Source of the DNA: Komagataeibacter xylinus
GTDB taxonomy: Bacteria > Pseudomonadota > Alphaproteobacteria > Acetobacterales > Acetobacteraceae
Reading direction: 5' to 3'
NCBI RefSeq assembly: GCF_004302915.1
Contig: NZ_QQBI01000006.1
Coordinates: forward strand, 1-64,000
Length of the DNA: 64,000 nt
In this document: one piece after another, positions 1 to 64,000 of the stretch
Layout of the letters: each line of letters starts with the position of its first letter
How positions within the stretch are numbered: the stretch's first letter is position 1
Position numbers and translations under genes: made by a program
Notes under the pieces: generated by a model
The model's input: the letters and a program-made list of their open reading frames with translations, nothing else
Told to the model about the DNA's origin: nothing
The model's database searches: none

Positions 1-312
1 TTGTCATCCCACCAACCCCAAGCCATAAAAAACGGGAACTCTCCTTTTGAGTGGATACAAAAAGGGGGGCACGTCACTCCTGATGCCCTGCAGGACATAA
101 TCGTCCGACGCCAGATGGCCGAAAGCGCCGTGCTGAATGCCCTGCCGCGCCAGGGCGCAGGCATTGCCCTGCTCATGTCCGAACGCCGCGCCCTGCGCGC
201 CGCCACGGCCGAACTCAACCGGCAGATGGATGCAGAGGAAGCGGAGCTCGCCCGCATCGCCCGCCGCCATGTGTCCCGCCACCTGACCAGCACCGGGCGA
301 GGTGTGGCATGA
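1..312 (+). CDS. hypothetical protein of integrated element (possibly 5'-truncated)
   Basis: Open from the first base of the window, which is a TTG that could be a start or an internal codon, so the N-terminus is uncertain. The visible 103 residues have no family I recognise. The last 50 residues are rich in Arg, Ala and Glu and look helical. The stop overlaps the next start in an ATGA, so the two genes are probably translationally coupled. It is the first visible member of a run of small overlapping genes ending in an integrase, which suggests phage or island early genes. Confidence 0.5.
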   Translation: MSSHQPQAIKNGNSPFEWIQKGGHVTPDALQDIIVRRQMAESAVLNALPRQGAGIALLMSERRALRAATAELNRQMDAEEAELARIARRHVSRHLTSTGRGVA

Positions 313-596
313 CGCAGGACTTCACGCCCATTCCGCCTGGTCATCTGGTCGGCCTGCTGTCCGATACGGACCAGAGCGCAGCCATCAATGTCTATCAGCA
401 GTTCCACACCAATTTTATGGCTGCCGAAACCTACAGGCATCAGGGCAGCCTGCAGGCAGCCCGTTACACCGCCCGCATTGCCGATGCCCGCCTCGAGGAC
501 CTCGAGCGGCTCATCATGGCCCCGTTCATGGCCGAAGGCCCCGAGATCGAGGCCGACCTGTACCGCAAGGCACAGGCGGGGAGGGTGCAGTCGTGA
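309..596 (+). CDS. hypothetical protein of integrated element, 95 aa
   Basis: Begins with ATG overlapping the previous stop by 4 nt and ends in a GTGA that starts the next gene. The protein is predicted largely helical, with an Ala-, Arg- and Tyr-rich centre and a Leu-rich segment near residues 62-72. There is no signal peptide, membrane helix or catalytic motif, and I do not recognise a family. Coupling on both sides makes it a likely real gene despite its size; its function is unknown and presumably belongs to the integrated element. Confidence 0.55.
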   Translation: MTQDFTPIPPGHLVGLLSDTDQSAAINVYQQFHTNFMAAETYRHQGSLQAARYTARIADARLEDLERLIMAPFMAEGPEIEADLYRKAQAGRVQS

Positions 597-1171
597 CCGA
601 AGCCCCGATCAAGCTGACCAGGCGCGGGCAGGAAATGCTGGCCAAGATCCGTACCCGCGCCCTGCACGACGCCCTGCGTGATCAGGAAAAGCCGCCCACC
701 ATCGATGCGGTCCTGACCGCGCTGCTGATTCAGGTCACTGCAGGCCACGGGCTCATGGCCGATGTGGTGGCGCAACTGGTGAACAGGGAAGGGGACATCA
801 CCATCCCGCCCGAAACCCAGCTGGTGCAGCTGGCCTGCGAGGTTCTGGCGCGCGAGGTTCATGTCACGCCTGAACACAGGCGCAACGGCATCACGTATTC
901 GAGCGGCCATTATGACCGGGCAGAGTGGATTGGCGCCCTCATGGATGCCGACTACAGCATGCCCCGCCTCGATACGGCGGAAATACTGGGGGAAATGTCG
1001 GGCGATCAGTTGCGCGCCCTCTCTCTTCTGGTCGCGAAACGCGCCGACATGCCCACCAAAGTGGGTGAACTGCGCGAATGGCTGGTTGGCAAGCTGCCCG
1101 ACTGGCAGCCCGTTGTCTTCCATGCACCCGGGCCGCCCCGCGCGCCTTTCCGCGTAGGAGAGGAAGCATGA
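593..1171 (+). CDS. hypothetical protein of integrated element, 192 aa
   Basis: I chose the GTG at 593 because it overlaps the upstream stop as GTGA, as at neighbouring junctions; a longer reading of the same frame would run through the whole preceding gene. The product is soluble and slightly basic. Its N-terminal third (TEAPIKLTRRGQEMLAKI onward) resembles a helical, possibly DNA-associated segment. The C-terminal third (MSGDQLRALSLLVAKRADMP) is again helical. No known domain is recognised. It ends in an ATGA junction with the next small membrane protein. Confidence 0.55.
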   Translation: MTEAPIKLTRRGQEMLAKIRTRALHDALRDQEKPPTIDAVLTALLIQVTAGHGLMADVVAQLVNREGDITIPPETQLVQLACEVLAREVHVTPEHRRNGITYSSGHYDRAEWIGALMDADYSMPRLDTAEILGEMSGDQLRALSLLVAKRADMPTKVGELREWLVGKLPDWQPVVFHAPGPPRAPFRVGEEA

Positions 1172-1305
1172 TCCAGATCCCCGCTGACCAGGTCGACCGC
1201 ATCCGCGATCATCTGCCCACCATGCCGGAAGTCATGGCCTGCACGCTGCTGTGCTGCGTGGTGTGGGGCGGCGTTGCCCTGATCGTGCTGGAGGCGCTGC
1301 CATGA
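1168..1305 (+). CDS. small single-pass membrane protein, 45 aa
   Basis: The start is fixed by a good ribosome site (AGGAGAGGA, 1156-1164) and an ATGA overlap with the upstream gene. The 45-residue product has a short charged N-terminus with acidic and basic residues, then one hydrophobic segment, about residues 23-43, containing a Cys-Cys pair, which should span the membrane. Small one-helix proteins of this kind are common in phage early and lysis regions, but nothing here shows a specific role. It ends in an ATGA overlap with the next gene. Confidence 0.5.
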   Translation: MIQIPADQVDRIRDHLPTMPEVMACTLLCCVVWGGVALIVLEALP

Positions 1306-1763
1306 TGGAAACCCGCCAGCTCGATCTTGTCGACTACCTTGCAGGCATCACCGCGCCGCCCGCAGTGGCACCGCAGGAAAACCCGCTGGACCTGCTGCCA
1401 CGCCGCCCCAAGGCATGGGAGCGCATGGTTGCCCACGTTCCTGCCGAGGATGTCCGCATCAGTATCTCCACGACCTGGACCCGGGTTGTGATGGAGCAAC
1501 TGCGCGAGGACGGGCGCGGTGACCTGCTGTTCGCCAGCGGCAAGATCAGATCCGACGACGTGCCGCCCGACCTCATCTGGCCTGAGCCCTGCCGCCTGAT
1601 CCTGATGACAGCCACCAGCGCCGCTCGCATTCACGAACGCTGGTGCCTGGAGGAAGCCCCCGGCACCGGCCTCACCAACACCTTCCGCTTTGCCCAGCAG
1701 CAGCACGCTGACCGGGCAACCGTGTCGCAGCAGCTGCGCGCGCTGGCACAGGAGCAGTCATGA
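1302..1763 (+). CDS. hypothetical protein of integrated element, 153 aa
   Basis: Start at ATG 1302 is inferred from the ATGA overlap; a second in-frame ATG follows immediately. The product is soluble. Its N-terminus (METRQLDLVDYLAG) is reminiscent of short interaction peptides in phage replication proteins, but I cannot assign a family. Trp and Pro are frequent in the centre and the C-terminus (residues about 125-150) is Gln-rich and helical. It overlaps the next start by 4 nt. Confidence 0.55.
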   Translation: MMETRQLDLVDYLAGITAPPAVAPQENPLDLLPRRPKAWERMVAHVPAEDVRISISTTWTRVVMEQLREDGRGDLLFASGKIRSDDVPPDLIWPEPCRLILMTATSAARIHERWCLEEAPGTGLTNTFRFAQQQHADRATVSQQLRALAQEQS

Positions 1764-2260
1764 CCGAGACGAAGATAGAAGCACCGATGTATCTGCTTCC
1801 AGGACGGTTGACCCCGCAGCAGGAGCACCATGCTCAGGCGACGGTAATGGATCTCTATGGCAGTGATATCACCTTTACGGAGTTTCACGCCTATATGGCT
1901 GCCATCGCCACGCCCATCCAGCCGTGCGCAGATGTGGAGACGGCATGCTGGATCACTCCCGGCCGTATCGCATTTTTGCGCGATCAGCGGATCAATCCGA
2001 GCGCTGCATATGCATCTGCAGGTGCAACACCTACCTCTACCGCGCCAGATGACGTTGCCCTTGTTCGCCGCACCGACATGGAGGCGCAGATTAATGCGCT
2101 GAACATGAAGATCACGCAGCTCAAAAGCTGTCTGGCCAATATCCGCGCAACCTGCCTGCAGGCAGCCGAGGGACCGACACCAGCCAACAGTATGGTCGCT
2201 GCCGGTATACGGACCATGCACTTGGCCGATGTAGCCCTGAATGGGGAGGGACGGGTTTGA
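1760..2260 (+). CDS. hypothetical protein of integrated element, 166 aa
   Basis: ATG start inside an ATGA overlap. Base composition looks more AT-rich than its neighbours (ATATC, TATGCATCTGCA and similar runs), consistent with transferred DNA. The middle is Pro/Thr/Ala rich (AGATPTSTAPDD, about residue 93 on). It is followed by a heptad-like helical stretch (DMEAQINALNMKITQLKSCL) that may form a short coiled coil. No family recognised. The stop overlaps a TTG start in a TTGA. Confidence 0.55.
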   Translation: MTETKIEAPMYLLPGRLTPQQEHHAQATVMDLYGSDITFTEFHAYMAAIATPIQPCADVETACWITPGRIAFLRDQRINPSAAYASAGATPTSTAPDDVALVRRTDMEAQINALNMKITQLKSCLANIRATCLQAAEGPTPANSMVAAGIRTMHLADVALNGEGRV

Positions 2261-2487
2261 GCGACCTCACCAGTCATCCGATCCTGCAGGGCCTCGAGTT
2301 CGGGCGCGAGATCTACAGCATCGAGATCCACGGCAACGGCCGGGGCGAATATGTGGGCATCGTGCGCGAGGATGATGGCCCGTGCTGCATCGTATTCCGT
2401 GGCCCGCTGGTGACCGAGGGCGGCCGCAAGCTCATCCGCGCACGCGGCACGATGGCCTGGCCGAAGGAGGGCAGGGACAACGAATGA
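2257..2487 (+). CDS. hypothetical protein of integrated element, 76 aa
   Basis: TTG start chosen because it forms a TTGA overlap with the upstream stop and follows a purine-rich ribosome site (GGGGAGGGACGG, 2242-2253). The protein alternates short beta-like segments (REIYSIEIHGNGRGEYVGIV, CCIVFRGPLV) and ends Lys/Glu-rich. It has no recognised domain. The stop overlaps the excisionase-like gene by 4 nt, so the product is probably made together with it. Confidence 0.5.
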   Translation: MSDLTSHPILQGLEFGREIYSIEIHGNGRGEYVGIVREDDGPCCIVFRGPLVTEGGRKLIRARGTMAWPKEGRDNE

Positions 2488-2828
2488 CCGCAGCCCCAGC
2501 ACACGCAATGGAAAAGCGCGTTGACGCGCACGCCATCGCCGAACGCACCGGCGTACCCCGCCGCACCATCCTCGCACTGGCCCAGCGCGGGGAAATCCCG
2601 GCCGCCAAGATTGGCCGCCGCTGGACATTCAGCCCCGCCCGCATCGAGGCATGGATCATTGAACAGGAGGCCCTTAATTGCCAAAGCCACCGCGTAGACA
2701 GCCGACCAAAAAACCGAAGAACTGCTTCCTACGCGGCGATACATGGTGGGCGGAAATCGTCGTTCGAGGTGAACGATACCGACACAGCCTATGCACAACT
2801 GATGCGCGGGAAGCGGAAAAGCGGATAA
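2484..2828 (+). CDS. excisionase-like helix-turn-helix protein
   Basis: Residues about 11-50 form a MerR/excisionase-type winged HTH (VDAHAIAERTGVPRRTILAL, then a wing reading AAKIGRRWTFSPARIEAWI). This is the form used by phage and island excisionases that steer integrase toward excision. The start at 2484 is in an ATGA overlap and has AGGGA six bases upstream. The reading frame continues 151 nt into the integrase gene in a different frame, giving a basic tail of about 50 residues (114 aa in all); many excisionases are shorter. Its place directly before int supports a directionality role, but a transcriptional regulator is also possible. Confidence 0.7.
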   Translation: MTAAPAHAMEKRVDAHAIAERTGVPRRTILALAQRGEIPAAKIGRRWTFSPARIEAWIIEQEALNCQSHRVDSRPKNRRTASYAAIHGGRKSSFEVNDTDTAYAQLMRGKRKSG

Positions 2829-3802
2829 AGGCCCTGCGCCTGCGCCTCGAGCGCTCCGCCCTGGACGTACCGGGCGAGGAATCATGGAAGGCCGCCGTGG
2901 TGCGCTGGTCGACCGAGGGACTAGACGGCGTGAAGGACTCAGTCCGTACGCGCTACCTGTCCAGCATCCGCCGGTTTGACGAGCGCTTCGGCTCCCTGCT
3001 AGTGGCTTCCATCACCACGCGCGACATTGCCGACTGGATCAGCGACCGCAAGCGCATCGGCTCGGTCAGGCTGCACGGGGAGGGGAAGCAGATTTCCAAC
3101 GCCTCCATCCAGCGTGACCTGACCGCCCTTTCGCGCCTGCTGAGCTTCTGCTGCTCGATCGGCTGGCGCACCGACAATCCGGTCCAGGCTTTCGACCGCA
3201 CGATCATCCGTGAGCGGCGCGAGCCAAAGCGGCCGCCCACGCGCCGGGAAATCCAGACGGCCATCGATGCGGCCCCGCCCGGCATCGCGGGCATCCTGAC
3301 CCTGCTGGCCGAGACCGGCATGCGGATGAATGAGGCCGTGATGCTCGAGCGCTGGCAGGTGGACAGCCCCAAGCGCCAGATCCTGCTCACCAAAACCAAG
3401 ACCAGCAGGCCACGCACCATCAGCTGGCATACGCCCGGCGGCAATGCCACCCAGGCGCTGGAGCAGGGGGCGGCCACGGGCTTTCTCTACACGAGCGGCA
3501 CCACAGGCAAGCCGTTCGCCAATTTCTCATCCAACCATGCCCAGATCATGCGGCGCATCCAGCGTGACAACCCGCTGTTCCGGCGCTTTGGGGTGCATGA
3601 CCTGCGGCATGCCTTCGCTGTGCGCTGGCTGAAGGAAGGAGGGAATATCTATCGCCTGTCCCGCCACCTTGGACACAGTTCCGTGAAGGTGACCGAACAG
3701 AACTATCTGGGCTTCCTGACCGTGGAAGAGCAGGAGCGGGTCCAGTTCCAAGCGGAGCAGATTTTTGAAGGGGTCCCCACAAAATCCCCCACAGTGGCCT
3801 GA
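2678..3802 (+). CDS. int: tyrosine site-specific recombinase (phage-type integrase)
   Basis: A 374-residue tyrosine recombinase that would insert or excise the element at the adjacent tRNA gene. The catalytic set is complete: Arg216 in ETGMRMNEA, Lys239 in LLTKTKT, His307 and Arg310 in HDLRHAF, His333 in LGHSS and nucleophile Tyr343 in TEQNYLGF. Residues about 75-165 look like the helical core-binding domain (SVRTRYLSSIRRF onward), and the basic N-terminus probably binds arm sites. The TTG start at 2678 sits four bases after a strong AGGAGG. It overlaps the excisionase-like gene by 151 nt and points toward the 3' end of tRNA-Ser 72 bp away. Confidence 0.92.
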   Translation: MPKPPRRQPTKKPKNCFLRGDTWWAEIVVRGERYRHSLCTTDAREAEKRIKALRLRLERSALDVPGEESWKAAVVRWSTEGLDGVKDSVRTRYLSSIRRFDERFGSLLVASITTRDIADWISDRKRIGSVRLHGEGKQISNASIQRDLTALSRLLSFCCSIGWRTDNPVQAFDRTIIRERREPKRPPTRREIQTAIDAAPPGIAGILTLLAETGMRMNEAVMLERWQVDSPKRQILLTKTKTSRPRTISWHTPGGNATQALEQGAATGFLYTSGTTGKPFANFSSNHAQIMRRIQRDNPLFRRFGVHDLRHAFAVRWLKEGGNIYRLSRHLGHSSVKVTEQNYLGFLTVEEQERVQFQAEQIFEGVPTKSPTVA

Positions 3803-3823
3803 AAAACCGTCCAGAAACGACCA

Positions 3824-3843
3824 AAGCGCCCCGTGGGGCGCTT
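3824..3843. terminator. palindromic hairpin between integrase and tRNA-Ser
   Basis: A perfect 9-bp stem (arms AAGCGCCCC and GGGGCGCTT) with a 2-nt centre lies 21 bp past the integrase stop. Weak T-rich stretches follow on both strands, so it could end integrase transcription and also tRNA-Ser transcription from the other side. No long U-tract is present. Confidence 0.5.
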
Positions 3844-3873
3844 GGCTATTTCTCGTTTATTTACAAGAAGTTC

Positions 3874-3966
3874 TGGCGGAGGGGAAGGGATTCGAACCCT
3901 CGATACGACTTGACATCGTATAACGGTTTAGCAAACCGCCGCCTTCAGCCACTCGGCCACCCCTCC
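3874..3966 (-). tRNA. tRNA-Ser(GCU)
   Basis: On the minus strand a 90-nt serine-type tRNA with a long variable arm plus an encoded CCA end. The acceptor stem is GGAGGGG/CCCCTCC with discriminator G. The anticodon loop TTGCTAA contains GCT and the T-loop GTTCGAATC is present. It reads AGC/AGU codons. It is intact despite the neighbouring integrase, as expected when an element rebuilds the tRNA 3' end at integration. Confidence 0.95.
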
Positions 3967-4000
3967 GCCGAAGAGCGCGCATTATAAGTAACACGGCGTT

Positions 4001-4037
4001 TGCAGGGCTGCTTCTAGCGTGTTGTCGCAACCCTGCA
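4001..4037. other. inverted repeat downstream of gatB
   Basis: Arms TGCAGGGCTGC (4001-4011) and GCAACCCTGCA (4027-4037) can pair over 11 positions with one G-U pair. It lies 29 bp past the gatB stop on the minus strand, and no T-run follows, so a processing or Rho-associated 3' end is more likely than a classical intrinsic terminator. Confidence 0.35.
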
Positions 4038-4065
4038 TAGCCCTAAAATACGTTAAAGCCCGTTT

Positions 4066-5514
4066 TTACAGAACTTTTTTCAGGGCTTCGTTCACCATGG
4101 CCGGATTGGCCTTGCCAGCCATGGCTTTCATCACCTGGCCCACAAAAAAGCCGAACAGCCGGTCCTTGCCACCACGGTATTCTTCCACCTTGTCGGCGTT
4201 ACGGGCCATGACATCGGCTACAGCGGCGTCAATCGCGCCAGTGTCGGTCACCTGCTTCAGGCCCTTGCGCTCCACAATGGCAGCCGCGCTGTCGCCAGTC
4301 TCGAGCATGTCCTCGAACACCTCCTTGGCGATCTTGCCATTGATGGTCTTGTCGGACACCAGATCCAGCATGCCCCCCAGTGCCGCAGCCGAGATCGGGC
4401 TGTCGGTAATGGTGCGGCCGGTGCGGTTGAGCGCACCAAACAGGTCACCCGTTACCCAGTTGGCAGCAAGGCGGGCATCACGGCCCTTGGCCACTTCCTC
4501 GTAATAATCGGCAATGGCCTGCTCGGCCACCAGCACGCTGGCGTCGTAGCGAGGAATGCCATATTCCTTGACGAAGCGGTCGCGCTTGTCATCCGGCAAC
4601 TCCGGCAGGCCACGCTCAAGCGCGTCCACCCATTCCTGTTCCACAACCAGCGGCAACAGGTCAGGGTCGGGGAAGTAGCGGTAATCATGCGCGTCTTCCT
4701 TGCTGCGCAGCGAGCGGGTCTCGTTGCGCGAGGGGTCGAACAGGCGGGTTTCCTGATCCACTTCGCCGCCATCTTCCCATACCTCGATCTGGCGCGTGGC
4801 CTCGACCTCGATGGCGTGCATGACATAGCGGATCGAGTTGACGTTCTTGATCTCGCAGCGCGTACGGAACGGTTCGCCCGCCTTGCGCACCGACACGTTC
4901 ACATCGGCACGCATGGAGCCTTCCTCCATGTTGCCATCGCACGTGCCCAGGTAACGCAGGATCTGGCGCAGCTTGCGCAGGTAGGCACCAGCCTCCTCGG
5001 GGCAGCGGATGTCGGGCTCGCTCACGATCTCCATCAGCGCCACGCCAGCGCGGTTGAGGTCGATGAAGGAGCGGGCAGGGTCCTGGTCGTGCATGGACTT
5101 GCCCGCATCCTGCTCCATATGCAGGCGCGTGATGCCGATATGGCGCACGGTGCCATCGGCCAGTTCGATCTCGACCGTGCCTTCACCCACAATCGGATGG
5201 GTGAACTGGCTGATCTGGTAGCCCGTGGGCAGGTCGGCATAGAAGTAGTTCTTGCGGTCGAACCGGCTTTCCAGATTGATACGCGCGCGCAGGCCGAGCC
5301 CCGTGCGGATGGCCTGGGCCACACATTCCTGGTTCAGCACCGGCAGCATACCCGGAAAGCCCGCATCGACCAGGCTCACATGCGTGTTCGGCTCACCGCC
5401 ATAGGATGCCGACGCACCGGAAAACAGCTTGGAATGGCTGATGACCTGCGCATGGACCTCAAGGCCCACCACGATTTCCCACGCGCCGGTCTTGCCTTCG
5501 ATCGTGTAGGTCAT
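4066..5514 (-). CDS. gatB: aspartyl/glutamyl-tRNA amidotransferase subunit B
   Basis: 482 residues, the usual size for GatB. With GatA and GatC it converts Glu-tRNA(Gln), and in some organisms Asp-tRNA(Asn), to the amide form; GatB carries the kinase and tRNA-binding part. The N-terminus ([22 protein letters not shown]) and the segment [19 protein letters not shown] are family signatures, and the C-terminal third is the helical tail/YqeY-like region that grips tRNA. It overlaps gatA by 4 nt (ATGA) and is last in a gatC-gatA-gatB operon. Confidence 0.97.
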
Positions 5515-6995
5515 TTCGCGGCCTCCGCACGGATGGCAGGACGGTGGGTGAAGCCTGCGGCACTTTCCAAAGCATTGCCGGTGGCCAGCAGGGTTTCCTC
5601 GTCAAACGGGCGACCGATAAGCTGCAGGCCCAGCGGCAGGCCGGTAGCACCCAGCCCCACGGGTACGGACATGGCAGGCATGCCAGCCATGGAGGCAGGC
5701 ACGGTGAAAATATCGTTCAGGTACATCTGGACCGGATCATCACTCTGTTCACCCTGCGCGAAGGCAGGGGTGGGTGCTGTGGGGGTGAGCAGCACATCCA
5801 CCTTTCCGAACGCCTCGGTAAAGTCGCGGCGGATGAGGGTGCGCACCTTCTGGGCCTTCAGGTAATAGGCATCGTAATAGCCAGCCGAGAGCACGTAGGT
5901 GCCCATCATGATGCGGCGACGCACTTCTGGGCCGAAACCCGCGCGGCGGGTGGCTTCGTACATGGCATCGAGCGTATCACCCGGCACGCGCTCGCCAAAG
6001 CGCAGGCCATCGTAGCGGGCGAGGTTGGACGAGCATTCAGCCGGGGCCACAATATAATAGGTGGCAAGGCCGTATTTCGTGTGGGGCAGCGACACATCCA
6101 CAATCTCGCAGCCTGCCGCCTTGAGCCATTCGATGCCCTGCTGCCACGCCGCCGCGATCTCGGCGGAGAGGCCCTCGGCGCGGTATTCGGCGGGAATGCC
6201 CACCTTCAGCCCCTTGAGGCTGCGACCTATGGCGGCGGAATAATCCGGCACGTCGCAATTGACGCTGGTGCTGTCACGCTCGTCAAAACCGGCCATGGAC
6301 TGGAGCATGATGGCGCAGTCGCGCACGCTGCGCGCCATGGGGCCTGCCTGATCGAGCGACGAGGCATAGGCAATGGTGCCAAACCGGCTGCACCTTCCAT
6401 AGGTGGGCTTGAGCCCCACAATGCCGCAATAGGCGGCCGGCTGGCGGATGGACCCGCCGGTATCGGTGCCGGTAGCCCCCATGGCCAGCCCTGCGGCAAC
6501 AGCCGCGGCCGACCCGCCCGATGAGCCACCGGGCACCAGCGCCGCATCATCGCCATTGCGCTTCCACGGGTTTTCAACCGGGCCGAAGGCGGAGGTGATG
6601 TTGGCCGACCCCATGGCGAATTCATCAAGGTTGGTCTTGCCCACGAACACCGCGCCATCGCGCAGCAGGTTGGCCGTGACCGTGCTTTCATAGGGGGGTA
6701 CGAAGTTCTTGAGGATATTGCTCGCCGCCGTGGTCCGCACGCCATTGGTGCAGAACAGGTCCTTGATGCCCAGCGGGATGCCGGTCAGCGCACGGGCCTC
6801 GCCTTTGGCCAGCACGTCATCCGCCTGCTGCGCCGCCTTGAGTGCTTCATCGGCGGTGGTGGTGATATAGGCGTTCAGGCGCGGGTTGAGGGCGGCGATG
6901 GCGTCGGTATGCGCGCGCACCAGTTCCACGGCGCTGAATTTGCGCGCGCGCAGGCCACTGGCGGCATCGGCAATTGTCAGTTCGGTCAGGCTCAT
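5511..6995 (-). CDS. gatA: aspartyl/glutamyl-tRNA amidotransferase subunit A
   Basis: 494-residue amidase-signature subunit that releases ammonia from glutamine for the transamidation completed by GatB. It has the Gly/Ser-rich signature with the catalytic Ser-cis-Ser-Lys triad: Lys in IPLGIKDLF, and serines in [16 protein letters not shown] and [10 protein letters not shown]. The start at 6995 ([15 protein letters not shown]) was chosen over an upstream in-frame ATG at 7079 because that longer version would overlap gatC. It follows the gatC stop by one base. Confidence 0.97.
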
Positions 6996-6996
6996 C

Positions 6997-7284
6997 TTAT
7001 TCAACAACCTTGGGCACGGTATAGAAGGGGCCAACGCCATCGGGCGCGTTGGACAGCACGGCATCACGGCAGTTGCCATCGGTCACCACGTCCGGCCGCG
7101 TGCGCAGGGCGGCATGGCCCGTGCCGACCATGGGGGTTACCCCCTCGACATCGACCTCGTTCAACTGCTCGACCCAGCCGAGGATCCCGTTAAGCTCCCC
7201 TTGCAGGGCGGGAACATCAGACTCGTCAATACCAATCCGTGCCAGTCTGGCAATGCGGCGGACGGTCGCGGGATCAAGCGACAT
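6997..7284 (-). CDS. gatC: aspartyl/glutamyl-tRNA amidotransferase subunit C
   Basis: 95 residues, typical of GatC, which holds GatA and GatB together as a belt. [19 protein letters not shown] is the standard N-terminus, and the C-terminal ending [20 protein letters not shown] is the conserved tail of the family. The start at 7284 was preferred because it gives the usual length; an ATG six codons upstream (7302) is possible. First gene of gatCAB; ruvX is divergent just upstream, with 75 bp for two promoters. Confidence 0.95.
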
Positions 7285-7359
7285 GAAGCAATAACTTTCC
7301 ATCAGAACAGGGGCAGAATATCCTGCGGCGCAGGACCGCTGAGGAACATACCCCCGACC

Positions 7360-7830
7360 ATGCCCCTGTTCAACATATCCGATCTCCGTGCAGGCCTGCG
7401 CCGCGACCAGCGCCTGCTTGGCCTTGACCCCGGCAAAAAGACGATCGGCATCGCCCTGTCTGACGTGGGCCTGATGCTCGCCTCCCCGCATATGGGGCTC
7501 AGGCGTGGAAAACTGTCAGTCAACGCGGCTGAAATCAGCAAGATCGCCCGCACGCAGGATGTGGGCGGCCTGGTGGTGGGCCTGCCGCTTTCGCTTGATG
7601 GCAGCTTTGGCCCCGCAGCCCAAGCCGCGCGGGACTGGACGCTGAACCTGTCCGACATGACCGGCCTGCCTGCGGCGATGTGGGATGAGCGGCTTTCCTC
7701 CTCCGCCGTGAACCGCTTCCTCATTGCCGAGGCCGACATGACGCGCCAGCGCCGGGGCGAGGTGGTGGACCAGATGGCGGCGGCCTACATCCTGCAGGCC
7801 GCCCTTGATGCGTCGGTGCCGCAAGGGTAG
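7360..7830 (+). CDS. ruvX: RuvX/YqgF family Holliday junction resolvase-like RNase
   Basis: 156 residues with an RNase H-like fold. The family acts in 16S rRNA 5' processing and is suspected of Holliday junction resolution. Visible motifs are LLGLDPGKKTIGIALSD (first acidic strand), GGLVVGLPLSLDGSFGP and WDERLSSSAVNRFL (second acidic/Glu motif), followed by DQMAAAYILQAALD with the last acidic residue. The frame is open far upstream, but ATG 7360 gives the normal size and leaves gatC intact. Divergent from gatCAB. Confidence 0.92.
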   Translation: MPLFNISDLRAGLRRDQRLLGLDPGKKTIGIALSDVGLMLASPHMGLRRGKLSVNAAEISKIARTQDVGGLVVGLPLSLDGSFGPAAQAARDWTLNLSDMTGLPAAMWDERLSSSAVNRFLIAEADMTRQRRGEVVDQMAAAYILQAALDASVPQG

Positions 7831-7995
7831 GGGCACTTTCGAATTCGTGATGGCATGACTGGATTGTGCCAAAACCGGACCCCACCGGTGCGGGGGCTGC
7901 TATGCTGGCCTCCACCACCGGCGCGCACCGGGACGTGACCCCTCCCAAACGCTTCTTTCGCCGGACCCATGTTGCATAAACAAGGATGCCCGGCC

Positions 7996-8919
7996 ATGCG
8001 CCTGCCACACCTGCCGTACCTTCATATCCATGTGCATGACCGCCCGCTGGCAGGCGACCCGCACCCGCACAACCTGTTTCACTGGAAGCTGTATTTCTGC
8101 GAGGCGATCGCCACCGCCATCCTCATGATCCTTGGCCTGAGTGCCGTCATCCTGCTCAGCGCGCCCGCCAGCCCGCTCGGCGCGGTGCTCATGCACCATC
8201 CCTATATCCAGACCGCGCTGTGTGGGCTGTGCTTTGGCCTGTCGGGCACGGCGGCGGCCATGACGCCGTTCGGCAAGGTCAGCGGGGCGCATATCAACCC
8301 TTCCGTTACGCTGGCGTTCTCGCTGGCCAGGCGCATCGGCGGGGTTGATGCGCTCAACTACATGATCGCACAGGTGATCGGCGCGTTTATCGGCACGGCG
8401 GTGGTGTATGAAGCGGGCAGGCTGATCGCCTGGTGGGGCAACATGGCCGTGGCGGTGCATTATGGCGCGACCGTGCCCTATGGCCAGATTTCAATCTGGT
8501 GGGCCATGTGGTCGGAAATGTTCGTGACCGCGGCGCTGATCGCCATGCTGTACTGGCTGGCCGCCCATCCGCGGTGGAAGTTCATCACCCCCTGGTCGGG
8601 GGGGCTGTTCTTTCTCGTGCTCAACCCGGTTACGGCATGGCTGTCGGGCAACAGCGTCAATTTTGCGCGCACGCTGGCCCCGGCGCTGTTTGCCGGGCAA
8701 TGGTCGGGGCTGTGGGTTTACGTGGTGGGGCCCTTCGCCGGGGCGTCGCTTGCGGTCATGGCCATCCGCATGAACCTTTTGGGCAAGCTGCACCTGCTTG
8801 AGGCACGACTGGTCAATTTTGGCCATCATGGCCGCGTGCCAGGGCTCGATGACCCGCACCGCAAGCTCAACCACCCCGATGATCCCGACCATGTGCCCCC
8901 CGGCGCGGGGCCAGCCTGA
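7996..8919 (+). CDS. MIP family channel (aquaporin/glycerol facilitator-like)
   Basis: About 307 residues with six hydrophobic segments and the duplicated pore motifs of major intrinsic proteins. The first is GAHINPSVTLAF (NPS) and the second is GNSVNFARTLAPA (NFA instead of NPA). The His-rich N-terminal 25 residues and the Asp/His/Pro-rich C-terminus are cytoplasmic extensions. I chose ATG 7996 because AAGGA lies about nine bases before it; ATG 7969 has no such site. The next gene is dihydroxyacetone kinase, so a role in glycerol or dihydroxyacetone uptake is a reasonable inference; water transport is the alternative. Confidence 0.85.
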   Translation: MRLPHLPYLHIHVHDRPLAGDPHPHNLFHWKLYFCEAIATAILMILGLSAVILLSAPASPLGAVLMHHPYIQTALCGLCFGLSGTAAAMTPFGKVSGAHINPSVTLAFSLARRIGGVDALNYMIAQVIGAFIGTAVVYEAGRLIAWWGNMAVAVHYGATVPYGQISIWWAMWSEMFVTAALIAMLYWLAAHPRWKFITPWSGGLFFLVLNPVTAWLSGNSVNFARTLAPALFAGQWSGLWVYVVGPFAGASLAVMAIRMNLLGKLHLLEARLVNFGHHGRVPGLDDPHRKLNHPDDPDHVPPGAGPA

Positions 8920-9045
8920 ACCCGCAGGCCCGCGCAAGGCGCAACCCACACGTGACATATTCCGTTATTTTGCTACGGGGGGATTAGCGGCCATAGTGCC
9001 GCGCCGCCATGCCTGCCATGGGCTGCCAAGGGAGAGTGCATAAGA

Positions 9046-10692
9046 ATGAAGCGTTTTTTCAACACGCGCGAAACCGTTGTCACCGAAGCGCTGGACGGGT
9101 TCCTGCGCTCAAGCGCGGGCCATCACCTGTGCCGCCTGGATGGCTACCCCGATACCTGCGTGATCATGCGCCGCGAGATCGACCGCCGTGAGGTTTCGGT
9201 CATTTCGGGTGGCGGGTCGGGGCATGAGCCTGCGCATGCGGGCTTTGTCGGGCATGGCATGCTGACCGCGGCGGTGTGTGGCGCGCTGTTCGCCTCTCCC
9301 TGCGTTGATGCGATCCTGGCCGCGATCCTGGCCGCGATCCTGGCCACGACGGGGGAGGCAGGCTGCCTGCTGGTGGTCAAGAACTACACGGGCGACCGGC
9401 TGAACTTTGGCCTCGCCGCCGAGCGCGCCCGCGCATTGGGCAAGAAGGTGGAAATGGTGACCGTGGGCGATGACATCGCCCTGCCGGATTCAACCACCCC
9501 GCGCGGCGTGGCAGGCACGGTGCTGGCGCACAAGCTGGCGGGCTATGGCGCGGCACAGGGCTGGTCCCTGGAGCATGTGACCGAATTCGTGCGCGACGGC
9601 ACCAAGCGCATGCGCACCATCGGCCTGGCGCTGGAGGACTGCAACCCCTATGAGCCCGCCCGCGCCAGCCGCCTGGCTGCCGAGCAGGCCGAGCTTGGCC
9701 TTGGCATTCATGGCGAGCCGGGCGCACAGCGCATTGCCTTGGCGGCCGCCAATGACCTGATGGCACTGGCCGCCCGCACGCTGGAGGCCAGCCTGCCCAC
9801 AACCGTGCGCAATACCCGCTTCGCCCTCGTGCTCAACAACCTTGGCACCGTGCCAGAGGTGGAAATGGCGCTGCTGCTCGAAGCCTTCAGCCACACGCCA
9901 CTGGCCCGCCGCATCTCGCACGTGATCGGCCCGGCACCCCTCATGACGGCGCTGGACATGAACGGCTTCTCGCTCACCCTCATCGAGCTTGACGAGGCCA
10001 TCACCACTGCCCTGCAGGCCCCCGCCCAGCCACGTGCATGGCCCGGCATCACCACATTCGGCAGCCCCAGCGTGGCCCCCATGCCCGCCATGCCCGAGGC
10101 GTTTCCCTTCACGCCCAGCCATGACCCGACTGTCGCCAGCCTGCTGGCGCGGGGCGCTGAAGTGCTGGTGGCCAACGAGGCCGCGCTGAATGAACTCGAT
10201 GGCAAGATCGGCGATGGCGATGCGGGCTCCACCTTCGCCAGCGCTGCGCGTGACATCACCGCCGTGCGCGACCGCCTGCCCATGAACGACCCGCACCAGC
10301 TCATGGCCACCATCGGCAATATCCTGACCCAGCATGCCGGTGGCTCGAGCGGGGTGCTGTTTGCCATCATGTTCTCGGCGGCAGGCCACAGCAGGCAGCC
10401 CTGGCAGCAGGCCCTGCGCGAAGGGCTGGCCCATATGATGGAATGCGGCGGCGCCAGGCCGGGCGACCGCACCATGATCGATGCGCTTTACCCCGCCCTG
10501 GAAGCGCTGGCCAATGCCGGCACGCTGCAACAGGCAGCCCTCGCCGCGCGCAAGGGCGCCGATGCCACCACCACCATGGACAGCGCCCGCGCGGGCCGCG
10601 CTGCCTACGTGCCCAGCGAGCATGTGCGCAACGTGCCCGACCCCGGCGCCGAGGCCGTGGCCCGCCTGCTTGAAGGGCTGGCGGCTGGCTGA
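9046..10692 (+). CDS. dhaK: ATP-dependent dihydroxyacetone kinase (fused DhaK-DhaL)
   Basis: 548-residue single-chain kinase that phosphorylates dihydroxyacetone to DHAP. Residues 1-330 are the substrate domain: ISGGGSGHEP near 53-62 binds DHA, and His222 in LGIHGEPG should form the covalent hemiaminal. Residues about 360-548 are the DhaL ATP domain, with metal-binding Asp385, Asp390 and Asp392 in ELDGKIGDGDAG. Acetic acid bacteria oxidise glycerol to DHA in the periplasm, so this gene with the preceding channel could return DHA to metabolism. Residues 89-100 contain an AILA x3 tandem encoded by a DNA microrepeat. Confidence 0.95.
   Translation: MKRFFNTRETVVTEALDGFLRSSAGHHLCRLDGYPDTCVIMRREIDRREVSVISGGGSGHEPAHAGFVGHGMLTAAVCGALFASPCVDAILAAILAAILATTGEAGCLLVVKNYTGDRLNFGLAAERARALGKKVEMVTVGDDIALPDSTTPRGVAGTVLAHKLAGYGAAQGWSLEHVTEFVRDGTKRMRTIGLALEDCNPYEPARASRLAAEQAELGLGIHGEPGAQRIALAAANDLMALAARTLEASLPTTVRNTRFALVLNNLGTVPEVEMALLLEAFSHTPLARRISHVIGPAPLMTALDMNGFSLTLIELDEAITTALQAPAQPRAWPGITTFGSPSVAPMPAMPEAFPFTPSHDPTVASLLARGAEVLVANEAALNELDGKIGDGDAGSTFASAARDITAVRDRLPMNDPHQLMATIGNILTQHAGGSSGVLFAIMFSAAGHSRQPWQQALREGLAHMMECGGARPGDRTMIDALYPALEALANAGTLQQAALAARKGADATTTMDSARAGRAAYVPSEHVRNVPDPGAEAVARLLEGLAAG
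9310..9345 (+). repeat. three exact 12-bp tandem units inside dihydroxyacetone kinase
   Basis: The unit GCGATCCTGGCC is repeated three times without change, encoding AILA three times in frame (residues 89-100) at the start of a helix after SPCVD. Expansion or contraction by whole units keeps the frame, so this is a plausible slippage site. Confidence 0.9.
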
Positions 10693-11053
10693 AACACCAT
10701 GCGGGACGCTCTTTGAGGGGCCTTCCCGCACAGGGCTACGGGGCAGGGGCGACGCTGGGCCATGATGGCCATGCCATTGGCCCAGATGGCGGCGGTGCAA
10801 GCCTTTTCTGGCGGGCAGCGAACGTGTCGTTCCAGTCCCAGCTTTGCATGAGCGCAGCACGTCCTGGAACTTGCCGGAGTGGGATGACACGGTCCGCAGA
10901 TGACAAAAAGATTGCCTGCATCCCATCCTTTGAGCAGGCCAGCAGGCGCGTGAGAACCATCCCCCGTGCCGCCCCGGCGGGGGCCATCAATGCGGGCGGG
11001 AAAACAGGCAGGGCGGGTGGCCCATCCTGACGTATGGCCACCCCAACCAGCAA
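10693..11053. other. intergenic stretch with no supported feature
   Basis: This stretch of about 360 bp lies between convergent genes. Both strands carry short open frames without ribosome sites or recognisable products. A weak stem (GCGGGA with TCCCGC, near 10702-10731) follows the kinase stop but has no T-run. I see no RNA gene or repeat here. Confidence 0.5.
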
Positions 11054-11404
11054 TCAGGCTTTTCTGACGAATTCGGATTTGAGGTTTATTGCACCGATAC
11101 CCGCGATCTTGCAGGCAATATTGTGCCCGTCCGTGCCATCGACCAGACGGATGCCCTTCACCTTGGTACCCCCCTTGATCACGGAAGAGGCTCCCTTGAT
11201 CTTGAGGTCCTTGGTCACCGTAACACTATCGCCATCGGCCAGTACGTTGCCATTGGCATCGCGGATCTCGCCGGAGCCATCTGCACCACCTGCCGGCCTG
11301 TCGTTCGGGTTCCATTCACACCCGCATTCCGGGCAGGTCCACAGGCTGCCATCGGGGTAGACATGTTCGCACCCGCATTCGGGGCATTTGAGGTCGTTTT
11401 CCAT
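11054..11404 (-). CDS. PhnA/YjdM family zinc-ribbon protein
   Basis: 116 residues matching the YjdM family (historically called alkylphosphonate utilisation protein PhnA; not shown to act on phosphonates). A zinc ribbon at the N-terminus has two Cys pairs, [13 protein letters not shown] and CPECGCEW. The C-terminal PhnA domain runs [23 protein letters not shown] and ends [11 protein letters not shown], typical of the family. The start at 11404 was chosen to begin just before the zinc ribbon; longer in-frame reading is unsupported. Function is not established. It stands alone on the minus strand. Confidence 0.9.
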
Positions 11405-11528
11405 GATTATCCTTACTGTCTGGGCCCATGCCCATAAAGCATGCGTGCCCCGACAGGAAGGATATGGATCATGCAGGGGTGATTTTGTGGTTGCAGCCAA
11501 CCCCGAAGGGGCAGGGGAGGCACGTCCC

Positions 11529-11675
11529 TTATTGCTGGGGCGCCGTGCCGCCATGGGTGCTCACGCCGGGGCCACCGCCATCATCGGAGCCACCACCGGC
11601 GGGCTTGGGTTTGTCGCACCCGGCAAGGCAGGTCAGGACGGCCGCAGCCATCATCATCCGCGCAAGGTTTCGCAT
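11529..11675 (-). CDS. very small predicted lipoprotein, 48 aa
   Basis: Reads [20 protein letters not shown], then a Gly/Ser/Asp-rich tail ending THGGTAPQQ. The first 19 residues form a signal peptide with lipobox LAGC, so Cys20 would be lipidated and the mature protein would be only about 29 residues. AGGAGA lies about six bases before ATG, a good ribosome site. Aspartate at +2 would favour inner-membrane retention under the E. coli rule. Function unknown. A short Gly-rich lipoprotein of this kind could be a lysis-type or envelope-stress peptide, but nothing here shows that. Confidence 0.6.
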
Positions 11676-11872
11676 TGGTTTTCTCCTCTCCAGCTGTTCT
11701 GGCTTTCAAGAGGGGTAAACCGCCGGACCGCGCCACGGTTGCGTATGAAAACGGGGCAGCGCTGCGCCAGCAGGCCTGCGGCGCACATCTCGCGCATGCG
11801 CATGCAGCAACGATGGCGGTGCTGGAAGGAAGGATATTCCATCCGGTGCCTGTCCGTCTGTTCGAGGCTGTT

Positions 11873-11974
11873 CTAGCGGACAGCCTGCTTGCGGAAAAAA
11901 CGCTCGACAGCCAGCATGCCAAGCAACAGCGCGACGCCAAAGCCTTCGCGTGTATGGTCGATGAGGTAACGCAT
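11873..11974 (-). CDS. candidate 33-aa membrane peptide
   Basis: MRYLIDHTREGFGVALLLGM followed by LAVERFFRKQAVR: one hydrophobic helix (about residues 12-23) between charged ends, preceded by a strong GGAGGAGG six bases before ATG. Size, ribosome site and membrane topology fit a real small protein, but there is no family match I recognise, and the neighbours on the same strand are other small genes. Conservation would have to decide. Confidence 0.42.
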   Translation of the reverse strand: MRYLIDHTREGFGVALLLGMLAVERFFRKQAVR

Positions 11975-12155
11975 AACGGCCTCCTCCATTTGGCTTGTCA
12001 GCTTCATACTGACGCATCATCGGCGCCAGCGGTAGTAAAAACGCACACATCGCTCTTCACGATATGGAACTGATCGCACAGGCCAGCCGGGTGTTGCGCA
12101 TGCAGGACCGATTTTTTTCTTTTCCCGCCGCCCAAGTTTAAAAAACCAATTAAAG

Positions 12156-12205
12156 AAGTTTTTGGTGAAGCTTTTTCAAAAAGCTTCAAAAGACACCGCC
12201 TGTCC
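12156..12205 (+). repeat. dispersed structured repeat, left half (copy 1)
   Basis: Carries the left terminal sequence AAGTTTTTGGT (12156-12166) and the first hairpin, arms GAAGCTTTTT and AAAAAGCTTC (12167-12187). The second hairpin is replaced by a diverged stem-like stretch. It lies in the region between minus-strand small genes and yaiI, the only copy in this window not between convergent gene ends. Apart from this repeat and the yaiI leader, I see nothing else in 11975-12355. Confidence 0.8.
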
Positions 12206-12355
12206 GAAAGCAGGACGTTTTTAAGAACACGTCAGGACATAACCTTGCCAGTGCCCCGCACGACGGCATAGGAAAAAGGTCATGTCATGCTCCCTGCCGT
12301 ACAACCCCGCCCGTTCCATGCGCCCTTCCACCCGCCACAGGGCAGGGGGCATGCC

Positions 12356-12850
12356 ATGACCCGCATTTTCATTGATGCCGATGCCTGCCCGGTGCGCGAC
12401 GAGACCTATCGCGTCGCACTGCGCTACGGGCTGCATACCTTTGTCGTCTCGAACAGCGTGCTGGCCGTGCCGGCCTCGCCCCTGATCGAGCGCGTGGTGG
12501 TAACACAGGGCATGGACGTGGCTGATGACTGGATTGCCGGGCATGCCGCTGCGCATGACATTGTCATATCAGCCGATATTCCGCTGGCCGCGCGCTGTGT
12601 CGCGCGCGGGGCCTGCGTGCTCGACCCCAAGGGCCGCATTCTTGATGATAACGCCATCGGCATGGCGCTGGCCGTGCGCAACCTCATGACCGACCTGCGT
12701 GATACCGGCGTCATAACCCAGAGCAATCGCGGCTTTACCCGCGCTGACCGCTCCACATTTCTTTCCGCACTTGATACCGCCGTGGTCAAGGCCCGCAAAC
12801 GCGCGGCAGGGCACGGGCGGCCGCTGCCTGTTGTGCCACCTACAACATGA
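12356..12850 (+). CDS. yaiI: YaiI/YqxD family protein (UPF0178, DUF188)
   Basis: 164 residues beginning MTRIFIDADACPVRDETYRV, the signature of the YaiI/YqxD family. It carries later acidic positions in QGMDVADDWIAGHA and DIVISADIPLAARC, characteristic of the PIN-like nuclease fold proposed for these proteins; no reaction is established. ATG 12356 was chosen because the conserved N-terminus starts there, with a GGCAGGGGG ribosome site upstream. It converges on pgm. Confidence 0.88.
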   Translation: MTRIFIDADACPVRDETYRVALRYGLHTFVVSNSVLAVPASPLIERVVVTQGMDVADDWIAGHAAAHDIVISADIPLAARCVARGACVLDPKGRILDDNAIGMALAVRNLMTDLRDTGVITQSNRGFTRADRSTFLSALDTAVVKARKRAAGHGRPLPVVPPTT

Positions 12851-12865
12851 TTGTGGCAGGCGCGT

Positions 12866-12900
12866 AAAAAAAGCCGCCCGCTTCATGGGAAGCGGGCGGC
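12866..12900 (-). terminator. intrinsic terminator of pgm
   Basis: A 12-bp stem (arms GCCGCCCGCTTC and GAAGCGGGCGGC, 12873-12900) with a 4-nt loop. On the minus strand it is followed by seven Ts (12866-12872), a textbook intrinsic terminator for pgm transcripts. Confidence 0.85.
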
Positions 12901-12915
12901 ACCGAGGCTGTGAAC

Positions 12916-12952
12916 GCCGCCTATTTGAAAAAAGGCGGCACCCAAAAACCTT
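12916..12952 (+). repeat. dispersed structured repeat, right half (copy 2)
   Basis: The second hairpin, arms GCCGCC (12916-12921) and GGCGGC (12934-12939), then the right terminal sequence ACCCAAAAACCTT (12940-12952). It sits between the convergent 3' ends of yaiI and pgm, ten bases from the pgm stop. Confidence 0.8.
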
Positions 12953-12961
12953 TACATGATC

Positions 12962-14620
<1,659 letters not shown>

Positions 14621-14867
14621 TGACTGCTCCCGAAATACATTATGAAAAAGCGCATATTCCAACAAATTTCCTTACAGCCCGCCCCGGCATGCGTCCAGCC
14701 ACGCAAGGCAGGAAAATGAACCGGAGGCGGCAAGGAAACGCATCATGCCATGACACTGCCGCGCGCTTTGGGGGAATGACATTGAACTATATCAAAATCC
14801 GGACCTTTTTCGTTTCCTTGGCTGCGCATCACGTTCCCGCGCGGGCATGTTGCGCAGGGCAGGGGAC

Positions 14868-15218
14868 ATGTCCACTCTACAGGGCATGAATACCCCCACA
14901 GCCACCGATCATGCCGAACATCTGCGCCGCGACCGGCTGGAGCGCCTGCTGCGGCGCCTGCCCGCGCGGGGCGAACAGGCCATGCGCTGGCTGCTTCAGC
15001 CCGGGCGGGTCGTCATGCGCGGCATCATGGGCGGAGTGCTGATCGTGGGGGGCATATTCAGCTTCCTGCCGGTGCTGGGGTTATGGATGCTGCCGCTGGG
15101 CATTATCCTGCTGGCGGAGGACGTGCCTTTCCTGCGCAGGCTGAGCGCGCGCATGCTGGAATGGATAGAACGCCGCCACCCGAACTGGCTGGCGCCCGCC
15201 ACGCCCCACAAAGGCTGA
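14868..15218 (+). CDS. small membrane protein of unknown function
   Basis: About 116 residues. A basic N-terminal half (HLRRDRLERLLRRLPARGEQ) is followed by two close hydrophobic helices (GIMGGVLIVGGIFSFLPVLG and LWMLPLGIILLAE), then RRLSARMLEWIERRHPNW. The layout resembles small PGPGW-like transmembrane proteins, but I assign no function. The start is uncertain between ATG 14847, 14868 and 14886; 14868 has AGGGGA upstream. It converges on the symporter gene with 14 bp between stops. Confidence 0.6.
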   Translation: MSTLQGMNTPTATDHAEHLRRDRLERLLRRLPARGEQAMRWLLQPGRVVMRGIMGGVLIVGGIFSFLPVLGLWMLPLGIILLAEDVPFLRRLSARMLEWIERRHPNWLAPATPHKG

Positions 15219-15232
15219 GGCGCAGGCCCTGT

Positions 15233-16597
15233 TCAACGCGCGCAGGACGACCGGTGCAAAGCCGCCACTGCCACGATCAGGGCATTGACCCCCAGCCCGA
15301 CCAGGCCGGGATTGACTCCGCCGGGCATGAGGCCCGCCCAGTACAGCCCCACCGCCAGCCCGTCACCCGCCACAAGCCCCGCCGTAATGGCCAGAGGGGA
15401 TACCCGCCACCCGCACAGGGCCACCAGCAGCCCAGGCGCGATCTGGATCATGCCCAGGTAATACAGGTTATTGAGCGTGACCATGATGCTGCCCAACCCC
15501 GCTGCCCCGGCGGCAGAAAGCAGCAGATAGACCCCGATCACGACCTGCGCGCCCACGCGCTGGCCCCTGTCGGACAGGCCATGGAGCATGTTGCGCGAGA
15601 CCAGCGGCCCGATGGCAAGGCACACGCCCGCCAGGATAACCAGCGCCGAGATCGCGCACCCGCCCGCAACAATACCCTGCATCCACGGCGGCAGGGTGGT
15701 GGTCACGCCCAGCATGAACACATCATTGGCCGATGAGACGGCCAGCCCGCGTTTGCGCACGAATTGCGCGATCATGTACAGAAAGGGGAACATGAGCATG
15801 TAAAGCGGCATGAGGATCTGGTTGCGGCGCACCATCCGTGCCGAACGCGCGGTAAACACGAACGCCACCGCCTGTGGCGTAATGCACAGCCCCAGCGACT
15901 GGAGCATGATGGTGGAGACCACGAACAGGTCCTGCCGCGCGGGCACGACCGCCGCGGGTGTCGCCACATACGCAGCGGGCAGGCCCGTGGCCAGCAGGGC
16001 CGCACTCCCTCCGGCCACGATGGCCAGCACCAGCAGCACATCCTTCAGCACCGATACATAGGCCGGAGCGCGCACGCCTGCCAGCGCCACCCAGCCAAAG
16101 GTCATGCCCGCGCCAGCACCTGCCAGCATGGCGGGTGTTACATGCCAGTGCAGGCTGCGCATGACCGAAATCAGGCCGGTAAACTGCGTCTGCCCCAATG
16201 GCAGCAGAAAGGCCACGGCATTGGCCGCCACCACGATTTCCAGCAGCCGGCTGCCAAAATGCGCGCGAAAAATATCAGCCAGCGTCATGCTGCCTGTCCT
16301 GCGCCCCAGCTGCCACAACAGCGGCGCAAGCACGAACCCCACAGGGTAAGACAGCAGGATATACCCCATGAACCACCCGGCAAACGCCGCGCCATGCAGG
16401 TACACGCCCGTTGAAAAGCCCAGCACGCTGCCAATGCTGTAGGTCTCGCCAATGGTCAGGAAAAAGACCAGCAAGCCACCAAGTTGCCCGGATGCAACAA
16501 AGAAATCACGCGCATTGCCACTGCCGCGCCGCACCCGCGCATACACCGCCAGGGCAATGGAGGCGGCAATGACCACGCCAAAGCTGAGGAATTCCAT
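15233..16597 (-). CDS. sodium:solute symporter family transporter
   Basis: 454 residues with about 12-13 hydrophobic helices. The early segment GQLGGLLVFFLTIGETYSIGSVLGFSTGVY matches the SSF family (compare PanF/PutP/ActP). The substrate cannot be told from sequence; pantothenate, proline, acetate and other monocarboxylates are all carried by relatives. It directly abuts the upstream DUF3311-like gene (TGA then ATG), and such pairs occur in SSF operons, where the small membrane protein may act as an accessory subunit. Confidence 0.88.
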   Translation of the reverse strand: MEFLSFGVVIAASIALAVYARVRRGSGNARDFFVASGQLGGLLVFFLTIGETYSIGSVLGFSTGVYLHGAAFAGWFMGYILLSYPVGFVLAPLLWQLGRRTGSMTLADIFRAHFGSRLLEIVVAANAVAFLLPLGQTQFTGLISVMRSLHWHVTPAMLAGAGAGMTFGWVALAGVRAPAYVSVLKDVLLVLAIVAGGSAALLATGLPAAYVATPAAVVPARQDLFVVSTIMLQSLGLCITPQAVAFVFTARSARMVRRNQILMPLYMLMFPFLYMIAQFVRKRGLAVSSANDVFMLGVTTTLPPWMQGIVAGGCAISALVILAGVCLAIGPLVSRNMLHGLSDRGQRVGAQVVIGVYLLLSAAGAAGLGSIMVTLNNLYYLGMIQIAPGLLVALCGWRVSPLAITAGLVAGDGLAVGLYWAGLMPGGVNPGLVGLGVNALIVAVAALHRSSCAR

Positions 16598-16840
16598 TCA
16601 GTCCGCCCGGACCCGGCCCAGCCACCATGCCACCGCCATGCAGACTGGCACCAGCACCATGCAGGCAAACAGCCACGCCACCGCCGGGGGGAAACCAAAG
16701 ACCACGCCATCAACATGCTCAAATAACAGAAAGCCCCCGATAACCAGCCCATAAGGCAGCCCCAGTCCCACAACCAGCATAAGCGGCGTGGTGGCAGGCA
16801 GCGCTTCACGGGCGTTATCAGAGGTGTCAGACACGCGCAT
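16598..16840 (-). CDS. DUF3311-like small membrane protein, partner of the symporter
   Basis: 80 residues with two transmembrane helices, LPYGLVIGGFLLFEHVDGVV and VAWLFACMVLVPVCMAVAWW. The pattern and the position immediately before an SSF transporter match the DUF3311 group that is co-transcribed with symporters. The stop codon touches the symporter start codon, so translation is almost certainly coupled. Confidence 0.75.
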   Translation of the reverse strand: MRVSDTSDNAREALPATTPLMLVVGLGLPYGLVIGGFLLFEHVDGVVFGFPPAVAWLFACMVLVPVCMAVAWWLGRVRAD

Positions 16841-16887
16841 CAGGCCCTGGTCAGGGGAAAGGGGGCAAGCAGGCGAAACGCTGCTTT

Positions 16888-17337
16888 TCAGCCATTGCCG
16901 CGCGGCTTCGCCTTCTTGCGGCCTACAACCGAGAGGCGGGTGGTAACAAGGTCATAGCCCATCTCGCGCACGATATTTTCCAGCAGGGCATCGAGTTTGG
17001 GATTTTCGAATTCGATCACCTTGCCGCTATCGGCGTCGATCAGATGGTAATGATCGCCATGATCGCCATCGGCCACTTCATAGCGCGCCCGACCGCCGCC
17101 AAAGTCACGGCGCTGGAGAATGCCGTTTTCCTCGAACAGGCGCACGGTGCGATACACCGTGGCGATGGAAATGCGCGGATCGACTTCCACCGCGCGACGG
17201 TACAGCTCCTCCACATCCGGGTGGTCATCGCTGTCCGACAGGACGAAGGCAATCGTCCTGCGCTGGCCCGTCAGTTTCAGGCCGCGTTCACGGCACAGGT
17301 CGGCCAGGGGAGAATCGGGAAAAGTCGGCTCTTTCAT
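16888..17337 (-). CDS. fur: Fur family iron-responsive repressor
   Basis: 149 residues with an N-terminal winged helix (KLTGQRRTIAFVL, then SIATVYRTVRLFEENGI) and a metal-sensing dimerisation domain with DHGDHYHLIDADSGKVIEF. The C-terminal CxxC zinc pairs of enterobacterial Fur are absent, usual for alphaproteobacterial Fur/Mur. It binds Fe(II) and represses uptake genes. A Fur box lies 74 bp upstream, in the gap shared with a divergent gene, so autoregulation is plausible. The last residues (KKAKPRGNG) are a basic tail. Confidence 0.92.
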   Translation of the reverse strand: MKEPTFPDSPLADLCRERGLKLTGQRRTIAFVLSDSDDHPDVEELYRRAVEVDPRISIATVYRTVRLFEENGILQRRDFGGGRARYEVADGDHGDHYHLIDADSGKVIEFENPKLDALLENIVREMGYDLVTTRLSVVGRKKAKPRGNG

Positions 17338-17410
17338 CGCCTCATAGCATAATGCATACAGACCGCCCCGGTCCAGTAGGGATAAGCGGTTCGGGCTGTC
17401 GATTTTAATT

Positions 17411-17429
17411 GCAAATGATAATCTTTCTC
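17411..17429. promoter_or_regulatory. Fur box
   Basis: GCAAATGATAATCTTTCTC matches 15 of 19 positions of the classical consensus GATAATGATAATCATTATC, including the whole central AATGATAATC. It sits between fur and the divergent unknown gene starting about 17487, so either or both could be iron-regulated. Confidence 0.75.
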
Positions 17430-17486
17430 ATTAATACGGTCTCACCAACACATTCAGGGAGCGGGCCGCAGCCACGGCCCGAGCGG

Positions 17487-18122
17487 ATGATGACCAACAC
17501 CACAGTTTTCATGAATGATCTTTCATCAAGCGAACGCCTGCTGGTCTGGTGCGTGCGCCGCCTGAGCGGGCAGGGCGACGGCACGCGGGGCACGCCAGGG
17601 CTGGCGCTGCCGTGTTTCCGGGCTGATTTCGCTGCTGTGATCGAGGCGTTCCACATGGCCATGAACCGCCTGCGGGCCTACCAGCGCGCGCCGGTGGATG
17701 TGGCGATCTGCTCGGCAACACACCTGACCGGCACGGAAAACCGCTTCCTGCTGGCTGCCGCCGCAGCACAGGAGGGGCACGAGGGCGAAGTGCGGCGCAT
17801 GCTGCGGCCCATCTTCGTTCACCATCATGTGCTCTCGCCCTTTGCCGCCGCCATTACGCAACTCGGCGCGTGCCTGGCGGGGGCGGGCTACTGGCTGCCG
17901 CGGCGGGGCAACATGCTTGTGGCATCCAGCCGGGTGCCTGTCACGCCGCCGCGCCAGATGGGGGTGGCTACGGCACGGCCCGCACCCCGGCCCCATGCGC
18001 AGCAGGCCCAGCCCGTGGGTGCAGGCTGCCTTGCGGTCATGCGCTGGCACAATGGCGACATGGGCCATGCGCAGGTCATGTGGCCCGGCCCTGCCGCCAG
18101 CGTGCACACAGGTAGCCTGTAA
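17487..18122 (+). CDS. hypothetical protein downstream of a Fur box
   Basis: Up to 211 residues; starts at 17487, 17490 or 17511 are possible and the ribosome site is weak. The first half is helical (SERLLVWCVRRL, ADFAAVIEAFHMAMNRLRAY) and the centre has HHHVLSPFAAAITQLGACLAGAGYWLPRRG, a semi-hydrophobic stretch. The C-terminus is Pro/Ala/His-rich and probably disordered. No domain I recognise. A near-consensus Fur box about 60 bp upstream and fur itself divergently placed suggest iron control, which is the only clue to its role. Confidence 0.6.
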   Translation: MMTNTTVFMNDLSSSERLLVWCVRRLSGQGDGTRGTPGLALPCFRADFAAVIEAFHMAMNRLRAYQRAPVDVAICSATHLTGTENRFLLAAAAAQEGHEGEVRRMLRPIFVHHHVLSPFAAAITQLGACLAGAGYWLPRRGNMLVASSRVPVTPPRQMGVATARPAPRPHAQQAQPVGAGCLAVMRWHNGDMGHAQVMWPGPAASVHTGSL

Positions 18123-18132
18123 AAAAACCAAA

Positions 18133-18156
18133 GGGGCCGCACGATCGTGCGGCCCC
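18133..18156 (-). terminator. 12-bp palindromic hairpin, terminator toward the minus strand
   Basis: A perfect palindrome with arms GGGGCCGCACGA and TCGTGCGGCCCC. On the minus strand it is followed by TTTGGTTTTTTT, so it fits as the terminator for bacterioferritin transcripts. It lies 10 bp past the stop of the plus-strand gene and may shield that 3' end too. Confidence 0.65.
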
Positions 18157-18176
18157 GGCATGGCGGGATGACAGCA

Positions 18177-18350
18177 ATGCCACCCATCGTATCGATCCGG
18201 CAGGCGCGCCGGTTCATGGAAAATGCTTTCCTCGACCTGCTCGACATCCTTGCCTGGCAGGAAGGCGCGCCGCCCGCCACCGGCCCTGACCGGCCGGTGG
18301 GCCCGCATGGTGGCGGGATTACTCCTGATCGGGAGCAGGGGCGGAGTTGA
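18177..18350 (+). CDS. doubtful small ORF, 57 aa
   Basis: MPPIVSIRQARRFMENAFLD continues LLDILAWQEG and then becomes Gly/Pro rich. The first 30 residues look like a plausible amphipathic helix, but the ribosome site is poor and the 3' end overlaps bacterioferritin antisense by 32 nt. It could be a chance ORF in the 3' region of bfr. Confidence 0.25.
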   Translation: MPPIVSIRQARRFMENAFLDLLDILAWQEGAPPATGPDRPVGPHGGGITPDREQGRS

Positions 18351-18807
18351 GCTTGATGTATTGCGGCAGGCCAAGCTGCTTGATGAGGTCGAACTGGCGG
18401 TCCAGGAAGTCCTCGTGCTCTTCCTCGTTCACCAGGATGCGCAGCAGCAGGTCGCGCGAGACGTAGTCACGCACGCTCTCGCAATAGGCGATGCCTTCAC
18501 GCAGGTCGCCAATCGCCTTTTCTTCCAGCTTCAGGTCGCATTTGAGGATTTCCTCAACGTCCTGCCCCACAAGAATGGTGTTGTAGCGCTGCACGTTGGG
18601 CAGGCCACCGAGGTAGAGGATACGCTCGATCAGCCAGTCGGCGTGCTTCATCTCCTCGATGGATTCCTCGTATTCCTTCTTGCCCAGCAGGGTCACGCCC
18701 CAGTGGCGCAGCGTGCGGGCATGCAGGTAATACTGGTTGATCGCCGTCAGCTCGTTGGTAAGCTGGGTGTTCAGGTGCTCGATGACCTTGGGGTCCTTGA
18801 TGGGCAT
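18319..18807 (-). CDS. bfr: bacterioferritin
   Basis: 162 residues. It forms the 24-subunit haem-containing iron store that oxidises Fe(II) and keeps Fe(III). Ferroxidase ligands are in place (Glu19 in LTNELTAINQY, Glu52 and His55 in EEMKHADW, later NEEEHEDFLDRQ), and Met53 is the haem ligand, shifted by one from E. coli Met52. It has a strong -10 box 27-32 bp upstream. The nearby fur gene fits iron-homeostasis context. It ends NSAPAPDQE. Confidence 0.96.
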   Translation of the reverse strand: MPIKDPKVIEHLNTQLTNELTAINQYYLHARTLRHWGVTLLGKKEYEESIEEMKHADWLIERILYLGGLPNVQRYNTILVGQDVEEILKCDLKLEEKAIGDLREGIAYCESVRDYVSRDLLLRILVNEEEHEDFLDRQFDLIKQLGLPQYIKLNSAPAPDQE

Positions 18808-18833
18808 GTCCGTCTTCCTGTCTTGATGAATAT

Positions 18834-18839
18834 ATTATA
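18834..18839 (-). promoter_or_regulatory. bfr -10 element
   Basis: On the minus strand the sequence is GGGGTATAATATATTC, with a perfect TATAAT whose end is 27 bp before the bfr ATG. The hexamer 17 bp upstream of it (GCCACA) is a poor -35. The AT-rich element stands out in G+C-rich surroundings. Confidence 0.55.
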
Positions 18840-18970
18840 CCCCTCACGGGTTACTGTGTGGCAGGCCGTAACGCAATTACAAAAAAGCATTGCATAACCA
18901 TGCCCTGCGCGCGACCCTGCGGCCGGGCCACGCCAGGCCACGGCCACCACGCAGGGCAGGGGTAAGCCAT

Positions 18971-20203
18971 ATGGACCAGACCAGCTACCGCACACTTGAT
19001 GCAGGCGGCATCCGCGCATTCCTTGCCGGTCTGCCCACTATTGCCACCCGCCTTGGCGGCCTGCCCGAACGGTGGCAGGTGCGCGAGGTCAGTGATGGCA
19101 ACCTCAACAATGTGTTTCTCGTCACCGGACCTGCGGGGGAAGTGTGCCTCAAGCAGTCGCTGCCGCATGTGCGCGTGGACCCGAGCTGGAAAATGCCGCT
19201 CGACCGCACGCATTTCGAGGCCGCATGGCTTGCCGCCATCGGCCCGCTGGTGGGCGGGCTGACCACCGAATACCTGCATTTCGACCCGGTGCTTTACGTG
19301 CTGGTGGTCGAGAGCCTGTCCGGCCACACCGTGCTGCGCACGGCGCTGATGCAGGGAGCGGACTGGCCGGAGGTCGCGCCGCGCATTGGCACGTTCGTGG
19401 CCCGGGCGTGTTTCGGCACCTCGCTGCTCGCCCGCCCGTTCGAGGATGTGTTTGACGCCCGCCGCCTTTTTGCTGCCAACCAGGCCCTGACCCGCATCAC
19501 GCTCGACCTGGTGTTTGACGACCCTTACCGCGACCACCCGCGCAACCACTGGCATGATACCGCCCTGAGCCCCATCGTGCTCGATATCCGCACCAGTGCC
19601 GCGGCACTTCTGGCCGTCGAGAACCTGCGGCGGCGCTTCCTGTCGCAACCCCAAGCACTGTTGCATGGCGACCTGCATACCGGCTCGATCATGAGCACGG
19701 CGGATGATACGCGGGTAATCGATGGCGAGTTCGCGCTGTATGGGCCGATCGGGTTTGACTGCGGCATGTTCGTGGGCAACCTCGTGCTGCATTTCTTCGC
19801 AACACCAGACCTTGCGGCCCGGCAGGCCGTGCTGCGCGATATTGACAGCTTCTGGCGCAGCTTCCACACGCAGTTCATGGCGCTGTGGAATGCCGATGAC
19901 GCTCCGCCGCCCGGCACGCTGCGCCCGCTGGCCTATGGCCCGGCGGCCCATGTGGCGCAACAGGCCTTCATGGATGAGGTAATGGGCGACACCATCGGCT
20001 TTGCCGCCATCGAGATCATCCGCCGCCTCATAGGCTACGCCCATACGGCGGATTTCGACACCATTACCGATCCACGCCTGCGCGCCACCTGCCGCGCAGG
20101 CGCGCTGGCCTTCGCCTATTACGTGCTCGACCACCTGGCGGACATACGCACGATCGCGGATTTCCTGTCCTGCCTAGGCGAGAATGAGAGGAAGGGCATA
20201 TAA
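18971..20203 (+). CDS. mtnK: S-methyl-5-thioribose kinase
   Basis: 410 residues of the choline-kinase-like fold. It phosphorylates methylthioribose from polyamine and SAM metabolism in methionine salvage. Motifs: DGNLNNVFLV (nucleotide loop), GEVCLKQSLPHVRV (Lys), LLHGDLHTGSIM (catalytic HGD) and VIDGEFALYGPIGFD (metal Asp plus the family-specific EFA-YGP-GFD). ATG 18971 follows an AGGGG site. No mtnA or other salvage gene is next to it. Its stop lies one base from the convergent hsdM stop. Confidence 0.9.
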   Translation: MDQTSYRTLDAGGIRAFLAGLPTIATRLGGLPERWQVREVSDGNLNNVFLVTGPAGEVCLKQSLPHVRVDPSWKMPLDRTHFEAAWLAAIGPLVGGLTTEYLHFDPVLYVLVVESLSGHTVLRTALMQGADWPEVAPRIGTFVARACFGTSLLARPFEDVFDARRLFAANQALTRITLDLVFDDPYRDHPRNHWHDTALSPIVLDIRTSAAALLAVENLRRRFLSQPQALLHGDLHTGSIMSTADDTRVIDGEFALYGPIGFDCGMFVGNLVLHFFATPDLAARQAVLRDIDSFWRSFHTQFMALWNADDAPPPGTLRPLAYGPAAHVAQQAFMDEVMGDTIGFAAIEIIRRLIGYAHTADFDTITDPRLRATCRAGALAFAYYVLDHLADIRTIADFLSCLGENERKGI

Positions 20204-20204
20204 A

Positions 20205-21833
20205 TCAGGACATGCCGCCGGGCATGAGGGCCGCCAGCCGGGCCATGGAGGCACGCATGTCGGCCTCGATTTCAGGCAGGGCGCGACAGGGTTCGGACGT
20301 GTCGAAATACCGGGCAAACGAAATGGCGCATCCAATGCCCGCCCGCGCCATGTCCAGCCGGGCCGTGGGGTCATGCGGGGCAATCAGGCGGTCAAACCAG
20401 TCCTGCGGGTCGGTTTCCATGCTGGTGGTGAACACCGTGCGGGTCGGTGCGCCCGCATGATCCGCACAGGTCACGCTCAGGCTGCGATATAAGAACGCCC
20501 GCGCCGGTACCTGGCGTGCAAAACCGGTGCGTCGCCCCTGCGCCGCGCCCTCTTCAGGTGGCATGAGGCGCCATGCGGCAGGCGCGCCATCCGGACCATC
20601 GCGCACCTCAAGGTCCAGTTCCGTGCCATCAAGTGCTGCCTGCACGACAGCAGCCACATGGGCCTGCGTCATCTCGCGCCGTTTCTCGCCATGGCTGCGG
20701 CTGCACCGCTGCCACAGCGCCGCCGCATTGACCAGGCTGACCAGGCCACGACGGGCGGCGGGCTTGTTGTTATCCAGCACCCACACATAGGTGCTGATGC
20801 CGGTATTGATGAACATATCCTGCGGCAGGGCAATGAGCGTATCAATCAGGTCATGCTCCACTAGGTAGCGGCGAATGGCGGATTCACCGCTCTCCACCCC
20901 GCCACCGTTCAGGGCGGCTCCGTGCGTGACCACGCCAATGCGGCTGCCGCCGTGGCGGGGGGCGCGCATCTTGGCGAGCAGGTGCAGCATGAACAGCATC
21001 GATCCGTCCGACACGCGCGGCAGGCCCGGCCCGAAGCGCCCTCGCGCGCCCAGCGCATGTTCCGCCTCCACGGATGCGCGAATGGCACGCCAGTCCAGCC
21101 CAAAGGGCGGATTGGCCAGCATGCGGCCAAAACGCTGCCGGGCATGGCCATCGGCCAGTAGCGTATCGCCATGCACCACTTGCCGGGGCCTGAGCCCGCG
21201 CAGCAGCAGGTCGGCACGCGCCAGGGCACAGGACTGCCTGCTCAGCTCCTGCCCGTACAGATCCACCATGACCCCGCGCGCGCGCAGGCGGTCAGCAGCA
21301 CGGCCAAGCAGGACGCCGGTGCCGGCGGCAGGGTCATAGAGCGCAGGCCGGGTGCCGGGCGTGTCGGGGGCGCAGACAAGATCGACCATCAGGTCTGCCA
21401 CCTCCGGGGGCGTGTAATGCGTGCCGGTGCCCTGCGTGGTAGTGAAATGGCTAACCAGTTCCTCGAACAGCCGGGCCATGGCTTCGCTGCCATGCAGGGT
21501 GGGGGAAAGGTCAAGGGCAGCGAAATGCGCGGCCAACGGGCCCAGCATGCCAACCGCCGCCAGCCGCCGCGCCAGCCGCTCGATCTCAAGCTGCGCCATG
21601 ATGTCGCGCATGGCGGCGGGCAGGCGCTCAATCTGCCCCGCCAGCACCCCGAGCGGGTCGGTCGCGCAAGCAATGGCCGCAAGCCCTCCACGCGCGGGCG
21701 GGCGGGCCTGCTCAAGCCGCCGCAGCACGGTAAAGGCCAGTATGGCAGGCCCGTATTCAACCGGCGGCAACACGCGGCGCAACTGGCCCGCAATGCGCCA
21801 TATGGCTGCAGCCGAGAGCAGGGGCGTGGTCAT
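20205..21833 (-). CDS. hsdM: type I restriction-modification DNA methyltransferase subunit (HsdM)
   Basis: 542 residues. N6-adenine methyltransferase: SAM-binding motif DPAAGTG at 167-173, catalytic NPPF at 241-244, and the type I hallmark THYTPPEVADLMVDLV before motif I. The N-terminus (IWRIAGQLRRVLPPVEYGPAILAF) is the HsdM helical domain. It should form a methylase with an HsdS partner, present 1.8 kb upstream. It lies 7 bp after the broken AI-2E permease on the same strand, so both are probably one transcript. No hsdR is in the window. Confidence 0.88.
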   Translation of the reverse strand: MTTPLLSAAAIWRIAGQLRRVLPPVEYGPAILAFTVLRRLEQARPPARGGLAAIACATDPLGVLAGQIERLPAAMRDIMAQLEIERLARRLAAVGMLGPLAAHFAALDLSPTLHGSEAMARLFEELVSHFTTTQGTGTHYTPPEVADLMVDLVCAPDTPGTRPALYDPAAGTGVLLGRAADRLRARGVMVDLYGQELSRQSCALARADLLLRGLRPRQVVHGDTLLADGHARQRFGRMLANPPFGLDWRAIRASVEAEHALGARGRFGPGLPRVSDGSMLFMLHLLAKMRAPRHGGSRIGVVTHGAALNGGGVESGESAIRRYLVEHDLIDTLIALPQDMFINTGISTYVWVLDNNKPAARRGLVSLVNAAALWQRCSRSHGEKRREMTQAHVAAVVQAALDGTELDLEVRDGPDGAPAAWRLMPPEEGAAQGRRTGFARQVPARAFLYRSLSVTCADHAGAPTRTVFTTSMETDPQDWFDRLIAPHDPTARLDMARAGIGCAISFARYFDTSEPCRALPEIEADMRASMARLAALMPGGMS

Positions 21834-21840
21834 GGGCGAG

Positions 21841-22890
21841 TTAACGGGCGCGTTCTTCCGCCGCCGCCGTGCGCCACAGCGACAGGGCAACGGCAATGAC
21901 CGCAGGCCCGATGAACAGCCCGAGCAGGCCAAACACGTGCAGCCCTCCCAGAATGGCCGTCAACACCGCAAGGAAGGGGATGCTGGTGCTGCCACTGATC
22001 AGCTTTGGCCGCACGAAGTGGTCGCCCGCGCCATAGGCAATGGTGCCGATCACGCCCACGATCACCGCCTGCATCACGCCATTGGCCGCAAAGGTCATGA
22101 GCGTGGTCACACAGAGCAGGATCGGCCCGCAGAACGGGATGACACTGACCACTGCGGTGACCAGCGTGAGCAGGGCAGGGTGCGGGGTGCCTGCAATGAA
22201 GTAGCCAATGCCCACCAGCACGCCCTGGCCCAGCCCCACCAGCACCAGCCCTGCCACCGTGCCGCGCACCGCACCCACGGTGTTGCGGATCACATCACGC
22301 GCGCGCCCACCCAGAAAATGCTGCCCGACCGCGCGTATATCGGCAATGAGCGTTTACGAGGCGTGGAGATAGAAATAGACCGACAGCGTGGCGATGATGA
22401 AGGTCTCGGTCATTTCCATCAGGCGATGCGGCAGTTCGCGCCCGTCGCCGGTGGCCACCATGCGCGACGCCACGCCGGTCCAGTGCCGCAGTTCATCGGG
22501 TTCGGACAGGTAGCGTTGCCACAACCCGGCCAGCCTCGGGCCAATGCGCGGGATTTCATTGATCTGCGGCGAGACGGGAATGCCATCATGCAACGCGCTC
22601 CGCCCCCACGCCATGAGCGATGGAATTTCCAGCCCCGCCCGCACAGCCATGGCAATCATGGGCACGGCCAGCAGCGCAAAGATGGCCGCCGCGATCAGCC
22701 CTGCCGCCACCCCGCGGCCCATGCCGCGCCCGACCAGCCGGTTAAAGAGCGGGAAGGTGGTGATGGTGAGGATGCCCCCCCACACGAAGGCAAACAGGAA
22801 TGACTGTTCGATCCATGCGGAAAACAGCAGGACCGCACAGACGAATATGAAGGTTCCGACATACTGGGTCCGGCTCCGGTTTTCTTCCAT
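21841..22890 (-). pseudogene. AI-2E family permease interrupted by an in-frame stop
   Basis: The frame from ATG 22890 (MEENRSRTQYVGTFIFVCAV) runs to TAA at 22354-22356 after ...LSVYFYLHAS. The same frame then continues as TLIADIRAVGQHFLGGRARD and on to ...WRTAAAEERAR at 21841, with all the expected helices (GVLVGIGYFIAG, VSVIPFCGPILL, LGLFIGPAVIAVAL). One base explains it: GAA to TAA would restore Glu. Intact relatives (YdiK/PerM family) are about 350 residues, equal to the sum of the two parts. It could be a pseudogene, a sequencing error or rarely read through. Confidence 0.85.
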
Positions 22891-23056
22891 ATGGTGTGCT
22901 CTATCCTGCTGGAGTTCATAAAGGCTGCAATATAACGCAACGCCTGTGGTCATGGCAGCACAGGGTAAAGGCCCGGTTTACAAAAAGACACCATCCATCT
23001 TGTCCATAAGGGCGCAAGCTGGTCCATTAGCATCCCTTTTCTGACCCGGATGCAGC

Positions 23057-23587
23057 ATGTCGCGCCCTTCGAGAACCTTTTTTACCGCCGACACCCATTT
23101 CGGCCATGCCAATATCATCCGCTACACGAAGCGCCCCTTTGAAACGGTGGCGGAGATGGATGCCACGCTGGTCAGCAACTGGAACGCCACCGTCGGCCCC
23201 GATGATGATGTATGGCACCTTGGCGATGTCGCGCACGGCACGCAGCGGGCCGAAGCGATCCTGCCCCGGCTGAATGGCCGCAAGCACCTGATCTGGGGCA
23301 ATCATGACAGCGAGGCCGTGCAGACGCTGCCGGGCTGGGCGTCATCACAGGCCTATGCCGAACTCAGGCTCGATGGCCGCAGGGTCGTGCTGTTTCATTA
23401 TCCCATCGCGGAGTGGAACGGCTTCTGGCATGATGCGCTGCATTTTTATGGCCATGTCCATGACAGGTTCACGCCCACCAGCCTGTCTTGTGACGTGGGG
23501 GTGGATGTGTGGGATTACCGGCCCGTCGCATTCAATGACGTCGTTGAAACTCTCAGCGGGCTGGCCCCGCCCGCACGCCCTGCCTGA
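23057..23587 (+). CDS. calcineurin-like metallophosphoesterase
   Basis: 176 residues with all the dimetal motifs in order: FTADTHFGHANII, WHLGDVAHG, IWGNHDSE, VLFHYPI and FYGHVHDRF. Such short single-domain enzymes act on phosphomonoesters, nucleotides or cyclic nucleotides; the substrate is not deducible. It stands alone on the plus strand between the AI-2E remnant and hsdS, breaking up the two type I genes. Confidence 0.9.
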   Translation: MSRPSRTFFTADTHFGHANIIRYTKRPFETVAEMDATLVSNWNATVGPDDDVWHLGDVAHGTQRAEAILPRLNGRKHLIWGNHDSEAVQTLPGWASSQAYAELRLDGRRVVLFHYPIAEWNGFWHDALHFYGHVHDRFTPTSLSCDVGVDVWDYRPVAFNDVVETLSGLAPPARPA

Positions 23588-23603
23588 CGTAACACGCCCG
23601 GCC

Positions 23604-23627
23604 GCCCCGCTTTCATGAAGGCGGGGC
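23604..23627. terminator. hairpin between convergent phosphoesterase and hsdS
   Basis: Arms GCCCCGCTTT and AAGGCGGGGC pair over ten positions (one G-U) with loop CATG, overlapping the hsdS stop codon. There is no T-run on either strand, so it is a weak terminator candidate or a 3'-end stabiliser. Confidence 0.4.
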
Positions 23628-24779
23628 CGCGCCCATGGCTGCGCGCCTGACAGCAACGCGGTATTCACGCAGCAGGCCCCGCAGTCGCGCCCGTTCATCA
23701 GCCTGTGCCGTGACCTGCTCCAGTCGTGCCCACACCGCCCGTGCGACCCTGCGCTGGCATGCCAGCGGCGGCATGGTCAGTTCCAGCGAGGCCAGTGTGA
23801 GCGTATCCACCTCGGGGAACACGCTGCCCCCCGCGCGACGGCGTAGTTCCGGCCCTGCCGCCCATAACGCCAGCGCCGCATAGCGCAGGTCCACATTCTC
23901 CCCGCGCGGCACCAGCGCCTTGCACCCCTGGCTGACCGCAAGCGGCCCGCGCCCCAGCCCCACCCGGCCCACGGGGGCACGGGTTGACACCACCAGCGCG
24001 CCCGCGGGCACCAGTATGGCCCGGCACGCGGCCAGTCCCGCCGCCGAAAGGCCGCGCAGCCCGCGCGTGACCCAGCAGGGGCGCCCGGGCGGCAGGTCCG
24101 CAGGGGTCAGCCACGTGACGTCATCGCCCCAGTAGGCAGGCTGGGTCGTGGCGGGCGTGCCACCGCCAACAATGTCAAATACATGCCCCACCAGCCGCCG
24201 CGTGCCACGTGCCGCCCGGGCGGCTTGCGCGATGATGGCCTGGACCTGCTCGCGCGCCAGCCCGTCAAGCCCGTCAAGCAGGTGCAACTGCCCGTCAATG
24301 CGCTGCAGGCTTCCTTCCAGCCGGTCGGCCACAAGGCGCTGGCAGGCAAGGGAAGGGCAGGGGACAGGCAGGCTGTTCATGCGTGCGCGCGTCAGCTTCG
24401 CGCGGGTCGCGCCCTCCACATATGGCCCATAGGAGAGGGTATTGAGGGCATGCGCCACGAAGCGGCCCTCCACGCCCGCGCGCGGGCGCAGCACATGCAC
24501 ATGGTTGCCCGCCCATAACGGCCCTTCATGAAAGAAGGCGACATCACGCATGGGATCGGCAAAAGGCGCGCCGTCCTCACCAAGCAGCACGAGGGCGCCA
24601 TCAAACAGCGCCCGATCGACATGACCGGTCACGCCACTGGCCCCGTGATAGGGCACCGGACCCGGCCGTTGCGCCCGCTGCGCACGGTTGAGGGGCACGC
24701 GGCCTGCATCAAGGCACTCGACCAGGGCGCCAAGCGGCACCACGGGCCATGACGGGGGCAGGCTGTCGTCGCACGTCAT
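23613..24779 (-). CDS. hsdS: type I restriction-modification specificity subunit (HsdS)
   Basis: 388 residues with the two-fold HsdS layout: target recognition domain 1 (from LPPSWPVVPLGALVECL), first spacer with CPSLACQRLVADRLEGSL, domain 2 (LVGHVFDIVGGGTPATTQP...TWLTPADL), and second spacer with PPLACQRRVARAVWARLEQV. The matching LACQR-containing repeats are the conserved helices that contact HsdM. A strong ribosome site (AAGGAGT) precedes ATG 24779. It sets the methylation site for the HsdM subunit encoded 1.8 kb away. It is unusual for the two to be separated. Confidence 0.85.
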   Translation of the reverse strand: MTCDDSLPPSWPVVPLGALVECLDAGRVPLNRAQRAQRPGPVPYHGASGVTGHVDRALFDGALVLLGEDGAPFADPMRDVAFFHEGPLWAGNHVHVLRPRAGVEGRFVAHALNTLSYGPYVEGATRAKLTRARMNSLPVPCPSLACQRLVADRLEGSLQRIDGQLHLLDGLDGLAREQVQAIIAQAARAARGTRRLVGHVFDIVGGGTPATTQPAYWGDDVTWLTPADLPPGRPCWVTRGLRGLSAAGLAACRAILVPAGALVVSTRAPVGRVGLGRGPLAVSQGCKALVPRGENVDLRYAALALWAAGPELRRRAGGSVFPEVDTLTLASLELTMPPLACQRRVARAVWARLEQVTAQADERARLRGLLREYRVAVRRAAMGAAPPS

Positions 24780-24943
24780 GCCTTACTCCTTACCGTATAA
24801 AAAATACATCATGACAGGCGTTTGCGCCGCATGGCTGCTGGCCGTGCGCCATCGGGTCGTATAAACCCCACCCCAAGCACCATACATACCGCGTGCCACA
24901 CACGATCATGACCCGGCGGGGCCATGGGTGAAGCAGGGGGTTC

Positions 24944-26305
24944 ATGACGCGTCCAACCACATCCTTCGGGGCGGAATTCCGTTCCATCCTTGCCATTGCC
25001 GGACCGATGGGCCTGTCGCAGTTCGCCCAGATGCTGATGGGTGTGACCGATAACGTGCTCCTTGGCAGCCTGGGCGCCACGGCCCTTGCCATTGGCGGGC
25101 TGGCCACGGGCACGTTCTTCACCCTCAACGCCATCCTTGCCGCCATGATCGAGGCCGGTGGCATCCTGCTCTCGCAGGCGCGCGGGCGGCAGGACCATGC
25201 AAGCCTTGGCACCACCATCACCTCCATGCTCATGATTGCCATCGTGCTGTGCGGGCCGGAACTGTTCTGCCTGTACCATATCGATACGCTCCTGGCATGG
25301 CTGCACGAGCCCGAGGCCATCCGCGCGCCGGTGACCGGGTTCGTGCATATCCTGATGTGGGCGGTGCCGCCTGCGCTGCTCGGCCAGGGCGTGCTGACCA
25401 CAGCGCTGCCGGTCATGGGCGCGCAGGGCATTCTCATGCGGGTGATGCCGTGCATTACGGTGGTGAACGGGGTGCTGAACGCAACGCTCATCCATGGCTG
25501 GCTTGGCCTGCCCGCGCTGGGGCTGCATGGCTCGGCGGTGGCGACTGTCATCACCCTGTGGTGCATGCCCCTCATCTTGCTGGCGTTCATGGCACGCAGG
25601 CCCGAACTGCGCACGACGCTACGCCCGCGCGCGCATGACTGGGGGCATACGCGTGCCCTGCTGCGCACCGGCCTGCCCATGCTGGCCGCCGCGATGGCGG
25701 AGGTCACGCTGTTCCAGGCCAATAGCTTCGAGGCCGCCAAGCTGGGCAATGCCGGGCTGGCGGCGTTCCAGATCATGCTTGGCATCGGCATGCAGTGCTT
25801 CGTGCTGTACCTGGCCATGGCACAGGCCTGCAACATACGCGTGGGCTACTGGACGGGCCGCGACGACCCGGCCATGGTCCACCGTGCCGCCAGTGCGGGC
25901 ATGGTGCTGGGCCTGGGGGTGGCATGCGTGACCACGCTCATCCTGGCGCTGGGGCGGCAGGCCATCATCGGCTTCTATCTCGATGCAACCCTGCCGGAAA
26001 ACGCACAGGCGGTGCATCTGGCACTTGCCCTCCTGCTGATCGGCGCGGCCTTTCAGGTGCCTGACGCCCTGCAGGCCATCGCCACGGGCATCCTGCGCGG
26101 GCAGGGTGACACCACCATACCCATGGTGCTGGCCATTATCGGTTACTGGGGGCTTGGCTTTCCCGCCGGGATATTCCTTGCCTTTGACCGGAGCATGGGC
26201 GTGCAGGGCCTGTGGTACGGCATTGGCCTCGGGCTGGTGGCGGTATTCGTGCTCCAGGGCACCCGCATCCTGTGGCGCATGAAGCGCACGGCGCAAAAAG
26301 GATAG
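24944..26305 (+). CDS. MATE family multidrug/toxin efflux transporter
   Basis: 453 residues with about 12 transmembrane helices. The two-fold MATE pattern begins IAGPMGLSQFAQMLMGVTDN and repeats in the second half as LRTGLPMLAAAMAEVTLFQA. The family exports cationic drugs or metabolites in exchange for Na+ or H+. ATG 24944 follows AGGGGG. It is divergent from hsdS with a 164-bp gap. Substrate unknown. Confidence 0.92.
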   Translation: MTRPTTSFGAEFRSILAIAGPMGLSQFAQMLMGVTDNVLLGSLGATALAIGGLATGTFFTLNAILAAMIEAGGILLSQARGRQDHASLGTTITSMLMIAIVLCGPELFCLYHIDTLLAWLHEPEAIRAPVTGFVHILMWAVPPALLGQGVLTTALPVMGAQGILMRVMPCITVVNGVLNATLIHGWLGLPALGLHGSAVATVITLWCMPLILLAFMARRPELRTTLRPRAHDWGHTRALLRTGLPMLAAAMAEVTLFQANSFEAAKLGNAGLAAFQIMLGIGMQCFVLYLAMAQACNIRVGYWTGRDDPAMVHRAASAGMVLGLGVACVTTLILALGRQAIIGFYLDATLPENAQAVHLALALLLIGAAFQVPDALQAIATGILRGQGDTTIPMVLAIIGYWGLGFPAGIFLAFDRSMGVQGLWYGIGLGLVAVFVLQGTRILWRMKRTAQKG

Positions 26306-26344
26306 AAAAACCAGCGCCGCCCGGCCTTTCCAGCCCGCACAGGG

Positions 26345-26406
26345 CTGCTTTTTTTAAAGGCGGCGTTTCCTGAAGCTTTTTGAAGAAAAGCTTCACCAAA
26401 AACGTC
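26345..26406 (-). repeat. dispersed structured repeat (copy 3, minus orientation)
   Basis: Read on the minus strand: ACGTTTTTGGT, first hairpin with arms GAAGCTTTT and AAAAAGCTTC (loop slightly longer), then a decayed second hairpin (GCCGC with GCAGC, one mismatch). The right terminal sequence is missing. It lies between the convergent 3' ends of the MATE gene and the membrane protein at 26443. Confidence 0.75.
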
Positions 26407-26442
26407 CTTTAATTCTAAAGCGCTGTCATGAGCGGCTTTCTT

Positions 26443-26949
26443 TTACAGTCGCTTGTGCATTTCCTCACGGATGGAGTTGCATTTCTTGGTAAACACGCCC
26501 GCCTGCGATGCGGTCATGAAATTGATCAGGAACGCGCCGAGCAGCGAACAGAACGAGAGAATGATCAGCACCCGCCCCATGAGCGAGATCACCCCGCTAT
26601 AATGCACCGCCGAATACCATAGCAGCCCCAGGCTCAGCACGGCGCCGAACACACCGAGCACGCCGGTGGAGCGGATGAGGGATTCCTCCTCGCGGATGAA
26701 GGTGGAGGATTCCTGCCATAACATGAACAGCTTGCGGTCCATTTCCTGCACGGCGGCGGCATAGTCCTCGGCATCATCGGGATGCTGGTGGTCGGTGCCG
26801 CTGCGGTGCAGTTCAAGTTCCTGCCGCGCCTTGGCAAAGACGCGCCTGCGTTCCTTTATGGCGGGCAGGCTGATATCGACAAAGCTGAGAATGGCCACGT
26901 TGAGCCCAGCCGATAGCTGGATTACCGCTTGGAAATCACCCCAGATCAC
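26443..26949 (-). CDS. membrane protein of unknown function
   Basis: About 168 residues: one N-terminal hydrophobic segment (AVIQLSAGLNVAILSFVDI), a charged helical stretch (KERRRVFAKARQELELHRSG to EMDRKLFMLWQESSTFIREE), then two helices near residues 95-150 and a basic C-terminus. The GTG at 26949 was chosen because a strong AGGGGG lies seven bases upstream; an ATG at 26973 is possible but lacks such a site. A similarity to DUF2721-like proteins is only suspected. Confidence 0.6.
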   Translation of the reverse strand: MIWGDFQAVIQLSAGLNVAILSFVDISLPAIKERRRVFAKARQELELHRSGTDHQHPDDAEDYAAAVQEMDRKLFMLWQESSTFIREEESLIRSTGVLGVFGAVLSLGLLWYSAVHYSGVISLMGRVLIILSFCSLLGAFLINFMTASQAGVFTKKCNSIREEMHKRL

Positions 26950-27094
26950 AGGTTGCCCCCTGAGGGTCCACATAACCGTGCACTGTAGCAAACCCTAACA
27001 AATACAAAGCCATTCAGCATGCAAGGGCTGCATGCCAGTTCCCAACGTACCATGCAATATGGCGGCACGCCTGCCTTTAGGGTTAGCATGAAGC

Positions 27095-27424
27095 GTGATG
27101 AATATCCATGTTCCCTCCACCTATGAGGTCTACCGTGGCTGGCAGTCCATACAGGGCACCGGGCTGGAGATCGGCACGAGCCTGCTTGTCGGCGCCGTAC
27201 TGGTGCTGGCCTGCAGCATGGTGCTGTTCCTGCTGCCGACCTTCATCGCATGCCGCCGCAAGGTGCATAATGCAGCGGTTGTGGCGGTGGTGAACTGCAC
27301 CCTGGGCATGACCGGAGTAGGGTGGGTGATCGCGCTGCTCATGGCCTGCCTGCTCGAGACCGATACCAGCCGCCATGCGCGCCTGCGGCACAGCGAACCG
27401 GCCACGTTCCTGACCCTGCCCTGA
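27095..27424 (+). CDS. superinfection immunity-like membrane protein (Imm family)
   Basis: 109 residues. Two transmembrane helices, with the diagnostic LPTFIACRRKVHNAAVVAVVN and NCTLGMTGVGWVIALLMA, match the superinfection-immunity family typified by T4 Imm, which blocks DNA entry of a second phage. Family members are also common in chromosomes without prophages, often as unassigned small membrane proteins. No other phage genes surround it, so a defence role is possible but unproven. Confidence 0.75.
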   Translation: MMNIHVPSTYEVYRGWQSIQGTGLEIGTSLLVGAVLVLACSMVLFLLPTFIACRRKVHNAAVVAVVNCTLGMTGVGWVIALLMACLLETDTSRHARLRHSEPATFLTLP

Positions 27425-27428
27425 GGTT

Positions 27429-27449
27429 GCTGGGGGGAGGCCCCCCAGC
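27429..27449 (+). terminator. hairpin just after the superinfection-immunity gene
   Basis: A perfect 9-bp stem (arms GCTGGGGGG and CCCCCCAGC) with 3-nt loop AGG starts 5 bp past the stop. No T-run follows (CTTGACC), so it is probably a Rho-assisted or stabilising 3' hairpin. Confidence 0.45.
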
Positions 27450-27510
27450 CTTGACCGCACCAATATTGTTCAATTCGGTATATATTTACTTCAACGCATG
27501 GCAGGATCAT

Positions 27511-27723
27511 ATGACGTCGTCCAGCATGCAGCCCGTCATCATCATGACACCGGGCAATAATGACCTGCCGCCGGAGGTCTATGAAGAATATGGCCTCTGC
27601 ACCCTTGAAGATGAAAGGGAGCATGCGCTCGACGGGCATGAATTCGGCCCCGAAGCCAAGGCCACCCTGCCTCATCGGGCCTGTGGTAAAGGCTTGCCCG
27701 CCCTCCGCAAAAGGCAGCGTTGA
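27511..27723 (+). CDS. doubtful small acidic ORF, 70 aa
   Basis: MTSSSMQPVIIMTPGNNDLP continues PEVYEEYGLCTLEDEREHAL and ends in a basic RKRQR. CAGGATC upstream is a poor ribosome site, but an AT-rich stretch (AATATTGTTCAATTCGGTATATATT, 27460-27486) could be a promoter. Another frame is open across the same interval. I recognise no family. Aside from this, the 27425-27906 interval holds two hairpins and a repeat copy. Confidence 0.35.
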   Translation: MTSSSMQPVIIMTPGNNDLPPEVYEEYGLCTLEDEREHALDGHEFGPEAKATLPHRACGKGLPALRKRQR

Positions 27724-27792
27724 AATCAGGCCCGGCGACGAGGAAACCGAGGGCCGCATCGTCCATATCCCCTGATCTATGCCGCCCTCATG

Positions 27793-27823
27793 AAAAAAAG
27801 GAGCATGCCGGCTGGCACGCTCC
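27793..27823 (-). terminator. intrinsic terminator of serA
   Basis: Stem of GGAGC-A-TGCC with GGCA-C-GCTCC (one mismatch) and loop GGCT. On the minus strand it is followed by seven Ts (27793-27799). It lies 84 bp past the serA stop, beyond the repeat copy. Confidence 0.75.
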
Positions 27824-27851
27824 TTTCAAATCGTCAGGATGTTTCTGACAG

Positions 27852-27900
27852 CGCTTTTTCAAAAGTCTGAAAGAATGCCGCCTTTTTGAAAAAAGGCGGC
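27852..27900 (+). repeat. dispersed structured repeat (copy 4)
   Basis: A degenerate first half (AGCGCTTTTTCAAAAGTCTG) followed by an intact second hairpin, arms GCCGCC (27877-27882) and GGCGGC (27895-27900) around TTTTTGAAAAAA. The right terminal sequence is lost. It is seven bases from the serA stop, at a convergent gene end. Confidence 0.75.
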
Positions 27901-27906
27901 GCCCTG

Positions 27907-29172
27907 TTACTGCTGCTTGTACAGCAGGCGGGCGCGCAGCGTGCCCTTGAGTTCACGCAGGCGGTCAAGGATGCGGTTGTCCTTTTCCACATCGCGGCCG
28001 GTATCGGCCTCGACCACCACGTAGCCCAGTTCGCCCGCCGTCTGCAGGTACTGTGCGGTAATGTTGCAGGACTCGCTGGAGAATATCTCGTTAATCTGCA
28101 GCATGATGCCCGGCACGTTGCGGTGCACATGCATGAAGCGCGTGCCGTGCGGGTTTTCGGGCAGCTGCACGGTGGGGAAGTTCACCGCACCGAGCGTGGA
28201 GCCGATATCGGAGTATTCCACCAGCTTGCGGGCCACTTCCACGCCAATGCGCTCCTGTGCCTCCGCCGTGGAGCCACCGATATGCGGCGTCAGGATCACG
28301 TTATCCAGCCCGCGCAGCGGGGTTTCAAGCGGCTCGGCCGCCTGCTTGGGCTCCTTGGGGAACACGTCGATGGCAGCACCGAGCAGGTGGCCATCCTTCA
28401 GGGCCGCGGCCAGCGCATCAAGGTCCACCACGTTGCCGCGCGCGTTGTTGATGAGGAAGGAGCCCTTCTTCATCGCGCGGATCTGCGCCTCGCCAATCAT
28501 GCCCGCGGTTTCGGGGGTCTGGGGCACGTGCAGGCTGACCACGTCGCTCTGGGCCAGAAGGGTTTCGAGCGTATCGACCGGCGTTGCGTTGCCATGCACC
28601 AGCTTGTCGATCACGTCATAATAGAACACGCGCATGCCAAAGGCCTCGGCCAGCACGGAAAGCTGCGAGCCGATCGAGCCATAGCCCACGATGCCCAGCG
28701 TCTTGCCGCGCACTTCCCAGCTATTGGTGGCGGATTTCTTCCAGATGCCCGCATTGCATTCTTCCGATTTGGGGAAGATGCGGCGCATCAGCATCACGAT
28801 CTCGCCCATGACCAGTTCGGCCACCGAGCGGGTGTTGCTGTAGGGTGCGTTGAACACGGGAATACCGGCCTCACGCGCGGCGTCGAGATCGACCTGGTTG
28901 GTGCCGATGCAGAAGCAGCCGATGGCGATCAGGCGGTCGGCCTTCTCGATCACCTCGCGCGTGAGCTGCGTGCGCGAGCGGATGCCCACGATATGCACGC
29001 CTTCCAGCGCCTTCTGCAGGGCCTCGCCTTCCAGCGCCGTCTTGAGGCGGGTGACGTTCTCGTATCCGTTTTCCTTCAGCAGGTTGACGGCACTGTCATG
29101 AATGCCCTCAAGCAGCAGGATGCGGATCTTGTCCTTGGGAAGGGAAAGGTGGCCGGTGGATGGGCTGGTCAT
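27907..29172 (-). CDS. serA: D-3-phosphoglycerate dehydrogenase
   Basis: 421 residues, E. coli-like length. It oxidises 3-phosphoglycerate to 3-phosphohydroxypyruvate, the first step of serine synthesis. It has NAD site LGIVGYGSIGSQLSVLAEAF, catalytic Arg in GIRSRTQLT and His in ILTPHIGGSTAEAQ. A C-terminal ACT domain (VHRNVPGIMLQINEIFS) would bind serine for feedback control. ATG 29172 follows GGGAGCA. It is last in a cytochrome c-hisN-serA group, with 95 bp after hisN. Confidence 0.95.
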   Translation of the reverse strand: MTSPSTGHLSLPKDKIRILLLEGIHDSAVNLLKENGYENVTRLKTALEGEALQKALEGVHIVGIRSRTQLTREVIEKADRLIAIGCFCIGTNQVDLDAAREAGIPVFNAPYSNTRSVAELVMGEIVMLMRRIFPKSEECNAGIWKKSATNSWEVRGKTLGIVGYGSIGSQLSVLAEAFGMRVFYYDVIDKLVHGNATPVDTLETLLAQSDVVSLHVPQTPETAGMIGEAQIRAMKKGSFLINNARGNVVDLDALAAALKDGHLLGAAIDVFPKEPKQAAEPLETPLRGLDNVILTPHIGGSTAEAQERIGVEVARKLVEYSDIGSTLGAVNFPTVQLPENPHGTRFMHVHRNVPGIMLQINEIFSSESCNITAQYLQTAGELGYVVVEADTGRDVEKDNRILDRLRELKGTLRARLLYKQQ

Positions 29173-29267
29173 GTCGCGTGCTCCCGCTCTGAATACGGTC
29201 AAGAAGGTAGGTCGTCCCTATCCGATTGGCCGCGCCATCGCTAGGGGGGAAAGTTGAATTCGTGCCG

Positions 29268-30083
29268 TCAGCCCGCGCGCACGCCCGGCACGAGCAGGCC
29301 GCTCACATGCGGCAGGAGGCCAGCGTCACCAAGGGCAAGCACCGTGCCATCGCCATCGGCGCGCAGGGGCTGGCCCGCCCAGTCGGTCATGGCGCCGCCA
29401 GCCCCTTCCACAACCGGCACAAGGGCGGCCCAGTCCCATATCTTCATGGTGCATTCGGCAATGATGTCGATCTGCCCGAGTGCGAGCAGGCCGTAGGCGT
29501 AGCAGTCGCCACCCCAGCTTGTGCGCCGGACGGCTGCCGCCAGCGCGTCAAAACCGGGCTGGTGCGGAGCATCAAGGATTTCAGGCGCCGTGCAGGAGAG
29601 TTCGGCCTGCCCCACATCAGGGCAGGCCCGCGTGCGCGCCGCGCCGGGCAGGGTGGAGAGGAAACGCGTCGCCTCGCCCCGCAGGCCAATCCAGCGCTCG
29701 CCCGTGACCGGCTGGTCGATGATGCCAAGCACAGGCACATCGTCATGCAGCAGCGCGATGAGCGTGCCGAAGGTGGGCCGCCCGGTGAGGAAGGCGCGGG
29801 TGCCATCGATCGGGTCGATGACCCAGCGATACGGGCTCTCGCCGCCTTCAAGGCCGAATTCCTCGCCCATGATGCCAAAACCGGGCAGGCGCTCTGACAC
29901 GACCGCCCGAATCGCACGCTCCGCCGTGCGGTCGGCAATGGTGACGGGGCTGGCATCGGCCTTGTCATGGGCCATGACCCCACGGCGGAAGAAGGGCAGC
30001 ACCACGCTGCGCGCCACATCGGCGGCAGCGATGGCGGCTTCAAGCACCGCATCACGCGGGAACCCGGCGGGCAGGGCGCTCAT
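29268..30083 (-). CDS. hisN: histidinol-phosphatase of the inositol monophosphatase family
   Basis: 271 residues with metal motifs GEEFGLEGG, WVIDPIDGTRAFLTGRP and KIWDWAALVPVVEGAGG. The sequence RPTFGTLIAL and WGGDCYAYGLLALGQIDII are typical of the HisN branch, which hydrolyses histidinol phosphate, rather than of inositol monophosphatase proper. The start overlaps the cytochrome c stop by one base (TGATG), so the two are coupled. Confidence 0.85.
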   Translation of the reverse strand: MSALPAGFPRDAVLEAAIAAADVARSVVLPFFRRGVMAHDKADASPVTIADRTAERAIRAVVSERLPGFGIMGEEFGLEGGESPYRWVIDPIDGTRAFLTGRPTFGTLIALLHDDVPVLGIIDQPVTGERWIGLRGEATRFLSTLPGAARTRACPDVGQAELSCTAPEILDAPHQPGFDALAAAVRRTSWGGDCYAYGLLALGQIDIIAECTMKIWDWAALVPVVEGAGGAMTDWAGQPLRADGDGTVLALGDAGLLPHVSGLLVPGVRAG

Positions 30084-30589
30084 CAGGGCGTCTCCGGCCT
30101 GAGCGAGCGCAGATAGGCGATCACGTCCGCACGGTCGGTTTCCGAGGCGATGCCGGGGAAGGACATCTTGGTGCCTGATGCGTAATCAGCAGGACCCTTG
30201 AGCCAGGCGGAAAGGGTGGCGTTGGTCCAGGTCTCGTCCTTGTGCGCCCTGAGCGCATCCGAGAAGTCATAGCCGGGAATATCACCCACATGCGTGCCGA
30301 ACACGCCAAACAGGCCCGGCCCGATGATGGAAGGGCCATTTGGCGCCATGCTGTGGCACATGGCGCACTGCCTGTCGGCCAGGGCATGGCCCTTTTCCAC
30401 GCTGGCCTTGGCAACCAGATCATCAATGGAGGCGCCCGGCGCAGGGGCCGCCGGGTGCGGTATGGCCACGCCAGCCTTCACGGGCAGGGGTTCGGGTACG
30501 GCCGTGTGGGCAATACCCCAGCTTGCGCCAAGCACCCCCACGGCAATGAGGCAGGCAACCCCGATCTGGTTAAGGCGTGTACTGTCCAT
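30083..30589 (-). CDS. membrane-anchored class I cytochrome c
   Basis: About 168 residues. An uncleaved N-terminal helix (GVACLIAVGVLGASWGIAHT) anchors a periplasmic cytochrome domain with haem site CAMCH and Met ligand in GTKMSFPGI. It resembles the cytochrome c-552/CycM type that passes electrons in respiratory chains. ATG 30589 was chosen; a GTG seven codons upstream is possible. It shares a one-base TGATG junction with hisN and is divergent from kdsB. Confidence 0.88.
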   Translation of the reverse strand: MDSTRLNQIGVACLIAVGVLGASWGIAHTAVPEPLPVKAGVAIPHPAAPAPGASIDDLVAKASVEKGHALADRQCAMCHSMAPNGPSIIGPGLFGVFGTHVGDIPGYDFSDALRAHKDETWTNATLSAWLKGPADYASGTKMSFPGIASETDRADVIAYLRSLRPETP

Positions 30590-30726
30590 GAAGTCGGGCG
30601 TCCTTCCCACGGTTGCATGTAAACCGCTCCTTACCTAGACTGCCGCGCGCCCTGTGTGAAGCATGCACGGGCGGCGGGCGGCCCGTGCCGCCGCGACAGA
30701 TTACGGATGGCCCAGACCCAGACCCC

Positions 30727-31470
30727 ATGAACCCTATTGTCCTGATTCCGGCCCGGATGGCCTCGACCCGTCTGCCGGGCAAACCGCTTGCCGATATCGC
30801 GGGCCAGCCCATGATCGTGCATGTGCTCAAGCGTGCGCAGGCTGCCTGCATCGGCCCGGTTGCCGTCGCCACCGCTGACCGCGCGATTGCCGATGTGGTG
30901 GAACACGCGGGCGGCACCGCCATCCTGACCGATCCGGACCTGCCCTCGGGCTCGGACCGTATCTGGCAGGCGCTCGGCGCGCTTGACCCGACCGGCAGGC
31001 ATGACGCCATCATCAACCTGCAGGGCGACCTGCCGGGCATCGACCCCGCCTGCCTGCGCGCCGTGCTCTGCCCGCTGGCTGACAGCGCGGTGGATATCGC
31101 AACCCTTGTTGCCCCCGTGCGCGATGAGGCGGAAGCGAAAGCGGCCTCGGTGGTAAAAGTGGCCTGCGCCTTTGGCGGCGACGAGCCGGATGAAGTGGCG
31201 CGCGCGCTGTATTTTTCCCGCATGCCCATACCGTGGGGAGCCGGGCCGCTATGGCACCATGTGGGGCTGTACGCCTATCGCCGCGCGGCCCTCGCCCGTT
31301 TTGTCAGCCTGCCCGAAAGCGGGCTGGAACAGCGCGAAAAACTTGAGCAGCTCCGCGCGCTCGAAGCGGGCATGACCATTGGCTGCACCCGCGTGCCCGC
31401 AGCCCCCTTTGGCGTTGATACCCCCGCCGATCTTGAACGCGCGCGCCAGATACTGGGAGCCGTCGCATGA
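30727..31470 (+). CDS. kdsB: 3-deoxy-manno-octulosonate cytidylyltransferase
   Basis: 247 residues. It activates KDO as CMP-KDO for lipopolysaccharide core synthesis in the cytoplasm. N-terminal IPARMASTRLPGKPLADI is the nucleotide-binding signature. NLQGDLPGIDP carries the metal-binding Asp, and the ending CTRVPAAPFGVDTPADLERA is characteristic. The reading frame is open upstream, but ATG 30727 begins the conserved N-terminus; its ribosome site is weak. It overlaps pheA by 4 nt (ATGA). Confidence 0.94.
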   Translation: MNPIVLIPARMASTRLPGKPLADIAGQPMIVHVLKRAQAACIGPVAVATADRAIADVVEHAGGTAILTDPDLPSGSDRIWQALGALDPTGRHDAIINLQGDLPGIDPACLRAVLCPLADSAVDIATLVAPVRDEAEAKAASVVKVACAFGGDEPDEVARALYFSRMPIPWGAGPLWHHVGLYAYRRAALARFVSLPESGLEQREKLEQLRALEAGMTIGCTRVPAAPFGVDTPADLERARQILGAVA

Positions 31471-32312
31471 ACGCAGAACGCATCATCGCCTTCCAGGGCC
31501 GCCCCGGCGCCTATTCCGACCTGGCCTGCCGCACCGCCCGGCCGGGCTGGACCACGCTGCCGTGCCAGACCTTTGCCCAGACCATTGCCGCCGTGCATGA
31601 CGGGCAGGCCGAACTGGCCATGCTGGCCTGCGAGAACAGCCTTGCAGGCCGCGTGCCCGACATTCACGCCCTTCTGCCACAGGCGGGGCTGTTCATCGTG
31701 GGCGAGCATTTCCAGCGCGTGGAACATTGCCTGCTGGGCATTCCCGGCACAAAACTGAGTGATGCAAGGCGGCTGCACACCCATCCGGTCGCCATGGCGC
31801 AGGTGCGTGGCATCGTGACCGAGCTGGGGCTGGAGCCGGTTGTGGAGTTCGATACCGCGGGCGCTGCCGAGATGGTGCGCGACTGGGGCCGCAGGGAAGA
31901 CGTGGCCGTGGCCTCCGAGCTGGCAGCCGAACTCAACGGGCTTGAAATTCTGCGCCGCAACGTGGAGGACGCCGCCCACAACACCACGCGCTTCTACATC
32001 GCATCGCGCCGGCCCGACACGCTGCCGCCGCCGGGCCCTGGTTTCATGACCACGCTGCTGTTCAGGGTCAACAACCAGCCCGGCGCGCTGTACAAGGCAC
32101 TTGGCGGGCTGGCCACGACGGGCGTGAACCTGACGCGGCTGGAAAGCTACATGCTGGAAGGCTCGTTCTCGGCCACGCAGTTCCTGATGGACGTGGAGGG
32201 CCACCCCCAGGCACCCCCGCTGGCCGAGGCCCTGCGCGAGCTTTCATTCTTTTCGGAACGCCAGGAAATTCTGGGCGTCTATCCCGCATCCCCTTTCCGG
32301 CGGGAGGCGTGA
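31467..32312 (+). CDS. pheA: prephenate dehydratase
   Basis: 281 residues: catalytic domain (AFQGRPGAYSDLACRTA ... ENSLAGRVPDIH ... NTTRFYIASRR, with the essential Thr-Arg-Phe) and a C-terminal ACT domain (TTLLFRVNNQPGALYKALGG, then NLTRLESYM) that binds phenylalanine for feedback inhibition. It converts prephenate to phenylpyruvate. No chorismate mutase domain is fused, unlike E. coli PheA. Coupled to kdsB through ATGA. Confidence 0.95.
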   Translation: MNAERIIAFQGRPGAYSDLACRTARPGWTTLPCQTFAQTIAAVHDGQAELAMLACENSLAGRVPDIHALLPQAGLFIVGEHFQRVEHCLLGIPGTKLSDARRLHTHPVAMAQVRGIVTELGLEPVVEFDTAGAAEMVRDWGRREDVAVASELAAELNGLEILRRNVEDAAHNTTRFYIASRRPDTLPPPGPGFMTTLLFRVNNQPGALYKALGGLATTGVNLTRLESYMLEGSFSATQFLMDVEGHPQAPPLAEALRELSFFSERQEILGVYPASPFRREA

Positions 32313-32469
32313 GGGCAGGGCATGGCGGGCATATTTTGCCCCCCGTGCCGCATTGCCTGTATGATACCCTGCCTGCCCGCGCCGGGGCAGGGCAGAGCGC
32401 GTGAAAACAATGGTGCCGGACCTACCGGCGCATGCATAGCCAAGACACAGGATCCAGGTGGAAACAACC

Positions 32470-33348
32470 ATGTTCAAGGGTTCCATGACCGCCCTTATTA
32501 CCCCCATGAATACGGATGGGTCGCTTGACCTGCCTTCCATGGGCCGCTTCATCGACTGGCAGATCCAGCAGGGCACATCCGCACTGATACCGGTCGGCAC
32601 CACGGGCGAAAGCCCGACACTGACGCATGATGAACATGCCAAAGTCGTTGAATTCACCATAAAATCCGCAGGCGGCCGGGTGCCGGTCATTGCCGGGGCC
32701 GGCTCGAACAGCACGGCCGAGGCCGTGGGCATGGCCCAGCAGGCGCAGAAGGCCGGGGCCTCGGCCGTGCTGGTGGTCACGCCCTATTACAACAAGCCCA
32801 CGCAGGAAGGGGTGTACCGCCACTTCATGGCCGTGGCCGATGCCATCAGCATTCCCGTCATCCTGTATAATATCCCGGGCCGCTCGGTCATCGACATCTC
32901 GGTCGAGACCATGGCGCGCCTGGCGCTTCACCCCAACATCATCGGGGTCAAGGATTCCACGGGCGACCTGCTGCGCCCGCTGCTCGTGCGCCGCGCGGTG
33001 AAGAAGCCGTTCAACCAGATCTCGGGCGAGGACGGCACCGCGGTCTCGTTTCTGGCTGCCGGTGGCGATGGCTGCATCAGCGTCACCGCCAATGTTGCGC
33101 CCGCGCTCTGTGCTCAGGTGCAGCAGAGCTGGAATGATGGCGACGTCATGAATGCCATGGAACTGCAGGACCGGCTGCTGCCGCTGCATGATTCGCTGTT
33201 CTGCGAAAGCAATCCGGTGCCGGTCAAATTCGCTGCAAGCGTATTGGGGCTGATGGGCGAGACCTGCCGCCTGCCGCTGGCCCCGCTGGCCGATGCCAGC
33301 CGGGCAAAGGTGAAGGCAGCGCTCGATGCCGTTGGGCTGCTGGACTGA
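32470..33348 (+). CDS. dapA: 4-hydroxy-tetrahydrodipicolinate synthase
   Basis: 292-residue (beta/alpha)8 aldolase. It condenses pyruvate with aspartate semialdehyde in the lysine/diaminopimelate pathway. Lys161 in IIGVKDSTGD is the Schiff-base residue, Tyr133 in ILYNIPGRS the proton relay, and GTTGESPTL is the substrate loop. ATG 32470 follows AGGTGGA; an ATG four codons earlier is less likely. smpB starts 4 bp after its stop, so the two are co-transcribed. Confidence 0.96.
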   Translation: MFKGSMTALITPMNTDGSLDLPSMGRFIDWQIQQGTSALIPVGTTGESPTLTHDEHAKVVEFTIKSAGGRVPVIAGAGSNSTAEAVGMAQQAQKAGASAVLVVTPYYNKPTQEGVYRHFMAVADAISIPVILYNIPGRSVIDISVETMARLALHPNIIGVKDSTGDLLRPLLVRRAVKKPFNQISGEDGTAVSFLAAGGDGCISVTANVAPALCAQVQQSWNDGDVMNAMELQDRLLPLHDSLFCESNPVPVKFAASVLGLMGETCRLPLAPLADASRAKVKAALDAVGLLD

Positions 33349-33351
33349 ACC

Positions 33352-33846
33352 ATGGCCAGCAAGAACAGAGGCAGCGGCATGATCTCGACCGGGATCGCCG
33401 CACAGAACCGCAAGGGCCGCTTCAACTACGCCATCCTTGAAACGGTGGAAGCGGGGCTGGTGCTCAAGGGGCCGGAAGTCAAAAGCCTGCGCATGGGGCG
33501 TGCCACCATCAACGAAGCCTATGCCGGTGAGCGTAACGGGGAGTTGTGGCTGATCAACAGCTACATCCCCGAATATCAGGGCGGCGTGCTGTCACGCTTT
33601 GAGCCACGTGCCCCGCGCAAGCTGCTCCTGCACAAGAAGCAGGTGGACAAGCTGCTTGGCGAGACCGCGCGCAACGGCGTGACCCTGGTGCCGCTGGACA
33701 TCCACTTCAACAGCCGCGGCCTTGCCAAGCTGACGCTGGGCGTGGGCCAGGGCCGCAAGAAGGAAGACAAGCGCCACGCCATAGCCGATCGCGACTGGGC
33801 CCGCGACAAGGCCCGCCTGCTGCGCAACAAGGGCCGCGAAGATTAA
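33352..33846 (+). CDS. smpB: SsrA-binding protein SmpB
   Basis: 164 residues, the partner of tmRNA in rescue of stalled ribosomes. The OB-fold core reads ETVEAGLVLKGPEVKSLRMG, and the C-terminal tail (KKEDKRHAIADRDWARDKAR) is the basic helix that enters the mRNA channel. dapA-smpB order is frequent in this group. A repeat copy and a strong bidirectional terminator follow. No ssrA gene is seen in the window. Confidence 0.96.
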   Translation: MASKNRGSGMISTGIAAQNRKGRFNYAILETVEAGLVLKGPEVKSLRMGRATINEAYAGERNGELWLINSYIPEYQGGVLSRFEPRAPRKLLLHKKQVDKLLGETARNGVTLVPLDIHFNSRGLAKLTLGVGQGRKKEDKRHAIADRDWARDKARLLRNKGRED

Positions 33847-33870
33847 AAAAACGGGCTGACAAAAAATCAG

Positions 33871-33905
33871 AAGTTTTTTGGTGAAGCTTTTTTCAGAAAG
33901 CTTCA
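33871..33905 (+). repeat. dispersed structured repeat, left half (copy 5)
   Basis: Left terminal sequence AAGTTTTTTGGT and the first hairpin with arms GAAGCTTTTTT and AGAAAGCTTC (33883-33904). The second half is absent. Located 25 bp past the smpB stop, at a convergent gene pair. Confidence 0.75.
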
Positions 33906-33969
33906 ACCTTTTGACACGCTCTGCATTTCGCAACGCCTCATCGGAACCAAGGCTGGAATACCAACAAAA

Positions 33970-34006
33970 ACAGGGCCGTCCCTTATGGGATGGCCCTGTT
34001 TTTATT
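33970..34006. terminator. bidirectional intrinsic terminator between smpB and the cold-shock gene
   Basis: Arms ACAGGGCCGTCCC and GGGATGGCCCTGT pair over 13 positions (one G-U on the plus strand) with loop TTAT. The plus strand continues TTTTATTTATT. On the minus strand the A-run before the stem gives TTTTTG, so both converging transcripts can end here. Confidence 0.85.
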
Positions 34007-34057
34007 TATTCACCCACCCACGCCAGCCTTAAGCTGGCGTGGGGTAGGGGAAAGTAT

Positions 34058-34744
34058 TCAGTCGACCGACAGGGCGGCTGCTTCGGGGCCTTTCTGGCCT
34101 TCAACAACCTGCACGTTTGCCGTCTGGCCTTCCGTCAGGCCGGACAGGCCCGAACGCTCAAGGGCAGAAGCGTGGACAAAGATGTCCTTGCCGCCATTCT
34201 CGGGCGTGATGAAGCCGAAGCCCTTGGTCGCGTTGTACCACTTGACCGTGCCGCGCATGTCCTGCGCATGCGACAGGTCAGGGGCAGGGCGACCGGAGCG
34301 CGAGAAGCCAGCGCGCGCACCGGGAGCGGCTGCGCCAAAGCCACCGCCACGGGGGCGCTCGGGCTGTGCCGTGCTCTCATCAACGGAAAGGACGCCGGCG
34401 ACCTGGCGGCCCTTGGGGCCCTGACCGATCTGCACAACCAGCGTGGTGCCCGGCGCAACCGTGGCATGCCCGGTGGGGTTCAGGGCATTGGCGTGCAGGA
34501 ACACGTCACCCGAACCATCGGACAGCTCAACGAAGCCGAAGCCCTTTTCGCTATTGAACCACTTTACAGTGGCGCTGATCTCCGGCCCGGATGCGACGAT
34601 CTGGGGACCACCACCTCCACCACCAAAGGAGCGGCGCGGCGGCGGGGCGCCGCGATCACCAAATGAAGGCGACGACATGAAATCATCGTCAAACCCGCCG
34701 CGGCGCGGGGAGCGGGAGCTGCGGTCGGTCCTGTTACTTCTCAA
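34058..34744 (-). CDS. tandem cold-shock domain protein
   Basis: 228 residues with two cold-shock (OB-fold) domains, each with its RNA-binding strands: about 55-120 (ATVKWFNSEKGFGFVELSDG, DVFLHANALN) and about 163-228 (GTVKWYNATKGFGFITPENG, DIFVHASALE). Arg/Gly-rich and Gly-rich linkers suggest a nucleic-acid chaperone. The first codon is taken as TTG 34744; an ATG at 34678 would drop 22 residues (NRTDRSSRSPRRGGFDDDF) and is the alternative. The two-domain form is common in alphaproteobacteria. Confidence 0.88.
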   Translation of the reverse strand: MRSNRTDRSSRSPRRGGFDDDFMSSPSFGDRGAPPPRRSFGGGGGGPQIVASGPEISATVKWFNSEKGFGFVELSDGSGDVFLHANALNPTGHATVAPGTTLVVQIGQGPKGRQVAGVLSVDESTAQPERPRGGGFGAAAPGARAGFSRSGRPAPDLSHAQDMRGTVKWYNATKGFGFITPENGGKDIFVHASALERSGLSGLTEGQTANVQVVEGQKGPEAAALSVD

Positions 34745-35030
34745 CGGTCGTAATCCCGAGGTCTAGGTGGCGGATGTTCCGTTGTGGAACACCACCGAAT
34801 GAAAGCACGTTTGCAGGATGGGTTCTGGTCTGTCTGACCTTGGGCCGGGGTTTAGGCGGCGGCGGGCTCAGGAAAACTTTTTCCATCCTACGGTGACCCT
34901 AGCATAAATCGCATCGGCATCAACAACACCAAAGCATATTCCCGCCTTTGGTTGCCACACCAATTTTCATCCTGACCTGTTTGTGAGGGGCAGGAATGCA
35001 AAAAGGGAGGACGCAAAGATATAAATTAAA

Positions 35031-35042
35031 TGCACAATTGTG
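35031..35042. promoter_or_regulatory. palindromic operator candidate before the TetR gene
   Basis: GCACAATTGTGC is a perfect 12-bp palindrome following AT-rich GATATAAATTAAAT, about 80 bp before the regulator start. A dyad downstream of a -10-like sequence next to a TetR gene fits an autoregulatory operator. Apart from this and the long leader of the cold-shock gene, I see no other feature in 34745-35124. Confidence 0.5.
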
Positions 35043-35124
35043 CTTGATTTCTAGACGCAGTCGCACATTATCGACACATATCCCTGATATATTTGCCCCC
35101 CTTGCAGAGATAAGAAAAAACGCC

Positions 35125-35859
35125 ATGCCCGATACACCACCCCCCCGGCGCGGTCGGGGCCGACCGCCCAAGACCGCCCGCGCACCCGAGGGTACACGCG
35201 CCATGCTGGTCCGCGCAGGCGTTGATTTATTGACAGAAAAAGGCTTTTCCGCCACCTGCGTGGATGACGTGCTGCACGCCACCGGCATCTCGAAAGGGTC
35301 GTTCTACTACTGCTTCAGCAGCAAGGAAGACTTCGGGCAGGTCCTGATCGAGGACTACGCCAGGTCTTTCAACGCCAGGCTGGACCTGTGGCTGCAGGAG
35401 CCAGATACGCCCCCGCTGCAGCGCCTGCTCAACTTCGTGCATGACGTGCGCGGCAGCATGCACAATCACGGTTTCCGCCGGGGCTGCCTGATCGGCAACC
35501 TGGGGCAGGAAATCGAAATGCTGCCCGATTCGTTCCATGGACTCCTGCTCACGATCCTGCACGGGTGGGAAAAGCGCGTGAGCGCCTGCCTGCTCGCAGG
35601 CTTCGGCACGCGGGCCACCGCCGGGCAGAAGCGCACCTGCATGCAGCTTGCCCGCTATTTCTGGATCGGGTGGGAAGGTGCCGTGCTGCGTGCCCGCATG
35701 GAGCATGCGCCCGAACCGCTGGACCTGTTCACCACGTTCTACATGGCGCAGGCAGCAGGGGCCCTGGGCGTCAAGCCGCCCGCGTGCCAGCCACCCGCTA
35801 CCCCGCGCGTATCGCCCGCACAGCCTGCGCCCGGGCAAACAGTTCAAGCAACAAACTGA
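35125..35859 (+). CDS. TetR family transcriptional regulator (AcuR-like)
   Basis: 244 residues. A Pro/Arg-rich N-terminus (PPPRRGRGRPPKTARAPEG) is followed by the TetR HTH (GVDLLTEKGFSATCVDDVLH, then ATGISKGSFYYCFSSKEDFG). The ligand domain includes RRGCLIGNLGQEIEML, seen in AcuR-like regulators of acrylate and related small electrophiles. The C-terminal 25 residues are Pro-rich. Its last 62 nt overlap the 3' end of recG on the opposite strand. The regulated target is unknown; no obvious reductase gene is adjacent. Confidence 0.88.
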   Translation: MPDTPPPRRGRGRPPKTARAPEGTRAMLVRAGVDLLTEKGFSATCVDDVLHATGISKGSFYYCFSSKEDFGQVLIEDYARSFNARLDLWLQEPDTPPLQRLLNFVHDVRGSMHNHGFRRGCLIGNLGQEIEMLPDSFHGLLLTILHGWEKRVSACLLAGFGTRATAGQKRTCMQLARYFWIGWEGAVLRARMEHAPEPLDLFTTFYMAQAAGALGVKPPACQPPATPRVSPAQPAPGQTVQATN

Positions 35860-37945
35860 CAGCCTGCCTGCGCCCGCGCAGGGCGGGGGGTGCCTTGTCC
35901 GGCGGGGTATCGACCAGCCTGCGGGCATCCTGTGCTGCAAGCCTGAGCAGCATGTCGACATGAAGCGGGCTGGCCAGCCGCAGGTCAGGCAGGCCGGACT
36001 GGCGCCTGCCGGTCAGATCGCCGCCGCCACGCAGGCGGAAATCCTCATCAGCGATAAGGAAGCCATCTTCCGTCTCGCGCAATAGCGCCAGCCTGCGCCG
36101 CGCGGTCTGGCCGAGCGCGCTGTCATGCAGCAGAAGACAATAGGATTCCGCCTGCCCACGCCCCACGCGCCCGCGCAACTGGTGCAGCTGCGCCAGGCCA
36201 AAGCGCTCGGCATGCTCGATCACCATCACCGTGGCATCAGGAATATCCACCCCTACCTCGATCACGGTAGTGGCGACAAGGATGCGCGTGCGCCCGGCGG
36301 CAAAATCGGCAATGGCCTGCTCGCGCAGGGCAATATCCTGCTGGCCGTGCGCCAGCCCCACGGCATCAGGCCCAAAATGGGCGGCAAGGGCATGATGCCG
36401 GGCCTCGGCTGCGGCAATGTCAACGGTTTCGCTCTCGCTCACCAGCGGGCACACCCAGAAAATGCGCGCCCCCCGCGCCAGCGCCCGCTCAAGCCCCGCC
36501 AGCAGGTCGTCCATGGCCGAGAGCGCATGCAGCGAGGTGCGCACCGGCTTACGGCCCGCGGGCTTTACATCCAGCCGGCTGACCAGCATGTCGCCCCACT
36601 GGGTCAGCAGCAGCGAGCGGGGGATGGGGGTGGCGGTCATGACCAGAACATCGGTCTGGTGGCCTTTCTCGCCCAGCATGGCGCGCTGCTCCACGCCAAA
36701 ACGGTGCTGCTCGTCAATGACGGCCAGCGCCAGGTCATGAAACACCACGCTTTCCTGAAACAGGGCGTGGGTGCCGATCACCAGCCGGGCCGTGCCATCG
36801 GCAATGCGGGCCAGGGCCTCGCGCCGGGCCTTGCCTTTTACGCTGCCGCTAAGGAAGGCCACCGGCACGGGGGAGAGTTTTTCAAACGTGGCCAGATGCT
36901 GGCGGGCCAGAATTTCGGTCGGCGCCATCAGGGCCGCCTGGTGGCCAGCCTCAACCGCGCCCAGCATGGCCAGCAGCGCCACCAGCGTCTTGCCCGCGCC
37001 CACGTCACCCTGCAGCAGGCGCGTCATCTGGCGCGGGGCGGCAAGGTCGGCATCGATCTCGGCCAGCGTACGGGTCTGGGCCGTGGTAGGCTCATGGCCA
37101 AAGCGTGACAGCGCCACCGCGCGCAGGCTGCCATCACTCACGATGCTGCGTCCCGGCCGCAGGCGGTTGAGCCTGCGCGCCTGCGCCATGGCAACCTGCT
37201 GGGCCAGCAGGTCATCACATGCAAGCCGTGCCCGTGCCCGCTCGGACGCCCCTACCAGCGCCTCGCCCTCCATCAGGTCGGGGAAGTCAGATGGCCGGTG
37301 CAGCGTGCGCAGCGCCTGCTCGAAGCCGGGCCATTTGCGCTGCGCCAGCACGCTGGCATCCTGCCATTCCGGCAGGGCGGGAAACACCTCGAACGCCGCC
37401 CGGATGGCGCTGCGCACCTGGCTTGGAAACAGCCCCGCCGTAAGCGGCCAGACCGGGTCGAGCAGCGGAATTTCAGCAAGCCTGGCCTGCGGCACCAGAT
37501 AGTCGGGGTGGGCCATGTTCAGCCGCTCCCCAAAGCGCTCCAGCGTGCCCGATACGGCAATGTTCTGCCCGGCCTCAAGCCTGCGCACCTGATGGGGGGA
37601 GAAGAACACCAGTTCTGCCTCCGCCGTGCCATCGCTCACCACCACGCGCCACGGCCGCTTGCCCCGGCCACCACCGGGGGCAGGGGGCACCACGCGCGTG
37701 ATCGTGACCAGCAGCGTGCATACCCGCCCGGTTTCCGCCGCGCGCAGGGTAGGGCGGTAGCGCCGGTCCACTACCGATTCCGGCAGGTGGAACAGCAGGT
37801 CGATCACGCGCGCGCCCCCGGCCACCCGCGCCAGCAGCTTTGCTGTGGCCGGTTTCACGCCCTGCAGGCTTTCAATCCCCGCAAGCAGCGGGGCGAGAAG
37901 GGAATTGGCGGGCGGGGGTGGGGTATCGGACACGCGGCGGTTCAT
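35798..37945 (-). CDS. recG: ATP-dependent DNA helicase RecG
   Basis: About 715 residues. It remodels stalled forks and Holliday junctions. N-terminal wedge/OB domain (LLFHLPESVVDRRYRPTL), Walker A LLQGDVGAGKTLVALLAM, DEQH box in AVIDEQHRFGVEQR, then TATPIPRSLLL, ATTVIEVGVDIPDATVM and QLRGRVGRG of helicase motifs III-VI. The start is ambiguous between ATGs at 37945, 37960, 37969 and 37981; 37945 has GCAGG directly before it. Convergent overlap of 62 nt with the TetR gene; divergent from sdhE-mfd. Confidence 0.94.
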   Translation of the reverse strand: MNRRVSDTPPPPANSLLAPLLAGIESLQGVKPATAKLLARVAGGARVIDLLFHLPESVVDRRYRPTLRAAETGRVCTLLVTITRVVPPAPGGGRGKRPWRVVVSDGTAEAELVFFSPHQVRRLEAGQNIAVSGTLERFGERLNMAHPDYLVPQARLAEIPLLDPVWPLTAGLFPSQVRSAIRAAFEVFPALPEWQDASVLAQRKWPGFEQALRTLHRPSDFPDLMEGEALVGASERARARLACDDLLAQQVAMAQARRLNRLRPGRSIVSDGSLRAVALSRFGHEPTTAQTRTLAEIDADLAAPRQMTRLLQGDVGAGKTLVALLAMLGAVEAGHQAALMAPTEILARQHLATFEKLSPVPVAFLSGSVKGKARREALARIADGTARLVIGTHALFQESVVFHDLALAVIDEQHRFGVEQRAMLGEKGHQTDVLVMTATPIPRSLLLTQWGDMLVSRLDVKPAGRKPVRTSLHALSAMDDLLAGLERALARGARIFWVCPLVSESETVDIAAAEARHHALAAHFGPDAVGLAHGQQDIALREQAIADFAAGRTRILVATTVIEVGVDIPDATVMVIEHAERFGLAQLHQLRGRVGRGQAESYCLLLHDSALGQTARRRLALLRETEDGFLIADEDFRLRGGGDLTGRRQSGLPDLRLASPLHVDMLLRLAAQDARRLVDTPPDKAPPALRGRRQAVSLLLELFARAQAVRAIRAG

Positions 37946-38050
37946 CCTGCGGGGTGGCATGCTTGTCATGCGGGCTGACATATGCCCGCATGAGGGCTAT
38001 AGGACACCTGCGTTACGGAACAAAACACAACCATACAGGGGTGGAACGCA

Positions 38051-38362
38051 ATGGAAGCCAGAACGCCTGATCTCTCCCGCCTCGATACGCGGCGGCGCAA
38101 GATCTATTACCGCGCGACGCATCGCGGCACGCATGAAACCGACGTGCTGATCGGCGGGTTCGTCGCCCCCCGGCTCGAGGGCATGACCGAGGCCGAACTC
38201 GACGCGCTTGAAGCGGTGATGGACCTGCCCGATGCCGACCTGGCCGACTGGCTGAGCGGCCGCCGCCCGGTGCCGCCTGAACTCAACACGCCCATGATGC
38301 AGCAGATCATGGCCGATGCCACCGATCCCGCCCGCCTTGCCGCAATCCGGGGCGGAAAATGA
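38051..38362 (+). CDS. sdhE: FAD assembly factor SdhE (YgfY family)
   Basis: 103 residues. It promotes covalent flavinylation of succinate dehydrogenase subunit A. The key RGxxE motif is present as RGTHETDVLIGGF. The helical bundle continues TEAELDALEAVMDLPDADLA with DWLSG. It overlaps mfd in an ATGA, an arrangement also seen in other alphaproteobacteria. Confidence 0.9.
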   Translation: MEARTPDLSRLDTRRRKIYYRATHRGTHETDVLIGGFVAPRLEGMTEAELDALEAVMDLPDADLADWLSGRRPVPPELNTPMMQQIMADATDPARLAAIRGGK

Positions 38363-41300
38363 ACGATACGGCAGGTTTCTCGCTCGCACCCGGCGCGCCC
38401 GTTCCCGTTTGGGGCGTGCCGGATGGGTATGACGCCTTCCTGCTCGCCCGCCGCCTGGGCGAGAACGAAGGCCCCGTGCTGCATGTGTGCCGTGATGATG
38501 CCTCCATGGCGCGCATTGCAGACCAGCTGGCCTTTGTCGCACCCGGGGCGGAAATCCTCCGCTTTCCGGGCTGGGACTGCCTGCCGTATGACCGTGTCTC
38601 CCCCAACCCCGCCATCATCGCGGAGCGGGTGGCAACCCTGACCCGCCTGCTGGAAAAGGCGACAACGCCGCGCATCGTGCTGACCACGGTGATGGGCGCC
38701 ATCCAGCGCGTGGCCCCGCGCGCGGCCTTTGCGGGGCAGTCGATCACCATCAGGGCGGGCGAAAGCCTTGATGCGCCCTTCCTGATGGAACTGCTCATCG
38801 CCCATGGCTACAACCGCACCGATACGGTGATGGAGCAGGGCGAGTTCGCCACCCGTGGCGGCATTTTTGATATTTTCCCCGCAGGCGAGGCCGAGCCCGT
38901 GCGCCTCGACCTGTTTGGTGACGAGGTGGAAAACATCCGCCGCTTCGACCCCGGCACCCAGCGCTCGACGGCGAAGATCGACAGCCTGACCATGCGCCCG
39001 GTGGCCGATTTCAGCCTTGATCCCGCATCCATCTCGCGCTTTCGCACCGGCTGGCGTGACCTGTTTGGCCCGGCTGCCGCCAATGACCCGCTGTACCAGC
39101 ACATATCGGATGGCAGGCGGCATGCGGGCATGGAGCACTGGCTGCCCCTGTTCCATGAACAGATGGAAACGCTGGTGGACTACCTGCCCGGTGTCACCAT
39201 CTCGCTCGCCAACCAGGCCGAGGAGGTGCTGGCGACCCGGCTGGAAATGATCACCGATCATTACGACGCCCGCAAACAGCCCACGCGGGAAGGCGAGGTG
39301 CCCTACCGCCCGCTGCCGCCGCACCTGATGTATCTCGACCGCAAGGGCTGGGATGCGATGATTGCGGGCAGGAAGGCCGTGGTGTTCATGCCATTCGCCC
39401 AGCCCGATGGCGCGCCGGGCATGGATGCGGGCGGCAGGCCCGGCCAGATGTTTGCCAAGACCGTGACCGAGGGGCGCGAGAACGTCTTCCCCATGCTGCA
39501 TGCGCGGGTTGAGGAATGGGCGCAGACCGGCAGGCGCGCCTATGTCACGGCCTGGACGCGCGGCTCGTGCGAGCGCATTGGCGTGCTGCTGCGCGAATAC
39601 CGCCTGCCGGTGCAGACCTTTGCCACATGGAAAGAGGCGCAGAAGCTCAAGCCCGGCACGGTAGGGCTGCTGACGCTGGGGCTGGAGCGCGGGTTCGTTG
39701 CCGATAACTTCGCCTTCATTTCCGAGCAGGACCTGCTGGGCGAGCGGATCTCGCGCCCGCCCCGGCGGCGCAAGAAGGCGGACCAGTTCATATCCGAAGC
39801 CTCCGAGATCGCGGAAGGCGACCTGATCGTCCATCAGGATTACGGCATTGGCCGCTATGACGGGCTGGAGACCATTGGCGTAGGCACCGCGCCGCATGAC
39901 TGCCTGCGCCTGATCTATGATGGCAACGAGAAGCTGTTCCTGCCCGTCGAGAACATTGAACTGCTCAGCCGCTTCGGCTCCGACCAGGCGCATGTGGCGC
40001 TCGACAAGCTTGGCGGCGTGTCGTGGCAGTCGCGCAAGGCGAAGATGAAGCAGCGCATCCGCGACATGGCGGGCGAACTCATCCGCACCGCAGCCGCACG
40101 CGCCCTGCGTGAAGCCCCGGCGCTGACGCCTGAAGAAGGGCTGTGGGATGAATTCTGCGCCCGCTTCCTCTTCATCGAGACCGAGGACCAGTCCCGCGCC
40201 ATTGCCGATGTGCTCGACGACATGGCCTCAGGCAAGCCGATGGACCGGCTGGTATGTGGCGACGTGGGCTTTGGCAAGACCGAAGTGGCGCTACGCGCCG
40301 CCTTCGTTGCCGCCATGTCGGGCGCGCAGGTGGCGGTGGTGGTGCCGACTACGCTGCTGGCCCGCCAGCATTACCGCACGTTCTCCGCCCGCTTTGCGGG
40401 GCTTCCGGTCAATGTGGCGCAGCTTTCGCGCATGGTCACGGGCAAGGAAGCCACCGCCGTGCGCAAGGGCCTGGCCGATGGCACGGTCAATATCGTCATC
40501 GGCACCCACGCCCTGCTGGCCAAGACCGTGAAGTTTGCCGATCTTGGCCTGCTGATCGTGGATGAAGAGCAGCATTTTGGCGTGGCCCACAAGGAAAAGC
40601 TCAAGGCCCTGCGCGAGGACGTGCATGTGCTCACGCTTTCGGCCACGCCGCTGCCGCGCACGCTGCAACTGGCCCTGACCGGCGTGCGCGAGATGAGCCT
40701 GATCGCAACCCCGCCCACCGACCGGCTGGCGGTGCGCACCTTCATCATGCCGTTTGACAGTGTGGTGATCCGCGAGGCGATCCAGCGCGAGCGCTTCCGC
40801 GGCGGGCAGGTGTTCTGCGTGGTGCCGCGCATCGAGGACCTCGACCGCATGGCCACCCGCCTGCACGAGATCGTGCCCGACGCCCGGCTGGCGCAGGCCC
40901 ATGGTCGCCTGACACCAACCGAGCTGGAACAGGTGATGACCGAGTTCAGCGATGGCAAATACGACATCCTGCTCTCCACCAATATCGTGGAAAGCGGGCT
41001 GGACATGCCCGCAGTCAACACGCTCATCATCCACCGTGCCGACATGTTTGGCCTGGGCCAGCTCTACCAGCTGCGCGGGCGCGTGGGGCGCGGCAAGCAG
41101 CGCGGCTATGCCTACCTGACCTGGCCGCAGACGCATGTGCTCTCGGCCGCAGCCCAGAAGCGGCTGGAAGTGATGCAGACGCTCGATACGCTGGGCGCGG
41201 GCTTTACGCTGGCCTCGCACGACCTTGACCTGCGCGGGGCGGGTAACCTGCTGGGTGATGAGCAGTCGGGTCATATCCGTGAAGTGGGCATCGAGCTGTA

Positions 41301-41841
41301 CCAGCAGATGCTCGAGGATGCCGTGGCCGACCTGCGCACCGAGAAGGGACGGCGCAAGCTGCAGGACCGCGACTGGACGCCCAACATCATCCTTGGCCTG
41401 CCGGTGCTCATACCCGACAGCTACGTGACCGACCTGCCGGTGCGCCTTGGCCTGTACCGCCGCATCGCGGCCCTGGCCAATGATGCCGAGGTCGAGGCGA
41501 TGGAAGCCGAACTGGTTGACCGCTTCGGCACGCTGCCCGATGAGGTGCGCAACCTGCTGGACGTGGTGACACTCAAGCGCCTGTGCCGCGAGGCGGGCGT
41601 GGAACGGCTGGAAGCAGGCCCCAAGGGCATGGTCATCCAGTTCCGGGGCAATACCTTCGCCAACCCGGCGGGGCTGGTGGCATGGATCGCCCGGCAGAAG
41701 GAAGCCAATGTACGCCTCCGGCCCGACCACAAGCTTGCGATCATACGCGAGATGACCAACGCCCAGCGCATTACGCAGGCCCGCAAGGTGCTCGGCGCGC
41801 TGGTGCGGATGGTGCATGAGGAGGCAGGCGTTTCGGCCTGA
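38359..41841 (+). CDS. mfd: transcription-repair coupling factor
   Basis: 1160 residues, the usual length. It removes RNA polymerase stalled at lesions and recruits UvrAB. Order: UvrB-like domains (residues about 1-330), RNA polymerase interaction domain (about 480-560, EGDLIVHQDYGIGRYDGLET), RecG-like motor with Walker A VCGDVGFGKTEVALRAAF near 633, DEEQ box in LLIVDEEQHFGVAH, and a C-terminal TRCF domain (NIILGLPVLIPDSYVTDLPV). The start is coupled to sdhE through ATGA. Confidence 0.97.
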   Translation: MNDTAGFSLAPGAPVPVWGVPDGYDAFLLARRLGENEGPVLHVCRDDASMARIADQLAFVAPGAEILRFPGWDCLPYDRVSPNPAIIAERVATLTRLLEKATTPRIVLTTVMGAIQRVAPRAAFAGQSITIRAGESLDAPFLMELLIAHGYNRTDTVMEQGEFATRGGIFDIFPAGEAEPVRLDLFGDEVENIRRFDPGTQRSTAKIDSLTMRPVADFSLDPASISRFRTGWRDLFGPAAANDPLYQHISDGRRHAGMEHWLPLFHEQMETLVDYLPGVTISLANQAEEVLATRLEMITDHYDARKQPTREGEVPYRPLPPHLMYLDRKGWDAMIAGRKAVVFMPFAQPDGAPGMDAGGRPGQMFAKTVTEGRENVFPMLHARVEEWAQTGRRAYVTAWTRGSCERIGVLLREYRLPVQTFATWKEAQKLKPGTVGLLTLGLERGFVADNFAFISEQDLLGERISRPPRRRKKADQFISEASEIAEGDLIVHQDYGIGRYDGLETIGVGTAPHDCLRLIYDGNEKLFLPVENIELLSRFGSDQAHVALDKLGGVSWQSRKAKMKQRIRDMAGELIRTAAARALREAPALTPEEGLWDEFCARFLFIETEDQSRAIADVLDDMASGKPMDRLVCGDVGFGKTEVALRAAFVAAMSGAQVAVVVPTTLLARQHYRTFSARFAGLPVNVAQLSRMVTGKEATAVRKGLADGTVNIVIGTHALLAKTVKFADLGLLIVDEEQHFGVAHKEKLKALREDVHVLTLSATPLPRTLQLALTGVREMSLIATPPTDRLAVRTFIMPFDSVVIREAIQRERFRGGQVFCVVPRIEDLDRMATRLHEIVPDARLAQAHGRLTPTELEQVMTEFSDGKYDILLSTNIVESGLDMPAVNTLIIHRADMFGLGQLYQLRGRVGRGKQRGYAYLTWPQTHVLSAAAQKRLEVMQTLDTLGAGFTLASHDLDLRGAGNLLGDEQSGHIREVGIELYQQMLEDAVADLRTEKGRRKLQDRDWTPNIILGLPVLIPDSYVTDLPVRLGLYRRIAALANDAEVEAMEAELVDRFGTLPDEVRNLLDVVTLKRLCREAGVERLEAGPKGMVIQFRGNTFANPAGLVAWIARQKEANVRLRPDHKLAIIREMTNAQRITQARKVLGALVRMVHEEAGVSA

Positions 41842-41844
41842 AAA

Positions 41845-41901
41845 CGGGGTGCCTTTTTCTTACAAAAGCACCCCTCTCTGAAGCTTTTTGAAAAAAGCTT
41901 C
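41845..41901 (-). repeat. dispersed structured repeat (copy 6, minus orientation)
   Basis: Read on the minus strand: a degenerate left end (AAGTGTCTGGC), the first hairpin with arms GAAGCTTTTTT and AAAAAGCTTC, then a second hairpin whose arms are GGGGTGC and GCACCCC instead of GCCGCC and GGCGGC, yet perfectly paired. It starts 4 bp past the mfd stop, between convergent gene ends. Confidence 0.75.
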
Positions 41902-41933
41902 GCCAGACACTTCTTTCAGTCGGTGTCCGTTCA

Positions 41934-41972
41934 CAAAAAAAACCTGACAGGCCAAAGCAGTCTGTCAGGTTT
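41934..41972 (-). terminator. intrinsic terminator of the secreted-protein gene
   Basis: Arms AAACCTGACAG and CTGTCAGGTTT, an 11-bp perfect stem with an 11-nt loop. On the minus strand it runs into eight Ts, a good terminator for the gene ending at 42002; the plus side has only three Ts. Confidence 0.8.
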
Positions 41973-42001
41973 CTGATCCATTTAAGGGGGTTTGATGCCC
42001 T

Positions 42002-42940
42002 TTAGCGAATGGGCAGTGGAATGTGATTGACGGTCATGACGCCGCCCGCCCAGCTCACATCCCACCCCGTTCCGCCCGAGGCCGATTTGTGGCCAAACAG
42101 CTTGGCCAGGACCAGGGCTGCACTGGCCCGGGTCTGGCCCGCGTTGCGCAGGGTCTCGATCACGGCATCAAGGTTCTGCACCTGAATATGGCCATTGGCT
42201 GATGACGCATCGGTATTGCCGGTAAGGCTGGCATCGCCATTGCCGGTAATCTGCATGGCGCCGCGCTGGGCGGTGAGTGATGAGACATGCAGCGGCACCA
42301 TGACCGTCTCGCTCGGGTGGCCGGTAATGGCTGCGGCAAGCGGCACGAGTGATGCGCTGGGCACCGAGGCATTGGCCGTGGCCTGCTGGGGCAGGGCATT
42401 GACCAGAAGCGTGTTGTGCGAGCCGGCTATGCCAAGGCCCTGCGTATCAAGCGTGAGGGTGGCGGGGGCGGTGTCGCCTTTGGCACCGGCAAGGTGCAGA
42501 TGCGCGCGATGGAAGGAGAGCTTCGTCTCCCCGCTGCTCAGCAGCCCATCCTGCCAGATCAGGTCATAGCTGCGGCCCGTGCGCAGCCCGTCCATGATGG
42601 GCGTTGCGGCGGAGACGAAATAATCCTGTGCGCAGCCCTGCGAATGGTGGCCGGTCAGGGTGGCCAGCAGCACGAGCGAGGCCACGTCCTCCATATCGCG
42701 CAGGGCCTGCGCCCCCAGTCCCGTGCCGCTGGCCGTGATATCACCTGCGTGAAAGGTCTGGTGCACGTCTCCCGCCAGGGCCAGGTCGTAGTTATGGCCA
42801 GCAAGCGTGTTGTTGCCATGCGGCTGGCTGCTACTGGCAAGCTGCGCGCTGGCGCAGGTGTCGGGCAGGGTCGTGGCCTGCGCCGAACCCACGCATGACA
42901 GGGCGGCAAGGACCGTGGTGATGATGGATATTTTTTTCAT
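42002..42940 (-). CDS. secreted protein of unknown function
   Basis: 312 residues. MKKISIITTVLAALSCVGSA forms a clear Sec signal peptide with cleavage near AQA-TT. The mature part is rich in Ala, Gly, Ser, Thr and His and looks beta-rich, with repeated LxLxG-type segments (LTLDTQGLGIAGSHNTLLVN, AMQITGNGDASLTGNTDASS) and a conserved-looking end VSWAGGVMTVNHIPLPIR. The end recalls DUF2125/YdgA-like periplasmic proteins, but this is not certain. ATG 42940 was chosen because the signal peptide starts there. Three Cys in the mature region. Confidence 0.7.
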   Translation of the reverse strand: MKKISIITTVLAALSCVGSAQATTLPDTCASAQLASSSQPHGNNTLAGHNYDLALAGDVHQTFHAGDITASGTGLGAQALRDMEDVASLVLLATLTGHHSQGCAQDYFVSAATPIMDGLRTGRSYDLIWQDGLLSSGETKLSFHRAHLHLAGAKGDTAPATLTLDTQGLGIAGSHNTLLVNALPQQATANASVPSASLVPLAAAITGHPSETVMVPLHVSSLTAQRGAMQITGNGDASLTGNTDASSANGHIQVQNLDAVIETLRNAGQTRASAALVLAKLFGHKSASGGTGWDVSWAGGVMTVNHIPLPIR

Positions 42941-43029
42941 TTGCAGTACAAGTTGGCGTGAATAGGCGGCGGATGCAATCCGGTATAATTTCCGCATCAT
43001 CCCCATAGCATCAGGCTATCTCCTCCACC

Positions 43030-43983
43030 ATGCTCCGCAAACTTGATTCCTTCCTGCTATGCCTGCTGGCCACCGTTGGCATGGCCAGCGTGCTGCCCTG
43101 CCGCGGTGTAGGGGTGAGGGTGTTCAATATCCTCGCCATCATCATGATCGCGAATATGTTTTTCCTCCAGGGCGCGCGCCTGTCGCGCCGGGCGGTGGTG
43201 GAGGGACTGACCGGGTGGCGCATCCACCTCGCCATCGTGCTGTGCACGTTCGTCATGTTTCCGCTGCTTGGCATGGGCCTGCATGCGGCCTTTCCGCGCC
43301 TGCTTGATGCCCCGATGTGGACAGGCCTGCTGTTCCTGTGCTGCCTGCCCTCCACCGTGCAGTCCTCCATCGCGTTCACCTCGATTGCACGCGGCAACGT
43401 GGCGGCGGCCATCTGTTCGGCAACACTGTCGAACATACTGGGCATTTTCATAACGCCCGTGCTGGTGGGCATCGTGTTCAGCCGCCATGCCAGCGGGGGC
43501 GGCGGCGGGATCATGCCCATCGTGGGGCAGCTGCTCGTGCCCTTCATCGCCGGGCAGGCCCTTCAGCCCCGGATCGGGGCCTGGGCGCACCGGCATAAGA
43601 AGCTGCTTTCCTTTTCCGACCGGGGGTCAGTCCTGGTGGTGGTCTATACCGCCTTCAGCGAAGCGGTGACGCAGGGACTGTGGCACCGCCTGCCTGCCAG
43701 CCAGCTTGGCCGGGTGGTGCTGGCCGATGCGGGGCTGCTGGCCCTGGTGCTGGGGCTGACCCTGCTGGTCGGGCGCGCGGGTGGCTTTGCGCGGGCGGAC
43801 AGGATCGCCATCCTGTTCTGTGGTTCCAAGAAGTCGCTGGCATCAGGCGTGCCGATTGCCAGCGTGCTGTTCGCCCCCACCGAGGTGGGGCTGATCGTGC
43901 TGCCGCTCATGATCTACCACCAGATCCAGCTTTTTGCCTGCGCCACGCTGGCACGGCGTTTTGGGACCGGGAAGAAGGATTGA
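43030..43983 (+). CDS. bile acid:sodium symporter (BASS/YfeH-type) family transporter
   Basis: 317 residues with nine to ten hydrophobic helices and the family signatures LLFLCCLPSTVQSSIAFTSI and AILFCGSKKSLASGVPIASV (the two unwound helices of the sodium and substrate site). The YfeH/BASS7 branch is poorly defined in substrate; organic anions and pantoate are known for relatives. It is 98 bp before the PLP decarboxylase on the same strand, so they may share transcription. It is divergent from the secreted protein. Confidence 0.87.
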   Translation: MLRKLDSFLLCLLATVGMASVLPCRGVGVRVFNILAIIMIANMFFLQGARLSRRAVVEGLTGWRIHLAIVLCTFVMFPLLGMGLHAAFPRLLDAPMWTGLLFLCCLPSTVQSSIAFTSIARGNVAAAICSATLSNILGIFITPVLVGIVFSRHASGGGGGIMPIVGQLLVPFIAGQALQPRIGAWAHRHKKLLSFSDRGSVLVVVYTAFSEAVTQGLWHRLPASQLGRVVLADAGLLALVLGLTLLVGRAGGFARADRIAILFCGSKKSLASGVPIASVLFAPTEVGLIVLPLMIYHQIQLFACATLARRFGTGKKD

Positions 43984-44080
43984 CCTAATCTACCCCCTCG
44001 CGCATGGCGGCCCGGCCCGGTATGTAGGCAGGCCGATAATGCCCGCCGGGCATGACAACCGCACGAAATGGTGGAGAGAG

Positions 44081-45514
44081 ATGACAGGACTGGACCCGGA
44101 TAACTGGGATGCGCTGCGGGCCTTGGGCCACCAGATGGTCGATGACATGATGGACCGCCTGTCCACCCTGCGCGAGCGCCCGGTGTGGCAGCCCATGCCA
44201 CCCGCCCTGCGCGCGCAGTTGCACACCGGCCTGCCGCACGCGCCCACTCCGCCGGAAGAACTTTACGCCCGCTTTCGCGAACTGGTTGAACCCTATTCCA
44301 CCGGCAACGTGCACCCCGGCTTCATGGGCTGGGTGCATGGCGGCGGCACGGCGGTGGGCATGCTGTCGGAACTGCTGGTGGGGGGGCTGAATGCCAATTG
44401 CGGCGGCCGCGACCATGCGCCCATCGAGGTCGAGCGCGAGGTGATCCGCTGGGCCGCCGAGATGTGCGGCTTTCCCGCCGAGACAACGGGGCTGCTGGTT
44501 ACCGGCTCCTCCATGGCCAACATGATTGCCGTCATCACCGCCAGCCGCGCCGTGCCCGACGGGCTGAAAATGCGGGCCGCGGGCGTGGGCAGCCGCAGGC
44601 TGGTGGGCTATGCCGCCGCCACGGCCCATGGCTGCATTTCGCGCGCCTTCGACCTGACCGGGCTGGGCACGGACAGCCTGCGCGTGATTCCGGTGGATGA
44701 ACACAACCGCATGGTCCTGCCCGCACTCGAGCAGGCCATTGCCCGCGACCGGGCGGCAGGGCTTGAGCCGTTTATCGTGATCGGCACGGCTGGCACGGTG
44801 GATACCGGCGCGATTGATGACCTGAACACGCTGGCCGACATCGCAACGCGTGAGGATATCTGGTTTCATGTCGATGGCGCATTTGGCGCGCTGGCCATGC
44901 TGTCCGACACGCTGCGGCCCATGCTGCGCGGGCTGGAACGGGCCGATAGCGTGGCCTTTGACTTCCATAAATGGGCACAGGTGCAGTACGATGCGGGCTG
45001 CATCCTTGTCCGCCGCCCCGGTGCCCAGGTTGACGCTTTTGCCCAGTCCCGCGCCTATCTTGCACGCGAGGACCGCGGCCTTGCCACCAATGGCCCGTGG
45101 TACTGCGACCTCGGCCCCGACCTGTCACGCGGGTTCAGGGCGCTGAAAGTGTGGATGACGCTGGGCACCTATGGCGCCGATGGCATGGGCGACATGATTG
45201 CCAATTGCTGCGCCATCGCCCGCCACCTCGCTGCCCGTGTCGAGGCCAACCCGCGGCTGGAACTGCTCGCACCCGTGACCCTGAACATCGTGTGCTTCCG
45301 CATCATCGCCCCCGTGGAGGATCTGGACCACTTCAATGGCGAGGTGGTGAAAGACCTGCATGAAAGCGGGATTGCGGCGCCGTCCACCACCATCATCAAC
45401 GGGCACAAGGCCGTGCGGGCGGCCATCGTCAACCACCGCACCACCACTGCGGATGTTGACCGCATGCTCGATGCGCTGCTCGAACTCGCCGACCGCAGAC
45501 TGGTCGCCGCCTGA
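44081..45514 (+). CDS. group II pyridoxal phosphate-dependent amino acid decarboxylase
   Basis: 477 residues of the aromatic-L-amino-acid/tyrosine/DOPA decarboxylase fold. Lys297 in FDFHKWAQVQYDAGC binds PLP. VTGSSMANMIAVITASRAV is the phosphate-binding loop and WFHVDGAFGALAML carries the Asp that pairs with the ring nitrogen. The start ATG 44081 follows GGAGAGAG; upstream in-frame ATGs would overlap the transporter. The amine product cannot be told; tryptophan, DOPA and glutamate-type decarboxylases share this pattern. Confidence 0.9.
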   Translation: MTGLDPDNWDALRALGHQMVDDMMDRLSTLRERPVWQPMPPALRAQLHTGLPHAPTPPEELYARFRELVEPYSTGNVHPGFMGWVHGGGTAVGMLSELLVGGLNANCGGRDHAPIEVEREVIRWAAEMCGFPAETTGLLVTGSSMANMIAVITASRAVPDGLKMRAAGVGSRRLVGYAAATAHGCISRAFDLTGLGTDSLRVIPVDEHNRMVLPALEQAIARDRAAGLEPFIVIGTAGTVDTGAIDDLNTLADIATREDIWFHVDGAFGALAMLSDTLRPMLRGLERADSVAFDFHKWAQVQYDAGCILVRRPGAQVDAFAQSRAYLAREDRGLATNGPWYCDLGPDLSRGFRALKVWMTLGTYGADGMGDMIANCCAIARHLAARVEANPRLELLAPVTLNIVCFRIIAPVEDLDHFNGEVVKDLHESGIAAPSTTIINGHKAVRAAIVNHRTTTADVDRMLDALLELADRRLVAA

Positions 45515-45548
45515 AAAAAAGAATCCCCGCGCCAGACACGGCGCGGGG
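45514..45548 (-). terminator. intrinsic terminator of cobT
   Basis: A 9-bp stem (arms CCCCGCGCC and GGCGCGGGG, loop AGACAC, 45525-45548). On the minus strand it is followed by ATTC and seven Ts. It serves cobT and lies at the stop of the convergent decarboxylase. Confidence 0.85.
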
Positions 45549-45566
45549 CAGGGGAGCCGATGGCCT

Positions 45567-47480
45567 TCAGCGTTGACGGCGCGCCCCCCGCGCCGCTTCC
45601 TCGCCAAACAGTTCGGACAGCTTCTTCATCATCGTGCCGCCGAGTTCCTCGGGGTCGGTAATGGTCACGGCGCGACGGTAATAGCGCGTCACGTCATGGC
45701 CAATGCCGATGGCCAGCAGTTCGGTGCTGGTGCGCGTCTCGATATGGGCAATGACCTCGCGCAGGTGGTTCTCGAGGTAGGAGCCAGGATTGGCGGACAG
45801 CGTGCTGTCATCCACCGGCGCACCATCGGAAATCACCATCAGGATGCGCCTGCCTTCCGGGCGGGCGGCAAGGCGGCGCTGGGCCCAGAGCAGGGCCTCG
45901 CCATCAATGTTTTCCTTGAGCAGCCCCTCGCGCAGCATCAGGCCAAGGTTGCGCCGCGCGCGCCGCCACGGCATGTCGGCCGCCTTGTAGATGATATGGC
46001 GCAGGTCATTCAGCCGCCCCGGGTTTTCGGGCTTGTGCGCCTGCACCCACGCCTCGCGGCTGCGGCCACCTTTCCATGCACGGGTGGTGAAGCCGAGCAC
46101 TTCCACCTTCACCGCGCAGCGCTCGAGCGTGCGGGCCAGGATATCGCCGCACATGGCGGCCACCGAGATGGGGCGGCCACGCATGGAACCTGAATTATCG
46201 ATCAGGAGCGTGACCACCGTATCGCGGAAATCCATGTCACGCTCGCGCTTGTAGGACAGCGAGAGCATGGGATTGACCACGATGCGCGAAAGCCGCCCGG
46301 CATCGAGCATGCCTTCCTCAAGGTCGAACTCCCACGCGCGGGTCTGCTGCGCCATGAGCTTGCGCTGCAGGCGGTTGGCCAGCTTGGACACCACGCCCTG
46401 CATGCTGACAAGCTGCTGGTCGAGCGTCTGGCGCAGGCGGAACAGTTCTTCCGCGTCGCACAGATCCTCGGCGGCGATTTCCTCGTCATAAACGGTGGTG
46501 AAGGCATGATAGCCGCGCTGCGGCTCCGCTTCCTCCGCTTCCCCCTCGGCCGGGCCACCGGCTTCTTCCGACCCGCTGGCCGAGCCACCCTGCTCGCCAT
46601 CATCGGGTTCGTCATCACTGGCGCCGGTGCCCTGCGACATCTGCATGGGCTGGTTGCTGTCATCCTCCTCCGGGCCGTCCTCCTGGGCATCGGGGGTGGT
46701 GTCGTCAGCGGGTTCCTCGTCATCGCTACTGGCGGCCTCGGCATCGCTCGTGCCGTCATCCGCCTCTTCCTCGGGCGTGGTTTCCTGCTGGAGCAGATCA
46801 CACGCCATGAGCAGCCGGCGCGCGGCCTGGGCAAATTCCTGCTGGCTGTCCTGGCGTGCCGCCATCTCATCAAGGGCGCGGCGGGCAGCGGGCGGCAGAT
46901 CCTCGGCCCAGCGCGCCATCAGGTCATGCATGGATTGCGGCACCGGATGGCCCGACATGCGCTCGCGCGCCAGCAGCCCCAGCGCGAAGGGCGTAGGCAG
47001 CTTTGTGTGGCTGGGCAGGCGGTCAAGGCCCATATCGGCGCATTCCTGCGCCAGGCGGGCATCAAGATTGGCGGCCACCCCGGCCATGTGCCGCGCGCCA
47101 AGACTTTCCACCCGGGCCTGCTCGAGCATGTCATACACTTCGCGTGCTTCACCCGCGGGCGGGCGGGCACTTTCATGCAGGGGTGCATTGTGATGGCGCA
47201 GGCGCAGGGCCGCGGCATCGGCCGCACCGCGCATGCGGGTCATTTCCGCCCCGGTCATGCGGCGCGAGGGGTGGGGCAGGCGCACATGCGTGCCGGTAAC
47301 CGACACGCCGGAAGGCACGGGGCCATTGAGGAACGAGACCTCGGTCTGGGCCTGCCCACCCACGGCCCGCACGGCGCCAACCGTGGCGCGCTTGAAGCGC
47401 TCGGCGGTGCGGGCTTCATCCTCGGCCTGCGGGGCGGGGGTGTTTTTCCGGTTCTCGCGCATGCGTGCCTGCCCTGTCAT
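45567..47480 (-). CDS. cobT: aerobic cobaltochelatase subunit CobT
   Basis: 637 residues. With CobS it forms the AAA+ motor that drives cobalt insertion into hydrogenobyrinate diamide by CobN. An N-terminal helical part is followed by a long acidic stretch (about residues 230-335, many Glu/Asp) and a C-terminal VWA domain with MIDAS motif [12 protein letters not shown] near 426. The start ATG shares a base with the cobS stop (TGATG). cobN is not visible in the window. Confidence 0.95.
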
Positions 47481-48505
47481 CAGCCCCGTGGCGCCAGCGG
47501 GCTGGCGTTGAAGCAGCGCTGGTAATATTCCGCCACCGTGGGGCGCTCCGCCTCATCGCACTTGTTGAGGAAGGTAACGCGGAAGGCGAAGGCAAGATCG
47601 TTGAAAATACGGAAGTTTTCCGCCCAGCTGATGACCGTGCGCGGCGACATGACGGTGGAAATGTCACCCGCGATGAAGCCCGAGCGCGTGAGGTCGGCCA
47701 ACGCCACCATGCTTTCCACCCGCTTGCGGCCCGCTTCGTCCTTTTTGGGGTCGATGCCCATCTTGGCCAGCACGATGGCGGTTTCCTGCGCGTGGGGCAG
47801 GTAGTTGAGCGTGGTCACGATGTTCCAGCGGTCCATCTGGCCCTGGTTGATCTGCTGCGTGCCATGATACAGGCCCGTCGTATCGCCCAGGCCCACCGTG
47901 TTGGCCGTGGCGAACAGGCGGAAGAAGGGATGCGGGCGGATCACGCGGTTCTGGTCGAGCAGCGTCAGGTGGCCTTCCACCTCAAGCACGCGCTGGATCA
48001 CGAACATCACATCGGGGCGGCCGGCATCATATTCATCAAACACCAGCGCGCAGGGGTGCTGAAGGCCCCACGGCAGCAGGCCCTCGCGGAATTCGGTGAT
48101 CTGCTGGCCATCCTTGAGCACGATCGCATCCTTGCCGATCAGGTCGATGCGCGAGATGTGGCTGTCGAGGTTGATGCGCACGCTCGGCCAGTTGAGGCGG
48201 GCGGCGACCTGCTCGATATGCGATGACTTGCCGGTGCCATGATAGCCCTGCACCATGACGCGGCGGTTGAAGGCAAACCCCGCCAGGATGGCCAGCGTGG
48301 TGTCGTGGTCGAATTTGTACGACGGGTCGATATCGGGCACATGATCCGTGCGCACCGAGAAGGCAGGCACCTTCATGTCGCTGTCGATGCCGAACACATC
48401 GCGTGCCGAAACCTGCAGGTCAGGCGCATTGACGGCCGAAATGGCGGGGAGTGGCGTGCCGCTTGCATCCACGGCGGCAGTTGTCAGGTCTGCTGGTTCG
48501 TTCAT
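47480..48505 (-). CDS. cobS: aerobic cobaltochelatase subunit CobS
   Basis: 341-residue AAA+ ATPase of the cobaltochelatase complex. Walker [16 protein letters not shown], Walker [14 protein letters not shown], sensor [14 protein letters not shown] and the [11 protein letters not shown] helix insert match CobS. ATG 48505 starts the family N-terminus after a weak ribosome site; a GTG at 48523 is possible. Coupled to cobT. The J-domain gene upstream and bolA belong to the same conserved neighbourhood. Confidence 0.95.
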
Positions 48506-48577
48506 CTGCTTTATCTCGTCCGTCACTTCGTCTGTTAGGGCCCACCATGACAGCGCAGGGCGGCATATCGGGCCTTG

Positions 48578-48601
48578 AGTATAAACATATCTGTAACAGA
48601 T
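48578..48601 (-). promoter_or_regulatory. cobS promoter region with palindrome
   Basis: On the minus strand a -10-like TATACT (48578-48583) is preceded by ATCTGTTACAGAT, an inverted repeat of six bases each side of one T (48589-48601). The dyad overlaps the spacer and may be a regulator site. Mapping is needed; the -35 is not obvious. Confidence 0.4.
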
Positions 48602-48626
48602 CGGCCATATGATGGCGCGGCCCGTT

Positions 48627-49256
48627 TCAGGCGCGCCGGGCCGCATCCTCATGCCCGCTGGTGGCCACCAGATGGGCGCGCACCGTGGTGTAGGCGAGAT
48701 TGATGCCCTTGAAGCGCTCTTCCGCGTTGCGATCGCCGCCATTGGCATCGGGGTGGTGCTGGCGGGCAAGCTGCCTGTAGCGGGTCTTGAGTTCCTCCAT
48801 CGACACGGGCCAGCCCAGGTCGAGCACGCCAAGCGGATAGCGCAGCGCGGGCGGCGCGCCGACCCGGCGGTCCACATCCTGCTGGCGGCGCGCACGGCTG
48901 CGCGCGCGTGCCTTGGCCGCCCCCCTGAGCAGGTCGAGCGGGTCGATCACGTCATCCTCGCTGAACGCGCGGGCGGCGCTGCCCTGGCCCAGCTTCCATG
49001 AAGGACGGTCCCATGAGGCATCGGCGCGGATATGCGCCTCGATCTGGCCGGGCGACATGCCGCGGTAATAGTCCCACCGTGAATTGTATTCACGCACATG
49101 TTCAAGGCAGAACCAGAAATACTTGTTCAACGCATCACGCGAGCGCGGGGCCCGGTAGCCTGCGGGCTGGTCGCAGCCATGCATGTCGCAGCAGCGATCC
49201 GGCGCATCGGGATCGGGGTCAAAGGCGCGGTGCCGGGTGTTCCTTCTCTTCATCAT
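48627..49256 (-). CDS. J-domain protein
   Basis: 209 residues. The C-terminal domain (about residues 140-205) is a DnaJ-type J domain with the catalytic HPD in [21 protein letters not shown]. The N-terminal 80 residues carry two Cys ([20 protein letters not shown]) and a helical region [20 protein letters not shown]. It lacks the zinc-finger and C-terminal domains of DnaJ, so it is a specialised co-chaperone. It sits between bolA and cobS; ATG 49256 is the best start, with a weak ribosome site. Confidence 0.85.
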
Positions 49257-49335
49257 TCCCGTTATGTGCGCCTGTCCATGCTTCGTGCAAGAGCGAAGCT
49301 GTGCAATGAATGATCCCGCTATCATGGAGCCGCCA

Positions 49336-49650
49336 ATGGAACAGCACGCAACCGGCCGGGCCGGACGGATCGACCGCATCATACGCGAACACCTCGCCCC
49401 GGTGGAACTCACCATCCACGATGACAGTGCCCGCCACGCCCACCACGTGCATGTGCGCGACAACGGCGTGCAGGCAGGTGAAAGTCACTATAACGTGCTG
49501 ATCGTCAGCCCCGCCTTCGAGGGCGTGGGCCGCGTGCAGCGCTCGCGGCTGGTGCATGAGCTGCTGGCGGGTGAATTCGCGGGTGGCATGCATGCGCTCT
49601 CGCTCGTGCTGCGCACGCCCGCCGAGCAGGCGCGGATGGCCACGGCATGA
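49336..49650 (+). CDS. bolA: BolA family protein
   Basis: 104 residues with the BolA/IbaG fold: RIDRIIREHLAPVELTIHDD, a His-rich HAHHVHVRDNG loop, then ESHYNVLIVSPAFEGVGRVQRSRLVHELL and the conserved tail ELLAGEFAGGMHALSLVLRTP. It is linked to monothiol glutaredoxin and iron-sulfur homeostasis. ATG 49336 has GGAG six bases upstream; ATGs at 49306 and 49324 are alternatives. It overlaps the next gene by 4 nt and is divergent from the J-domain gene. Confidence 0.93.
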   Translation: MEQHATGRAGRIDRIIREHLAPVELTIHDDSARHAHHVHVRDNGVQAGESHYNVLIVSPAFEGVGRVQRSRLVHELLAGEFAGGMHALSLVLRTPAEQARMATA

Positions 49651-50273
49651 AACCCGCCTTTCCCTTCGCCACGCGGCGGCTGATGATGGGCGGCCTACTC
49701 ACGCTGCTCGCCGCCTGCGCGGGCACGCCTGCCACCACATCACCCAATCAGGCCGATGACATCGCCCGCGTCGAGACCTACCTCAACACCTCACGCGGGT
49801 TGCAGGCCAATTTCGTGCAGACCTGGCCCGATGGCGGCAAGGGGCAGGGGGTCATGCATTATGACCCCGGCCGCCTGCGGCTGGATTATGCCACGCCGGG
49901 CTCGATGAAGCTGGTGGCAGCGAACGGGCACCTGCTGTTTGTCGATCACCGGCGCGAATCGGTCACCCGCATGTCGCTTGGCCGCCAGCCGCTCGGCCTG
50001 CTGCTTGACCAGCCGGTGCACCTGTCTGGCCAGATTGCGGTCACAGCGGTGCAGCACGGGCAGAACAGCCTGCAGGTCTCACTGGGGCGGCGCGATAGCG
50101 AATCGCAGGGCATCCTGACCCTCGGATTCGCGGATATCGGGGGCAAGCTGTCGCTGCTGGTCATTGAAATGACCGACGTGGAACGCCAGCACATCCGCCT
50201 TGACCTGACCGATACCACGGTCAGCGGGCAGGCCTGGCCTGACGCAATGTTTACCCTCAGCTCCAGTAATTGA
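49647..50273 (+). CDS. LolA-like outer membrane carrier protein with a lipobox
   Basis: 208 residues. The N-terminus MKPAFPFATRRLMMGGLLTL LAAC has a lipobox (Cys24), so the protein is probably a lipoprotein. The body (VETYLNTSRGLQANFVQTWP, DPGRLRLDYATPGSMKLVAA, FTLSSSN end) matches the LolA/LolA-like carrier family, a beta half-barrel binding lipids. Canonical LolA is soluble, so a lipobox suggests a membrane-tethered variant. Overlaps bolA in an ATGA. Confidence 0.8.
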   Translation: MKPAFPFATRRLMMGGLLTLLAACAGTPATTSPNQADDIARVETYLNTSRGLQANFVQTWPDGGKGQGVMHYDPGRLRLDYATPGSMKLVAANGHLLFVDHRRESVTRMSLGRQPLGLLLDQPVHLSGQIAVTAVQHGQNSLQVSLGRRDSESQGILTLGFADIGGKLSLLVIEMTDVERQHIRLDLTDTTVSGQAWPDAMFTLSSSN

Positions 50274-50293
50274 CCGCAGGACGGCGCGCGGCC

Positions 50294-50968
50294 TTACTCC
50301 CGCGCGCCACGAATCGGGCCGAGGCAGGATTCCCATGTCTCGGCCAGCGCGGTATCCACGTCCTCCATGCTGACCCGCTTGCCCAGTTTGGCCAGGCTGG
50401 TCACGCCGTATTCGCTGATGCCACAGGGCACGATTCCGCCAAAATCGCTCAGGTCGGGGTCAACATTGATCGCGATTCCATGCCAGCTCACCCAGCGTGA
50501 GACCCGCACGCCAATCGCCGCGATCTTTTCCTCCCGCCCCGTGGCGGGGTCGACCACCCACACGCCAATACGCTCGGCGCGGCGCTCTCCCGTCACCCCA
50601 AAGCGGGCGAGGGTGCGGATGATCCATTCCTCCAGCGCATGAACATAGGCCCGCAGGTCGCGCGGGGGCACCATGGCACGCGGGCGGGTCAGGTCGAGCA
50701 TGGCATAGGCCACGCGCTGGCCGGGACCGTGATAGGTCCACTGCCCACCACGCCCGGCAGGGTAGGTGGGGTAGCCACGCGGGTTGAACAGGTCCGAATC
50801 CCTTGCCGATGTCCCGGCGGTGTATGTGGGGGGATGTTCGAGCAGCCACACGCGCTCGGGGGCAGTACCCGCCCGAATTCCACGGGCCTGGGCCTCCATC
50901 TGAGCCAATGCGGTGGGGTAGGGCACCTGTTGTGGTGCTTTATTCCATAAAAATTCATTTTCGGTCAT
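50294..50968 (-). CDS. lipB: lipoyl(octanoyl) transferase
   Basis: 224 residues. It moves octanoyl groups from acyl carrier protein to lipoyl domains in the cytoplasm. Signatures: [28 protein letters not shown], then [18 protein letters not shown] with catalytic Lys and [15 protein letters not shown] with catalytic Cys. ATG 50968 is chosen with GAGCGGG upstream; ATG 50986 is the alternative. It converges on the LolA-like gene. Confidence 0.94.
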
Positions 50969-51046
50969 TGCCCGCTCGTCTTTCATCAGCTATACGCCCA
51001 TTCATCGTCATGACGGTATCGCTCACTCGATGCTCGTTGTCACGTT

Positions 51047-51132
51047 GCGGCCATGGCGGAATGGTAGACGCGCAAGCTTGAGGTGCTTGTGGGGGCAACC
51101 CCGTGGAAGTTCGAGTCTTCTTGGCCGCACCA
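51047..51132 (+). tRNA. tRNA-Leu(GAG)
   Basis: 83-nt leucine tRNA with a long variable arm plus an encoded CCA. Acceptor GCGGCCA/TGGCCGC, discriminator A, D-arm GGCGGAATGGTAGACGC, anticodon loop TTGAGGT with GAG, T-loop GTTCGAGTC. It decodes CUC/CUU. Confidence 0.93.
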
Positions 51133-51358
51133 CTGACTTTTCCTGAAAATTGATGCGAGATGAAACACATCACCCCAGCGGGGCAGATGTGTTTTTGTAT
51201 GCACGGAATTTAAATTGTCTGTTCCCTGCAACTCCCGGGCGGGAAGGGCGTTCAGGCTCATGTCATAAAAAAGTCACAATTCTTCCTCATTGAGTGCCTC
51301 ACTCTACCGCAGGGTCATACACCCCGCAGAACAGCAGTTCAGGCTGACCCGTACGTTA

Positions 51359-51386
51359 CAAATGATGTCGATTACGCCATCATTTG
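51359..51386. promoter_or_regulatory. inverted repeat upstream of galU
   Basis: CAAATGATG (51359-51367) and CATCATTTG (51378-51386) form a perfect 9-bp inverted repeat around an 11-bp spacer. A third related GATGATG follows at 51388-51394. This looks like a dimeric regulator site rather than a terminator, since no T-run follows. Confidence 0.5.
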
Positions 51387-51404
51387 CGATGATGCATGGC
51401 AATA

Positions 51405-51418
51405 GTGATTTAAATCAT
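51405..51418. promoter_or_regulatory. FNR/CRP-family-like site upstream of galU
   Basis: GTGATTTAAATCAT contains the 12-bp palindrome TGATTTAAATCA and matches the FNR consensus TTGAT-N4-ATCAA at eight of ten defined positions. It lies 128 bp before the galU start. Acetic acid bacteria have an FNR-type regulator, but direct control of galU here is inference. Confidence 0.45.
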
Positions 51419-51545
51419 GTTTGGTCCTGATGAAGCACGCTATATCCTTTCCCATCTGGCAACACCCTGATCCCTGTCATCATTATAACAATGGGCGGTC
51501 AGCCGGGATTGTCTGTTTCTGCCATGCATCTTGAGGTAAATATTA

Positions 51546-52415
51546 GTGATTAAGCCCCTTAAAAAAGCCGTATTGCCGGTTGCCGGCCTTGGCACCCGTT
51601 TCCTGCCCGCAACCAAGTGCGTGCCCAAGGAAATGCTCACCGTTGTCGATCGCCCGCTGATCCAGTACGCCATCGACGAAGCGCGTGAAGCCGGGATCGA
51701 GGAATTCTGCCTCGTGTCCAGCCGGGGCAAGGATTCCCTGATCGACTATTTCGACATTTCCTATGAGCTTGAAGACACGCTGAAGGCCCGCAAGAAGGCC
51801 TCCGCGCTCAAGGCGCTCGAAGCCACGCGCGTGACCCCGGGGTCCATGCTGTCCGTGCGCCAGCAGGAGCCGCTCGGCCTTGGCCACGCCATCTGGTGTG
51901 CGCGTGAGTTCATTGGCAACGACCCGTTCGCCATCCTGCTGCCCGATGACGTGGTGCAGAGCGAAAAGTCCTGCATCGGCCAGCTGGTTGAAGTCTACAA
52001 CAAGACCGGCGGCAACGTGCTGGCCGTGACCGAGGTGCCGCGCGAGCAGACCGGCAGCTACGGCATCCTCGACGTCGGCGCGGATGACGGCAAGACGGTT
52101 GAAGTGAAGGGCCTTGTTGAAAAGCCCGACCCCAAGGATGCGCCCTCGACCCTGTCGGTCATTGGTCGCTACGTGCTGACGGCGGACGTGCTCAAGCACC
52201 TTGCCAAGCTCGAAAAGGGTGCAGGCGGCGAAGTGCAGCTGACCGACGCCATGGCCAAGACTATCGGTCACGTGCCGTTCCACGGTTACCGCTACGAAGG
52301 CAAGCGCTTCGACTGCGGCAGCAAGCCGGGCTTCCTTGAAGCACAGATCGCCTTCGCCCTCGCACGCGAGGACCTGGCGGGCGACGTGCGGGAATTCCTC
52401 AAAAAGTATAAATGA
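51546..52415 (+). CDS. galU: UTP-glucose-1-phosphate uridylyltransferase
   Basis: 289 residues. It makes UDP-glucose from glucose-1-phosphate, the direct precursor of cellulose and other glucans. KKAVLPVAGLGTRFLPATKC is the nucleotide-binding signature and PKEMLTVVDRPLIQYAIDEA the substrate loop. The GTG start is followed by the family N-terminus and preceded by GAGG; no better ATG exists nearby. It overlaps the next gene by 4 nt, so supply and processing of hexose phosphates are coupled. Confidence 0.96.
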   Translation: MIKPLKKAVLPVAGLGTRFLPATKCVPKEMLTVVDRPLIQYAIDEAREAGIEEFCLVSSRGKDSLIDYFDISYELEDTLKARKKASALKALEATRVTPGSMLSVRQQEPLGLGHAIWCAREFIGNDPFAILLPDDVVQSEKSCIGQLVEVYNKTGGNVLAVTEVPREQTGSYGILDVGADDGKTVEVKGLVEKPDPKDAPSTLSVIGRYVLTADVLKHLAKLEKGAGGEVQLTDAMAKTIGHVPFHGYRYEGKRFDCGSKPGFLEAQIAFALAREDLAGDVREFLKKYK

Positions 52416-53821
52416 GCTTCAGGCACCATTTCGACCCCACAAGCCTGCGGGAATACGATATCCGCGGGATTGTGGGCGAAAGCCTGACGCAGGACGACGC
52501 CTATGCCATCGGCCGCACCTTCGGCTCCATGGTGGCACGGGCTGGCGGCTCGACTGTCGCCATCGGTTATGACGGACGCCTGTCATCCCCCGCCCTTGAG
52601 CGCGCGCTCGGGGCAGGGGCCATGGCGTCTGGCATGACCGTGCTACGCATCGGGCGTGGCCCCACGCCGATGCTCTATTTTGCCGCGACCACGCTGGTGG
52701 CCGATGGCGCGATTATGGTGACAGGCAGCCATAACCCGCCTGACCATAACGGCTTCAAGATGGTGCTTGGCAACAGACCATTTTTTGGTGAACAGATCCG
52801 CGAACTGGGCCGACTGGCCGCAGGCGGCGATGTCGTGGCCGAGGCCACCGGCACCACGCGCGATGTGAACGTGATTCCCGCCTATGTCGATCGCCTGCTG
52901 CGCGACTGGGATGGTACGGACCGGCCCCTCAATGTCGTATGGGACAGCGGCAATGGCGCCGCGGGCGAAATCCTGTCACTGCTGGTGAAAAGACTGCCGG
53001 GCAGGCATCGCATTCTCAACGCTGAAATTGACGGCACTTTTCCCGCCCATCATCCTGACCCGACCGTTCTGGCCAACCTCGAGCAGCTTATCGCCGCAGT
53101 GAGGGAGGATGGGGCTGATCTGGGCCTGGCCTTTGATGGCGATGCCGACCGCCTGGGCGTGGTGGACAATACCGGCACCGTGCTGTGGGCGGACCAGCTT
53201 ATGGTTGTGCTGGCGCGCGACATCCTGCGCGACCATGCGGGTGCTACAGTCATTGCCGATGTCAAGGCAAGCCAGACCCTGTTTGAAGAGATTGACCGCG
53301 CAGGCGGCACGCCACTGATGTGGAAGAGCGGGCATTCCCCCATCAAGATGAAGATGGCCGAGACCGGCGCGCCACTGGCGGGCGAGATGTCAGGCCATTT
53401 CTTTTTTGCCGATCGCTGGTACGGATTTGATGACGGGCTATACGCGGCACTCCGCCTGCTGGGTATCGTCTCGCGGCTCAGTGGTCCGCTCTCCGATGTG
53501 CGGCTGGGCCTGCCTGCTGCCGTTTCCACGCCTGAACTGCGCTTTGCTTGCGCCGATACCCGCAAATTCGCGGTGATTGCCGAAGTCGCCAAACGGCTTG
53601 AACGCAGCGGCGCACGTGTCTCCACCATTGATGGCGTGCGCGTGAGCACACCCGATGGCTGGTGGCTGCTCCGCGCCTCCAACACCCAGGCGGTTCTTGT
53701 TGCCCGGGCGGAAGGCGCGAGTGCCGCGGCACTGGACCGGCTGAAGACCGCGATCACGGCGCAACTGGAAGCATCTGGCCTTCGCGCGCCCGACTTTTCC
53801 GGCACGCCCGCCCTACATTAA
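52412..53821 (+). CDS. phosphomannomutase/phosphoglucomutase (AlgC/ManB family)
   Basis: 469 residues of the alpha-D-phosphohexomutase family. DIRGIVGESLT opens the fold. Ser106 in IMVTGSHNPPDHNGFK is the phosphorylated serine, LAFDGDADRLGVVD binds metal, and GEMSGHFFFADRW is the sugar-binding loop. It can supply mannose-1-phosphate for GDP-sugars as well as glucose-1-phosphate. ATGA-coupled to galU. A full repeat copy follows it. Confidence 0.93.
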   Translation: MSFRHHFDPTSLREYDIRGIVGESLTQDDAYAIGRTFGSMVARAGGSTVAIGYDGRLSSPALERALGAGAMASGMTVLRIGRGPTPMLYFAATTLVADGAIMVTGSHNPPDHNGFKMVLGNRPFFGEQIRELGRLAAGGDVVAEATGTTRDVNVIPAYVDRLLRDWDGTDRPLNVVWDSGNGAAGEILSLLVKRLPGRHRILNAEIDGTFPAHHPDPTVLANLEQLIAAVREDGADLGLAFDGDADRLGVVDNTGTVLWADQLMVVLARDILRDHAGATVIADVKASQTLFEEIDRAGGTPLMWKSGHSPIKMKMAETGAPLAGEMSGHFFFADRWYGFDDGLYAALRLLGIVSRLSGPLSDVRLGLPAAVSTPELRFACADTRKFAVIAEVAKRLERSGARVSTIDGVRVSTPDGWWLLRASNTQAVLVARAEGASAAALDRLKTAITAQLEASGLRAPDFSGTPALH

Positions 53822-53891
53822 TCAACGCTGCCGGGCGAACTGCTTAAAGACTATTTAAAAAGATAGTCCCTCTAAAACCCTGAAATTATAT

Positions 53892-53967
53892 AAGTTTTTG
53901 GTAAAGCTTTTTTCAAAAAGCTTCGAAAGACGTCGCCTTTGTGAAAAAAGGCGACACCCAAAAACTT
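53892..53967 (+). repeat. dispersed structured repeat, complete copy (copy 7)
   Basis: The only copy here with all four parts. Left end AAGTTTTTGGT; first hairpin with arms AAGCTTTTTT and AAAAAGCTT (53904-53923); second hairpin with arms GTCGCC (53932-53937) and GGCGAC (53950-53955); right end ACCCAAAAACTT (53956-53967). The right end is the inverse of the left apart from one base. It lies between the convergent ends of the hexomutase gene and the DUF934 gene. Confidence 0.85.
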
Positions 53968-54006
53968 TTCTTATTTTTTATCAACGATCTGTTTTCAAAC
54001 AGTCTC

Positions 54007-54498
54007 TTATTTGCCTAGAAAGCGGCGCAGCCCCAGCCCCTGCGGGCGCTCATGCAGCACGGAAGGCTGGTAGGCGATGGAAATGATGTCATGCGCCTGC
54101 TGCCACACGGCCACGTCTTCCGCCCGGTCGGTCTGCACGGTGGTCACGCCACAGCGGAGCAGGAACTCGTACTGATCGGGCAGCGGCGTGCCGGTGGCCC
54201 GGATCTCGCCGGTAAAGGACAGATGCTCACGCAGGGCACGGGCCTGCGTAAACGCCCGCCCATCGCGAAAAGAGGGAAAGTTCACTGCCACCAGCGCCAG
54301 CCGGGGCAGGGCAGGGCGCAGCACGGCCACATCCACATCCGGCCCGATGGCAACGCCAAGCGGTGCCGCCTTCGGGCGGGCCAGCCCTTCCTCCAGCCGT
54401 TCAAGCGGCACGATGACCGCACCATCAGGCAGGGCCTCGCCTGCAATGGCCTGCGCCCAGCGGTCTTCGGTCACACGACCATTCTCAAGCAGGGGCAT
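54007..54498 (-). CDS. DUF934 domain protein of the sulfate/sulfite reduction operon
   Basis: 163 residues matching DUF934, a family that follows sulfite reductase genes in many proteobacteria and is presumed to assist siroheme-enzyme maturation or electron supply; the mechanism is unknown. Landmarks are LALVAVNFPSFRDGRAFTQA with RALREHLSFTGEIRATG, and LLRCGVTTVQ. It overlaps the 3' end of the reductase gene by 14 nt, and ATG 54498 has AAGGA nine bases before it; ATG 54507 is an alternative. Confidence 0.85.
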   Translation of the reverse strand: MPLLENGRVTEDRWAQAIAGEALPDGAVIVPLERLEEGLARPKAAPLGVAIGPDVDVAVLRPALPRLALVAVNFPSFRDGRAFTQARALREHLSFTGEIRATGTPLPDQYEFLLRCGVTTVQTDRAEDVAVWQQAHDIISIAYQPSVLHERPQGLGLRRFLGK

Positions 54499-56173
54499 AG
54501 ACGGCATCCTTGAAGCTTGCGGCACCAAGGCGCCGGTAGGTATCGATAAACGCCTCACCTTCATGGCGAAGCACAAGGTAGGTGTCGATCAGCCGGGCAA
54601 TGGCGTCGACCGTTTCATCCTCCGGCAGGGCCGGGCCGATGATCTGGCCAATGGCCACGTCATTTTCCGCCGAGCCGCCAAGGGTGAGCTGGAAAAACTC
54701 CTCGCCGCGCTTGTCCACGCCCAGAATGCCGATATGCCCCGCATGGTGGTGGCCGCAGGCATTGATGCAGCCCGAGATGTTGATGCGCAGGGTGCCAATG
54801 TTTTCCTGCAGTTCGGGGCTGGCAAAGCGCGCGCTCAGCTTCTGCGCGATGGGGATGGAGCGCGCATTGGCCAGCGCACAGTAATCCAGCCCGGGGCAGG
54901 CGATGATATCACCCACCAGCCCGATATTGGGCGTGCCCAGCCCGGCGCCATCGAGCCTGAGCCACAGGTCACGCAACCGGTCCTTGCGCACATGGCCCAG
55001 CACCACGTTCTGCATGTGGGTCACGCGGATCTCGCCAAAGGAGAATTCATCGGCCAGATCCGCAATCAGGTCCATCTGGTCGGCAGTGACGTCACCGGGA
55101 ATGCCGCCATCGGGCTTGATGGACACGACCGCGCTGATGAAGCCTTCATGCCGGTGGGCGTGCGTGTTGGTGCGCACCCAGCGGTCAAAGCGGGCATCGG
55201 CCTTGCGGGCGGCCTCGAGCTTCTGTGCCGCATCGGCAGGGGCATCCAGGTCGGGAATGCCGAAACGTGCGCGAATGCCTTCCACAATGGCGGGTTCAAG
55301 CCGGTAATCCGCGCGGTTCATCTGGGCGAATTCGGCATCGACCTTCTCGCGAAACTGCTCCACGCCCAGCGCCTGCACAAGGATCTTGATCCGCGCCTTG
55401 TACATGTTGTCGCGCCGCCCATAGGCGTTGTACACGCGCACCACGGCCTCGAGATAGGCCAGCAGGTCTTCCTCGGGCAGGTTGTCGCGCAGTTGCACGC
55501 CAATAATGGGCGTGCGGCCAAGCCCGCCACCTACGAACACGGTGAACACGGCCCGCCCGTCCGGGCCGGGATGGGCGACGAGGCCAATATCATGGAAGCG
55601 CGCGGCCACGCGGTCATTGGGGCTGCCGCTGATGGCGATCTTGAACTTGCGCGGCAGGAACGAGAATTCCGGGTGCAGCGTGGACCACTGGCGCAGGATC
55701 TCGGCATGGATGCGCGGATCAAGCAGTTCATCGGCGGCGGCACCGGCAAACTCGTCACACGTCACGTTGCGGATGCAGTTGCCGCTGGTCTGGATGGCAT
55801 GCATGTTCACGCCCGCCAGCCGCTCGAGGATATCGGGCGTATCCTCAAGCCGGATCCAGTTGAACTGGATGTTCTGGCGCGTGGTGAAGTGGCCGTAATC
55901 ACGGTCATACGTGCGGGCGATATGGGCGAGTTCGCGCATCTGGTCCGAACCCATCATGCCATAGGGCACGGCCACGCGCAGCATGTAGGCGTGTAGCTGC
56001 AGGTATAGGCCGTTCATCAGGCGCAGGGGCTTGAATTCGTCCTCGGTCAGGTCGCCTGCCACGCGGCGGCCCACCTGCTCGCGAAACTGGGCCACGCGCT
56101 GCGACAGAAAGGTGCGGTCCACCTCATCATAGGCGTACCGGCCAACCGGCAGGGTTGCGGTGTCAGTGGACAT
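54485..56173 (-). CDS. cysI: siroheme-dependent nitrite/sulfite reductase (hemoprotein)
   Basis: 562 residues with the two-fold ferredoxin-reductase/siroheme layout. The cysteine ligands are C-x5-C in ACPGLDYC and C-x3-C in GCINACGHHHAGHIG (about residues 425-472), binding [4Fe-4S] and siroheme. It reduces sulfite to sulfide in assimilation; a nitrite-reducing relative is possible, but the operon partners point to sulfite. The start overlaps the DUF2849 gene by 11 nt. Confidence 0.9.
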   Translation of the reverse strand: MSTDTATLPVGRYAYDEVDRTFLSQRVAQFREQVGRRVAGDLTEDEFKPLRLMNGLYLQLHAYMLRVAVPYGMMGSDQMRELAHIARTYDRDYGHFTTRQNIQFNWIRLEDTPDILERLAGVNMHAIQTSGNCIRNVTCDEFAGAAADELLDPRIHAEILRQWSTLHPEFSFLPRKFKIAISGSPNDRVAARFHDIGLVAHPGPDGRAVFTVFVGGGLGRTPIIGVQLRDNLPEEDLLAYLEAVVRVYNAYGRRDNMYKARIKILVQALGVEQFREKVDAEFAQMNRADYRLEPAIVEGIRARFGIPDLDAPADAAQKLEAARKADARFDRWVRTNTHAHRHEGFISAVVSIKPDGGIPGDVTADQMDLIADLADEFSFGEIRVTHMQNVVLGHVRKDRLRDLWLRLDGAGLGTPNIGLVGDIIACPGLDYCALANARSIPIAQKLSARFASPELQENIGTLRINISGCINACGHHHAGHIGILGVDKRGEEFFQLTLGGSAENDVAIGQIIGPALPEDETVDAIARLIDTYLVLRHEGEAFIDTYRRLGAASFKDAVYAPA

Positions 56174-56465
56174 GGGGTGTCTCCACGGGAGCGAAATCAG
56201 GGTGCACGGTCGGCCCGAAGGCCCGGATGCGCTCGCGCACGGTCAGCGGCGTGACACGCGCGGCATCAGGATCAAGCTGCACGCCATAAATGCCCACCAC
56301 CGTGCCTGCATCCGCCGCCGCCTTCGCCTGCTTTATGGCGCCTTCCACCGCTGCATTGTCAAACACGCGGGCCTGGCTGATCGCCTCCGACCAGCCCTGC
56401 GGCGCAAGCCATACGATACGGCCATCAAGCAGCCGGTTGGCGGTAATGACGCTGGCGCCGGTCAT
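56163..56465 (-). CDS. DUF2849 domain protein of the sulfate operon
   Basis: 100 residues beginning MTGASVITANRLLDGRIVWL, the recognised DUF2849 pattern, found next to sulfite reductase genes in alphaproteobacteria, where an assembly or electron-transfer role is assumed. It is basic at the C-terminus (TVRERIRAFG). ATG 56465 is taken because the conserved region starts there. A promoter-like TATAGT and a perfect hairpin lie upstream, so this may begin a secondary transcript with cysI. Confidence 0.85.
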   Translation of the reverse strand: MTGASVITANRLLDGRIVWLAPQGWSEAISQARVFDNAAVEGAIKQAKAAADAGTVVGIYGVQLDPDAARVTPLTVRERIRAFGPTVHPDFAPVETPHVH

Positions 56466-56540
56466 GTCCCGGCGGTTGTTCCTGACATCCACTTCTGAAC
56501 CGATCCCTTTCAGGCAACGGGCATGTAACTGCCTTGTACT

Positions 56541-56546
56541 ACTATA
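56541..56546 (-). promoter_or_regulatory. possible internal promoter -10 before DUF2849-cysI
   Basis: On the minus strand CACCTATAGTAGTAC contains TATAGT (five of six consensus positions) about 75 bp before the DUF2849 start and downstream of a strong hairpin that follows cysNC. A -35 is not obvious. Confidence 0.4.
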
Positions 56547-56596
56547 GGTGCACGGTCCATGCCCACGCACCCATTCTTCCAATCCGGTAATGCAAT

Positions 56597-56626
56597 ACCG
56601 GCATGCCTGCAACCAGGCATGCCGGT
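56597..56626. terminator. perfect 13-bp hairpin inside the cys operon
   Basis: Arms ACCGGCATGCCTG and CAGGCATGCCGGT with a 4-nt loop (CAAC on the plus strand) and no mismatch. It starts 8 bp after the cysNC stop. No T-run follows on the minus strand (ATTGCATTACC), so it could be an attenuator, a processing or mRNA-stabilising element, or a weak terminator between operon halves. Confidence 0.6.
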
Positions 56627-56633
56627 CGCACCA

Positions 56634-58520
56634 TCAGGATGTCTGGCGCCGTGCTGATGCATCCAGACGGATGGCATCCGTGATGTAGGCCGCAAGCCGG
56701 GCGGCTGTCTCATCACGCGAGACATCGGTGGTCTCCACCCGCAGGTCGGGCTTTTGCGGAGCCTCATAGGGGGCATCCACGCCGGTAAAGCCTTCGATCT
56801 TGCCTGCGCGGGCGGCGGCATACAGCCCCTTGGGGTCACGCTGCTCGCAGGTGGCCTGCGGCGTGTCGATGAAGATTTCATGGAAACCTTCGCCAACGAC
56901 CTGACGCGCCATTTCGCGATCCGCCACGGTGGGCGAGATCAGCGCCACGATCACAACCTGTCCGCTCTCGGCCAGGATGCGGGCGACGGCTGCGGCACGG
57001 CGTACGTTTTCACGCCGGTCGGCTTCCGAGAAGCCAAGGTCCGCGCACAGCCCGGCACGCAGCGTATCGCCATCAAGCACCGACACGTCGATGCCACGGG
57101 CGAACAGGCGGTTTTCCGCCTCGCGCGCCAGCGTGCTCTTGCCCGCACCCGGCAGGCCGGTCATCCAGAACACGCCACCACGATGCCCCTTGGCCTGCGC
57201 GCGGTCCCACAGCGATACGGCGCTGCCGGTGGGGTGGATGGCATTGCGGCCTGCAACGCTCTCCGCCACCCCGATCAGCGGCGCGCCGCCCACGATCTGC
57301 TGGTTACGGTCCACCAGCACGCCACGCCCATCGGCCGTACCGGGCACGAACGGGTCGAACAGCATGGTTTCGGACACGGCCAGCGTAATCTCGGCAAAGC
57401 CTTCGGGCGGCACTTCCTCGGCGGGGTGCTCGGTCAGGTCTTCCAGCCGCACGACGGAGTCAATGGCCGCAACCGTGACCTGGTGCTCGGCCGTGGCAAG
57501 GCGCAGCCTGAAGCTCTCGCCCACGCGCAACGGCTCCTGGCGCAGCCAGAACAGGCGCGTGCGGATGCGGGCCGCGCGCAGCGGCGCATGGTCGGCAGGG
57601 AACAGGAAGTCGCCCCGGTCGGGGATCACGTCCGGCTCAAGGGTTACGGCTACCGACTGGCCGGCCACGGCGGCCACCTGCGGGGCGGTGTGCCAGCTTT
57701 CGATGCTGGCGATGCGGGCTTTTGCGCCATGCACGCCAATCACCACCTCATCACCCACCCGGATGCGCCCGCGCTCGATGCGGCCCACCACGATGCGCTT
57801 GGTGTCAAAACGGTAGACATCCTGCACCGGCAGGCGCAGCGGCAGGTCGGCGCGTGAGGAAGGGGCGGGGACGGCGGCCAGCGCCTCGGTCAGGGTCGGG
57901 CCCTTGTACCACGGCATCTTGTCCGAGCGCGAGGCCATGTTGTCGCCCTCGCGCGCAGATGCGGGCACGAACACGGTCGGCTCGATTTCAAGCTGGAGCA
58001 GCAGCTTGGTGATGTCGCGCTCGGCGGCCTCGATCTTCTTCTGGTCGTAGTTGAAGATATCGACCTTGTTCATGAACACGATCACATGCCGGATGCCGAT
58101 CAGGCGCAGCAGCATGGCATGGCGGCGGGTCTGCTCCTGCGCGCCCTCATTGGCGTCAACCACCAGCACGGCGGCCTCGGCATCGGCGGCGCCCGTAATC
58201 ATGTTGCGCAGGAACTGCCGGTGGCCCGGCGCATCCACGATCACGAACTGGCGGTTACCCAGCTTGAAGGGAATGCGCGTGGAATCAACGGTCACGCCCT
58301 GGTCGCGCTCGATCTGCAGGCTGTCGAGCAGGAAGCTCCATTCAACCGTCAGCCCGCGCTTCTTGCTGGACTCGATGATCTGCGCCACGCGCCCTTCGGG
58401 CAGGCTGTCGGTGTCATACAGCAGGCGGCCGATCAGCGTGGACTTGCCGTGATCGACATGGCCCACGATCACGATGGGAGTGGCGGCATCCTGCGGGGCA
58501 GGGGTCGGGATTGTATTCAT
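56634..58520 (-). CDS. cysNC: bifunctional sulfate adenylyltransferase subunit 1/adenylylsulfate kinase
   Basis: 628 residues joining two enzymes. Residues about 1-430 are the CysN GTPase that powers ATP sulfurylase (P-loop GHVDHGKST near 22, [13 protein letters not shown]). Residues about 450-628 are CysC adenylylsulfate kinase (P-loop GLPGAGKST, then [20 protein letters not shown]). Together with CysD it produces APS and then PAPS. The stop is followed by the strong hairpin above. Operon order cysH-cysD-cysNC. Confidence 0.94.
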
Positions 58521-58544
58521 TGTCTGTAACTCCGTCCTGTCCGC

Positions 58545-59339
58545 TCAGAGGTAGCCGGCCACGCGCAGGCGCTCGAAGGCATCCTCGGATTCATGGTCCA
58601 TGGCGCGACCCGCGCGCTCGGATGTGCGCGAGGTTTCAAGCTCGGCAATCACCTCGGCCACGGTCGAAGCATTGCTCTCGATCGGGCTGGTAATGTCCTG
58701 GTCACCCAGCGAGCGGTAGCGCTTGCCCTCTTTCGAGAAATACAGGTCAACCAGCGGAATGCCCTCGCGCTCGATATAGCGCCAGATGTCGATCTCGCGC
58801 CATGACAGCAGGGGGTGAACGCGCACATGCACGCCCGCCTCGTGCGGGGTGGCATACTGGTCCCAGAATTCGGGGGGCTGGTTGCGCACATCCCATTTAT
58901 GGCCCGAGCCGCGCGGGCTGAACACGCGCTCCTTGGCACGGGTGGCCTGTTCATCACGCCGGATGCCAGCAATCACGCCTGCCAGCTTGTATTTGTCGAT
59001 CATCGCGGCAAGCCCGGCCGTCTTGCGCGCGGCGGAACGGGCTGCGGGCGGCAGGGTGGGGTCGATTTCCTCGACGGGCGGGCAGTCGCCAAGCAGCAGT
59101 TCGAGGTTCCACTTCTTGGTGTATTCATCGCGGAATTTATACATTTCCGGGAATTTCTTGCCGGTATCGACATGCATAACCGGAAACGGCACGCGCCCGA
59201 GGAAGGCCTTGCGCGCCAGCCAGAGCATGACGTTTGAATCCTTGCCCAGCGACCACAGCATCGCCAGTGGCTTCAGCTTGCGATAGGCTTCACGCAGAAT
59301 GAAGATGCTCTGGGCCTCGAGTTGGTCGAGATCGTCCAT
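58545..59339 (-). CDS. cysD: sulfate adenylyltransferase subunit 2
   Basis: 264 residues of the PP-loop ATP sulfurylase small subunit. It adenylates sulfate to APS with CysN-driven GTP hydrolysis. The SGKDS-like loop appears as MLWSLGKDSNVML, with VMHVDTGKKFPEMY and the substrate loop GIRRDEQATRAKERVFSPRG. ATG 59339 follows AAGGTCTG; a longer in-frame start at 59387 is unlikely. It lies 24 bp before cysNC. Confidence 0.95.
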   Translation of the reverse strand: MDDLDQLEAQSIFILREAYRKLKPLAMLWSLGKDSNVMLWLARKAFLGRVPFPVMHVDTGKKFPEMYKFRDEYTKKWNLELLLGDCPPVEEIDPTLPPAARSAARKTAGLAAMIDKYKLAGVIAGIRRDEQATRAKERVFSPRGSGHKWDVRNQPPEFWDQYATPHEAGVHVRVHPLLSWREIDIWRYIEREGIPLVDLYFSKEGKRYRSLGDQDITSPIESNASTVAEVIAELETSRTSERAGRAMDHESEDAFERLRVAGYL

Positions 59340-59417
59340 GGAATTACAGACCTTCCGTAACAGGAAAGAAAACGGGAGAAACCGCACGCCCCGACATGGG
59401 GGAGGCGGAAAAGGAAA

Positions 59418-60122
59418 TCATGCGCCCTGACCGGCTGGCTTGCGCATGTGTATGCCGCATTCGGTCTTGGCCTTGCCTGCCCAGCGGCCCGCACGCGGGT
59501 CGGCTCCTTCGCCCACGGGGCGCGTGCACGGCGCGCAGCCGATGGAAGGATAACCGCGCAGCGTGAGCGGATGGCGTGGCAGGTTGCGCCGCGTCATCTC
59601 GGCATCGAGTTCACGCGGTGTCCAGGCAATGAGGGGGTTCAGCTTGATCTTGCCGCCCGGCGCATCCTCAATCACGGGCAGGCCCTGCCGTGTGGCCGCC
59701 TGCGTGCGTTTGCGCCCCGTAATCCACGCATCAAACGGGATCATGGCCTCATCCAGCGGCTCGACCTTGCGCAGGGCGCAGCAGGCATCGGGGTCGAAGG
59801 CCCAGAGTTCCGCCGTGGGGTCGCGCTTTTCAAGCTGTACGGGATTCGGGTGCAGGTCACGCACGTCGCGCAGGCCCAGTGTGCGGGCGAGTTCGTGGCG
59901 GTAGGCCAGTGTCTCGGGGAAGTGCTGCCCCGTTTCAAGGAACAGGACCGGAACGGCAGGATCAATTTCAGCCGCGAGGGCCAGCATGACAGCAGATTCC
60001 GCCCCGAAGGACGATACCAGCGCGATCCGGCCGCGCAGCCGCGTCAGGGCGACACGCAGCACGTCGGATGCGTTTTCACCCGCCTGCTTCAGTTCAGCCA
60101 CAACATCCGCATCGATACGCAT
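59418..60122 (-). CDS. cysH: assimilatory adenylylsulfate reductase of the iron-sulfur (CysH/APR) type
   Basis: 234 residues. The PP-loop reductase has catalytic Cys222 in KTECGIHMRKP. It also carries the Cys114-Cys115 and Cys196/Cys199 set (DACCALRKV, GCAPCTRPV) that binds a [4Fe-4S] cluster, which marks enzymes reducing APS rather than PAPS. It releases sulfite for CysI, with electrons from thioredoxin. First gene of the cys operon. The 165-bp upstream gap contains ATACGTATC-CT-GATGCGTAT (one mismatch), a possible regulator dyad. Confidence 0.93.
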   Translation of the reverse strand: MRIDADVVAELKQAGENASDVLRVALTRLRGRIALVSSFGAESAVMLALAAEIDPAVPVLFLETGQHFPETLAYRHELARTLGLRDVRDLHPNPVQLEKRDPTAELWAFDPDACCALRKVEPLDEAMIPFDAWITGRKRTQAATRQGLPVIEDAPGGKIKLNPLIAWTPRELDAEMTRRNLPRHPLTLRGYPSIGCAPCTRPVGEGADPRAGRWAGKAKTECGIHMRKPAGQGA

Positions 60123-60287
60123 AATGTTCCCCGCACCCGATTTACACTAGGCCATAGCGTTCTTTTCACGCCACACCTACTCCTGGCGGAGTGTAAAATC
60201 AAGGGAAAGGCATAATTTATACGTATCCTGATGCGTATTTCATATATGTCCCCCCGGCATGGCGGCAAGGGGCGCGCCACATGGTGG

Positions 60288-61169
60288 CTAGCGGCTCATG
60301 AGCACCACGATATCGCTGTTTTCAAGCATATGGCGTGTCACCCCGCCCAGGATCATCTGCCGCAGGCGGGAATGGGAATAGGCCCCCATCACCAGCATGT
60401 CGGCATTGAAATCATGGGCTGCGGCGAGCATTTCCTCGCCCACGGGGCGTGTATCACTCCCGAATTCGTGAATATTGGCCTCGATGCCATGCAGCGAGAG
60501 GAAAGAGCGCACATGCCGCGCCTCCGGCCCGGGCCGCTGGTAGGCGGGACTGTAGAGGATGCACACCGCCTCCGCCCGGCGCAGCAGGGGCAGGGCGTGA
60601 TGGATGGCCGATGCCGCCTCCGACGTGCCATTCCAGCCGATGCAGATGCGCTTGCCGATGGTAGGCGGCGCTACGGGCGGGGCTATGATGACCCCGCGCC
60701 CGCTTTCAAACAGGATGGCGTGCAGGGTCTCGGATGAAGAGACATCGCCTTCCGGGTTGGGCTGGCGCAGCACCACGATATCAGACAGCCGCGCCTGAAA
60801 CGACACCACGCTGCGCGTATGCCCGCTATGGGCGATGAAACTGGCCGAAAGCGCATGCATGTTGCCCGGCGAAAGGGGGGAATCCACCGCCACGACGGGA
60901 ATATTTTCCCGGCGGGTAAAGGCATCGAACAGGCCGCGCACCTCATGCAGGCGTTCGGAACTTTCCTTCAGCGCGGTGGAAATCATGTCCTGCACCATCA
61001 CGCCGGACATGCCTTCGCCCACCAGCGGGCCGACTTCCTGCATGTCGGTGCCGACATGCAGCACGGCAAGGTGCGCATCGAACATGCGCGCGACCACGCC
61101 GCCTACATGCAGCGCACTCTGCGCGTGGCTTGCGCCACCTAGCGGCAGCAATATCCTGCGCACACACAT
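60288..61169 (-). CDS. tandem universal stress protein
   Basis: 293 residues with two UspA-like domains (about 1-145 and 150-293). The second has the intact ATP-binding tail DMLVMGAYSHSRLRQMILGGV with VTRHMLENSDIVVLMSR, while the first lacks a clear G-x2-G motif and may only dimerise. Such proteins respond to stress, including acid and oxygen limitation in related bacteria, by unknown means. ATG 61169 is preceded by AGGAGG. It stands alone between cysH and pdxH on the minus strand. Confidence 0.85.
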   Translation of the reverse strand: MCVRRILLPLGGASHAQSALHVGGVVARMFDAHLAVLHVGTDMQEVGPLVGEGMSGVMVQDMISTALKESSERLHEVRGLFDAFTRRENIPVVAVDSPLSPGNMHALSASFIAHSGHTRSVVSFQARLSDIVVLRQPNPEGDVSSSETLHAILFESGRGVIIAPPVAPPTIGKRICIGWNGTSEAASAIHHALPLLRRAEAVCILYSPAYQRPGPEARHVRSFLSLHGIEANIHEFGSDTRPVGEEMLAAAHDFNADMLVMGAYSHSRLRQMILGGVTRHMLENSDIVVLMSR

Positions 61170-61269
61170 TTCAATGAGCCTCCTGATCCGTTCACGGGGT
61201 GTCCGCATGGGTGGCGTTGCTGGCACCCGTTGCCGGGTAAAACGGATCAGGCGGCATTAAGTTCTTCCC

Positions 61270-61875
61270 TCAGGGATAAAGGCGCTCGGTCTGCCATCCG
61301 TCCGGCGTACGATCCCACACCGCGCGGTCATGCAGGCGGTAGGGGCGATCCTGCCAGAATTCAAAATGCCGGGGCACGAGGCGGAAGCCGCTCCAGTTGG
61401 CGGGGCGGGGAATGATCGCCTCCGGGTCGGGGTAGCAGGCCTCGAGGTCCGCCACCGCTTTTTCAAACACGGCGCGGTCGGCAAGAGGGTGCGACTGGTT
61501 CGAGGCGATGGCGCCAAGCCGCGAGATGCGGCTGCGGCTGGCAAAATAGGCATCGGCCTCGGCAGGGGTAACGGGCTCGACCGGCCCCTCGATGCGGATC
61601 TGGCGGCGGATGCTCTTCCAGTGAAACAGCAGGGCTGCGTGCGGGTTGGCCTTCAGCTCGGCGGCCTTGCGGCTGTTGAGGTTGGTGTAAAACACGAACC
61701 CCCGCCGGTCGGCACCCTTGAGCAGGATCATCCGCACCGAGGGGCGGCCCTCGGCGGTGGCGGTGGCCAGCGCCATGGCGTTGGGGTCGTTGGGCTCATG
61801 GGCCGTGGCATCCGCCATCCAGGCCGTGAACAGGTCGAACGGGTCGGCGGCAAGGTCGATCAGGGGAGAGGTCAT
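61270..61875 (-). CDS. pdxH: pyridoxamine 5'-phosphate oxidase
   Basis: 201 residues. FMN enzyme that oxidises PNP and PMP to pyridoxal phosphate. Signatures are [20 protein letters not shown] with [35 protein letters not shown], and the ending [17 protein letters not shown] 61875 follows GGAGCCC; longer in-frame reading is unlikely. Monocistronic as far as seen. Confidence 0.95.
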
Positions 61876-62073
61876 GGGCTCCGTCCGCTGGGCGTTTCGC
61901 GCGCGCCATCCGGCGAGGCGACGGGATGCGAAACATATGGAAACATAAGGTAAGTTACCGTGTGACAAATATTAGCTACAATTACAGCATTCGGCATCTT
62001 GTCCGAAACGGCAGCTTGTGCAACCACGAGGCCGAAAATTTCATCCGTCATTTACCAGTTTAAGGATAGCAGC

Positions 62074-62913
62074 ATGTCAGACGGCGCACCCAAAATCGCC
62101 ATCAAGGGTTCATTGATGAAAGGCAAGCGGGGCCTTGTCATGGGTGTTGCGAATGACCGCTCCATTGCCTGGGGCATCGCGCGCGCCGTGGCCGAGCAGG
62201 GGGGCGAGCTGGCCTTTACCTACCAGGGCGAGGCGCTGGGCAAGCGCGTGCGCCCGCTGGCCGAGACCGTGGGCTCGACGCTGGTGCTGCCGTGCGACGT
62301 GACCGATGACGCCGCGATGGACGAAACCTTTGCCGCCATCGAGAAGGCATGGGGCAAGATCGATTTCCTCGTTCACGCCATTGGCTGGGCGGACAAGCAG
62401 TTCCTGCGCGGGCGTTATGTCGACACCCCGCGTGACGCCTTCCTCAAGGCGATGGACATCTCATGCTATTCCTTCACCGCCGTCGCCCGCAGGGCTGCCG
62501 CCATCATGAACCCGAATGGCTCGCTGCTCACGCTCACCTATCTGGGGGCAGAGCGCGTGATGCCGCATTACAACGTGATGGGTGTTGCCAAGGCCGCACT
62601 CGAGGCTTCGGTGCGCTACATGGCGGTTGACCTTGGCGGGGATGGCATCCGTGTAAACGGCATCTCGGCAGGCCCCGTCATGACGCTGGCCGCCAATGGC
62701 ATCGGCGATTTCCGCTACATCCTGAAGTGGAACCAGTACAACTCCCCGCTCGAGCGCAATGTGTCGCTTGAGGAAGTGGGTGGTGCGGGGCTTTACATGC
62801 TGTCCGACCTGTCGGGTGGTGTGACGGGCGAGATCCATCACGTTGATTCCGGCTACCACATCGTCGGCATGAAGAACCCCACCGCGCCGGACATTACGGT
62901 CGCGGGTAACTGA
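62074..62913 (+). CDS. fabI: enoyl-acyl carrier protein reductase
   Basis: 279 residues of the short-chain dehydrogenase fold. It reduces enoyl-ACP with NADH, the last step of each fatty acid elongation cycle and the target of triclosan. [20 protein letters not shown] is the nucleotide-binding loop; Tyr166 and Lys173 in YNVMGVAK are catalytic. [19 protein letters not shown] is the flexible substrate loop. ATG 62074 follows AAGGA. aroC starts 19 bp downstream. Confidence 0.95.
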
Positions 62914-62932
62914 TCGCGGGAAGTCTGCCCTC

Positions 62933-64000
62933 ATGTCGTACAACACCTTCGGCCACATGTTTCGCGTCACCACCTGGGGGGAAAGCCATGGCCCTGCCAT
63001 TGGCTGCGTGATTGATGGCTGCCCGCCGCGCATCCCGCTGGATGTGGGCGACATCCAGCCGTGGCTGGACCGGCGCAGGCCGGGGCAGTCGAAATTCACC
63101 ACCCAGCGCCAGGAAGCCGATCAGGTCGAGATCCTGTCCGGCGTGTTCGAGGGGCAGACAACCGGCACCCCCATCTCGCTGCTGATCCGCAATACCGACC
63201 AGCGCTCGCGTGATTATGGCGACATAGCCACCCGCTACCGCCCCGGCCATGCCGATGTGACGTATGACACCAAATACGGCATCCGCGACTATCGTGGGGG
63301 TGGCCGTTCCTCGGCGCGCGAGACAGCCATGCGGGTTGCCGCGGGCGCCGTGGCGCGCAAGGTGCTTGGCGCAGGCGTGCGTATTCGTGGCGCCATGGTG
63401 CAGGTCGGCCCGCACGGTATCGACCGCGCGCGGCTGGATTGGAACCAGGTGGATACCAACCCGCTGTTCTGCCCCGACCCTCGGGCGCTGCCCGTGTGGG
63501 AGGATTACCTGGCCGATATCCGCAAGAAAGGCTCGTCAATCGGTGCGGTGATCGAGGTGGTGGCCGAGGGCGTGCCGGCGGGGTTGGGCGCGCCGATCTA
63601 TGGCAAGCTTGATTCAGACCTTGCCATGGCGCTGATGAGCATCAATGCCGTCAAGGGCGTGGAAATTGGCGAAGGCTTTGCCGCAGCCAGCCTGACGGGC
63701 GAGGAAAATGCCGACCCCATGCGCATGGAAGATGGCAGGCTCCGTTTTGCATCCAACCATGCGGGCGGCGTGCTGGGCGGCATTTCAACCGGGCAGCCGC
63801 TGGTGGCCCGGTTTGCGGTCAAGCCCACGAGTTCGATTCTCACGCCCGTGCCGTCCGTCACGCGGGAAGGGGAGAATGTGGACGTGATGACAAAGGGGCG
63901 CCACGACCCCTGCGTTGGCATCCGTGCCGTGCCGGTAGGCGAGGCGATGATGGCCTGCGTGCTGGCCGACCACCTGCTGCGCCACCGGGGGCAGGTGGGA
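62933..64000 (+). CDS. aroC: chorismate synthase (3' end beyond the window)
   Basis: 356 residues are visible from ATG 62933 and the frame is still open at the last base; about 360 residues are expected, so only the tail is missing. It converts EPSP to chorismate with reduced FMN. The sequence starts [43 protein letters not shown] and [20 protein letters not shown] are family signatures. It follows fabI closely and may share its transcript. Confidence 0.95.

Follow-up and report, generated by a model that had tools for sequence, protein, structure and literature searches.

Introduction

A stretch of 64,000 nucleotides from Komagataeibacter xylinus (contig NZ_QQBI01000006.1; here called the window) contains a dispersed hairpin repeat, and its copy at 53892-53967, in the gap between two convergent genes, raises three questions: what kind of element it is, how it reached the ends of genes and what keeps it there. 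The initial annotation of this DNA hesitated between a MITE- or REP-like family recruited as 3'-end elements and an element that spreads into 3' gaps. Here, we describe the 76-bp unit of that annotation as the core, roughly 80 bp in length, of a MITE that measures 160-163 bp, has GAGACTGTTTGAAAA at its ends and is flanked by a TTA duplication, and we put at about two in three the probability that the family consists of IS5-type MITEs that insert at TTA/TAA and have been retained as a bidirectional terminator or 3'-end element.

The repeat and its copies in the window

Genome-wide, the pattern of the first hairpin gave 78 and 80 matches on the two strands against 0 and 0 for the reversed pattern, and in a covariance search, in which 150 out of 2242 first-look candidates were scored, 150/150 fit the model at E <= 1e-4; the repeat is therefore not a product of chance. 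By this model, at least 150 copies are present in the source genome, which comprises 3.63 Mb in 101 contigs. A sample of 837.5 kb (0.84 Mb), which includes the window and contigs partly selected for matches, contains 120 copies at >=12 bits (the nhmmer threshold used for this sample and for the relatives, 20 bits being used for the named loci), 49 of them in the 375 kb of contig C13 alone. An Rfam scan of the window returned two tRNAs only, with no match of the repeat itself above a gathering score; below threshold, the locus reached at most 25.3 bits, where a score of 50 would have been required. Among open-access papers we recognised no description of the repeat.

The repeat is present at all seven places in the window where it had been reported, as judged from the sequence and from a covariance model built from 14 full copies, but the sole complete core is the one at 53892, the remaining six copies being half copies or degenerate. 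On the plus strand, these comprise a copy with a degenerate right half (12156-12235, 49 bits), a right half copy made up of hairpin 2 and the closing arm in the convergent gap between DUF188 and PGM_PMM genes (12916-12949 by sequence; model match at 12847-12956, 36 bits), a copy with a degenerate left half between a PF14373 gene (plus) and a 2-hydroxyacid dehydrogenase gene (minus) (27839-27917, 46 bits), and a left half copy between smpB (plus) and a cold-shock-domain gene (minus) (33871-33906, 26 bits). On the minus strand, a partial copy lies in a convergent gap next to a MatE gene (26342-26404, 31 bits), and a copy with a GGGGTGC/GCACCCC second hairpin lies 3' of a plus-strand gene with TRCF and helicase domains (41838-41912, 38 bits). 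This stem variant and the variant GTCGCC/GGCGAC were both found in the sequence as described. Our own gene calls also agree that six of the seven copies sit between convergent genes. The exception is the copy at 12156, whose gap was called tandem by the gene finder, which overlooked a YjdM gene (minus strand, 11054-11554) on its left; a plus-strand DUF188 gene lies on its right, and the 600 bp between YjdM and DUF188 might hold another gene. As a side observation, the PF14373 superinfection immunity domain is encoded by a small gene at 27095-27424.

A conserved core within a mobile unit

The window copy can be laid out from end to end. A complete MITE of 160 bp, found by the end search and aligned with the full copies, occupies 53847-54006 between a plus-strand phosphoglucomutase/phosphomannomutase gene (52412-53821) and a minus-strand DUF934 gene (54007-54576, start codon uncertain). 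It is preceded by the left target duplication TTA (53844-53846) and opens with a terminal inverted repeat at 53847-53861 that differs from GAGACTGTTTGAAAA at 3 positions. The conserved core, which is the repeat originally reported, follows at 53892-53972 (97 bits) and is predicted, alone and in the consensus, to fold as a three-way junction, formed by the 5' arm of a closing stem (GTTTTTGG, 53894-53901), hairpin 1 (AAAGC...GCTTC with an A/T tip, 53903-53924), hairpin 2 (the GTCGCC/GGCGAC variant, 53932-53955) and the 3' arm of the closing stem (CCAAAAAC, 53958-53965). A T-rich tract comes after this arm (53966-53982), then the right terminal inverted repeat, an exact GAGACTGTTTGAAAA on the minus strand (53992-54006), and the right target duplication TTA (54007-54009), which is at the same time the TAA stop codon of the DUF934 gene. 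What the initial annotation took for terminal inverted repeats of 11-12 bp is the closing stem of the core; the MITE extends beyond the core by 45 nt on the left, to its true end at 53847, and by 34 nt on the right, to its true end at 54006.

These ends were revealed by a copy on a Novacetimonas hansenii plasmid, in which a perfect outer inverted repeat of 16 bp encloses the core. The terminal inverted repeats measure 15-16 bp and mostly stand at a fixed spacing from the core, which gives the MITE a fairly fixed geometry: a 15-bp end, about 32 nt, the core, about 20 nt and a second 15-bp end. A search of 3.93 Mb (some stretches duplicated) for inverted end pairs with <=2 mismatches within 3 kb yielded eight, seven of which are 162-163 bp long, with one copy among them counted twice; the eighth, of 925 bp, is unrelated to the MITE. 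Eight distinct full copies, the window copy included, align end to end at lengths of 160-163 bp, the alignment combining five of 11 candidate end pairs with three further copies and leaving out the six other candidates with lengths of 130-169 bp, irregular ends or ends within a hairpin (e.g. G004 6206, 160 bp). The target-site duplications for which the initial annotation had proposed to look are found at these outer ends: identical 3-bp flanks, all TTA in the orientation of the MITE, border six of the eight aligned copies, the two others having unequal triplets (TAA/TTA in G003, CAA/TAA in C24a). The end motif itself occurs 24 times in the source genome (<=1 mismatch) against 0 for the reversed motif, and 19 of the 24 adjoin a core; of the five that do not, two were inspected and are isolated arms.

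One locus of the source genome (L181 on C57; region 4512-4740) holds a MITE at 4565-4725 with both ends inside hairpin 2 of an older copy and TAA on either side. Excising this MITE together with one TAA restores a full-length older core that aligns to the consensus over 79 positions, and the nested copy is, as read from the sequence, a direct trace of transposition. A clean empty site between species was looked for in the relatives and none was found. As transposon ends, the edges of the core were unconvincing: the lowest fraction in 168 symmetric tests was 0.03, and the lowest in 10 free-offset tests, 0/100 shuffles (three cases), does not stand out for the number of tests. The absence of a duplication there is expected if the true ends sit further out. 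Erosion of the arms can be followed at one gap (gap 8), where the source genome retains an arm between stop codon and core that is lost in three close relatives. Taken as a whole, the sequence evidence supports the mobility of the family well, and the MITE alternative of the initial annotation holds, given the outer terminal repeats, the fixed length of 160-163 bp, the TTA duplications, the nested copy with its TAA duplication and a relative of the ends in the IS5 family (see below).

Stop codons as probable insertion targets

The TAA stop codon at the right end of the window copy is one of several such cases. Of the 34 ends located at the expected distance, 18 have TAA/TTA as their immediate neighbour. 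In seven, the adjoining triplet is precisely a gene's stop codon (six times TAA, once TGA; the window copy, with its TTA at 54007-54009 and the DUF934 gene, belongs to these seven), compared with 8 such coincidences at 1836 displaced positions. Fisher's test gives p 2e-9 for this coincidence, a value that is optimistic because the control was not conditioned on a TAA triplet and the 34 ends include orthologues. All six TAA cases face the 3' end of the element. The edge of the core itself was rejected as a source of stop codons, supplying just 4 of 100 gene ends. TAA stop codons are thus a plausible harmless entry route for the MITE.

A candidate transposase

As a partner of the repeat, the initial annotation had suggested looking for an IS or RAYT transposase; this search led to an IS5-family relative of the ends and to no RAYT in 19 genomes of the genus. 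Two IS5-family elements on Gluconobacter plasmids (L346 and L347) are 882-883 bp long and have ends GAGCCTGTTTGGAAAATC, of which 13 of the first 15 bases are identical to the MITE end GAGACTGTTTGAAAAGTC; their flanks are TTA/TTA in L347 and TCA/TTA in L346. Their transposases are 96-97% identical to that of a further element (L342), which matches NF033580, shares 12/15 bases of the MITE end and is flanked by TAA/TAA. On sequence comparison, the L346/L347 element is a relative of the MITE ends and not their exact parent, and no autonomous parent with identical ends was found in 3.93 Mb. It resembles the MITE in its end bases and in the TTA/TTA flanks of L347, and differs in being coding and 882-883 bp long and in that a branched core is not known from it. 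The likeness does not extend to IS5 elements in general, as L344, also of NF033580 type, has unrelated ends; nor was an inverted pair found at L345 or at the transposase genes at L341 (35723-36644) and L342 (32097-33017). IS1031 is known from acetic acid bacteria, according to the part of the source that concerns it (PMC6559022); our comparison of IS5-family ends covers L342, L344, L346 and L347. Mobilisation of the MITE in trans by an IS5-family transposase is what these likenesses suggest.

A REP/BIME family moved by a RAYT (Y1) transposase would share with the present repeat the two inverted hairpin units, the 3'-end location and the high copy number. The Y1 transposase domain is found in 0 of 19 genomes of the genus, in a Y1_Tnp search that does give matches in E. 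coli, and the GTAG or CGTC tag at the hairpin foot is absent from the alignments, in which the consensus reads GGTG on one strand and GGGTG on the opposite one; what the copies do have is TTA/TAA duplications and ends like those of IS5 elements. For this genus the REP/BIME reading is largely refuted, and we give it next to no weight overall. Y1 matches do occur in 17 of 150 genomes of the family, and four of these (G061, G117, G151, G182) also fit the core model, so that these carriers of other genera may have a link with Y1.

Position relative to genes

Mapped against gene orientation (gene calls from a home-made finder), the copies show the strong 3'-end bias that the initial annotation had anticipated. 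The 120 copies of the sample divide into 66 in convergent, 49 in tandem and four in divergent gaps, one at a contig edge and none in predicted genes; occupancy among gaps of >=40 bp is 64/82 for convergent, 47/245 for tandem and 4/102 for divergent ones. In tandem gaps, 40 of 49 copies are closer to the 3' end of the upstream gene and 39 of 49 begin <=35 nt past its stop codon, 31 copies pointing against the genes and 18 along with them (p 0.09). The 80 named loci, which were chosen for an exact match, gave 65 convergent, 36 tandem and four divergent matches and none in predicted genes, 22 of the 127 matches being at edges and excluded from the orientation counts. In an annotated K. nataicola plasmid, a YceI gene and an aldo/keto reductase gene likewise converge on a copy. 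Target supply was rejected as the cause of the bias: intergenic TTA/TAA predict 12.5 convergent and 37.4 divergent copies against the observed 66 and 4, a calculation in which masking of element sequence lowers the expected convergent figure. Gap length alone (16,750 of 110,748 bp) predicts about 18 of 119 copies to be convergent, again against 66.

Fold, tails and structural constraint

The full core folds as a three-way junction in which the closing stem GTTTTTGG/CCAAAAAC carries hairpin 1 and hairpin 2 (about -30 kcal/mol), a stability reached by 0 of 200 shuffles; for two copies this fold was obtained on both strands (z -5.0 to -6.3). One strand of the plasmid locus L332 folds better as a rod than as a junction. 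Past the closing stem, T-rich tails are found on both strands (consensus TTTTAT..TTT on one side). Their TransTermHP-type scores have medians of -4.5 (n=47) and -4.1 (n=51), compared with -1.8 at 810 intergenic points chosen at random; these medians refer to the 47 and 51 of 65 full copies with a recognisable closing arm and, as the tails are part of the repeat consensus, the copies are not independent. A stable hairpin followed by a U-tract, as in Rho-independent terminators, is therefore present on both strands, but the stem immediately before the U-tract is not GC-rich: the closing stem is AU-rich, unlike that of a textbook terminator. Another canonical terminator is recognised in 22 of 64 occupied convergent gaps, and none in the other 42. 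That the core substitutes for canonical terminators is not supported by this measure, with 22 of 64 occupied against 9 of 18 unoccupied gaps having one (p 0.28). Together with the position of the copies, the fold and the tails suggest that the core may end transcripts or protect mRNA 3' ends.

From compensatory changes in the stem, the initial annotation had argued for selection on structure. In an alignment of 81 copies from the source genome, 25 of 31 pairs show changes on both sides against 11.2 in shuffles (0/500), but slid structures also yield 16 to 23 such pairs; the clearer signal is the fraction of paired cells, 87% against 43-63% in the slid structures. In four comparisons of orthologues, single changes that break a pair number 15, 31, 24 and 8 against null values of 45, 60, 55 and 21, with 0 of 1000 null cases as low in each. 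Compensatory double changes number 5, 3, 7 and 3 against an expectation of 2.3, 3.6, 2.8 and 2.2, one of the four tests being below 0.05, and the total of pair-keeping changes (27, 33, 42 and 18 against 30, 35, 43 and 13) is without excess in three of the four. Selection on structure is thus supported mainly by two observations, that pair-breaking changes are scarce and that whole helices are replaced between genera; the excess of compensatory changes is modest. The earlier claim had been staked on an orientation bias and an excess of paired substitutions; the former is clear and the latter only modest.

Turnover between relatives and genera

Between close relatives the places of the repeat are largely shared. 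In three relatives with 96% anchor-gene identity, 34, 35 and 34 gaps are shared, two, one and two are occupied in the source genome only and three, four and four in the relative only; at 87-89% identity, the shared, own-only and relative-only numbers are 19/16/1, 8/8/0 and 3/15/1. For convergent gaps of >=40 bp, occupancy is associated with that in G008 (87% anchor-gene identity; table 15/5/0/5, p 0.005) and not significantly with that in G002 or G012. Orientation is conserved in 90 of 96 close but 9 of 23 distant comparisons, several of the flips among close relatives resting on low-scoring copies. Orthologous full cores have median identities of 85-91%, and in 12 of 36 same-orientation cases a core matches its orthologue best. 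Places thus persist while the sequence in them is renewed, be it through replacement of one copy by another, through flipping or through fast drift. Simple inversion was rejected as the cause of the flips, as the flipped copy at gap 99 also has a different hairpin 2, which replacement by another copy fits at least equally well.

In three genomes of other genera (G062, G160 and G226) the closing stem and the T-tipped hairpins are kept and the inner stems differ. In G226 (L276, L281, L286), convergent gaps of 124 bp are taken up nearly from stop codon to stop codon by a four-way-junction form, about 125 bp long, that has three inner hairpins; five of six loci of this genome are convergent, two of these being one copy read on both strands. 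The fold is less distinct in these genomes, five of six loci in G062 preferring a single long rod to a junction. In G062 and G160 together, one of 12 loci is convergent and four are divergent. Separately, the copies of G160 (L263, L268, L278, L283, L288) are near-identical to one another, with very different inner stems and some of them in divergent gaps; they look like a young family with the same frame.

Proposed explanation and alternatives

We propose that hundreds of full or eroded copies of 160-163-bp IS5-type MITEs populate each genome, with an inner core of about 80 bp that would form a three-way junction with a U-rich tail on either strand. Mobilised in trans by an IS5-family transposase, the MITE would insert at TTA/TAA and duplicate 3 bp; where the target is a TAA stop codon, the gene would keep its stop and gain a core just downstream. 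The ends would then erode, and the core would persist because it ends transcripts arriving from both sides and possibly shields the mRNA 3' end, so that retained cores would by now fill the majority of convergent gaps in the genome sample. A terminator or 3'-end function as the reason for retention is suggested by the position and conservation of the copies.

The most obvious alternative, a purely selfish MITE that is found at 3' ends because selection removes insertions in genes and promoters, accommodates the clear hallmarks of mobility, the eroding arms and many half copies, the canonical terminators in 22/64 occupied convergent gaps, the missing excess of pair-keeping changes in three of four comparisons and the 4/12 divergent loci of G062 and G160. 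It fits less well with the gap between convergent (64/82) and tandem (47/245) occupancy, with pair-breaking changes at about half of expectation or less, with the occupancy association with G008 (p 0.005; not significant for G002 or G012) and with a frame that is maintained around new inner stems, and we regard it as unlikely. Slightly lower still we place a pure stabiliser of 3' ends, in which Rho would stop transcription further on and trimming would proceed back to the branched hairpin, in a REP-like manner. The stable fold on both strands speaks for such a role, as do the tandem copies, with 39/49 lying <=35 nt past the upstream stop and 40/49 nearer the upstream gene, and the analogy with REP sequences as treated in the relevant part of PMC3733652; U-tracts on both strands would be needless for it. 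Stabilisation and termination are not mutually exclusive and can coexist. A role at the DNA level has been proposed for REP/BIME, and the core might likewise handle supercoils, for instance by forming a cruciform or by offering a site to gyrase or a nucleoid protein. This would suit the convergent enrichment and the palindromic core, but 49 copies lie in tandem gaps too and we find this reading improbable.

A retained IS5-type MITE with a terminator or 3'-end function is therefore the reading that we prefer for this genome. Its extension to acetic acid bacteria as a whole, with the MITE as a standard two-way terminator that enters via TAA stops, copies overwriting or flipping one another and inner hairpins re-invented in each genus, is tentative, and we hold it at rather less than even odds. 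The MITE between convergent genes of vinegar and cellulose bacteria may serve as a usual stop signal for transcription in these organisms.

Relation to known repeats

Several known elements share part of these features. Pneumococcal SPRITE, BOX and RUP are likewise small intergenic repeats, SPRITE being Rho-independent terminator-like as far as the relevant section of a 2024 review of prokaryotic MITEs goes (PMC10969869); by description, they are set apart from the present family, which sits in the Acetobacteraceae and fills most sampled convergent gaps. Correia and ERIC are MITEs with folding transcripts that affect the fate of RNA according to the same section, in which Correia elements are mapped predominantly upstream of genes, in contrast to four of 120 copies in divergent gaps here, and in which a terminator role for MITEs is called only 'conceivable' (PMC10969869). 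REP/BIME sequences, in the passages concerned (PMC3733652), have inverted hairpin units, a high copy number and a downstream and convergent location, whereas the present family has no Y1 transposase in the genus, no GTAG/CGTC tag and IS5-like ends; the same passages give CGTC repeats as missing in Acetobacteraceae (PMC3733652). Bidirectional intrinsic terminators share the A-tract and U-tract on either side and the convergent location, and are treated as individual terminators in the parts of the sources that concern them (PMC7566282, on Zymomonas; PMC1590033), in contrast to one repeat family with a three-way junction and an AU-rich closing stem.

As far as we could see, a single MITE family in most convergent gaps of a genome sample is new. 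Should this be confirmed, transposon parts would have been adopted as transcription end signals across a genome, and the family would offer two-way terminators for the engineering of cellulose- and vinegar-making bacteria. It also illustrates a trap: since the transposon ends erode first, the core alone resembles, and can be mistaken for, a REP or a lone terminator. Lichenicola cladoniae belongs to the same family as the carriers, the Acetobacteraceae. In the relevant part of a report on it, predicted palindromes are counted and no repeat is described (PMC12306157).

Distribution among genomes, plasmids and viral contigs

The repeat is present in 18 of 18 other sampled genomes of the genus. 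Outside the genus, one of 17 genomes from the rest of the family has it, against 0 of 24 from other families. A wider search of the family at 1e-4 found it in 45 of 299 genomes (source genus included) and 20 of 102 genera, and the carriers named among the matches listed include Komagataeibacter, Novacetimonas, Acetobacter, Gluconobacter and Gluconacetobacter entanii. No record of a phage collection searched at E 1e-5 matches the core. An exact 33-mer of the core occurs in three IMG/VR contigs classed as viral (L329, L330, L331), which may be mis-sorted host DNA or may reflect carriage by prophages. In a plasmid collection, nine of 72,556 records match at a lenient cut-off, seven of the nine from acetic acid bacteria. 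On the N. hansenii plasmid NZ_CP094849.1, which is typed as conjugative and is a possible vehicle for the spread of the MITE, a full-length copy (L332 2454-2615) adjoins the 3' end of an IS630 transposase gene.
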